The notes under the pieces were generated by a model, which saw only the letters and a list, made by a program, of their open reading frames with translations, was not told the DNA's origin and made no database searches. Shown piece after piece: positions 1 to 32,956 of a DNA stretch of 32,956 nucleotides. The stretch covers positions 1 to 32,956 of the forward strand of contig JAGCFU010000019.1 of assembly GCA_017649945.1 (NCBI GenBank), in the 5' to 3' direction. This DNA comes from Bacteroidales bacterium (GTDB lineage: Bacteria; Bacteroidota; Bacteroidia; Bacteroidales; F082). The translations under genes were made by a program, and so were the position numbers. Numbering within the stretch: position 1 is the stretch's first letter; every line of letters begins with the position of its first letter.

Positions 1-2
1 CA

Positions 3-791
3 ATCGGTTCAGAGAAATCAAAAGGTACAAAGGTGTTCGCATTGGCAGGTCAGATCAACAACGTCGGTCTTATCGAGGTTCCTATGGGAACAACACTCCG
101 CGACATTATCTACGAAATCGGTGGTGGTATCAAGGGTGGCCGTAAGTTCAAAGCCGTTCAGACCGGTGGTCCTTCAGGCGGCTGCTTGACAGAGAAACAC
201 CTCGACACAGCTATCGACTACGATTCATTGATGGCAGCAGGCTCAATGATGGGCTCTGGCGGTATGGTCGTTATGGACGACACATCATGTATGGTTGCTA
301 TCGCTAAGTTCTATCTCGAGTTCACATGCGAAGAGAGCTGCGGTAAATGCTCACCATGCCGTATCGGTAACAAGAGAATGCTCGAAATCCTCAACAAGAT
401 CACAGAAGGCAACGGAACAATGGACGACCTCCAGGAGCTCCGCAACCTCGCAGCTGTTATCAAAGACACAGCATTGTGCGGTCTTGGTCAGACATCACCT
501 AACCCGGTATTGTCAACACTCGACAACTTCTGGGATGAATACGTTGAGCACGTCGTCGACAAGAAGTGCCGCGCTGGTGTCTGCAAGAAACTCATGAACT
601 ACGTCATCGACAAGGAAAAATGTATCGGCTGCGGCAAATGCGCCAAGAACTGCCCTGCAGAAGCCATCTCGAAGACCAACTACATCGCCGAAGGTCACAA
701 GCTTCCTTCAATGGAAATCGACACAACGAAGTGTATCAAGTGCGGTGCATGTATGAGTGGATGTAAATTTGATGCTATTTCTGTCAAATAA
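3..791 (+). CDS. hydB: HydB, NuoF-like flavoprotein subunit of bifurcating [FeFe]-hydrogenase (5' end missing)
   Basis: C-terminal ~262 residues of the NADH-binding, FMN and Fe-S subunit of a trimeric NAD-linked [FeFe]-hydrogenase; the frame is open to the left edge, so the true start lies outside the window. Visible are the NuoF-type GGPSGGCLT segment, a four-cysteine cluster site of the form [12 protein letters not shown] followed by a distant cysteine (TALCGLGQ), and a C-terminal two-cluster ferredoxin domain ([12 protein letters not shown] and [11 protein letters not shown]). Plain NuoF lacks that ferredoxin tail, whereas HydB-type subunits carry it. hydA starts 19 nt after the stop and hydC follows, so the operon order is B-A-C. 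In this family the subunit oxidises or reduces NAD(H) at FMN in the cytoplasm. NuoF of complex I is unlikely because the next gene is a hydrogenase catalytic subunit. Confidence 0.93.
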
Positions 792-810
792 AATAGAGGA
801 GGAGAAAGAT

Positions 811-2598
811 ATGATTAATGTAACAATAGATAACAAACAGATTCAGGTCGCAGAAGGCACAACAATTTTGAAAGCTGCCCGTCAGGCCGGTATTCATATT
901 CCTACCCTCTGCTATTTCGAGTTGGCAGGAATGAACTTTGAGAACAAACCAGGTGGATGCCGTGTTTGCGTTGTCGAGATCACAAAGGATTTCAACGGCA
1001 AACCGCGTCGTAACCTTGCTCCAGCTTGCGCTACAGACTGCGTCGAAGGTATGGAAGTTCTCACACACAGCGCCCGCGTCATCAACGCACGCCGCACTGT
1101 CGTTGAGCTGATTCTTTCAGACCACCCGACAGACTGCTTGACATGCGCTAAGTCAGGACAGTGCGAACTCCAGAAGCTCGCTCAGAACCTCGGTATCCGC
1201 GACATCCCATTCCATGGCGAACAGTCGACATACCGCAAGGATATGTCACCTTCAATCGTGCGTGACATTGACAAATGTATCATGTGCCGTCGCTGCGAGA
1301 ACGTATGTAACAACATCCAGACAGTCGGTGCTTTGTCAGCTGTGAACCGTGGCTTCCAGGCCGTCGTCGCTCCAGCTTTCGAGCAGGACCTCATGGATTC
1401 ACCATGCGTCATGTGCGGTCAGTGCGTCCAGGTGTGCCCAGTCGGCGCTTTGAGCGAGGTTGACGACACACGCGCTGTCATGGCAGCTATTAACAATCCT
1501 AAGAAGACCGTCATCGTCAACACAGCTCCTGCAACACGTGTCGCTCTCGGCGAAGAGTTCGGCATGCCGGCAGGTACCATCGTCACAGGCCAGATGGCAG
1601 CAGCATTGCGCCGCCTCGGCTTCGACTATGTGTTCGATACAGACTTCACCGCTGACTTGACCATCATGGAAGAAGGTACAGAGCTCCTCGGCAGAATCAA
1701 GAAGTTCATGGCAGGCGACAAGTCAGTGCGTCTCCCTATCTTGACATCATGCTGCCCAGGTTGGGTCAACTTCTTCGAGCACAACTTCCCGGATATGCTT
1801 GACGTTCCTTCAACAGCTAAGTCACCTATGCAGATGTTCGGCGCTGTCGCAAAGAACTACTGGGCAGAGAAGATGGGCATCAAGAGAGAAGACCTCGTCG
1901 TCGTTTCTATCATGCCTTGCTTGGCAAAGAAATACGAAAGCAAACGTAAAGAGTTCTACAAAGACGGTAACCCGGATATCGACTACGTCCTTTCAACACG
2001 TGAGTTGGCTCGCTTGATCAAGCAGTTCAACCTCGACCTTAAGGACATGCCATCAGAGGATTACGATGATCCGCTCGGCGAGTCAACAGGTGCTGCTGTC
2101 ATCTTCGGTGCAACAGGTGGTGTTATCGAGGCAGCTGTCCGTACAGCATACGAGGTATTCACAGGCAAACCGTTGCCAAAGATCGACTTCACAGAACTCC
2201 GTGGTATGGACGGTATCCGTGACGCTTGGGTTGACTTTGCAGGCACCCCAATCCACATCGGTATCGCTCACGGTCTGGCAAATGCACGCAAGCTCCTCGA
2301 GAGAGTACGCGAAGGCAAAGAGCAGTTCCACGCTATCGAAGTCATGGCTTGCCCAGGCGGTTGCGTCGGTGGAGCTGGTCAGCCATATCACCATGGCAAC
2401 AGTGAAATCATCAAGAAACGTACAGAGGCTATCTATCGTGAGGACCTCGGCAAACCGATCCGTAAGTCACACGAGAATCCTTCAATCAAGAAGATCTACG
2501 CTGAGTACTTTGGTGAACCATGCGGCCACAAGTCACATGAACTGCTGCATACACACTATTTCGACAAGTCAGAACATGTTGAGATTAGCGAAAAATAA
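811..2598 (+). CDS. hydA: HydA, catalytic subunit of [FeFe]-hydrogenase
   Basis: 595-aa catalytic subunit that makes or consumes H2 at the H-cluster. Domains in order: an N-terminal [2Fe-2S] plant-type ferredoxin domain (CGGCRVC-like pattern, GGCRVCVVE), a His-Cys [4Fe-4S] segment (HPTDCLTCAKSGQCELQ), two [4Fe-4S] ferredoxin motifs (CIMCRRCENVC and CVMCGQCVQVCP), then the H-cluster domain. All three signatures are present: TSCCPGW (Cys314/315), MPCLAKK (Cys370) and MACPGGCVGGAGQP (Cys514 and Cys518); the small-subunit-like domain closes the chain. In the last motif the usual GGGQP reads GAGQP. I chose ATG 811 because an AGGAGGAG ribosome-binding site lies just upstream; the frame is open to 757, inside hydB. 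The gene sits between hydB and hydC, and I infer that the trimer couples NADH and ferredoxin to H2. Confidence 0.96.
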   Translation: MINVTIDNKQIQVAEGTTILKAARQAGIHIPTLCYFELAGMNFENKPGGCRVCVVEITKDFNGKPRRNLAPACATDCVEGMEVLTHSARVINARRTVVELILSDHPTDCLTCAKSGQCELQKLAQNLGIRDIPFHGEQSTYRKDMSPSIVRDIDKCIMCRRCENVCNNIQTVGALSAVNRGFQAVVAPAFEQDLMDSPCVMCGQCVQVCPVGALSEVDDTRAVMAAINNPKKTVIVNTAPATRVALGEEFGMPAGTIVTGQMAAALRRLGFDYVFDTDFTADLTIMEEGTELLGRIKKFMAGDKSVRLPILTSCCPGWVNFFEHNFPDMLDVPSTAKSPMQMFGAVAKNYWAEKMGIKREDLVVVSIMPCLAKKYESKRKEFYKDGNPDIDYVLSTRELARLIKQFNLDLKDMPSEDYDDPLGESTGAAVIFGATGGVIEAAVRTAYEVFTGKPLPKIDFTELRGMDGIRDAWVDFAGTPIHIGIAHGLANARKLLERVREGKEQFHAIEVMACPGGCVGGAGQPYHHGNSEIIKKRTEAIYREDLGKPIRKSHENPSIKKIYAEYFGEPCGHKSHELLHTHYFDKSEHVEISEK

Positions 2599-2625
2599 TT
2601 GTTGAAAAATTAAAAATTGAATATT

Positions 2626-3105
2626 ATGGCAGTTATTAAATTATCAGAAGATAAAATCAACTTCATCAAGAATGTTTGCAAATCATTCCGCAATGACGGT
2701 GGTGAAGTTATCAACGTGCTTCACAAGGTTCAGGGTGAGTACGGCTACCTCTCAGCAGAAGTTCAGGAACTCGTCGCTAAGGAGTTGAACATCCCTGTAT
2801 CAAGAGTTTACGGTATCGTTTCATTCTATTCATTCTTCACCATGACTCCAAAGGGCAAGCACCCGATTTCAGTTTGCTTGGGTACAGCCTGCTACGTGCG
2901 TGGTGCTGAGAAGGTTTTGGATGAGTTGAAACGTCAGCTCGGCGTTGAAGTCGGTGGCACAACACCTGACGGAAAGTTCTCATTGAACTGCCTCCGTTGC
3001 GTGGGCGCCTGTGGTCTTGCTCCAGTCGCTATGATTGGTGACAAGGTTTACGGCCGTTTGACACCTGACAAAGTCAAAGAAGTTTTGGCTGAGTACAACG
3101 ATTAA
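2626..3105 (+). CDS. hydC: HydC, NuoE-like [2Fe-2S] subunit of the hydrogenase
   Basis: 159-aa thioredoxin-fold [2Fe-2S] protein of the NuoE/HydC family. It has the N-terminal helical region (VCKSFRNDGGEVINVLHKVQ), the PVSRVYGIVSFYSFF segment and four cluster cysteines in the pattern CLGTAC and CLRCVGAC. Its size matches the family. ATG 2626 is the natural start; a TTG 9 nt earlier is in frame but less likely. The gene lies 27 nt after hydA and is the last of the operon, followed at once by a strong terminator. In HydABC enzymes this subunit passes electrons between the flavin subunit HydB and HydA. The hydrogenase context rules out complex I NuoE. Confidence 0.95.
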   Translation: MAVIKLSEDKINFIKNVCKSFRNDGGEVINVLHKVQGEYGYLSAEVQELVAKELNIPVSRVYGIVSFYSFFTMTPKGKHPISVCLGTACYVRGAEKVLDELKRQLGVEVGGTTPDGKFSLNCLRCVGACGLAPVAMIGDKVYGRLTPDKVKEVLAEYND

Positions 3106-3130
3106 TAAGATACCTTATTAATTAATATGA

Positions 3131-3170
3131 AATGTAGGGGCGAAAAAGGTTTCGCTCCTACATTTTTTTT
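3131..3170 (+). terminator. Rho-independent terminator of hydBAC
   Basis: A 15-bp stem (3131-3145 with 3150-3164), complete except for one G-T wobble, has a 4-nt loop and runs into eight T residues (3163-3170). It follows the hydC stop by about 25 nt. The T-tract is directly joined to the next promoter box. Confidence 0.93.
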
Positions 3171-3171
3171 G

Positions 3172-3179
3172 TATCTTTG
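3172..3179 (+). promoter_or_regulatory. Bacteroidota-type -7 promoter box before yhcG
   Basis: TATCTTTG fits the Bacteroidota consensus TAnnTTTG and is preceded by a T-tract and G. The yhcG start lies 49 nt downstream. No clear -33 TTG is seen at the ideal spacing because that region is the terminator stem. Confidence 0.75.
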
Positions 3180-3228
3180 TAACCAAGAACATAATTCATT
3201 ATTTATTAAATCTTTAAAATAAAATTTT

Positions 3229-4260
3229 ATGAAATCTGATCAAAGTAAATTAGAAAAAGTTGATTTTAATGAAAATCACGTTTACAATTCGGTGAGAAGT
3301 TTTGTCGTTGAGGCAAGACGTGAAATCTACAAATCTGTTAACGAGGCTATGGTTTTAGCTTATTGGAACATAGGCAAAACCATCTACGAGGCCTGTGGGG
3401 AATCGGACCGTGCGGCATACGGTCAGCGCATTTTGAATTATATTTCGGATAATTTGACGAAAGAGTTCGGGAGTGGGTTTACAGTAGCTAACTTGCGCAA
3501 TATGAGACAGTTTTATTTGATGTTTCCAAAACGCTACGCACTGCGTAGCGAATTGAGTTGGACGCATTACAGACTATTGATGCGAGTGTCGAATGAAGAT
3601 GCAAGAAACTTTTATGCCAATGAATCTGTAAAATCCGGATGGTCATCGCGGCAACTGGAGCGGCAGATAAATACTATGTATTATCAGCGGATTCTGGCAA
3701 GTCGTGATAAGGACAGTGTAGAGGCTGAGATTCAGAAAACTGAACCTAAACCAGAATATGAGTATATTATCAAAGACCCTTATGTTCTTGAGTTTCTTGA
3801 TTTGCCAAAGAACGAGCATTTTTATGAATCTGATTTGGAACAGGCTTTGATTGACCATTTGCAGAAATTTATGATGGAGATGGGACGTGGATTCTCGTTT
3901 GTAGCACGGCAACAGCATTTTAATGTTGACGGCAGGCATTTTTACATTGACTTGGTTTTTTACAATTACATTTTGAAATGTTTCGTGCTCGTTGATTTGA
4001 AGACTGGCGACCTGACGCACCAGGATCTGGGACAGATGCAGATGTATGTGAATTATTATACTCGTGAGATGATGAACGAAGGCGACAATCCACCGATTGG
4101 ATTGCTGCTATGCGCAACAAAAAGCGACACTTTAGTAAGGATGACATTGCTAGAAGACAATAAACAGATTTATGCTGCGAAATACATGCCGTATTTGCCG
4201 ACGGAGGAGGAATTAAGACGTGAATTGAATTTTGATGGTTTTAAAAAACTGAGTTTGTAG
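3229..4260 (+). CDS. yhcG: YhcG-like DUF1016 protein with PDDEXK nuclease domain
   Basis: 343-aa protein with the two-domain layout of the DUF1016/YhcG family. The N-terminal helical domain (about residues 15-165) carries AYWNIGKTI, YGQRILNYISDNLTKEFG, FTVANLRNMRQFY and LSWTHYRLLMRV. The C-terminal nuclease-like domain (about 185-335) carries IKDPYVLEFLDL, the ALIDHLQKFMMEMGRGFSF helix, and the core IDLVFYN followed by VLVDLKTG, a D...DxK pattern of the PDDEXK fold. Length is normal. Family members are often found as solitary genes or beside restriction-modification loci; here no methylase, specificity or restriction subunit is present, so it stands alone with its own promoter. The substrate is unknown; a DNA-processing or defence role is inference from the fold. 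Codon use is more AT-rich than in hydABC. Confidence 0.9.
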   Translation: MKSDQSKLEKVDFNENHVYNSVRSFVVEARREIYKSVNEAMVLAYWNIGKTIYEACGESDRAAYGQRILNYISDNLTKEFGSGFTVANLRNMRQFYLMFPKRYALRSELSWTHYRLLMRVSNEDARNFYANESVKSGWSSRQLERQINTMYYQRILASRDKDSVEAEIQKTEPKPEYEYIIKDPYVLEFLDLPKNEHFYESDLEQALIDHLQKFMMEMGRGFSFVARQQHFNVDGRHFYIDLVFYNYILKCFVLVDLKTGDLTHQDLGQMQMYVNYYTREMMNEGDNPPIGLLLCATKSDTLVRMTLLEDNKQIYAAKYMPYLPTEEELRRELNFDGFKKLSL

Positions 4261-4265
4261 AAAAA

Positions 4266-4300
4266 ACTCCAAACTTCACACTCCACACTTCAAACTTCAA
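4266..4300. repeat. Five-unit heptamer tandem array (ACTTCAA type)
   Basis: Five consecutive 7-nt units, ACTCCAA, ACTTCAC, ACTCCAC, ACTTCAA, ACTTCAA, lie between the yhcG stop and the T-tract of the next promoter. The phase is exact. Related heptamers form the terminator at 16836-16907, and two more units appear near 7817-7831. Confidence 0.85.
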
Positions 4301-4310
4301 ACTTTTTTTG

Positions 4311-4318
4311 TATCTTTG
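4311..4318 (+). promoter_or_regulatory. -7 promoter box before the leader RNA
   Basis: TATCTTTG with a preceding T-tract and G, followed by CA. A transcript would begin around 4325 and run through about 245 nt of untranslated sequence before the ATG at 4572. Confidence 0.75.
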
Positions 4319-4324
4319 CAGAAA

Positions 4325-4543
4325 ACTTAAACGACATATTATGTAGAAAAAACGACATATTGACATATAAATAGCGGTTCGAAGCTATTCTTGATACCCA
4401 AATTTCCACAAAATCCTGAAAAGGACACACTAATCAAGAATAAGTTTACGAAGCGTCATGTTCGTGGCGTGGAATGACTTGTTGGATTAGTGTGGGCGTG
4501 GAAACCCAGGGTATCAGGCAAGATTTACTTCCACGCCTTTTTT
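4325..4543 (+). ncRNA. Candidate structured leader RNA with two alternative folds
   Basis: The 311-nt gap before the XRE gene is rich in exact complementarity. Fold 1 nests TGATACCC (4392-4399) with GGGTATCA (4509-4516), TTTCCAC (4403-4409) with GTGGAAA (4498-4504), and CACACTAATC (4426-4435) with GATTAGTGTG (4485-4494), enclosing a TCCT-GAAA-AGGA tetraloop hairpin (4414-4425). Fold 2 pairs TATTCTTGAT (4386-4395) with ATCAAGAATA (4433-4442), which breaks fold 1 and frees GGCGTGGAA (4495-4503) to pair with TTCCACGCC (4529-4537) before six T. A hairpin AATAGC/GCTATT (4370-4389), two ACGACATAT copies (4331, 4352) and a complementary ATGTCGT (4544-4550) add structure. This is the layout of an attenuator or riboswitch. 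I do not recognise the class; 6S RNA or another independent ncRNA is an alternative. Confidence 0.6.
4495..4543 (+). terminator. Conditional terminator inside the leader
   Basis: GGCGTGGAA (4495-4503) pairs perfectly with TTCCACGCC (4529-4537), followed by T(6) at 4538-4543, 28 nt before the XRE start. A second GGCGTGGAA at 4466-4474 could pair with the same arm. Its left arm is also used by the competing upstream stem with 4403-4409. Confidence 0.7.
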
Positions 4544-4571
4544 ATGTCGTGTTAACAACCTTTAACGTAGC

Positions 4572-4802
4572 ATGGCAACTAACGAAGCACCACATATCGG
4601 TCACCTCATCAAAGAGGAGCTCGCCCGCCAGGAGCGGACAGTGGCGTGGCTTGCCCGTAAGCTGAACTATTCGAGGCAAAACATCTACCATATTTTTGAA
4701 AGCCAATGGATAACAACCGACGTGTTGCTGAGAATCTGCGATGTGTTGAACTGCAATTTCTACAAAATCTATTCCGACTATTGGGATAACAAAAATGTGT
4801 AA
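4572..4802 (+). CDS. Small XRE-type helix-turn-helix protein
   Basis: 76-aa protein consisting almost entirely of one HTH_3/XRE-like DNA-binding domain. IGHLIKEELARQERTVAWLARKLNYSRQNIYHIFE shows the first helix, then the helix-turn-helix with SRQNIYHIF as the recognition helix, and VLLRICDVLNCNFYKIYSDYW resembles the fourth and fifth helices. No other domain is present. It is the first gene after the structured leader and appears to have its own transcript; the next promoter lies at 4893. Whether it regulates the radical SAM cassette starting 157 nt downstream, or its own leader, cannot be seen. ATG 4572 is the only sensible start. Confidence 0.85.
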   Translation: MATNEAPHIGHLIKEELARQERTVAWLARKLNYSRQNIYHIFESQWITTDVLLRICDVLNCNFYKIYSDYWDNKNV

Positions 4803-4892
4803 AATATCATTTTACGCTTCAGTAAAACATTTATTACACTTCTGACAAATAATCTATTATATGTCAATCTGTTGATTATCAATTGAATATGT

Positions 4893-4900
4893 TAAATTTG
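4893..4900 (+). promoter_or_regulatory. Promoter before the peptide/radical SAM cassette
   Basis: TAAATTTG matches TAnnTTTG, and a TTG at 4872-4874 is about 18 nt upstream, close to the -33 spacing. The peptide start is 59 nt downstream. Confidence 0.6.
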
Positions 4901-4959
4901 CAACGGCAATTAATATTTAAAACCGAAGAGCCTAATGGTATATAACGTGGCATCATATT

Positions 4960-5145
4960 ATGGATAAAGATTCAAAAAAAATTACAACATTTGCACAAGA
5001 AGCTATATTAAAAGGAGCTGAAAAAAAGAAGAATAATAAGTCAAAATTTCAAGATAATAATTGCAGATTTGATGAGACTTATACCCAACAGGATCCTGAT
5101 GATGGCCATTCATATACAGTACATGATCAAGGAGTGGGTTATTGA
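4960..5145 (+). CDS. Candidate ribosomal peptide precursor (61 aa)
   Basis: A 61-aa peptide immediately before a radical SAM/SPASM gene, 33 nt apart and with a promoter upstream. The N-terminal half is lysine-rich and lacks a signal peptide (MDKDSKKITTFAQEAILKG, then a KKKNNK run), as expected of a cytosolic leader. The C-terminal half is acidic and aromatic, with FDETY, DDGHSYTVHDQG and a terminal GY, and has one cysteine (Cys35). I infer that it is the substrate of the downstream enzyme. No family is recognised: it lacks the multiple cysteines of ranthipeptides and has no double-glycine or WxN motif. It might instead be an unrelated small ORF. No protease or exporter gene is nearby. Confidence 0.6.
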   Translation: MDKDSKKITTFAQEAILKGAEKKKNNKSKFQDNNCRFDETYTQQDPDDGHSYTVHDQGVGY

Positions 5146-5178
5146 TTTTTTATTACTATACCATCATAATATTCAACT

Positions 5179-6273
5179 ATGATTGTCATAATTAAACCGA
5201 CATTGGCTTGTAATTTCAGATGCAAGTATTGCTACTTGAGTTCTGAATCTAAAGTAGCAACAACAATGGATTTGGAGTTTGCTAAACAAGTTCTTTTGGA
5301 GGTCAAAGAACAGAATCATTCCGGCCAGAAATTGGAAATTCTTTGGCATGGAGGTGAACCTTTGCTGTGGGGAATTGAGAATTACCGAAACATATTTGAT
5401 TTCATCAACAAGGAGTTTGCTGATGTAAGGTATGCCATCTCCATGCAGACAAATCTGTCTCTTATTACTGATGAGTATATTGATTTGTTTGTAAAACACA
5501 ATGTTAGTGTTGGAATATCATTGGATGGTCCCCAAAACATTAATGATTCTGAGAGAGTTTTCCAAAATGGTAATGGCACTTTCAATTCGGTGATTTCAAA
5601 ACTGAAACTTTGCAGGGAAAAAGGATTAAATACTGGTTGTATTGTGGTTGCCACAAGAAATCATATTGGCAAAATGAGAGAATTGTATGATTTCATGTGC
5701 GACAACATAATTAGTTTCAAGATGAATCCGCTATTTATCTCTGGGGAAGCGATAAAGAACAAAAATGAATTGGGATTATCTATTGATGAGTATGTCGCAA
5801 TGTCAATGGAATTGTTCGATTTGTGGTTTTTTGACGAAAGCAACAAGATTAACAACTCAAAATTCATAGATATTGCCAGCGGTTTGATGACGAGAAAAAT
5901 GTCATTGTGTTCTTTTGGAGAAAACTGCCAAGACCATGTTGTCTGCATTTCCCCGACTGGAGAAGTGCTTCCTTGTGGTCGTTTTTGTGATTCCGATTTA
6001 ATACGGTTTTCATATGGTAATTTGCATACGGAGCATTATAGTGATATTTTGCTAAGAATAAAAGAAAGCAATGCATATAAAAGAGCGGAGTTTATCAAAA
6101 AAAGCAATTGTTCGAAATGCAAATACTTTGAAATTTGTCATGGCGGTTGTTTACATGATGGCTATATCAATTCCAGCACCTTTGAGTCAAAGACATTTAT
6201 GTGTTCAGCAAACAAAAGAATCTTTGCACACATTGAAAAGAGGCTTATAGAAGCAGGTATGATAAGTTTATAA
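5179..6273 (+). CDS. Radical SAM/SPASM peptide-modifying enzyme
   Basis: 364-aa radical SAM enzyme. CNFRCKYC (Cys11, Cys15, Cys18) binds the SAM [4Fe-4S] cluster; WHGGEPLLWG is the glycine-rich SAM-binding strand and GISLDGPQ a later core strand. The C-terminal SPASM domain holds auxiliary-cluster cysteines: CISPTGEVLPC, CGRFC, CSKCKYFEICHGGC and a final MC. The set resembles anaerobic sulfatase maturases and RiPP maturases. The protein starts directly at the core barrel, so it has no N-terminal RRE domain. With a 61-aa ORF 33 nt upstream and no sulfatase nearby, peptide maturation (crosslink or epimerisation; which one is unknown) is the favoured inference. Codon use is AT-rich compared with flanking housekeeping genes, suggesting transfer. 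The two secreted-protein genes downstream probably share the transcript. Confidence 0.9.
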   Translation: MIVIIKPTLACNFRCKYCYLSSESKVATTMDLEFAKQVLLEVKEQNHSGQKLEILWHGGEPLLWGIENYRNIFDFINKEFADVRYAISMQTNLSLITDEYIDLFVKHNVSVGISLDGPQNINDSERVFQNGNGTFNSVISKLKLCREKGLNTGCIVVATRNHIGKMRELYDFMCDNIISFKMNPLFISGEAIKNKNELGLSIDEYVAMSMELFDLWFFDESNKINNSKFIDIASGLMTRKMSLCSFGENCQDHVVCISPTGEVLPCGRFCDSDLIRFSYGNLHTEHYSDILLRIKESNAYKRAEFIKKSNCSKCKYFEICHGGCLHDGYINSSTFESKTFMCSANKRIFAHIEKRLIEAGMISL

Positions 6274-6334
6274 ATAAAAGACAACAATAATGATAATTAA
6301 CAAATGTAATAATAACAATTAAAATCTAAACAAA

Positions 6335-7117
6335 ATGAAAAGAGTACTTTTAACGACAGCACTATCTTTGATAATATCAATGAGTATTTATGCACAAAAA
6401 ATAGACGAGTGGAAGAAACCACCTAAAGCTTCTGAAAAAGAAATAGGAATTGTCAACGTTCATATACAAACAGGCCAAGCTGCATATAAAGGAATTACTG
6501 AGATTGAGAGTAAGAGAGGAGATAAATTGTCAGATGAGGAATTATATAAAAGATTGCTTGAAAAAGCAAAGGATAAGTATGGGAATGCTTATCCAGATCT
6601 TGAATTAAGAAGTTTTAAATCTAATCATTATTCAAAATTAGAGTACGTTAATGATTATGACAAAAATTGGAAAGTTATAGGTAAAATACAAGCATGTTAT
6701 GATTTTTCTGATGGATCTGCAATGGTGGTTCTTCCAGATCCGCAAATAAAAATAGATAAAAAATTAACACAAGCCATAACAAAAGCATTGCAAAATATTA
6801 TAGAAGGTTCCAGATTATCTCTTGATCAAATTAGGACAATAAATGAAGACAAAGAAGATTTTAAAGACAAAGTTGTTGAGATTTTGTTGGATGAAGGCTT
6901 TAAAGTTGTTGCCAAAGATTATCTTGAAAAATTGTATGAAGAGCAACGGGCTCAACAAAGCGGTATTTATAATAACAGAACCACTGTCCAAGAAAATAAT
7001 TTTTCAGCAGTCGGTTATTATATAAATGTTAAGCAGTCAGAGGAATCCATAAAGGTTCAAGTTATTAATGTAAGTACAGGTGAATATGAATCAAATGTAA
7101 CAGTAGCTTTAAATTAA
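6335..7117 (+). CDS. Secreted protein with CsgG/FlgO-like C-terminal half, copy 1
   Basis: 260-aa protein with a signal peptide (MKRVLLTTALSLIISMSIYAQ) and predicted periplasmic or surface location. The first ~130 mature residues are not recognised. The C-terminal part (about 150-260) contains EGFKVVAKDYLEKLYEEQRAQ and QQSGIYNN, followed by VGYYINVK and VQVINVSTGEY. This recalls the 'xVVxRxxLxxLLxEQxxQxSG' stretch of CsgG/FlgO/LpoB-like outer-membrane-associated proteins, although overall similarity is modest. It is a paralogue of the next gene, 4 nt downstream. It lies 61 nt after the radical SAM gene with no visible promoter between, so it is likely in the same operon. It is strongly AT-rich in codon use. 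The function is unknown. Confidence 0.8.
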   Translation: MKRVLLTTALSLIISMSIYAQKIDEWKKPPKASEKEIGIVNVHIQTGQAAYKGITEIESKRGDKLSDEELYKRLLEKAKDKYGNAYPDLELRSFKSNHYSKLEYVNDYDKNWKVIGKIQACYDFSDGSAMVVLPDPQIKIDKKLTQAITKALQNIIEGSRLSLDQIRTINEDKEDFKDKVVEILLDEGFKVVAKDYLEKLYEEQRAQQSGIYNNRTTVQENNFSAVGYYINVKQSEESIKVQVINVSTGEYESNVTVALN

Positions 7118-7121
7118 AACT

Positions 7122-7814
7122 ATGAAAAACATTAATATTCTAACAAAATTAACACTTTTTGTTGCCATACTATTAATATGTGTCGGCAACGTCTATGCTC
7201 AAGACCACAGCAAAGCTAAAAAGCATCCGTCAAAGACGGAGGTTGTTTTAAGCACAAATCTTCAGACAAGCAAAGGTTACGATTCGGAGCAGGCGGCATA
7301 CAAAGCGGCATTGCGAGAGGCGCAACGCGCATATCCGGAGATGAATGTGGAAATAAGAGACATGAGACAAGGCGATTTGAAGGTTAACCAAGGCGGTTCG
7401 GTATCATATTGCTACAGATACACTATTGTGGAGGTGCCGAGTGTCTTGTCGAAAAAACTGTACGATGCCATCACAAAAGCAACAAAGGATATTGAAGAAG
7501 GCAACCGTTTCGCTTTGGATAACATTTCTGTTAAGGACGACAACGTCGATAAAGAGAAAACCAAAGGCGAAATTGTGGATTTGCTTTTGAAAAAAGGCTA
7601 CAAAGTGGTGGCTAAAGAGCATCTTGCAAAGCTTTACAAAGAGCAGCAAGGTCAGCAGAGCGGCATCTACAACGAGGAAACCATAGTCGAGAGCAACAAA
7701 TTTACAGCAGTCGGCTATTACCTCAATGTTCGCATCACCGAGGAGTATGTCCAAGTGCAAGTCGTCAACGTCAGCACTGGCGAGTTTGAAGGGAATGTGA
7801 CAGAGAATCTTTAG
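7122..7814 (+). CDS. Secreted protein with CsgG/FlgO-like C-terminal half, copy 2
   Basis: 230-aa paralogue of the preceding gene with a signal peptide ending near NVYAQ. It shares KKLYDAITKATKDIEEGNR, KGYKVVAKEHLAKLYKEQ, QQSGIYNEE, TAVGYYLNVR and VQVVNVSTGEFEGNVTE with copy 1. The N-terminal mature part contains DSEQAAYKAALREAQRAYP, a helix also weakly visible in copy 1. It starts 4 nt after the stop of copy 1, so the two are co-translated in effect. Its codons are clearly richer in G and C than those of copy 1, which is odd for adjacent duplicates. It ends at a shared bidirectional hairpin. No enzymatic motif is visible. Confidence 0.8.
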   Translation: MKNINILTKLTLFVAILLICVGNVYAQDHSKAKKHPSKTEVVLSTNLQTSKGYDSEQAAYKAALREAQRAYPEMNVEIRDMRQGDLKVNQGGSVSYCYRYTIVEVPSVLSKKLYDAITKATKDIEEGNRFALDNISVKDDNVDKEKTKGEIVDLLLKKGYKVVAKEHLAKLYKEQQGQQSGIYNEETIVESNKFTAVGYYLNVRITEEYVQVQVVNVSTGEFEGNVTENL

Positions 7815-7836
7815 GCTTTTGAAGTTTGAACTTAAT

Positions 7837-7884
7837 CAATATTCCAATATGGAAAAATATTCAAAAAACCATATTGGAATATTG
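7837..7884. repeat. 48-bp palindromic repeat, copy 1, also a bidirectional terminator
   Basis: Arms 7834-7852 and 7869-7887 are perfectly complementary over 19 bp with an A-rich 16-nt loop. The 48 bp at 7837-7884 align without gaps to the 48 bp at 9125-9172 on the other side of the ATPase gene. It lies between convergent genes, so it probably ends both transcripts. Confidence 0.85.
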
Positions 7885-7886
7885 AT

Positions 7887-9089
7887 TTAATACAGAAATC
7901 CGAACAACCACAGAGGAATCTTGTTGCCTCGGCCGAATTCGACATCATCGATGGCCAAATAACTGTCGGGAATGCCCTTGATTTGCTCGAACGATTTGTC
8001 GGCACCGCCAACTTCGATGGTGTATTTGCCGTCAATCAGGAAGTCGCCTTTTTTAACAGAGTTTAATTCATGCGTTATGCCTATCTGGTTGTTGAAGAAA
8101 GTCTCCCTTATTGTTCCAATTTCAGGGAAACGGTTGTAGGCGTACATGAGGTTTGTGTTGTTGAGGAACAATTTGTCGGGTGCCGACATCTGTTTAATAG
8201 CTTTCGTGCGGTTCTTGAGCTGGCTCAATAATGCGCCTTTTTCCAATAAATCCAACAATTTCAAACCTTGCTCACGACTCGTCTCAAGTTGTCCGTACAA
8301 ATCTTCCATTTTGGGAACGAAAGGCACTTGTAATGCAATGATTCCCAATAGTTTTTTGAGCTTTTGAACGGTTGCAAACTCTACATTTTCAACTGCAGGT
8401 ATATCCATTTCGATTGTCTGTTGCACAACTTCAAGGAGTTTTGCATGAAAACCATCCAAATCCTCTTTGTAGAAAGGATAATATCCATATTTGCAATAGT
8501 TTTCAAAATAAGGAAGAATATGGATTTTGTCAGCGATTTCTGTTGCAATCTGAATGTGGTTTTTTAGAATGTCATCAAGTGACAATTTGTCAAATTGCAA
8601 GGCGTTTTCGAACATAAGATATTCGCGGAATGACAATCCGTTCATGGTGTACATGGCAACTCTGCGCGACAAGTCTCCTTCGCCTTTGTCAAGTTTAAGC
8701 ATTGAGCTGCCTGTAAAAACGACATTCATCGTAGGGTAGTCGTCGTAAATGTTCTTGATATATGTCTGCCAATGCTCGTATTTGTGAACCTCATCCAAAA
8801 ACAAATGTGTTCCGCCATGAGTGTAATGGTATTCCACAAGGTCGGCAAGGCTGTTATTGGCAAACCACATGTTGTCCAACGACACATACAAAACTTTGCT
8901 GTCGTCGGGAAACGTTTCTTTGATATGCTGCTTCAGCAATGTCGATTTCCCTACACCTTTAGGTCCTTTTATGCCGATAATTCTGGCGTTCCAGTTGATG
9001 GTGCTGTGCAAGTTTCTCTTAAAATCCATGCTCACCTGCGAAACGTTGCGGTGTGAGTTGCGATACAAAATTTCAGGATTGACACTCAT
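7887..9089 (-). CDS. AAA-family ATPase with DUF4143-like C-terminus
   Basis: 400-aa P-loop protein of the AAA_14/DUF4143 group common in Bacteroidota. Walker A is GPKGVGKSTLLKQ, Walker B is HLFLDEVHKYEHW, and VVFTGSSML is a sensor-1-like strand. The C-terminal half has the DUF4143 features: LLDLLEKGALLSQL, KLFLNNTNLMYA, RETFFNNQI and a terminal nuclease-like strand pair (GDFLIDGKYTIEVGG). I chose the ATG at 9089 because the promoter box at 9112-9119 would start transcription downstream of the more distal in-frame ATG at 9122. The cellular role of the family is unsettled. The gene stands alone between two related 48-bp palindromes, which suggests a cassette or autoregulation. Confidence 0.9.
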   Translation of the reverse strand: MSVNPEILYRNSHRNVSQVSMDFKRNLHSTINWNARIIGIKGPKGVGKSTLLKQHIKETFPDDSKVLYVSLDNMWFANNSLADLVEYHYTHGGTHLFLDEVHKYEHWQTYIKNIYDDYPTMNVVFTGSSMLKLDKGEGDLSRRVAMYTMNGLSFREYLMFENALQFDKLSLDDILKNHIQIATEIADKIHILPYFENYCKYGYYPFYKEDLDGFHAKLLEVVQQTIEMDIPAVENVEFATVQKLKKLLGIIALQVPFVPKMEDLYGQLETSREQGLKLLDLLEKGALLSQLKNRTKAIKQMSAPDKLFLNNTNLMYAYNRFPEIGTIRETFFNNQIGITHELNSVKKGDFLIDGKYTIEVGGADKSFEQIKGIPDSYLAIDDVEFGRGNKIPLWLFGFLY

Positions 9090-9111
9090 ATTAACTTGTG
9101 TTTTTACGCTG

Positions 9112-9119
9112 CAAAGATA
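9112..9119 (-). promoter_or_regulatory. Minus-strand -7 box for the ATPase gene
   Basis: TATCTTTG on the minus strand, preceded by a T-run and G (TTTTG). It lies about 22 nt upstream of the ATG at 9089. The adjacent palindrome at 9125-9172 covers the -33 region. Confidence 0.75.
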
Positions 9120-9124
9120 CAAAA

Positions 9125-9172
9125 CAATATTGAAATATGGAAAAAATTGTTAAAAAAAATATTAGAATATTG
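9125..9172. repeat. 48-bp palindromic repeat, copy 2, over the ATPase promoter
   Basis: An AT-rich inverted repeat (outer arms CAATATT and AATATTG) that aligns end to end with 7837-7884, with most differences in the loop and inner arms. It occupies the upstream half of the ATPase promoter, so it could be an operator. Confidence 0.75.
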
Positions 9173-9192
9173 TTTTTGACTAAAAATTACAT

Positions 9193-9229
9193 AAAAATCG
9201 GTGAATAAACATGATATTCACCGATTTTT
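9193..9229 (-). terminator. Hairpin terminator between osmC and the ATPase promoter
   Basis: A perfect 15-bp stem (9193-9207 with 9215-9229) with a 7-nt loop and A/T flanks; on the minus strand it is followed by a T-rich run. It ends the protease-osmC transcript. Confidence 0.75.
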
Positions 9230-9261
9230 GAAGTTTTAAAGATTTCTCCATTCCGCTTCGC

Positions 9262-9308
9262 TCCAGTCGAAATGACAGGAGAGGAAAGTTCCTGTCGAAG
9301 TGACTGGA
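9262..9308 (-). repeat. Interrupted inverted repeat abutting osmC
   Basis: TCCAGTC/GACTGGA and GACAGGA/TCCTGTC form two 7-bp stems separated by a 5x5 internal loop (GAAAT against GAAGT), with a 9-nt terminal loop. It starts right after the osmC stop. The neighbouring CATTCCGCTTCGCTCC stretch (9249-9264) is of a kind that recurs between genes in Bacteroidota genomes. It may act as the first osmC terminator or as an RNA 3'-end structure. Confidence 0.65.
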
Positions 9309-9713
9309 TTAGAAATTCATCGTGAGATTAACCTTTACCTCCGGATGCAACGATTTCCCGACCGGGCAGGTGTCAGCAGCCCTCTTGAGCATCGCTTTCT
9401 GGGCGTCGGTGTAGTCGCTCTTCGGGAATGTAATCACAATATCGATTTGTCCGATGCGGCGTGGGTCGGCGGCCATGGTTTTCGTTATCTCATAGGTTGC
9501 ACCGTCGATGTTGAAGCCCTTGCTCTGTGCGGTGATTCCCATGATGGTAATCATGCAGCCTGCTAATGCGGCACAAGCCAAATCGGTAGGAGAGAAGGCC
9601 TCACCTTTGCCGTGGTTATCTGTCGGAGCGTCGGTGATGATGGTGTTTCCCGACTGCAGATGCGTCATCTCGTTGCGCAAGTTTCCTTTGTATGTCCCTT
9701 TTATTGTTGCCAT
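9309..9713 (-). CDS. OsmC/Ohr-family redox protein
   Basis: 134-aa OsmC-fold protein. The paired redox cysteines are Cys53 (ALAGCMITIMG, preceded by FSPTDL) and Cys116 (DTCPVGKSL), the positions used to reduce hydroperoxides in this family. Full length for the short OsmC/YhfA group. The gene starts only 2 nt after the stop of the upstream protease gene, so it is probably translated by coupling with it; it has no promoter of its own. The natural substrate cannot be deduced from sequence. Two hairpins follow its stop. Confidence 0.93.
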   Translation of the reverse strand: MATIKGTYKGNLRNEMTHLQSGNTIITDAPTDNHGKGEAFSPTDLACAALAGCMITIMGITAQSKGFNIDGATYEITKTMAADPRRIGQIDIVITFPKSDYTDAQKAMLKRAADTCPVGKSLHPEVKVNLTMNF

Positions 9714-9715
9714 AA

Positions 9716-11719
9716 TTACTTTCTTACGTTAACTTTTTCTGTTTTAATTCCGTTCTCTGTCTCAATTCTCACCATGTAGATTCCTGATTCGAAGCCGCTC
9801 AAATCGATGTTGGCGTTGTCGGTTGCGGTAGTTTCAATCACCTTCTGACCAAGCATGTTCATAACGCTGATTGTCATCGTACCTGTGCGTTCGATGTTGA
9901 CAATGCCATCGGTAGGGTTAGGGTAGAGGCTAACGTTGTTTTCGCTGACTTCTGCAACTGAAGTGTGCTCGCATTGGTTGTCGTATGTCAGGAAGATGCC
10001 GTCGCTAAGCTCGCCTGAAGTGTAGAGAATCTCGTCGTCAGTGTTTTTGATGACGAAAGCGCACTCATAGTCGGTGTCGTAGCCTTCGCTGTTGTGATAC
10101 CAGCCGTGGTTCCAGATGAAGTTGAGGTTGCCTTTCAAAAGCGGCATCACTATTGTCTGTTCGCTGCCTTCTTCCATGGTGATGATGGCGATGCGCTGTC
10201 CGTTTTCATCTGTCACGCTGATGGCCGCACCTTTCCAACCATTGCCGCCTTCGTCGGTGAGTTCGAAAACGATGTCGCATTTGTCGCCGACAAGAATTTT
10301 AGCATAGGCTCTCTTGTTGAAACCGAATTCATTTTCAGCGATAATAGAATATTGGTAAAGTCCGGCATCAAGGTTCATGTCGTTGATTACCAGTCTTGAG
10401 CCTTTCACTCCTTCTGTTTGGAAAATAACTTCTCCGTCGCGATAAACATAAACTGTGAAGTCGCCCAGAGGCTCGCCGTTGAGGTTGTTCTCAGGATTGG
10501 TCCAGCTGATGCTTACGCTTGTCATATCGTCGTTCTCAACCACGTCAAAGTCTGTTATTGCTTCAGGACGGTTCAGATATTCCGGTGAGTTCGGGATGAT
10601 ATGGCCTGTAAAGCCCGACAGGGTGTTGAAAGCGTATTTTGTGGTGTTGACTGCTCCGATAGGGCACCATGCGTCGTCTTTGCCGCTCCAGCCCCAGTTG
10701 AAGTGGAAGTAGTCGTTCTCGTCGTAGCCGTCGCACACGAAGGCGTGGCCGCCCTGCCAGTTGTCGTCCTGACCGCTGTAATACAACGGGATGTTTTCAT
10801 CGAGACCGCCGTCTTTCAGCATCTGAATCCATTCTTCGTTTGTGTAGCCGCCCCCGGCCCACCAGTTGTCGTTGGTGATATGGTCGTCGCAGTTAAATCT
10901 GAAATAGTTGCGCAAAGCATCCGGCACATCGTCGGAGTAGGCGCCGCTGCCACTGCCGCTGTATTGCATGTCGACAGAGATGCCGCAATGATGCAGGAAC
11001 TGAGCGATATAGAAATAATCCTCTTCAGTGCTCAACGAATCCAATGCGTTAGGCATAAGCTCAAAATGATATTCTGTCTCACCGAAGTTGGCGGTCTGCT
11101 GCTCGTAACCTTCAGGATAATAGGTGTAAGAACCTGTTCCGACAGGTGGCCAGTTGTAGAATTTCATCACCTGACCCATTGCTGTGGCGACGCAGCCTGC
11201 ATAGACACGACCGCCGCTGCCTTCCTCATCTTCCGGACATTGGCTGTTGTAAGGCCAGTTCTGGTTCCAGATGGTCTCGCATATAGGTCCGACCACCGCG
11301 CGGTTGCTTCTGCCTTGTTTTATGAAACCTGTTGCGGCAACTGATTCCCACTCGGCTGTGATGTCGTCGGTAGCCTCGAGGTTGTTGTCTCTGATGTATT
11401 GAATCTCACGGCAGAAGGTATTGAGCGTGAACTCAAATCCGTCTGAAACATTGTTTGGATCGAAGCTTCCTGTTGTGGAATAAGCTAAAATAGGCTTCAC
11501 ACGGTCGTCGCCGGCTACGATGACGAACCCGTTGTTGCCATTTGCGTTAAATGCGTAATAATCAACGGCGTTGCGTGTCGCTGATGTGTGAACAAGGTTA
11601 AGCTGGGCGTTCAAAAAACGCTGTCCGAGCTGCTGTGCGCGTTGAGCGTCGACTGGTCCTGCGAAGATTTTGCCAACGGTCAAGGCAAAAACAGCAATGA
11701 ATAATAAAGTCTTTTTCAT
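9716..11719 (-). CDS. C10-family (streptopain-like) cysteine protease with T9SS sorting tail
   Basis: 667-aa secreted protease. A signal peptide ends near IFAGP; a Spi-type propeptide follows (residues ~22-130, with GFVIVAGDDRVKPILAYS). The catalytic domain has the nucleophile Cys176 in GRVYAGCVATAMGQVMKF, His324 in GGHAFVCDGY, and the NWGWSG motif (Asn340). After it come a fibronectin-like domain (~393-475), a second beta domain (~480-580), and a C-terminal type A sorting domain (VSLYPNPTDGIVNI... to KVNVRK), which marks export by the type IX system. The family includes SpeB, interpain and periodontain. I infer surface or secreted proteolysis, but the peptide specificity is unknown. Promoter at 11757-11764; osmC follows on the same transcript. 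Confidence 0.94.
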   Translation of the reverse strand: MKKTLLFIAVFALTVGKIFAGPVDAQRAQQLGQRFLNAQLNLVHTSATRNAVDYYAFNANGNNGFVIVAGDDRVKPILAYSTTGSFDPNNVSDGFEFTLNTFCREIQYIRDNNLEATDDITAEWESVAATGFIKQGRSNRAVVGPICETIWNQNWPYNSQCPEDEEGSGGRVYAGCVATAMGQVMKFYNWPPVGTGSYTYYPEGYEQQTANFGETEYHFELMPNALDSLSTEEDYFYIAQFLHHCGISVDMQYSGSGSGAYSDDVPDALRNYFRFNCDDHITNDNWWAGGGYTNEEWIQMLKDGGLDENIPLYYSGQDDNWQGGHAFVCDGYDENDYFHFNWGWSGKDDAWCPIGAVNTTKYAFNTLSGFTGHIIPNSPEYLNRPEAITDFDVVENDDMTSVSISWTNPENNLNGEPLGDFTVYVYRDGEVIFQTEGVKGSRLVINDMNLDAGLYQYSIIAENEFGFNKRAYAKILVGDKCDIVFELTDEGGNGWKGAAISVTDENGQRIAIITMEEGSEQTIVMPLLKGNLNFIWNHGWYHNSEGYDTDYECAFVIKNTDDEILYTSGELSDGIFLTYDNQCEHTSVAEVSENNVSLYPNPTDGIVNIERTGTMTISVMNMLGQKVIETTATDNANIDLSGFESGIYMVRIETENGIKTEKVNVRK

Positions 11720-11756
11720 TTTAATGTGTATTACATGATTAATTTTTTCTAATCTG

Positions 11757-11764
11757 CAAAAATA
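11757..11764 (-). promoter_or_regulatory. Minus-strand -7 box for the C10 protease
   Basis: TATTTTTG followed by CAG on the minus strand, 37 nt before the ATG at 11719. It lies back to back with the promoter at 11777, only 12 nt apart. Confidence 0.7.
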
Positions 11765-11776
11765 GTAGTTTTTTTG

Positions 11777-11784
11777 TATCTTTG
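11777..11784 (+). promoter_or_regulatory. -7 box for the adhesin-like gene
   Basis: TATCTTTG preceded by seven T and G, followed by CACAC. It is divergent from the protease promoter, and the ATG lies 39 nt downstream. Confidence 0.75.
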
Positions 11785-11823
11785 CACACTTTTTTAATGT
11801 AAAATTAATTAAACATTTTTCAT

Positions 11824-14454
11824 ATGAGAAAACTTACACTGCTGTCTCTGATAGCCCTTTTATCTTTAGCTTTTAACATGAAAGCTCAAACCGGCGTGCA
11901 AAACTACGTCTCCGCTTCAGGTTACGTCATCTTCAACGCACCTTTTTATAATACAGGAACCGACGGCTATGCTTTCGATTTTGAAAACGACTATGTCGAA
12001 GGCCGCCTCATCGGCTGGAAAACCATCGACGCGGATGGCGACAGCTACAACTGGACACTTTCGCCGATAGGAGGGGGCTACGGTCACAACGGCTCCGACG
12101 GCGCAGTGTTCTCGTATTCATACAGTAATTATTCTGGCGCTTTGTCACCAAACAACTACCTCGTCTTACCGCAGCTGACGATAACTTCAAACAACCATTA
12201 CGTTTTGTTCTACGCCAGTGCCCTCGACGAGGCATATCCTGCCGACCATTTCGGACTGGCTGTATCCACAACAGGCACTAACGTTGCTGATTTCACCATG
12301 ATTCAGGAATGGACGATGACTGCTAAACAAGGTGGCTGGCATGAATATTCAGTGGATTTGAACAGTTATGTCGGACAGGATGTCTACATCGCTATCCGTC
12401 ATTTTAACAGCACCGACAATTTCTGCCTCGTTGTTGACGATGTCTTCGTAGGCTCGCAGACAAAAGATCCACTCACAAGTTGCAGCATTTCACTCGATGG
12501 CACAACGGTGGCAGCAAACGCGACGGGAACGCAATATCTGCTGAACACCAATGGCTTCGCAAACAACTCATCGCATAACACAACAGTTACAGCGACATAT
12601 CAGTCGGGCGCCACTTTGAGTAAGTCGACCGATTGGGTTTTCCGTGCAGGCGATGATTTTCAAGGTTCTCCAATAGGTCTGCAAGCCAATAGCGACGGAA
12701 ATTCTGTCAATCTCAGCTGGGAACTCCCGGTGATGAGCTCATCATATACCGTCGATGAACTTTTTTATGACTTCGCCGACACCACGATGTCGGACCTTAC
12801 GGTGATTGACGCTAACGGTGATGGTCTTAATTTTTACCCATGCACATATGGCGGATATGGTGCTGGCCCATGCCTCAGATCCAACTCATGGCAGGGAGAT
12901 CAGCTGAACCCTGACAATTATGCTGTGTTGCCAAGACTTATCGCATCGGAAAACACACTGCTCACATTTGTCGCGAGAGATTCTGATCAACCGGGTATTG
13001 CCCCCGATCCGGAACATTTCGGAATTGCCGTCTCAACTACCGACAATACCAATCCCGCCAGTTTCACCATGATACAGGAATGGAACAGTCAACATAATTA
13101 CACAGAATATAGTGTTGACCTTTCGGCTTACGCAGGACAACAGGTTTATGTCGCATTCCGCCATTTCAATACTACAGGCTCTACCTATTATCTTGTTATT
13201 GATAATATCTCGATTACCAATATAGAGGCACAAATCACACGTCCTGCCAAAGGCGCTCTAGTGTATGCCAACGGCGAACTTATCGCAATGCTGAATCATG
13301 GTGAGACGAGCTTTACTCATAATGTAAACCGTTATGAATCAGAGTATTGTATTCGTATTATCCAGGAAGGAAGTAAGACCGACGGCACTTATTTCGCACT
13401 CGCGGCACCTCAATGCGCCGGCGCTGAATTGGAATGCATCGCGCCTAAAAACCTCGCTGCAAGTTACGACGGACATCATGTCACTCTTTCATGGGAACGC
13501 GATATTTTCATTGATTTTGAAGACGACCCGCAGGGCTGGACATTCCTCGATGGTGACGGTGACAGCTATGTGTTCGGCATCTATTCCGCAGGTGGAATGG
13601 AACCAGGAGGAGCAGTCAACACTGCAGGCACCAACGCCTCTCTGACATCGTTCTCATACATCAACGGTCAAGGCGAGTTGACTCCTGACAACTACGCTTT
13701 CATGCCGCTCACCAAGATTCTTCCTGGTGCACGCCTTGAATTCTATGCCGCGGGTTATGACCCAAGCTATCCAGCTGAGACATTCGGCGTGGTCGTCGCT
13801 TCGTCAGATGGCATGAATATCAATATGTTACAGCAATGGACAACATCGCATCCTTATTCCAAATATTCTGTCGATTTGTCGGGATACGCAGGAGAGGAAG
13901 TGTTCATCGGTTTCCGTCATTTCTCGGCAGTTGCGGCATTCGCACTCTGTATCGACAACATCACTGTCACTAATGCTGTGTGGGCAGGAACGGTAAGCGA
14001 GACCATGCGATATAACATCTACCGTTCATTCGACGGGGTGAATTATACCATGATAGGCTGGGCCGACGGCGATGCAACGAGTTTCGACGACAACGACATC
14101 CAAAACGTCAACCAATATTATAAGGTGACGGCCATCAACACCGTTTCAGGTGGCCATATATGCGAATCAGCATATGCGATGTCAGTCGACGGTACACACG
14201 ATTACGTGTACGCGCAAACACTCGGCATCGTGGAAATCGACAGCAACGTCAGTATCTATCCGAACCCAACCGGCGGCATCGTTAACATCAACGCTGAAGG
14301 CGTCAGAAACATCGTGGCGATTAACGCCCTTGGACAAACAGTTTACGAAACCATTGAAAATCAAATTGATTTGTCGCGATTCGGAAAAGGATTATTCATG
14401 GTTCGTATCGAAACCGAAAACGGTTTCAGCGTGCAACGCATCATGGTAAGATAA
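11824..14454 (+). CDS. T9SS-exported protein with three cleaved-adhesin-like domains
   Basis: 876-aa secreted protein with a signal peptide ending near NMKAQ. Three tandem choice-of-anchor-J/cleaved-adhesin-like domains (~45-220, 310-480, 560-725) each show the same order: a 'DFENDxxxG'-like start, a calcium-type loop (IDADGDSYNW, IDANGDGLNF, LDGDGDSYVF), 'LSPNNYLVLPQL/LNPDNYAVLPRL/LTPDNYAFMPLT', 'HFGLAVSTT'-type and 'EYSVDLSxYxGQxVYIAxRHFN' strands. Fibronectin-like linkers lie between. A type A sorting domain (VSIYPNPTGGIVNI to RIMVR) ends the chain. These domains are known from gingipain and haemagglutinin adhesins of Porphyromonas. No protease domain is present, so binding to host or substrate is the inferred role. 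Divergent from the C10 protease, with which it may be co-regulated. Confidence 0.9.
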   Translation: MRKLTLLSLIALLSLAFNMKAQTGVQNYVSASGYVIFNAPFYNTGTDGYAFDFENDYVEGRLIGWKTIDADGDSYNWTLSPIGGGYGHNGSDGAVFSYSYSNYSGALSPNNYLVLPQLTITSNNHYVLFYASALDEAYPADHFGLAVSTTGTNVADFTMIQEWTMTAKQGGWHEYSVDLNSYVGQDVYIAIRHFNSTDNFCLVVDDVFVGSQTKDPLTSCSISLDGTTVAANATGTQYLLNTNGFANNSSHNTTVTATYQSGATLSKSTDWVFRAGDDFQGSPIGLQANSDGNSVNLSWELPVMSSSYTVDELFYDFADTTMSDLTVIDANGDGLNFYPCTYGGYGAGPCLRSNSWQGDQLNPDNYAVLPRLIASENTLLTFVARDSDQPGIAPDPEHFGIAVSTTDNTNPASFTMIQEWNSQHNYTEYSVDLSAYAGQQVYVAFRHFNTTGSTYYLVIDNISITNIEAQITRPAKGALVYANGELIAMLNHGETSFTHNVNRYESEYCIRIIQEGSKTDGTYFALAAPQCAGAELECIAPKNLAASYDGHHVTLSWERDIFIDFEDDPQGWTFLDGDGDSYVFGIYSAGGMEPGGAVNTAGTNASLTSFSYINGQGELTPDNYAFMPLTKILPGARLEFYAAGYDPSYPAETFGVVVASSDGMNINMLQQWTTSHPYSKYSVDLSGYAGEEVFIGFRHFSAVAAFALCIDNITVTNAVWAGTVSETMRYNIYRSFDGVNYTMIGWADGDATSFDDNDIQNVNQYYKVTAINTVSGGHICESAYAMSVDGTHDYVYAQTLGIVEIDSNVSIYPNPTGGIVNINAEGVRNIVAINALGQTVYETIENQIDLSRFGKGLFMVRIETENGFSVQRIMVR

Positions 14455-14468
14455 AATTTTTCAAAAAT

Positions 14469-14499
14469 TTTGTTTTTATTAAAATAATCCCTAATTTTG
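14469..14499 (+). promoter_or_regulatory. Promoter of nfnAB
   Basis: TTTG at 14469-14472 and TAATTTTG at 14492-14499 are 19 nt apart, the expected -33/-7 spacing. The ATG at 14550 is 50 nt downstream. A weak A/T-only hairpin (14453-14471) may end the preceding adhesin gene. Confidence 0.7.
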
Positions 14500-14526
14500 T
14501 AGTTCATTTTGAACACAATTTTAGGG
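14489..14526. promoter_or_regulatory. Operator-like inverted repeat over the nfnAB start site
   Basis: CCCTAA (14489-14494) matches TTAGGG (14521-14526), and GTTCA (14502-14506) matches TGAAC (14510-14514) inside it; TTGT and ACAA lie between. The symmetry is centred just downstream of the -7 box, where a repressor would block transcription. It does not match the Rex palindrome order. A 5'-UTR hairpin is the alternative. Confidence 0.45.
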
Positions 14527-14549
14527 ATTTAATTTAAAAAATTTATATT

Positions 14550-16823
14550 ATGTATCTGATAGTCAATAAGAAAGAATTAGCGCAGGACACCTTTATGATG
14601 GAAATCGAGGCTCCTCGTCTCTCAAGAGCGGCTCTCCCGGGGCAGTTCCTGATTATTAAAATGACAGAAAAAGCTGAGCGTATCCCGCTCACAATCAGCG
14701 ACAACGACCCTTGGAACGGCACTGTGACGATTGTTTTCAAGGCTATCGGAAAATCGACACAAGAGATGGCGAAATACAAAGTCGGTGACACCTTCCTCGA
14801 TGTTGTAGGCCCTCTCGGACGTCCTTCAGAGTTCATCCACATGTCGTATGAGGAGCGTAAGACAAAACGTTACGTCTTTATCGGTGGCGGCGTGGGTATA
14901 GCCCCAATCTTCCCGCAGGTGAAATGGTTGTATCATAACGGAGTGAAAGCCGACGTAATCATCGGTGCCCGTACGCACAGCCTCCTCGTCTACGAAGATG
15001 AGCTCTCGTCAATGTCAAATCTTTACGTCACCACAGATGACGGCACTTCAGAATATAAAGGTCTCGTCACCGATATGCTGCAACGTCTTGTTGACCAAGG
15101 CAATCACTACGACGAATGCATCGCCATTGGCCCGATGATTATGATGAAGTTTGTGTGCCAGCTTGCACAGAAACTCAACATCAAATGTACCGTGTCAATG
15201 AACGCTTTGATGGTCGACGGTACCGGTATGTGCGGCGCCTGCCGTATCAGCGTGGGCGGACAGACTAAGTTTACCTGCGTCGATGGCCCTGAGTTCGACG
15301 GCGCAAAAGTCGACTTCGCTGAGGCAATGAAACGCCAGTCGATGTACAACAACGTGGTCGAGCACAAACAGCTTGAAAACGAAGAGAAAGCCGAAGGCCA
15401 TAAATGTCATGTCGGTGGCATCCTCGACGAGCCTCGCGACAAGAAACATCGTGTGAAGATAACAGAACAAGACCCGCTCGTACGTGCTCATAACTTTGAT
15501 GAGGTCTGCCTTGGCTACACAGCCGACGAAGCCATCGTGGAGGCACAGCGCTGTCTGCAATGCGGCCGTCCTCAGTGTGTCACGGGTTGCCCGGTAAATA
15601 TCAACATCCCTGGATTTGTGAAAAAAGTGGCAGAAGGCGACTTCCTCGGTGCAGCTCAGATCATTGACGAAGACTCTGCGTTGCCGGCAGTGTGCGGCCG
15701 TGTGTGCCCTCAGGAGACACAGTGCGAAGGCAAGTGCGTGATGGGAGTGAAGTTCGAGCCTATCGCCATCGGAAAACTCGAGCGTTTCGTGGGCGACTGG
15801 TCACGCGAGAACAATATCAACCTTGTAAAACCTATCAAGAAGAACGGTAAACGTGTCGCTGTCATCGGTTCAGGTCCTTCAGGCTTGACATGCGCAAAAG
15901 AATTGCTCGTGAAAGGCTACGATGTCACGGTGTTCGAAGCTTTGCATGAGTTCGGAGGCGTGTTGGCTTACGGTATCCCATCGTTCCGTCTGCCTAAAGA
16001 GACCGTCGTACGTCATGAGGTCGAGAACGTGATGCGTCTCGGAGGCCATTTCTTCAAAGACGTGGTCATCGGGCGTACAGCATCAATCGAATCATTGATG
16101 AAAGACGAGCATTTCGATGCAGTGTTCATCGGCTCAGGCGCTGGTTTGCCTAAGTTTATGAACATCCCGGGCGAGAACCTCTGCGGTGTCGTCTCGGCAA
16201 ATGAGTTCTTGACAAGAAATAACCTGTTGTTCGCATATAAAGAAGGTTATGAGACACCTAACTACGTAGGTAAGAAGGTGGCTGTCGTAGGTGGCGGTAA
16301 CGTCGCTATGGATGCCGCCCGTACTGCCTTGCGTCTTGGCGCTGAAGTGCATATCGTTTACCGTCGTTCGGAGGCTGAGCTTCCGGCACGTGCCGAAGAG
16401 GTGCATCACGCCAAGGAAGAAGGCATACAGTTCGACCTTCTCTGCAACCCTGTTGAGATTCTCGGCAACGAAGAAGGCTGGGTCAACGGCATGAAGTGTG
16501 TGAGAATGGGACTCGGCGAGCCTGATGCATCGGGTAGAAGACGTCCTGTCGAAATCAAAGGCTCCGAGTTTGTCCTCGATGTCGACATGGTCATCATGGC
16601 ACTTGGTACATCACCTAACCCGTTGATTTTCAGAACAACGCCGGGTTTGAACGCCGATAAACACGGATGTATCATCGCCAACGACAACGGTCGTACTACC
16701 CGTAACGGTGTTTACGCAGGTGGCGACGCCGTCAGCGGTGCAGCAACGGTGATCCTCGCCATGGGAGCCGGTAAGAAGGCTGCAAAGGCTATTGATGATT
16801 ACCTCCGAGGAGAGATGATGTAA
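14550..16823 (+). CDS. NfnA-NfnB fusion, ferredoxin-dependent NADH/NADPH transhydrogenase
   Basis: 757-aa fusion of two usually separate subunits. Residues 1-~285 are NfnA-like (DHODH electron-transfer/sulfide dehydrogenase beta): FAD/NAD region with GGGVGIAPIFPQVKWL and a [2Fe-2S] site D223-x4-Cys228-x2-Cys231-x11-Cys243, consistent with the unusual Asp plus three-Cys ligation known for NfnA. Residues ~290-757 are NfnB/GltD-like: CLQCGRPQCVTGCP and CGRVCPQETQCEGKC for [4Fe-4S] clusters, GSGPSGLTCAKEL for FAD, GGGNVAMDAARTALRLGA for NADP(H), and GVYAGGDAV near the end. Databases often name such fusions 'bifunctional DHODH B NAD-binding subunit/glutamate synthase', but no large glutamate synthase subunit is here. 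The inferred role is bifurcating NADPH formation from NADH and reduced ferredoxin, matching the nearby HydABC. Confidence 0.9.
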   Translation: MYLIVNKKELAQDTFMMEIEAPRLSRAALPGQFLIIKMTEKAERIPLTISDNDPWNGTVTIVFKAIGKSTQEMAKYKVGDTFLDVVGPLGRPSEFIHMSYEERKTKRYVFIGGGVGIAPIFPQVKWLYHNGVKADVIIGARTHSLLVYEDELSSMSNLYVTTDDGTSEYKGLVTDMLQRLVDQGNHYDECIAIGPMIMMKFVCQLAQKLNIKCTVSMNALMVDGTGMCGACRISVGGQTKFTCVDGPEFDGAKVDFAEAMKRQSMYNNVVEHKQLENEEKAEGHKCHVGGILDEPRDKKHRVKITEQDPLVRAHNFDEVCLGYTADEAIVEAQRCLQCGRPQCVTGCPVNINIPGFVKKVAEGDFLGAAQIIDEDSALPAVCGRVCPQETQCEGKCVMGVKFEPIAIGKLERFVGDWSRENNINLVKPIKKNGKRVAVIGSGPSGLTCAKELLVKGYDVTVFEALHEFGGVLAYGIPSFRLPKETVVRHEVENVMRLGGHFFKDVVIGRTASIESLMKDEHFDAVFIGSGAGLPKFMNIPGENLCGVVSANEFLTRNNLLFAYKEGYETPNYVGKKVAVVGGGNVAMDAARTALRLGAEVHIVYRRSEAELPARAEEVHHAKEEGIQFDLLCNPVEILGNEEGWVNGMKCVRMGLGEPDASGRRRPVEIKGSEFVLDVDMVIMALGTSPNPLIFRTTPGLNADKHGCIIANDNGRTTRNGVYAGGDAVSGAATVILAMGAGKKAAKAIDDYLRGEMM

Positions 16824-16835
16824 TCATCAGTTAGT

Positions 16836-16907
16836 AGTTAGAAGTTAGCAGTTAGTAGTTGGGATTTTAAACTTCTCACTTCTAACTACTAACTTCTAAC
16901 TTTTTTT
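16836..16907 (+). terminator. Terminator built from inverted heptamer arrays
   Basis: Arms 16836-16858 and 16879-16901 pair over 23 nt with two or three mismatches, then T(7) follows. Each arm consists of 7-nt units (AGTTAGT/A/C on the left from 16829, ACTTCTA/ACTACTA on the right). It lies 13 nt after the nfnAB stop. Confidence 0.85.
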
Positions 16908-16939
16908 ATAAAAAATATTTCTATATCAAAAATAATTAC

Positions 16940-16947
16940 TACTTTTG
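16940..16947 (+). promoter_or_regulatory. -7 box before the cobalamin riboswitch
   Basis: TACTTTTG followed by CAATCG fits TAnnTTTG and places the transcript start at about 16954, just before the riboswitch. Confidence 0.65.
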
Positions 16948-16956
16948 CAATCGATT

Positions 16957-17109
16957 TTAGGTGTCCTTAAGTGGACTTAATAGGGAATCGGGTGAGAGCC
17001 CCGGACAGTTCCCGCTGCTGTAAACTCTCGCAGCGCCTGCAGATGTCACTGTTTATCCCATATAAACGGGAAGACGCCGGCGTAAGGAGTGAGTCAGAAG
17101 ACCTGCCTG
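16957..17109 (+). promoter_or_regulatory. Cobalamin (B12) riboswitch
   Basis: Recognisable by sequence: the GGTGTCC opening, AATAGGGAA, CGGGTGAGAGCCCCGGAC, the conserved AGTTCCCGCTGCTGTAA, and a B12 box GAGTCAGAAGACCTGCCTG at 17091-17109. It lies upstream of a BtuB-like receptor gene and would lower its expression when adenosylcobalamin is bound. No clear T-tract terminator follows in the 55 nt before the ATG, so translational control is more likely. Confidence 0.95.
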
Positions 17110-17164
17110 ATATCAAAGACATTTGAGACTTTCGGGATAAGAGTCGGTCAGAAATTCAGGTAAA

Positions 17165-19054
17165 ATGAAGAAATTGTTTGTATTACTGTTTCTTGTTGTT
17201 TCCTTTGCTGCTATGGCACAGGATACAATCATGCTACGCTCTGTCGAGGTCAGCGCCGATGCTATTCGGCAAAACCAGGCGGAGGCTGCGATGGAACGTA
17301 AGATGGACACCGCTCTGCTCAAACGTCTCAACACCATCACGATGTCGCAGCTGCTAATTCAGCACAGTCCCGTCTTCATCAAGACATACGGACCCGGTGG
17401 CGTGGCGACGGCATCGTTCAGAGGCACCACAGCAAGCCACACTCTCGTGTTGTGGAACGGCTTCCAACTCAACGCCCCGACACTTGGACAGGTCGACTTC
17501 AGCACCATCCCGGTATTCATGACGGAGCAGGTGAAGCTAAAATGGGGCAGCGGAACGTCGGCTAACAGCGGCGGACTCGGCGGGACGGTGAACATCGAAA
17601 ACGAAGAACATTTCGGCGAGGGCATGATCCTCGACTTGAAACAGACATACGGCAGTTTCAATTCTTTCGGCTCTTACATTACTGCCGGTTATTCATGGGC
17701 GAGTCATCTGGTGCGGGTGAAGGCTTATCGTACATCGAGCGATAACGACTTCGAGTACAACAACATAGGCTTGATTCCGCATCAGGTGATGAAGCAAAAA
17801 AAAGCTGATTTCGTCGACTACGGTATCATGCCGGAATACCAGTGGCGTTTCCGTAAGTCGCTGATAACCATTGTGTCGTGGAACCAGTGGAGCGACCGTA
17901 ACTGCCCTCAGATAATGCCTAACGTCAATAATTCAAACACAAAAGAATATACCGAAAACGGCTACTCACGCAACTTCATCTCGTATAAAACTTATTGGAA
18001 CACAGGTAAGATAGAGCTTAAATCGGCATATTTCTATGAGAAGCAGCATTATTATTTGCAGACATACGCCAGCAACGGCACTCCTGTGACGAACATTAAT
18101 TCCAAAAACGACGCCAATGTGCTTCATGAAATCGTGGATGTGAACCAGGATTTGTATAAGTCGTGGAAACTCAACGCGAAGGTGCAGCTTGACTACGAAC
18201 AGGTGACATCCAACAACTATAAAGGCATTAAAGACAGAAATACATTGTCGTTTTATGCCGCTTTGATGGGTAAGCTGTTGAAACCTATCGACTTACGTCT
18301 TACTTTGCGTAACGACTTGGTCGACTGGGAGTCTGCCGGTTTCTTCCCGACAGCGACGGTTTCCTATAGTTTTATCTATCTTAAAGGCTTGAAACTCAAC
18401 GTCGGATACAGTCATAACTACAGAACACCGAGTTTGAATGACCTTTACTGGAATCCTGGCGGCAATCCTGATTTGAAGCCTGAAAAAGGTCATACCGTCG
18501 ACGGAAATCTGGTTTATTCGATGAAAATCGGCGATTTCTCGCTCGAAAGCCAGTTCGGAATGTATTATTCTGAGATTTCCGACTGGATTCAGTGGGTGCC
18601 GACGACCTACAGATATTGGGTGCCTGAAAATGTCGCCACCGTCATCGCTTACGGCGTCGAGGCACATCTCAAAGTGAATTATAATATTTATAATTGGAAA
18701 TTCTCGGCTTCAGGCAATTATGTCTACAGCAACACCACTGATAAACGAGGTCTGCAGCTGATTTACATCCCGTTACATCATGCCAACGCCTTCGCGGAAC
18801 TGAGATGGAAGACGTGGAACTTGACATATACTATGGAGTATACAGGCGAGCGCAAGACATCCATGAATGCCAATGAATTCTATGGTTTTCGCCTTATGCC
18901 GTATACTTTGCATCATATATCGGTTGGAAAACAGATTAAAAAATTCAATATTGAATTTAAGGTAAATAATATTACAGATGAGGAATATATGGCTATACTT
19001 TGGCGCGCCATGCCCGGAAGAAGCTATGAAATAAGTTTAAGTTACAAATTATAA
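17165..19054 (+). CDS. btuB: BtuB-like TonB-dependent cobalamin receptor
   Basis: 629-aa outer-membrane receptor. The signal peptide ends at AMAQ. The plug domain (about 25-155) shows LLIQHSPVFIKTYGPGGVATASFRG, HTLVLWNGFQLNAPTLGQVDFSTIP and GSGTSANSGGLGGTVNIEN, all typical of TonB receptors. A 22-strand barrel is expected for the rest, with late motifs GYSHNYRTPSLNDLYWNPGG and LKPEKGHTVDGN, and it ends in a membrane-anchoring strand (YEISLSYKL). The assignment to cobalamin rests on the riboswitch directly upstream and the BtuG-like lipoprotein 10 nt downstream. Transport is energised by TonB, which is not in the window; neither are BtuCDF. Confidence 0.92.
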   Translation: MKKLFVLLFLVVSFAAMAQDTIMLRSVEVSADAIRQNQAEAAMERKMDTALLKRLNTITMSQLLIQHSPVFIKTYGPGGVATASFRGTTASHTLVLWNGFQLNAPTLGQVDFSTIPVFMTEQVKLKWGSGTSANSGGLGGTVNIENEEHFGEGMILDLKQTYGSFNSFGSYITAGYSWASHLVRVKAYRTSSDNDFEYNNIGLIPHQVMKQKKADFVDYGIMPEYQWRFRKSLITIVSWNQWSDRNCPQIMPNVNNSNTKEYTENGYSRNFISYKTYWNTGKIELKSAYFYEKQHYYLQTYASNGTPVTNINSKNDANVLHEIVDVNQDLYKSWKLNAKVQLDYEQVTSNNYKGIKDRNTLSFYAALMGKLLKPIDLRLTLRNDLVDWESAGFFPTATVSYSFIYLKGLKLNVGYSHNYRTPSLNDLYWNPGGNPDLKPEKGHTVDGNLVYSMKIGDFSLESQFGMYYSEISDWIQWVPTTYRYWVPENVATVIAYGVEAHLKVNYNIYNWKFSASGNYVYSNTTDKRGLQLIYIPLHHANAFAELRWKTWNLTYTMEYTGERKTSMNANEFYGFRLMPYTLHHISVGKQIKKFNIEFKVNNITDEEYMAILWRAMPGRSYEISLSYKL

Positions 19055-19064
19055 ATTTAAAATT

Positions 19065-20129
19065 ATGAAAAGAAAACTGTTATTATTGTGTTTTGCTATC
19101 GCAATAGCATTTGTTTCTTGCAGTAAAAAAGAATCTCATCATCCGTCACCGGCACCAACACCAACACCAGCGGCCAAAGGTCTTTTCATTTTGAATGAAG
19201 GCAATTATACGTATGCCAACGCGTCACTTTCATTTTATGATATTGATGCTGACACTGTCAGTAACAACCTGTTTTTCAAAGCGAATAATGCTCCTATTGG
19301 CGATGTCGGACAGTCGTTGACAAAGATTGGCGATGATTTGTATATCGTTGTTAATAACAGTAAATACATCTATAAAGTTGATGCGCAGACCATTGTTTAT
19401 AAAGCGAAAATTGAGGGCTTCACTTCTCCTAGATATATGCTTCCTGTAGGAAATGGCAAGGCTTACGTCTCTGATTTGGAGAGTCCGGGTTTGTGGTCGC
19501 TGAATCTTAATACATTGGAAAAAAGTTTTATCGAGACGGGCAACGCGACAGAGGCTATGGTTAAAATTGGTAACGAAGTTTTTGTCTCAAACTGGTCGAA
19601 TTACTATTTAAGTGAAGCTTCAAATAACACTATTCAAGTTATTGATTGTGAAAATGATACACTTGTTGCTGAGATTGAAATTGCTCCTGAGCCTAACGCT
19701 ATGGTTGTCGACAAGAACAACCATATCTGGGTCTCGTGTAGCGGTGCTTATGTAGAACCGGCTATCGTTTGCATCGACCCTGTCACACGTACTGTCATCC
19801 ATCGTTTCGACCTTTCTGCTGATAGCTATCCGAGTGGCATGGCAATCGACGGGACAGGGGAGAACGTCTTTTTCATGAACGGTGGCTACGGCACTTTGAA
19901 TGTTTACAAGATGTCGGTTGATGCCGCTCAACTCCCTGATACTCCGTTTATTACGGCGGAAGGGAAACTGTTCTACAACTTGAAAGTCAATCCGGAAAAT
20001 GGCGATGTCTACATTACCGACGCGAAAGATTACGTCAGCAACGGCGATTTGTTACGCTATTCAGCCGACGGCACTCTTATAGCGACAGCTTCACTTGGCA
20101 TAATCCCGAGCTATATGCTTTTCAATTAA
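19065..20129 (+). CDS. BtuG-like beta-propeller surface lipoprotein
   Basis: 354-aa lipoprotein with lipobox FVSC (Cys19), a charged SKKES stretch after it, and a proline-rich linker (PSPAPTPTPAA). The rest has the repeating short beta strands of a YncE-like propeller: KGLFILNEGNYTYANASLSFYD, DLYIVVNNSKYIYKVDA, YMLPVGNGKAYVSDL, EVFVSNWSNYYLSEA, NHIWVSCSGAY and GDVYITDAKDY. Being second in a riboswitch-controlled operon behind BtuB, it matches the BtuG class of Bacteroides, which caps BtuB and binds B12 tightly at the cell surface. The identity is inferred from fold and context; I did not verify the ligand residues. An ordinary YncE-like protein is the alternative. Confidence 0.82.
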   Translation: MKRKLLLLCFAIAIAFVSCSKKESHHPSPAPTPTPAAKGLFILNEGNYTYANASLSFYDIDADTVSNNLFFKANNAPIGDVGQSLTKIGDDLYIVVNNSKYIYKVDAQTIVYKAKIEGFTSPRYMLPVGNGKAYVSDLESPGLWSLNLNTLEKSFIETGNATEAMVKIGNEVFVSNWSNYYLSEASNNTIQVIDCENDTLVAEIEIAPEPNAMVVDKNNHIWVSCSGAYVEPAIVCIDPVTRTVIHRFDLSADSYPSGMAIDGTGENVFFMNGGYGTLNVYKMSVDAAQLPDTPFITAEGKLFYNLKVNPENGDVYITDAKDYVSNGDLLRYSADGTLIATASLGIIPSYMLFN

Positions 20130-20147
20130 TATAATCCTAATTTGCTC

Positions 20148-20184
20148 GAGCGCCGCGGCCGTACGGCCGCGGCGCTCATTTTTT
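20148..20184 (+). terminator. Terminator with a perfect 30-bp GC-rich palindrome
   Basis: Positions 20148-20177 read identically on both strands (GAGCGCCGCGG... around a central GTAC), and are followed by A and six T. It sits 18 nt after the btuG-like stop. The GC content is far above the surrounding intergenic DNA. Confidence 0.85.
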
Positions 20185-20227
20185 AATGGAGGCAGACTCT
20201 GCGAAATATAAGATTCGTGAAATAATA

Positions 20228-20255
20228 TTTTCTGCGTTTTCTGCGAGTTCTGCGT
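20228..20255. repeat. TTCTGCG repeat, copy 1, before the frd promoter
   Basis: Three spaced TTCTGCG units in 28 nt. The same 28 nt recur at 23682-23709 with two differences, and both copies end about 20 to 30 nt before a -7 box. Confidence 0.8.
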
Positions 20256-20274
20256 GTGAATAAGAATTTTTTTG

Positions 20275-20282
20275 TATTTTTG
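20275..20282 (+). promoter_or_regulatory. -7 box of frdCAB
   Basis: TATTTTTG preceded by a T-run and G. The frdC ATG lies 23 nt downstream. Confidence 0.7.
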
Positions 20283-20305
20283 TAGCATGTATTAAACATT
20301 TTAAA

Positions 20306-20959
20306 ATGGGCAAAAACGGTTTATCCTCAATCACTAAGAAACTGATAATGGCCATATCCGGCGCAGGTTTGGTGCTCTTTATGCTTTTTCACGGCGCTAT
20401 GAATGTCGTGTCGATAATCTCTCAGGACGGCTATCGCTGGATTTGCGAGTTCCTCGGCGCTAACTGGTATGCTCTCGTCGGCACGATGGGTCTCGCCGCT
20501 CTGATGGCACTGCATTTTATCTATGCTTTCGTTCTCTCGTACCAGAACTACAAGGCACGCGGACGCCAGCGTTATGCTGTCAACGAACGTCCTGAAGGCG
20601 TGTCATGGGCATCGAAAAACATGCTCGCAATAGGCGTGGTGGTGCTTTTCGGCCTCGTGTTTCATCTTTATGACTTCTGGGCGAAGATGCAGCTCGCTGA
20701 AATAAGAGGCAACGCACCCGTCGATGGCATCGACCAGATAAAGTTCATCTTCTCGAACAATTATTTCAGCATCATGTACCTGCTCTGGCTCGTCGCGATA
20801 TGGTTCCATCTCTCACACGGCATCGCCAGCGTAATGCAGTCGATAGGGTGGAACAACCTCGTGTGGAAACGCCGCATAGAAATCCTCGGTAGCTTCTTCG
20901 CAGCTATCATCGTAATGATGTTTATGTCAGTCGTAATTTATTATTGGTTAATAGTTTAG
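20306..20959 (+). CDS. frdC: Fumarate reductase/succinate dehydrogenase cytochrome b subunit
   Basis: 217-aa membrane anchor with five hydrophobic helices (about 12-32, 55-78, 105-128, 148-172, 190-215), as in the dihaem cytochrome b558 type of Wolinella and Bacteroidota. Histidines in or next to helices (LFHGAMN, ALHFIYAF, LVFHLYDFW, WFHLSHG) suit haem ligation. It anchors the catalytic FrdAB pair to the inner membrane and oxidises menaquinol. First gene of frdCAB; frdA starts 34 nt downstream. Bacteroidota genes are often named sdhC; in an anaerobe the direction is presumably fumarate reduction. Confidence 0.93.
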   Translation: MGKNGLSSITKKLIMAISGAGLVLFMLFHGAMNVVSIISQDGYRWICEFLGANWYALVGTMGLAALMALHFIYAFVLSYQNYKARGRQRYAVNERPEGVSWASKNMLAIGVVVLFGLVFHLYDFWAKMQLAEIRGNAPVDGIDQIKFIFSNNYFSIMYLLWLVAIWFHLSHGIASVMQSIGWNNLVWKRRIEILGSFFAAIIVMMFMSVVIYYWLIV

Positions 20960-20993
20960 AAATATTTACTTAAAGTGATACTTTAATATAAAA

Positions 20994-22928
20994 ATGGAAC
21001 TGAATTCAAAGATACCAAACGGTCCTTTATCGGAAAAATGGACGAAATATAAGACCGAGCAGAAACTCGTGAACCCTGCCAACAAACGTAAACTTGACAT
21101 CATCGTGATTGGCACGGGTCTGGCAGGCGCATCGGCTGCGGCTTCATTTGGCGAGATGGGTTTCAATGTCAAGGTGTTCTGCATCCAGGATAGTCCGCGT
21201 CGTGCCCACAGCATCGCTGCACAAGGCGGCATCAACGCTGCGAAGAACTATCCTAACGACGGCGACAGCGTGCAACGTCTGTTCAACGATACCATCAAAG
21301 GCGGCGACTACCGTGCACGTGAGGCTAACGTCTACCGTCTGGCGGAAGTCAGCAACAGCATCATCGACCAATGTGTCGCTCAAGGCGTGCCGTTTGCCCG
21401 TGACTACAGCGGACTGCTTGCGAACCGCTCATTCGGCGGCGCTCAGGTGTCAAGGACGTTTTATGCCAAGGGTCAGACCGGCCAACAGCTGCTTTTAGGC
21501 GCTTACGGGGCTCTTAGCAAGGAGATAGAGAAGGGGACCGTGAAAATGTATGCTCGCCGTGAGATGATGGATTTGGTGGTCGTTGAAGGCCGTGCACGCG
21601 GTGTTATTGTGAGAAACCTCGTCACCGGTGAGCTTGAACGTTATTCAGCTCATGCCGTAGTGATTGCTTCAGGTGGCTACGGACGCGTGTTTTTCCTCTC
21701 AACGAATGCAATGTCGTCAAACGGCTCCGCAATATGGCAGTGTTACAAAAAAGGCGCTTGCATGGCAAACCCTTGCTTCACACAGATTCACCCGACATGC
21801 ATACCTGTTCACGGTGACTATCAGTCGAAACTGACGCTGATGAGTGAGTCGCTGCGTAACGACGGACGTATCTGGGTGCCGAAAGACGCTGAGAAAGCCC
21901 GTCTTCTCCGTGAAGGCAAGATAAAAGCCACCGACATCCCTGAAGAGGAGCGCGATTACTATCTCGAACGTCGCTACCCGGCATTCGGAAACCTCGTGCC
22001 TCGTGATGTGGCGTCACGCGCAGCCAAAGAACGTTGCGACGCCGGATTCGGTGTGAATAACACTGGCCGCGCTGTATATCTCGACTTCAAAGAGGCGATA
22101 CAGCGTCTTGGACGTCAGGCAGTTGAGGAGAAATATGGCAACCTCTTCGAGATGTACGAACGTATAGTCGACGAGAACCCTTACGTAACCCCGATGATGA
22201 TTTATCCTGCCGTGCACTATACCATGGGCGGTCTCTGGGTCGATTATGAGCTTCAGACTACGGTGAAAGGTCTGTTCGCTGCCGGCGAGGCCAACTTCTC
22301 CGACCACGGAGCTAACCGTCTCGGCGCTTCAGCGCTGATGCAAGGCCTGTCTGACGGATATTTCGTGCTTCCTTACACCATGCAGAACTATCTCGCCGAC
22401 CAAATCAACGTGCCTCGTTTCCCGACCGACCTTCCGGAATTTGAAGAGGCGGAAAACGCTGTGCGTCAGAGGATTACAAAGATTTTGTCGATAAATGGCG
22501 ATACTACTGTCGATATGATTCACCGCCGTTTGGGACACATAATGTGGGAAAAAGTCGGCATGTCGCGCACCGAACAAAGCCTCAAAGAAGCTGTCGAAGA
22601 AATCCAGGCGTTAAGAAAAGAGTTCTGGCAAAAAGTGAAGGTTCCGAACGTCGATGGCATGAACACAGAGCTCGAAAAAGCTTTGCGTGTGGCCGATTTC
22701 CTTGAGATGGGAGAACTCATCGCTCGCGACGCTCTCATGCGCAACGAGTCATGTGGCGGTCATTTCCGTGCCGAATATCAGACTCCTGACGGCGAGGCCA
22801 TGCGTGATGACGAACATTACGCTTTCGTAGCGGCTTATGAGTTCCAAGGCGTTGATAATGAGCCGGTTCTTCATAAAGAAGAGCTCAAATTCGAGAATGT
22901 TGAATTGAAACAAAGAAATTACAAATAA
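20994..22928 (+). CDS. frdA: Fumarate reductase flavoprotein subunit
   Basis: 644-aa FAD subunit. [18 protein letters not shown] is the dinucleotide-binding motif, and [17 protein letters not shown] includes the histidine that binds FAD covalently in the family. Active-site segments [16 protein letters not shown] and [12 protein letters not shown] are present, and [30 protein letters not shown] is the second FAD-binding region. The C-terminal helical domain (from ~490) is complete. The stop overlaps the frdB start by one base (TAATG), indicating translational coupling. It catalyses fumarate to succinate in the cytoplasm using electrons from FrdB. Confidence 0.96.
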
Positions 22929-23680
22929 TGAATATCACATTAAAAATCTGGCGTCAGCGCAATGCTTCTTCCAAAGGCAAGTTCGTTGAATATCAGTTAA
23001 ATGATGTCCCGGCAGAGGCCTCATTCTTGGAAATGTTGGATATTTTGAACGAGCAGCTTGTGTTGAAAGGCGACGACCCTGTCACCTTCGATCACGACTG
23101 TCGCGAGGGTATCTGCGGCGCCTGCGGATTATATATCAACGGACATCCTCATGGACGTTTCAAGAACACCACGACATGCCAGCTGCACATGCGTAAGTTC
23201 AAAGACGGCGACACCATCACCGTGGAGCCGTGGCGCTCAGAGGCATTCCCGATTATCAAGGATTTGATGGTCGACCGCTCGGCTCTCGACAAACTCATTC
23301 AGGCTGGTGGTTACATCTCCGTGCATACTGGAGGCGTGCCTGATGCCAACGCGATTCCAATCAACAAACATAACGCTGACCTGGCGATGGATGCCGCGTC
23401 ATGTATAGGATGCGGTGCTTGCGTGGCGGCATGTAAGAATGGTAGCGCCATGCTTTTCGTGGGTGCTAAGGTGTCGCAATTCGCGCTTCTTCCGCAAGGT
23501 CAGGTGGAGTCGGCAGACCGTGTGCAGAAAATGGTGGCCCGCATGGACGAACTCGGTTTCGGAAGCTGCTCAAACACCTACGCATGCCAGGCCGAATGCC
23601 CGAAAAACATCTCCGTGACGAACATCGCACGAATGAACAGACAATTCCTCGCCGCAAAGATATCAGAACCGCTAAAATAA
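22928..23680 (+). CDS. frdB: Fumarate reductase iron-sulfur subunit
   Basis: 250-aa subunit with three cluster sites: [2Fe-2S] ([15 protein letters not shown] with CQLHM), [4Fe-4S] ([14 protein letters not shown]) and the third site ([18 protein letters not shown]). It carries electrons from the cytochrome b subunit to FrdA. Length and order are normal for the Bacteroidota enzyme. It ends the frd operon; no obvious hairpin follows, only a TTCTGCG repeat and the next promoter. Confidence 0.96.
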
Positions 23681-23681
23681 A

Positions 23682-23709
23682 TTTCTGCGTTTTCTGCGAT
23701 TTCTACGTG
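23682..23709. repeat. TTCTGCG repeat, copy 2, before the glycosyltransferase promoter
   Basis: Starts right after the frdB stop and matches 20228-20255 at 26 of 28 positions. The distance to the following -7 box is 29 nt, against 19 nt at copy 1. Confidence 0.8.
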
Positions 23710-23738
23710 AGGTTTTTAATAAAAATTAAATTTTTTTG

Positions 23739-23746
23739 TATTTTTG
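23739..23746 (+). promoter_or_regulatory. -7 box of the glycosyltransferase gene
   Basis: TATTTTTG after T(7)G, followed by CA. It lies only 14 nt before the GTG start at 23761, giving a very short leader. Confidence 0.7.
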
Positions 23747-23760
23747 CAAAAACTAACGAA

Positions 23761-24885
23761 GTGAAAATTGCTGTAAATACTCGTTTGCTGTTGAAAGACA
23801 AACTCGAAGGCATCGGATGGGTCGCCTGCGAAACACTCAGCCGTATCGTGAAAGCACACCCGAATGACGAGTTTTACTTCCTCTTCGACCGCAAACCCGA
23901 CCCGAAGTTCATTTTCGCCGAAAACGTCACGCCTGTGGTGCTTTTTCCGCAAGCGCGACATCCTTTTTTGTATGTCATTTACTTCGAGATATCGGTCAGA
24001 CGCGCTTTACGCAAGATAAAACCTGATGTCTTCATCTCGACAGACGCCTATCTCAGCCTGCGCTCGAAAACGCCGCAAATCGCTGTGTTTCATGACATTA
24101 ACTTCGAGCACTTTCCGCAGGATTTTCCGAGATTGGCGTTGTGGCATTACAAGAGATTCTTCCCTAAATTTGCACATAAAGCGAAGAAAATAATCACCGT
24201 TTCGGAGTTTTCAAAGAAGGATATCATCGCTAATTATGGCGTTGAGCCTGATAAAATTAACGTCGTTTACAACGGTGCCAACGAAGGCTTCAAACCTCTT
24301 CCTGAAGAAGAAAAAGTTAATGTAAGAAATCAGTATACAGCTGGTTATCAATACTTTATGTTTGTCGGGTCATTGCATCCGCGAAAGAATCTGGCGAGAT
24401 TGTTCCCGGCTTTCGATGTCTTCAAGGAAAAAACGGCTTCTGACGTTAAGTTGGTGATAGTGGGGGAGAAACGTTGGTGGACAGAGCCTATTCAGAAGGC
24501 ATTCGAGGCAATGAAACATCAAGACGATGTTGTGTTTGTCGGTCACTTGCAGATGAGTGAGCTTCATCGTGTGACGGCGGCGGCATTGGCCTCGGTTTAT
24601 GTTTCTTATTTTGAGGGCTTCGGCATCCCGATAGTGGAGGCGTACAAATGCGACGTTCCGGTGATAACATCCAATGTCACGTCAATGCCTGAAGTGGCTG
24701 GCGATGCTGCGCTGCTTGTCGATCCGTTCAACATCGATTCCATTGCCGACGCGATGATTCAAATGCTCGACGAAAACGTCCGTAACGCATTGATAGAGAA
24801 AGGTCGCGTGCGCCGAAACGATTTCTCGTGGGATAAAGCCGCAGAAGGCTGGTGGTCAGTTATAAATGAATCGGTAGCTAAATGA
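23761..24885 (+). CDS. Group 1 (GT4-type) glycosyltransferase
   Basis: 374-aa GT-B fold glycosyltransferase. The N-terminal domain begins KIAVNTRLLLKDKLEGIGW, where GIGW is a glycine-rich donor loop; KIITVSEFSKKDI and NVVYNGANEGF mark the domain junction. The C-terminal donor domain has FVGSLHPRKNLARL and the EGFGIPIVEAYKCDVPVI motif containing the E-x7-E pair, then EVAGDAALLVDP. I chose GTG 23761 because the frame is open further upstream through frdB but the promoter box lies at 23739, and homologues begin at this point. Donor and acceptor are unknown; cell-surface polysaccharide or lipid glycosylation is the usual role. It is isolated from other glycan genes. Confidence 0.88.
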   Translation: MKIAVNTRLLLKDKLEGIGWVACETLSRIVKAHPNDEFYFLFDRKPDPKFIFAENVTPVVLFPQARHPFLYVIYFEISVRRALRKIKPDVFISTDAYLSLRSKTPQIAVFHDINFEHFPQDFPRLALWHYKRFFPKFAHKAKKIITVSEFSKKDIIANYGVEPDKINVVYNGANEGFKPLPEEEKVNVRNQYTAGYQYFMFVGSLHPRKNLARLFPAFDVFKEKTASDVKLVIVGEKRWWTEPIQKAFEAMKHQDDVVFVGHLQMSELHRVTAAALASVYVSYFEGFGIPIVEAYKCDVPVITSNVTSMPEVAGDAALLVDPFNIDSIADAMIQMLDENVRNALIEKGRVRRNDFSWDKAAEGWWSVINESVAK

Positions 24886-24933
24886 TTATTAACGTGTAAA
24901 GAGATTTATCGCATCTCATAAAACATCAACATT

Positions 24934-26220
24934 ATGAAAGTATTAGTCCTTGGTTCAGGTGGTCGCGAGCACGCTCTCGCATGGAAAATCGCTCAAAGCG
25001 ACAAAGTGTCGGAAGTGTACATCGCACCAGGCAACGCCGGCACTGCTTCAGTGGGTCAAAATATCGCAATCAATATCTCTGATTTTCAAGTAATTAAAGA
25101 TGTTGTATTAAAGTATTACATTAACATGGTTGTAGTGGGTCCTGAGCAGCCTCTCGTCGATGGAATAGTCGACTTTTTCAAGTCAGACAAAGACCTCAAA
25201 GACGTGAAAATAATCGGTCCGGATAAGGTCGGTGCGCAGCTTGAAGGCTCCAAGGCTTTCGCCAAGAATTTCATGGAGAAATATGGCATCCCGACAGCCA
25301 AATGTTTCACCGTCACAGCGGAAAATCTCAACGATGGTTTGAAATATCTCGACACTCTCGAAGCTCCTTACGTGCTTAAAGCCGACGGTCTCGCTGCCGG
25401 TAAAGGTGTTTTGATAATCGACGATTTGACTGAAGCGAAGTCTGAACTTAAAGAGATGCTTTCCGGCAAATTCGGCTCAGCTTCGGCAAAAGTCGTCATC
25501 GAACAGTTCCTCAAAGGCATCGAGGTCTCGATGTTTGTACTGACTGACGGCGAAAACTATGTCATCCTTCCTGAAGCTAAGGATTACAAACGAATCGGCG
25601 ATGGTGACACCGGCCTGAACACTGGTGGCATGGGTGCGGTTTCCCCAGTGCCTTTCGTGACTCCGGAATTCATTGGAAAAGTTGAAAATCGTATCATAAA
25701 ACCTACGATTTCAGGTCTGAAAAAAGAGAAAATCGACTACAAAGGCTTTATTTTCCTGGGTCTTATGAATTGTGGCGGCGACCCGTACGTCATCGAATAT
25801 AACGTCCGCATGGGTGACCCTGAGACCGAGGGCGTGATGACTCGCATTGATTCTGATTTCGCGGAACTGCTCGACAAATGCGCTCAAGGTAAGCTCAATG
25901 AGGCTCATTATCAGGCAAGTGCGGAGACTTCTGTTACGGTGATGCTCGTGTCGGGAGGCTATCCTGAAGCTTACAAGAAAGGCATGAAGATCACCGGCCT
26001 CGAAAACGTGTGTCCGTGCTGTGTCGTAGCGCACGCAGGCACTAAACTCGATGGTAATGATATAGTTACGTCGGGCGGTCGCGTCATCGCGGTGACGGCA
26101 CACGGCAAAAACATCGAAGAGGCGAGAGAAAAAGCTTATCATAACGCTAAGATGATACTGTTTGAAGGCAAAAACTACCGTCACGATATCGGACTTGATT
26201 TGATGAATTATCATGCTTAA
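24934..26220 (+). CDS. purD: Phosphoribosylamine-glycine ligase
   Basis: 428-aa ATP-grasp enzyme of purine synthesis, joining glycine to phosphoribosylamine. It begins MKVLVLGSGGREHALAWKIA, and shows VVGPEQPLVDGIVD, GPDKVGAQLEGSKAFAKNFM, APYVLKADGLAAGKGVLI, PEAKDYKRIGDGDTGLNTGGMGAVSP and the metal-binding region EYNVRMGDPETEGVM. Length is normal. No promoter box is seen in the 48-nt gap before it, which holds only a small GAGAT/ATCTC hairpin. The stop overlaps the next start by 8 nt. Confidence 0.97.
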   Translation: MKVLVLGSGGREHALAWKIAQSDKVSEVYIAPGNAGTASVGQNIAINISDFQVIKDVVLKYYINMVVVGPEQPLVDGIVDFFKSDKDLKDVKIIGPDKVGAQLEGSKAFAKNFMEKYGIPTAKCFTVTAENLNDGLKYLDTLEAPYVLKADGLAAGKGVLIIDDLTEAKSELKEMLSGKFGSASAKVVIEQFLKGIEVSMFVLTDGENYVILPEAKDYKRIGDGDTGLNTGGMGAVSPVPFVTPEFIGKVENRIIKPTISGLKKEKIDYKGFIFLGLMNCGGDPYVIEYNVRMGDPETEGVMTRIDSDFAELLDKCAQGKLNEAHYQASAETSVTVMLVSGGYPEAYKKGMKITGLENVCPCCVVAHAGTKLDGNDIVTSGGRVIAVTAHGKNIEEAREKAYHNAKMILFEGKNYRHDIGLDLMNYHA

Positions 26221-27205
26221 GTTCTTCAAACACAGTTATATACCGCAACTGGTAGTGATAGTGCTGCTGATAGTGGTGCTGTGGATTCCTGCGTTTGTCT
26301 CGCATGTGTCGGAGGTCGCGGTCGGCAGCCCGATAACGCCGCTGTATAACCTCGTAGCTGCTATTTTCGGCTCATCAAGCCTTGCGCTGACGATATTCAC
26401 CTTCGCGGTCTTTTGTGCCAGTGTGTTGATTTTCAACTCGATACTGTCTGTTAATCAGTTAGTTACGCGTAATAGCAGCATCGGCGCATTCATGTTTGTG
26501 CTGTGTATGAGTTGTGTCCAGATCCAAGATGAGTTGTATCCGTTCTTGCTCGCTTGTCCGTTCATTATGATGGTGTTACATACGGTTTACCTGATTTATC
26601 AAGTCGGAAAACCTGAGGCGTATCTTATGAATTCCGGATTCTTCATAGCCATGGCGTCGATGTTTTATTTTCCGTCTATCTTATTGATTATCTGGGTGTT
26701 ACTGGCAATGTTCGTGATGGATATAAAGCAGCTGAAACATTTTCTTATACCTGTTTTAGGATTTTTATTCCCTTACTTCATACTTTTCGTGTTTTTTTAC
26801 CTCAATCATTCCTTAATAGAAAAAACCAACGAATATTTGTTGTCATTCAGTGAGATCGGATTTGAGAAACTTGGTCTACAAACAGCGGATTTGGTCGTTA
26901 TTTTGATTGTTTTGGCCTTGACGTGGTCCTCGCTGATGTTAATATTTTCTGATAAATTCGATAATTCGGTCGCGACAAGAAAAAAAGTCGACATCACAAT
27001 ATGGTTGTTTGTATTCGCTTTCATGATGCTTTTTATGCAGAAGCCAGTGATGTGTAATGGATTGATGTTCATGGTGTTAGCGATATTTTTGTCAATGATT
27101 CTATGTTATTTCAAAAAAACAAAAGTCATTGATATTGTGATAGTTGCAGTGATGTTGGCGATAATTGCTAACCAATATTTGCCGTTATTTGGTGTTGTAT
27201 TATGA
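26213..27205 (+). CDS. Multi-pass inner-membrane protein of unknown function
   Basis: 330-aa protein with about nine to ten hydrophobic segments (for example [84 protein letters not shown] and [13 protein letters not shown]). No catalytic motif is visible. It resembles the uncharacterised Bacteroidota membrane proteins found beside purD (a DUF6427-like family is possible, not certain). It overlaps purD by 8 nt and rnhB by 4 nt, so all three genes are probably translated from one message. Confidence 0.8.
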
Positions 27206-27798
27206 ATCTGAAACCGTTTTACACTGAAAATCTTGTTGAGGCGGGCTGTGATGAAGCCGGTAGAGGTTGTATTGCAGGCCCGGTGGTCGCCGCTGCGGTG
27301 ATTCTGCCCCGTGACATGGATTTTCCGGAGTTTGATGACTCGAAAAAACTTACCGAAAAGCAGCGTGAAAAGTTGAGAATCAAGGTGTTGGAGAATGCGG
27401 TGGCATATGGGGTGGGCATCGTCTCAGCTGAAGAAATCGATGAAATTAACATACTGAACGCTTCGTTTCTGGCGATGCATCGTGCCATCGACCAACTGAC
27501 AATCCGACCGGAATTGTTGCTCATCGACGGCAACCGTTTCAATAAATATCACGACATAAAACATCAGTGTATCGTTGGTGGTGACGCTAAATATCAGGCT
27601 ATCGCGGCGGCTTCAATCTTAGCGAAGACGACTCGTGACCATATAATGCAAGACATTGATAATCAATATCCTGTGTATAACTGGAAGCAAAATAAAGGCT
27701 ATCCGACGATCGAGCATAAAAACGCTGTGGCGGAGCACGGGATGTCGCCGTATCACCGCAAAACGTTCAATATGTCGATACAACTGAAATTATTTTAG
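27202..27798 (+). CDS. rnhB: Ribonuclease HII
   Basis: 198-aa type II RNase H that cuts RNA in RNA-DNA hybrids and at single ribonucleotides in [25 protein letters not shown] holds the first catalytic acid pair (DEAGRG), [14 protein letters not shown] and LLIDGNRF follow, and [13 protein letters not shown] carries the last acidic residue. [24 protein letters not shown] is the conserved C-terminal region. Normal length; ATG overlaps the stop of the membrane protein gene. Confidence 0.97.
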
Positions 27799-27849
27799 GA
27801 TTTGTAAAACATAATTCGACCTTTCACGTTCTAATAAAAAACGATTATT

Positions 27850-29406
27850 ATGGCAAACACAAGAATTCTTTGGGCTGACGATGAGATAGAACTTCTCAAG
27901 CCGCATATTATGTTTTTGGAACAGAAAGGTTATGAGGTCGAGACTGCCAACAACGGTAGCGACGCAGTGGAAATGGTTCATAATGAGCATTTTGACATAG
28001 TTTTCCTTGATGAGCAGATGCCTGGAATATCCGGCGTTGAGGCTCTCGAAAAGATAAAAGCCGACTTCCCGAACCTCCCGGTAGTGATGATTACAAAGAG
28101 CGAGGAGGAGCGCATCATGGAAGACGCCATCGGCAGCAATATCGCTGATTATCTGATAAAACCGGTGAACCCGAATCAGATTCTGCTTTCACTGAAACGT
28201 AATCTTGAGAATAAAAAACTCGTTGACGAGAAGTCGACCTCGAAATATCAGCAAGAGTTCCGCAAAATCGGAATGGATCTGAACAACAGCCTCGACTACA
28301 ACGAATGGGTCGGCGTGTACAAAAATATCACGCGATGGGAGCTCGAGCTGCAGAAATCGACAGACGAGGGCATAAAAGAGGTACTTTTCATGCAGAAAAA
28401 CGAGGCAAACACGCAGTTTTCGCGTTATGTGGAGAAAAACTACTGCGACTGGGTCTCAGGTAAGGGCGTCAACAAGCCCACGATGTCGCACACCGTGATG
28501 CGTGACAAGGTGTTCTCGCGCCTCGACAAAGACGACAAGCCGTTGTTTTTCATACTGATAGACAACCTGCGCTACGACCAGTGGAAGGCGATACAGCCGT
28601 TGGTTGAGAACTATTTCCGTGTCGCTGACGACGATATTTATTACAGCATCCTGCCTACGACCACTCAATATGCGCGTAACTCTATTTTCTCAGGCCTTAT
28701 GCCGCTTGAGATACGCCGTCATTACCCGAAATATTGGGTCGATGAGGAGGACGAGGGCACGAAGAACCAGTTTGAAGGCGAACTTTTGGGCGAACAGCTG
28801 CGCAGATACGGCAAAAACATTAAATATTCTTATAATAAAGTGCTGAATCTGGCTGCCGGCAAGAAGTTATACGAGCAGATGAACAACCTGATGCAGAATA
28901 AGTTAAATGTTATAGTATACAACTTTGTCGACATGCTCTCGCACGCCAGAACGGAGATGGAAATCATCCGTGAGCTTGCTGACGACGAGGTTGCATACCG
29001 CTCGCTCATGCTGTCGTGGTTCGAGCATTCATCGCTCTTCGACATGATGAAATTCATCGCAAACAAAGGCTGTAACGCTATCGTGACCACCGACCATGGC
29101 TCCGTATGGGTGAAGAGTCCAGTGAAGATTCTCGGCGACAAGGCTGTGAACACCAATCTGAGATATAAATACGGTAAATCATTGAATTACAATGCGAAAG
29201 AGGTTTTTGAGGTGAAAGACCCGGAGAAGATTTTCCTGCCTCGCATCAACGTCTCTACCTCGTATGTCTTCGCGCGTTCCAATGATTTCTTCGCATATCC
29301 GAATAATTATAATTATTACGTCAATTATTATAGGAACACCTTCCAGCATGGCGGTATATCCATGAATGAGATGATGATTCCTGTCGCATATCTGAAGGCA
29401 AAATGA
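27850..29406 (+). CDS. porX: PorX, type IX secretion response regulator with PglZ domain
   Basis: 518-aa protein with an N-terminal receiver domain (1-~120): acidic pocket ILWADDE, phospho-acceptor Asp54 in VFLDEQMPG, Thr82 and Lys104 in YLIKPVNP. A helical linker (~125-200) leads to a C-terminal PglZ/alkaline-phosphatase-like domain with FFILIDNLRYDQWKAI, ILPTTTQYARNSIFSGLMP, IVYNFVDMLSHAR and IVTTDHGSVWV. This architecture and length are those of PorX, partner of the sensor PorY in control of T9SS genes. PorY is not in the window. The two sorting-tail proteins at 9716 and 11824 are likely cargos of the system it governs. Its stop overlaps tsaE. Confidence 0.95.
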   Translation: MANTRILWADDEIELLKPHIMFLEQKGYEVETANNGSDAVEMVHNEHFDIVFLDEQMPGISGVEALEKIKADFPNLPVVMITKSEEERIMEDAIGSNIADYLIKPVNPNQILLSLKRNLENKKLVDEKSTSKYQQEFRKIGMDLNNSLDYNEWVGVYKNITRWELELQKSTDEGIKEVLFMQKNEANTQFSRYVEKNYCDWVSGKGVNKPTMSHTVMRDKVFSRLDKDDKPLFFILIDNLRYDQWKAIQPLVENYFRVADDDIYYSILPTTTQYARNSIFSGLMPLEIRRHYPKYWVDEEDEGTKNQFEGELLGEQLRRYGKNIKYSYNKVLNLAAGKKLYEQMNNLMQNKLNVIVYNFVDMLSHARTEMEIIRELADDEVAYRSLMLSWFEHSSLFDMMKFIANKGCNAIVTTDHGSVWVKSPVKILGDKAVNTNLRYKYGKSLNYNAKEVFEVKDPEKIFLPRINVSTSYVFARSNDFFAYPNNYNYYVNYYRNTFQHGGISMNEMMIPVAYLKAK

Positions 29407-29831
29407 TGGAAAAAACATTCATAATCAACAGTGTTGAGGAACTCTCGCAGGTGTCGGAATTATTAATGTCTTGGCGAGATAAATCCAATATTATTGCGTT
29501 TTATGGACCGATGGGAGCAGGTAAGACCACTTTGATAAAGAACCTGTGCCATAAACTCGGCGTGACCGATGAGGTCAACAGTCCGACCTTCGCTCTCGTG
29601 AATGAATATCCGACTCCAATAGAAGGCTCTATTTTTCACTTCGATTTCTACAGAATCAAGAAATTGGAGGAGGTTTACGACATCGGTTACGAGGATTATT
29701 TCTACAGCGGCCGCCTGTGCCTTTTGGAATGGCCTGAGCTTATCGATCCGCTGATGCCCGATCACTTTATAAAGGTCGAAATCGTCCTCGGCGACAGCGA
29801 TAATTCCAGAAAAATTAAGTGCACAGTGTAG
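29403..29831 (+). CDS. tsaE: tRNA threonylcarbamoyladenosine ATPase TsaE
   Basis: 142-aa P-loop ATPase with Walker A GPMGAGKTTLIKNL, then SPTFALVNEY, HFDFYRI and the LLEWPELIDPLMP motif typical of TsaE (YjeE). It acts with TsaB and TsaD on t6A37 formation in tRNA. Two adjacent ATGs (29403 and 29406) overlap the porX stop; either is possible. A small GGAC/GTCC hairpin lies in the 36 nt before aroB. Confidence 0.94.
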   Translation: MMEKTFIINSVEELSQVSELLMSWRDKSNIIAFYGPMGAGKTTLIKNLCHKLGVTDEVNSPTFALVNEYPTPIEGSIFHFDFYRIKKLEEVYDIGYEDYFYSGRLCLLEWPELIDPLMPDHFIKVEIVLGDSDNSRKIKCTV

Positions 29832-29867
29832 GGACGCATCGTATGTCCTAATGACAAGAGAGCAAGA

Positions 29868-30932
29868 ATGATATTATATAAAAACGATATCGTCAAATTT
29901 ACCGAGCTGGTTTCTTCTCACACCAAAACGTTTCTTCTTTTGGATGAGAATACGGAGAAATATTGTCTCAATGTTTTAAAAAGTGTTGATTTTCAGAATG
30001 TTATAAAAATCGTCATTCCTTCAGGAGAACAAAACAAAAATATCGGTACCGTTCAACATATTTGGTCGCAACTTGTTGATAATCATGCTGATAGGAAATC
30101 ATTGCTGATAAACATCGGTGGTGGCATGGTGACCGACATCGGAGGATTCGCAGCGTCGTGTTATCAACGCGGCATCGATTTCATTAACATCCCGACAACG
30201 CTTTTAGGAATGATTGACGCTTCAATAGGCGGTAAGACAGGCATTGATTTTCAAGGACTTAAAAATCAAATCGGATTATTCTCGCAGCCACTCGCGGTGG
30301 TGATTCTGTTTGAGTTTCTTGAAACTCTGCCGAAACGTGAACTGCTTTCCGGCTTGGCTGAAATAATAAAATACGGTTTTATAGTTGATAAGAGTTTCCT
30401 AGAAGCGAAGCTACTTTCTTATCCATCTTATCCTCCTTATCCATCTTATCCTCTTTATCCTCAATTTATCGAGAAATCCATAGCTGTTAAGGATGAAATT
30501 ACTCGTAACGACACGACAGAGCATGGTAGACGTAAGATTTTAAACTTCGGTCATACCATTGGTCACGCTATTGAAACATATCTTATTGATAATCATGAAG
30601 AAATACGTCATGGAGAAGCGGTTGCGCTTGGAATGGTGCCGGCTTTGTTTCTGTCGGAAAAATATTTTAATTTAGACCCTAATTGGACTTTATATTATAA
30701 AGATTTGTACGCTAAGAATTTCAATAGATTCAATCTTAATGATATTCCTGTTGATGAATTGATTGAAATAATGCGTCACGACAAGAAAAACGAGGGCGGT
30801 GACATAAGATTTGTGCTGATTGAAGACATAGGTAAGCCTGTTTATGATGTCGTGGTGAAGCCTGAAGATATTGTCGAATCGATAAACTATCTTGTTGATT
30901 ATCAGAGCGATGAAAATTATTGGGGTAAATAA
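29868..30932 (+). CDS. aroB: 3-dehydroquinate synthase, with in-frame SYP repeat
   Basis: 354-aa enzyme of the shikimate pathway that turns DAHP into 3-dehydroquinate using NAD and a metal. IPSGEQNKNIGTVQHIW, NIGGGMVTDIGGFAASCYQRGI, IPTTLLGMIDASIGGKTGID, LSGLAEIIKYGF, LNFGHTIGHAIETY and IRHGEAVALGMVPA are all present, so the fold and active site look intact. Residues 184-198 are five tandem tripeptides SYP-SYP-PYP-SYP-LYP encoded by 9-nt repeats, placed between LLEAKLL-like and FIEKSIAVKDEI helices, where homologues have a variable loop. A similar tract occurs in aroA, which overlaps this gene by 23 nt. Codons are AT-rich. Confidence 0.94.
   Translation: MILYKNDIVKFTELVSSHTKTFLLLDENTEKYCLNVLKSVDFQNVIKIVIPSGEQNKNIGTVQHIWSQLVDNHADRKSLLINIGGGMVTDIGGFAASCYQRGIDFINIPTTLLGMIDASIGGKTGIDFQGLKNQIGLFSQPLAVVILFEFLETLPKRELLSGLAEIIKYGFIVDKSFLEAKLLSYPSYPPYPSYPLYPQFIEKSIAVKDEITRNDTTEHGRRKILNFGHTIGHAIETYLIDNHEEIRHGEAVALGMVPALFLSEKYFNLDPNWTLYYKDLYAKNFNRFNLNDIPVDELIEIMRHDKKNEGGDIRFVLIEDIGKPVYDVVVKPEDIVESINYLVDYQSDENYWGK
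30417..30461 (+). repeat. 9-nt tandem repeat inside aroB (five units)
   Basis: Units TCTTATCCA, TCTTATCCT, CCTTATCCA, TCTTATCCT, CTTTATCCT keep the reading frame and encode SYP-type tripeptides at residues 184-198. The same nonamer family lies in aroA, 623 nt downstream. Confidence 0.95.
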
Positions 30933-32103
30933 GACGTTTGATTTGGATGTGAATCTTGTCGGAAGCAAGAGCGAGAGCAACCGTGTCTTGATGATTGGCT
31001 ATTACGGTGGTTTCACACCTCGCGTCAAAAACCTTTCCGAATCTGACGATACCCGATTATTGAAAGAGATTCTTGATTCTCTCTCTTATCCTTCTTATCC
31101 ATCTTATCCATCTTATCCTGTTTATCCATCTTATCCTCAAAAAATAGTCTGCTTCAACGCCGGCACTGTCTTCCGTTTCTTGGCCACAGCCTTGTCATTT
31201 CGTGACGGTGAATGGATATTGACCGGTTCCGACCGCATGCTTCAGCGTCCTGTCGGTGACCTCGTGGATACCTTGCGAGCGATGGGGACAGACATCGAAT
31301 ATATGGGACAGGATGGATTTCCACCGTTACGTATACATGGTAAGGAATCGGCAAAGACGCGATTTGTTGCGTCTCAAATTCACGTCGATATCACTATTAG
31401 TTCGCAATTCGCATCATCATTATTGTTGGCGCAACCGTCATATTTACATTTAGACGGCGACATGTCATCCGTTCCGTATATCGATATGACCATTGACGTG
31501 ATGCGAAAATTCGGCATCGATGTGCATCGTGAAGGACGTGATATTTTTGTGAAACAATCTGATTATCAGGATGTTGAATATTCTGTGGAATCCGATTGGA
31601 CTTGCGCCTCATATTGGTACGAAATAGTCGCTTTAAGCGAAAACGGCCGAGTGCGATTGCGCAATCTTCATCTTGATTCCAAACAAGGTGATGCCGTCGT
31701 CGCAAAATGGTTTGAGAATTTTGGTGTAACAACCGTTCAAGACGGTAATGATATCATTATTGAAAAAAATAATTCAATAAATAAAGAACAAGTATCATTT
31801 GATTTTATCGACAATCCTGATTTGTACCCGACCATCGCCGCCACCTGTGCGGGATTAGGTATAGAAGGCCGTTTCACCGGATTGCGTAATCTCAAGCACA
31901 AGGAATCGGATCGGGTGGCGGCGATGACAACGGAATTGTCGAAAAAGAATGTTTTTGATTCCCACAACGACCACCGTATTGCGATGGCATTGGCACCTCT
32001 CGCAATGAAAATCGGCGCCCTCGAAATCAAGAACGCCGAAGTCGTATCAAAATCATATCCTGGATTTTGGAAAGAATTCCAAAAAATCACAACCAACCGG
32101 TAG
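30910..32103 (+). CDS. aroA: 3-phosphoshikimate 1-carboxyvinyltransferase (EPSP synthase), with in-frame SYP repeat
   Basis: 397-aa shikimate-pathway enzyme. GSKSESNRVLM (substrate-binding Lys-Ser), NAGTVFRFLATAL, RPVGDLVDTLRAMG, ISSQFASSLLLAQP, DNPDLYPTIAA, LKHKESDRVAAM, SHNDHRIAMALAPLA and SKSYPGFWKEF follow the family order. The usual NAGTAMR reads NAGTVFR. Residues 59-76 are six SYP-type tripeptides between LLKEILDSL and QKIVCFNAGT, a loop that is short in ordinary AroA. I chose ATG 30910, inside the aroB end; an upstream TTG at 30892 is possible. The 3' end overlaps the convergent Fe-S protein gene by 17 nt. Confidence 0.94.
   Translation: MKIIGVNKTFDLDVNLVGSKSESNRVLMIGYYGGFTPRVKNLSESDDTRLLKEILDSLSYPSYPSYPSYPVYPSYPQKIVCFNAGTVFRFLATALSFRDGEWILTGSDRMLQRPVGDLVDTLRAMGTDIEYMGQDGFPPLRIHGKESAKTRFVASQIHVDITISSQFASSLLLAQPSYLHLDGDMSSVPYIDMTIDVMRKFGIDVHREGRDIFVKQSDYQDVEYSVESDWTCASYWYEIVALSENGRVRLRNLHLDSKQGDAVVAKWFENFGVTTVQDGNDIIIEKNNSINKEQVSFDFIDNPDLYPTIAATCAGLGIEGRFTGLRNLKHKESDRVAAMTTELSKKNVFDSHNDHRIAMALAPLAMKIGALEIKNAEVVSKSYPGFWKEFQKITTNR
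31084..31137 (+). repeat. 9-nt tandem repeat inside aroA (six units)
   Basis: Six units of TCTTATCCW (one begins GTT) encode SYP x4, VYP, SYP at residues 59-76. They are in the same reading frame as the aroB tract and nearly identical in sequence. Confidence 0.95.
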
Positions 32104-32812
32104 TCAATACATCGACAATGTGAATTACCTCAATAGGCATTTTCTGTTTTTTTGCATATGAGTTGAGATGCAACAGACACGATATGTCGTTGGTAATCAA
32201 GTATTCAGCACCTGAGTCTATGGCGTCTTTCAACTTCTGGTCGGCCATCGAAGAGGAAATCGTCTCATGTTGCAACGGGAACATTCCTTTACCCATTCCG
32301 CAGCATATCTCAGGGTGTTTCAACTCCACCAGCTCCAATCCGTTGACCTTTGAGAGCAACTGACGGGCCTCGTTTTTCTGACCGAGTTCGCGTAAAGCGG
32401 AGCATGAATCGAGGTACGCCGCTTTGTACGGAAACACTGCTTCGAAATAATCTTTGTGCACTTTATTGACCAGAAAATCAGTAATCTCGTAGATGTTCGC
32501 GACGAGTTTGTTGCACTGCAGATGATAGCTGGAGTTATGGAAAATCTCTTTGTATCTCGTCTTGATGAACCCCACGCACGACGCGCTGATGCCTACGATA
32601 GGGCGGTTGTTTGGGAAGTCGTTGAGAAACTTCTCACCGAGTTTCCTTGACTCGTCGACGTAGCCGCTGTTGAATGCGAACTTGCCGCAGCACGTCTGCT
32701 CAGGGTTGTATGCCACCTCGACGCCAGCCGCTTTGAGTAGTTTCAGGGTGTTCATCGCCGTCATCGGATAAAACTGGTCGATGACGCAGGATACAAAGAG
32801 ATCTACTGTCAT
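32087..32812 (-). CDS. CCG-domain (LutA/GlpC-like) Fe-S oxidoreductase subunit
   Basis: 241-aa protein of two cysteine-rich CCG domains. The first has VDLFVSCVIDQFYP and EQTCCGKFAFNSG with SASCVGFIK; the second has AYLDSCSALRELG, PEICCGMGKGMF and ITNDISCLLHL. This is the LutA/YkgE layout, in which such subunits bind a cluster and move electrons in lactate or glycolate oxidation. The second CCG motif reads CCGMGKG instead of CCGxGG. LutB and LutC are absent; the upstream neighbour is a peptidase end, so the partner is unknown. ATG 32812 is favoured over a TTG at 32821. The gene is read towards aroA, and the 3' ends overlap by 17 nt. Confidence 0.88.
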   Translation of the reverse strand: MTVDLFVSCVIDQFYPMTAMNTLKLLKAAGVEVAYNPEQTCCGKFAFNSGYVDESRKLGEKFLNDFPNNRPIVGISASCVGFIKTRYKEIFHNSSYHLQCNKLVANIYEITDFLVNKVHKDYFEAVFPYKAAYLDSCSALRELGQKNEARQLLSKVNGLELVELKHPEICCGMGKGMFPLQHETISSSMADQKLKDAIDSGAEYLITNDISCLLHLNSYAKKQKMPIEVIHIVDVLTTGWL

Positions 32813-32830
32813 GATTATCAATGATTTATG

Positions 32831-32956
32831 TTATTTTAAACCACGCGCTTTCAAGTATGGCTCAATACTCGGCTCCTGTCCGCGGAATTTCTTATATTGC
32901 ACCATTCCTTCGTCGTTGCCGCATTCTTGCAAACAGTTGATTCTGAATGACTTGGC
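32831..32956 (-). CDS. C-terminus of an M3-family peptidase (Dcp-like), truncated by the window
   Basis: The last 41 codons of a minus-strand gene running in from the right edge. The tail GMVQYKKFRGQEPSIEPYLK followed by ARGLK resembles the end of peptidyl-dipeptidase Dcp and related M3 metallopeptidases (YKNFRGxEPSIEPLLxxRGL). The catalytic HExxH is outside the window, so this rests on the tail alone. It is followed 18 nt later by the CCG-domain gene on the same strand. Confidence 0.7.
   Translation of the reverse strand, partial: AKSFRINCLQECGNDEGMVQYKKFRGQEPSIEPYLKARGLK

Follow-up and report, generated by a model that had tools for sequence, protein, structure and literature searches.

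A putative multi-cyclophane RiPP family of Bacteroidales beside an exported LpoB/PelC-like protein pair

Introduction

What do a short peptide gene, a radical SAM/SPASM enzyme gene and two genes for exported proteins make when they lie one behind the other in a Bacteroidales genome? The question is raised by a locus in a stretch of 32,956 nucleotides (hereafter 'the window', meaning the whole stretch of DNA that was analysed). Our answer, to which we assign a probability of roughly 0.7, is that the peptide belongs to a new Bacteroidales family of multi-cyclophane RiPPs, here carried as the cargo of a modular locus and working with the two exported proteins, s1 and s2, at the cell envelope.

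Results and discussion

Layout of the locus

The following features, all on the forward (+) strand, were considered:

4371-4546, +, structured RNA of six helices, then a possible terminator (covariation)
4572-4802, +, Cro/C1-type HTH protein of 76 aa, likely regulator (Pfam HTH_26, E 1.9e-6)
4872-4900, +, promoter match TTG-N18-TAAATTTG (Bacteroidota-type pattern)
4960-5145, +, precursor peptide ORF of 61 aa, leader about residues 1-29 and core about 30-61 (boundary assumed)
5047-5142, +, core, with FQD, FDE, YTQ, HSY and HDQ as candidates for i/i+2 crosslinks (from motif statistics)
5179-6273, +, putative radical SAM/SPASM peptide maturase of 364 aa (Pfam, NCBIfam, tree)
6335-7117, +, exported protein s1, with signal peptide, N-domain (about 6398-6754) and C-domain (about 6782-7114)
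7122-7814, +, exported protein s2, with signal peptide, small N-domain and LpoB/PelC/CsgG-type C-domain
7834-7887, +, perfect 19-bp inverted repeat 3' of s2, possible terminator (arms 7834-7852 and 7869-7887, by eye)

Gaps of 33 nt (peptide to enzyme), 61 nt (enzyme to s1) and 4 nt (s1 to s2) separate the four genes. The first-pass annotation had drawn a unit at 4893-7814 and called it an AT-rich block, which suggested acquisition. Its open reading frames check out, but the unit reaches further upstream, to the HTH gene and the structured RNA. The low GC content holds for the peptide (0.31), the enzyme (0.35) and s1 (0.31), but not for s2 (0.43), against 0.45 for the window. Acquisition itself is supported by breaks in DNA homology to relatives, located at 4547 (versus L181, at the 3' end of the RNA), at about 4815 (versus L179, behind the HTH gene) and at 6782 (versus L148, inside s1, where homology to that locus begins). 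Likewise, the reported absence of an RRE, an exporter (or any transporter) and a leader protease agrees with Pfam and NCBIfam sequence scans of the four locus proteins, which returned none.

A probable precursor beside every testable enzyme

On comparative evidence, the 61-aa peptide is a real gene and probably a RiPP-type precursor. A same-strand peptide lies upstream of the enzyme in all 31 testable homologous loci, 30 of which give a leader HMM match at E <0.01, and a search for enzyme homologues lacking such a peptide, proposed earlier as one way to refute the pairing, returned none among these loci. The family comprises 32 loci, the 32nd (L072) being cut at a contig start and left out of the testable set, while L045 was left out of the counts because it looks like locus L069. 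Of 386 confirmed enzyme relatives 80 were listed, 29 of the 80 falling within the family; the other 51 are at most 36% identical, and 12 of them were inspected for peptides: the leader motif was sought at seven loci and HSY or WNW at six, L098 belonging to both sets. Outside the family, the leader motif occurred as one chance match (L085) among the seven distant loci inspected for it.

Trained on other loci, the leader HMM ranks the window peptide first among 378 window ORFs (E 7.8e-9; runner-up 1.5), and the comparison with its nearest relative gives 5, 4 and 24 base differences at the three codon positions over 52 codons. A plain search with the window peptide in 173 genomes is nearly empty (best other match E 0.005), so that kinship among the peptides is a matter of leader and position. 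The family alignment displays a conserved N-terminal pattern, T-F-A-Q-x-A-I-...-K, and six loci (L048, L050, L057, L066, L073 and L118) carry a second candidate precursor. In its gene layout the system thus looks like a RiPP: a short peptide whose leader is conserved and whose core varies lies next to an enzyme of modifying type in 31 of 31 testable loci.

The enzyme and its relatives

The enzyme carries a CNFRCKYC motif and was rightly described as a full radical SAM/SPASM protein, since both Pfam domains exceed their gathering scores (Radical_SAM, PF04055, E 1.4e-18; SPASM, PF13186, 22.7 bits versus a cut-off of 21.5). The nearest NCBIfam model is DynA (NF041298, dynobactin maturase; E 1e-82), but the score of 277.9 bits lies far below the curated cut-off of 450 and thus outside dynobactin membership. 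In the tree, the Bacteroidales enzymes form a clade (SH-aLRT 98) separate from the dynobactin group (99); this tree holds 56 rows, was built by a quick method with SH-aLRT values only, and omits L065, L068, L072 and L118 (frameshifted or cut) as well as many distant matches. The window enzyme is 30-31% identical to the Photorhabdus enzymes of the dynobactin/darobactin kind and 24% identical to a second radical SAM match in its own genome; its type occurs at eight same-genus loci in seven genomes. A viral collection yielded eight distant loci matching the enzyme (at most 34% identity) and no match for s2, and PADLOC matched the enzyme to viperin models only (1.5e-13), with no match for the peptide, s1 or s2.

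A reading in which the peptide acts on its own, as a small regulator or antitoxin, and the enzyme on another protein, like an anaerobic sulfatase maturase (anSME), is highly improbable. The enzyme is related to anSME (NCBIfam E 9e-56; PDB 4k37 E 4.5e-38), but no sulfatase was found among the seven window proteins scanned, and a peptide with a variable Tyr/Asp-rich tail accompanies the enzyme in 31 of 31 loci. The enzyme probably staples side chains of the peptide into rings.

Candidate rings in the core

Across 27 of the 37 cores (after a redundancy filter), 138 of 200 aromatic residues have Asp or Glu at position i+2, versus 31% in shuffles (z 14.2); with 12 strictly different cores the count is 56 of 82 (z 8.9), and single cores hold up to 10 such motifs. 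This aromatic-X-acidic rule reads as a signature of three-residue cyclophanes of the YxD-type triceptides, and the earlier view that the peptide fits no precursor class has to be given up. The window core is atypical, with FQD, FDE, YTQ and HDQ plus HSY: only two of its six aromatics have the strict motif, as compared with four of six in L074, whereas an aromatic residue with a conserved i+2 partner is found family-wide.

We propose that the conserved leader would recruit the enzyme, which would join the side chain of an aromatic residue (Phe, Tyr, Trp or His) to the residue at i+2, usually Asp or Glu, to give a chain of three-residue cyclophanes. Candidate rings in the window peptide are F30-D32, F37-E39, Y41-Q43 and H55-Q57; H50-Y52 may be a further one, by analogy with dynobactin.

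Another reaction, be it a thioether at C35, oxidation or decarboxylation of Asp/Glu, epimerization, or solely a His-Tyr C-N link of the dynobactin kind, appears unlikely. SPASM enzymes are chemically diverse according to a review (PMC11002830), and both C35 and a dynobactin-like HSY are present in the window core; the i/i+2 aromatic-acid rule nevertheless dominates the family, and Cys is absent from 23 of 37 cores.

Alternatively, the product may be a metal-binding peptide instead of an agent acting between cells, with a Cys/His/Asp site held rigid by the crosslinks and with s1/s2 serving in uptake or storage. Such a role is suggested by His in 29 of 37 cores, Cys in 14, the stretch NDCHGDYYD, identical in 11, and C35, H50, H55 and acidic residues in the window core. 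However, eight of the 37 cores have neither Cys nor His, and the annotated neighbour genes (a minority of the neighbours) give no hint of metal handling. We regard metal binding as improbable, though next in rank after an envelope-directed interaction between bacteria, which is the likeliest biological role and itself a tentative one.

The exported pair

As annotated, s1 and s2 are paralogues and look secreted: both begin with Sec-type signal peptides ending in ...YAQ, in which no canonical lipobox was seen (both by eye). s1 consists of a hypervariable N-domain and a conserved C-domain, with mean pairwise identities of 27% at residues 37-136 versus 71% at 156-260 (55 pairs). The predicted structure of the s2 C-domain, an alpha/beta domain of the LpoB/PelC fold, is nearest to LpoB, then to CsgG and PelC; no barrel hairpin is evident in the model, where residues 181-194 have pLDDT <50. 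Against the CsgG family (PF03783, gathering score 20.8), the window's s1 scores 12.2 bits and its s2 gives no match at E<=1, while the s2 relative in L074 reaches 22.3. The pairing of such an enzyme with CsgG/FlgO-like proteins, which had been pointed out as unfamiliar, does recur; for the s2 C-domain the closest class is amended to LpoB.

The matured peptide would, we infer, be exported and act on an envelope target together with s1/s2, the LpoB/PelC-like C-domain shared by the two serving as docking part and the variable s1 N-domain recognizing the peptide concerned, whether as cargo, receptor or immunity protein.

Recurrence of s1/s2 and proposed exchange of units

The s1/s2 pair was found in 11 loci, seven of which have a radical SAM unit just upstream (in six the radical SAM gene itself, in one its 3' end, where the contig breaks off), and these units are of three different kinds. 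Within the genus, a CefB-related enzyme occurs in four of 98 genomes, with s1/s2 in G061 and G106, probably also in G132, where it is divided between two contigs, but not in G119; a GeoRSP-related enzyme occurs in two of 98, one with s1/s2 and one with a remnant of the s2 3' end. Both names are labels of convenience, since the enzymes score far below the respective cut-offs. Because relatives carry different kinds of modified peptide before one exported pair, the locus looks like a unit of an exchangeable peptide system.

Mere proximity, with an exchange hotspot placing RiPP units beside functionally unrelated s1/s2 genes, is nonetheless a reading that we judge somewhat unlikely rather than negligible. 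For four of the 11 pairs (L148, L149, L150 and L154) the 3.5 kb upstream contain no radical SAM gene, remnants of the s2 3' end adjoin other cargo, s1 N-domains show no clean division by RiPP class, and among the eight same-genus loci of the window's enzyme type s1/s2 is present at the window locus only. Against it, three unrelated radical SAM types occupy one slot before s1/s2, and eight of 32 family loci have other CsgG-like genes no more than 3 kb from the enzyme, versus 0 matches both in 169 kb of more distant flanking DNA and in 633 kb of control loci, with an HMM partly trained on those eight and thus partly circular. The s2 3' end was also considered as a dispersed repeat of its own genome and rejected, the search returning only itself and one 15-base match.

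The upstream RNA shows strong covariation: of 41 pairs, 14 have compensatory double changes among seven sequences, and 98.9% of alignment cells are paired versus 88.6% in shuffles. A trimmed alignment (A7) was set aside in favour of A6, its inner stem being misaligned. A model (R1, the window and six other copies) matches the window RNA at 173.8 bits, Rfam gives weak matches only, all below gathering scores, and the TTCCACGCC of the possible terminator has two GGCGTGGAA copies as alternative pairing partners (by eye). The RNA was found in 78 of 95 same-genus genomes, with such an HTH gene behind it in 24 of the 30 best RNA loci.

The promoter predicted upstream of the peptide was recovered at 4872-4900 as TTG-N18-TAAATTTG, a match to the Bacteroidota-type promoter consensus; this pattern has three forward and four reverse matches in the window, and when 4803-4959 was shuffled 2000 times by mononucleotides, 14 of the shuffles contained it. 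At L179, a similar site stands behind a related HTH gene, ahead of different cargo (by eye). The upstream RNA and the HTH protein probably control expression of the window locus.

A broader reading is possible, if tentative: gut Bacteroidales may carry a modular peptide-exchange locus, bounded on the left by RNA and HTH gene and on the right by the s2 3' end, in which chemically unrelated radical-SAM-modified peptide units (poly-cyclophane, Cys-every-fifth, Cys-cluster) are swapped together with the N-terminal domain through which a shared LpoB/PelC-like exported partner would recognize them. This reading is weakened by the scarcity of the RNA, which was found at four of 27 family loci (the window, L048, L065 and L066) and is missing at the other 23; at L074, the nearest relative, a search with filters off gave no convincing match, the best reaching 11.5 bits on the wrong strand.

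The new family would add probable multi-ring peptides, with up to 10 candidate ring motifs each, from gut Bacteroidales that are mostly uncultured, and it connects radical SAM peptides of three unrelated classes with one exported pair. Should the link to these partners be real, it would suggest that RiPPs without dedicated transporters nearby share an envelope route or target; if modular exchange is true, the locus would be to RiPPs what polymorphic competition systems are elsewhere, with constant envelope machinery and interchangeable modified peptides. The RNA, without Rfam match and widespread in the genus, is a second study target in its own right.

Comparison with known systems

Searches of an open-licence literature collection listed no paper whose title or abstract deals with this peptide family or with a radical SAM-LpoB/CsgG pairing. 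The s2 C-domain shares its fold with the periplasmic domains of LpoB, PelC, CsgG and FlgT, from which s2 differs by an extra N-domain; no canonical lipobox was seen in s2, and no barrel hairpin is evident in its model. Systems of CefB, GeoRSP and TIGR04117 Cys-rich type have related enzymes or peptides in the same slot, before s1/s2 or behind RNA-HTH, but their precursors differ, and where they align with the window's enzyme their own share 23-27% identity with it.

The AmcA/AmcB system (NF041718/NF041721) has a related enzyme (E 5e-43) and, by its model name, several cyclophanes per peptide; the AmcA model matched none of four family peptides scanned (the window's and three relatives'), and the Cys-every-fifth peptide of L152 matched it weakly (E 0.018, below cut-off). 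Dynobactin and darobactin (DynA, DarE) provide the closest NCBIfam model, and HSY of the window core recurs in the dynobactin core (...WNSNVHSYRF); however, the W-x-x-N of that core is absent from the window's, and the window precursor lies upstream of its enzyme, whereas that of dynobactin lies downstream.

The YxD-type triceptides (YxdB; also XncB, OscB, YhhB and HaaB) likewise combine a radical SAM/SPASM enzyme, a short precursor and an aromatic-X-Asp motif, and YxdB is reported to link Tyr C3 to Asp C-beta (PMC11002830). From these triceptides the present family, which could turn out to include YxdB (WP_226048651.1), differs in forming a Bacteroidales clade, in carrying up to 10 motifs per core and in its LpoB/PelC-like partners.

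A predicted precursor and its enzyme

The elements of the locus lie as follows (L numbers denote compared loci, G numbers comparison genomes):

4371-4546 (+), structured RNA, covariance model R1
4572-4802 (+), HTH gene
4960-5145 (+), 61-aa peptide
5179-6273 (+), radical SAM/SPASM enzyme
6335-7117 (+), s1, exported, LpoB/PelC/CsgG-type C-domain
7122-7814 (+), s2, exported paralogue of s1

The positions that the first-pass annotation assigned to the four ORFs, from peptide to s2, were confirmed. The peptide matched nothing in NCBIfam or Pfam better than E 0.12, and sequence searches with it alone found next to nothing. Its association with the enzyme, as proposed in that annotation, recurs elsewhere: within a peptide family of 32 loci around the window-type enzyme (29 plus L046, L047 and the window), a small same-strand ORF precedes the enzyme in all 31 with intact upstream sequence, L072 being cut at its contig start. 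The aligned candidate precursors follow a leader pattern of roughly T-[FYWH]-A-Q-x-x-I...K, and 18 of 37 contain FQD. A leader HMM, trained on peptides chosen by eye with each tested locus and its near copies held out, ranked the precursor first in 31 of 31 loci (E <0.01 in 30; 0.15 in L055); six loci hold a second candidate, the weakest being that of L118. Between the peptide and its closest relative, at L074, 24 of 33 base differences fall at third codon positions. Judged on these patterns, peptide and enzyme are close to certain to belong together as a pair (probability about 0.93), and the peptide is the predicted precursor.

The enzyme was found at E<=1e-50 in seven of 173 genomes of the window's family, all of one genus, and at E<=1e-60 in five of 393 order genomes, the window's own included. 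Among 80 matches listed of 386 in a named-genome collection, at least 29 relatives at 48-78% identity form one group, all labelled Bacteroidota except one MAG labelled Christensenellaceae, and many from ruminants; the L074 enzyme is 78% identical to the window's. In 25 of 33 clustered loci, a membrane protein immediately precedes the enzyme; it is missing from the window, L074, L049, L052 and L062, which cluster together (SH-aLRT 98).

In 12 family loci (L050, L054, L056-L061, L063, L067, L073, L081), the unit clusters with surface lipoproteins that carry repeat domains; the one scanned matched CarboxypepD_reg and fn3 weakly. At L053 and L055, genes resembling, by eye, neighbours on contig C38 of the window's own genome lie on either side of the unit.

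A mosaic locus

The AT-richness attributed to the whole block held for the peptide, the enzyme and s1 (GC 0.31, 0.35 and 0.31) and failed for s2 (0.43); a promoter-like site stops 59 nt upstream of the peptide. Identity with L181 (86%) runs from 3200, the query start, to 4547, the RNA end; that with L179 (83%) from 4309 to 4815, just past the HTH gene; and that with L148 (85%) from 6782, inside s1, to 7813, reaching 94-100% over 7300-7650. These homology joints would most simply be read as exchange sites of cargo, i.e. the genes behind RNA and HTH; such an exchange locus, if confirmed, would be new in kind. Short s2 3' ends of about 20-70 codons persist in isolation beside other cargo at L156, L157, L158 and L171, and L152 and L155 carry them as an extra copy, as if the s2 end were a fixed recombination boundary. 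Between s2 and its second 3' end, L155 carries a small gene pair, the second gene ParE/RelE-like by eye.

The flanking genes match PADLOC defence candidates: a YhcG/DUF1016 nuclease (3229-4260; PDC-S02, E 1e-142) and an AAA_14 ATPase (7887-9122; PDC-S01, E 5e-25). In L049 and L062, the next gene after the enzyme belongs to the AbiGi family (PF10899; E 4e-32 and 2e-34), which we take to be a putative abortive-infection component.

The RNA fold, derived from seven copies, has 41 pairs, with compensatory double changes in 14; its covariation score was reached by none of 500 shuffles and its number of further pair types by 15 of 500, and in slid versions the paired share dropped to 35-42%. Against Rfam 15, the RNA gave only weak matches under gathering scores. 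At E<=0.001, R1 detected it in 78 of 95 same-genus genomes, with a maximum of 13 copies each, sometimes in tandem on one contig and often about 25-35 nt ahead of a small HTH gene; such a gene follows closely in 24 of the 30 best R1 loci, six of these loci being R1 source copies. The cargo behind differs between loci. R1 matched four of 27 fetched loci of the peptide family; at s1/s2 loci its match was strong in the window, L151, L152 and L153, weak in L149, L154 and L150, not significant in L148, and without a match in L170 and L074. The RNA-HTH module therefore characterises the window's locus and its genus rather than the peptide family as such.

Behind the RNA-HTH module of L195, L196, L198 and L200, the cargo is a peptide rich in Cys whose start looks Tat-like by eye; that of L195 resembles the Cys-Xaa-Xaa-Xaa repeat radical SAM targets of TIGR04117 (E 3.6e-11, below the cut-off).

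The exported pair

Relatives of s2 occur in 12 of 173 genomes of the window's family, all of its genus (best G076, 90% identity), and at E<=1e-6 in six of 393 order genomes. The s1-s2 pair is present in 11 loci.

Units just upstream of s1-s2
Window type: window, L074
Cys-every-fifth-type peptide, CefB-related enzyme: L151, L152
CefB-related enzyme, 3' end only, at contig edge: L155
Cys-cluster peptide, GeoRSP-related enzyme, membrane protein: L153, L170
No such peptide-enzyme unit: L148, L149, L150, L154

L171 has a Cys-cluster unit, behind which come a protein with a CsgG domain (23.8 bits; cut-off 20.8) and the s2 3'-end piece. The CefB-related enzyme occurs in four of 98 genus genomes and the GeoRSP-related one in two. 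The Cys-cluster unit of G112 holds a 1004-aa protein resembling, by eye, the surface lipoproteins.

A CsgG-like HMM, trained partly on the eight loci matched, hit within 3 kb in 8 of 32 family loci, with zero matches in far flanks or control loci; its alignment gave any match in 30 of 80 family genomes. Against a link with the peptide, s1/s2 adjoin the window's enzyme in only one of eight same-genus loci. On balance, a functional link between s1/s2 and the peptide is somewhat more probable than its absence.

Predicted ring chemistry and known systems

Across the 27 cores, of 37, that are non-redundant, 138 of 200 aromatic residues have D/E two positions further on, versus 31% in shuffles (z 14.2); 12 strictly different cores give 56 of 82 (z 8.9), and cores carry 2 to 10 aromatic-X-D/E motifs. 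Offset -1 is enriched too (z 6.8, same 27 cores), as DYxDYx repeats would predict; offsets -4 and -2 slightly exceed shuffles (z 1.8, 1.4), and the remainder are depleted. This rule is the i/i+2 pattern expected of three-residue cyclophanes, and cyclophane chemistry is a likely prediction for the family. A Tyr-Asp link is described for YxdB in a review (PMC11002830).

Eleven of 37 cores (L053, L054, L055, L061, L064, L065, L068-L071, L046) share the string NDCHGDYYD without change, and their loci carry labels of several families; this variant is a possible metal site.

The best NCBIfam model for the enzyme is DynA (277.9 bits, under the cut-off of 450). In a 56-row tree, the family enzymes form their own clade (SH-aLRT 98; 92 with L047 added), and the dynobactin group is separate from it (SH-aLRT 99). 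The core of the window peptide is atypical, with FQD, FDE, YTQ, HSY, YTV and HDQ. Its HSY recurs in dynobactin precursors (L091, L092, L095; ...PSWNSNVHSYRF); in dynobactin, HSY bears a C-N bond from Tyr to His, according to the same review (PMC11002830).
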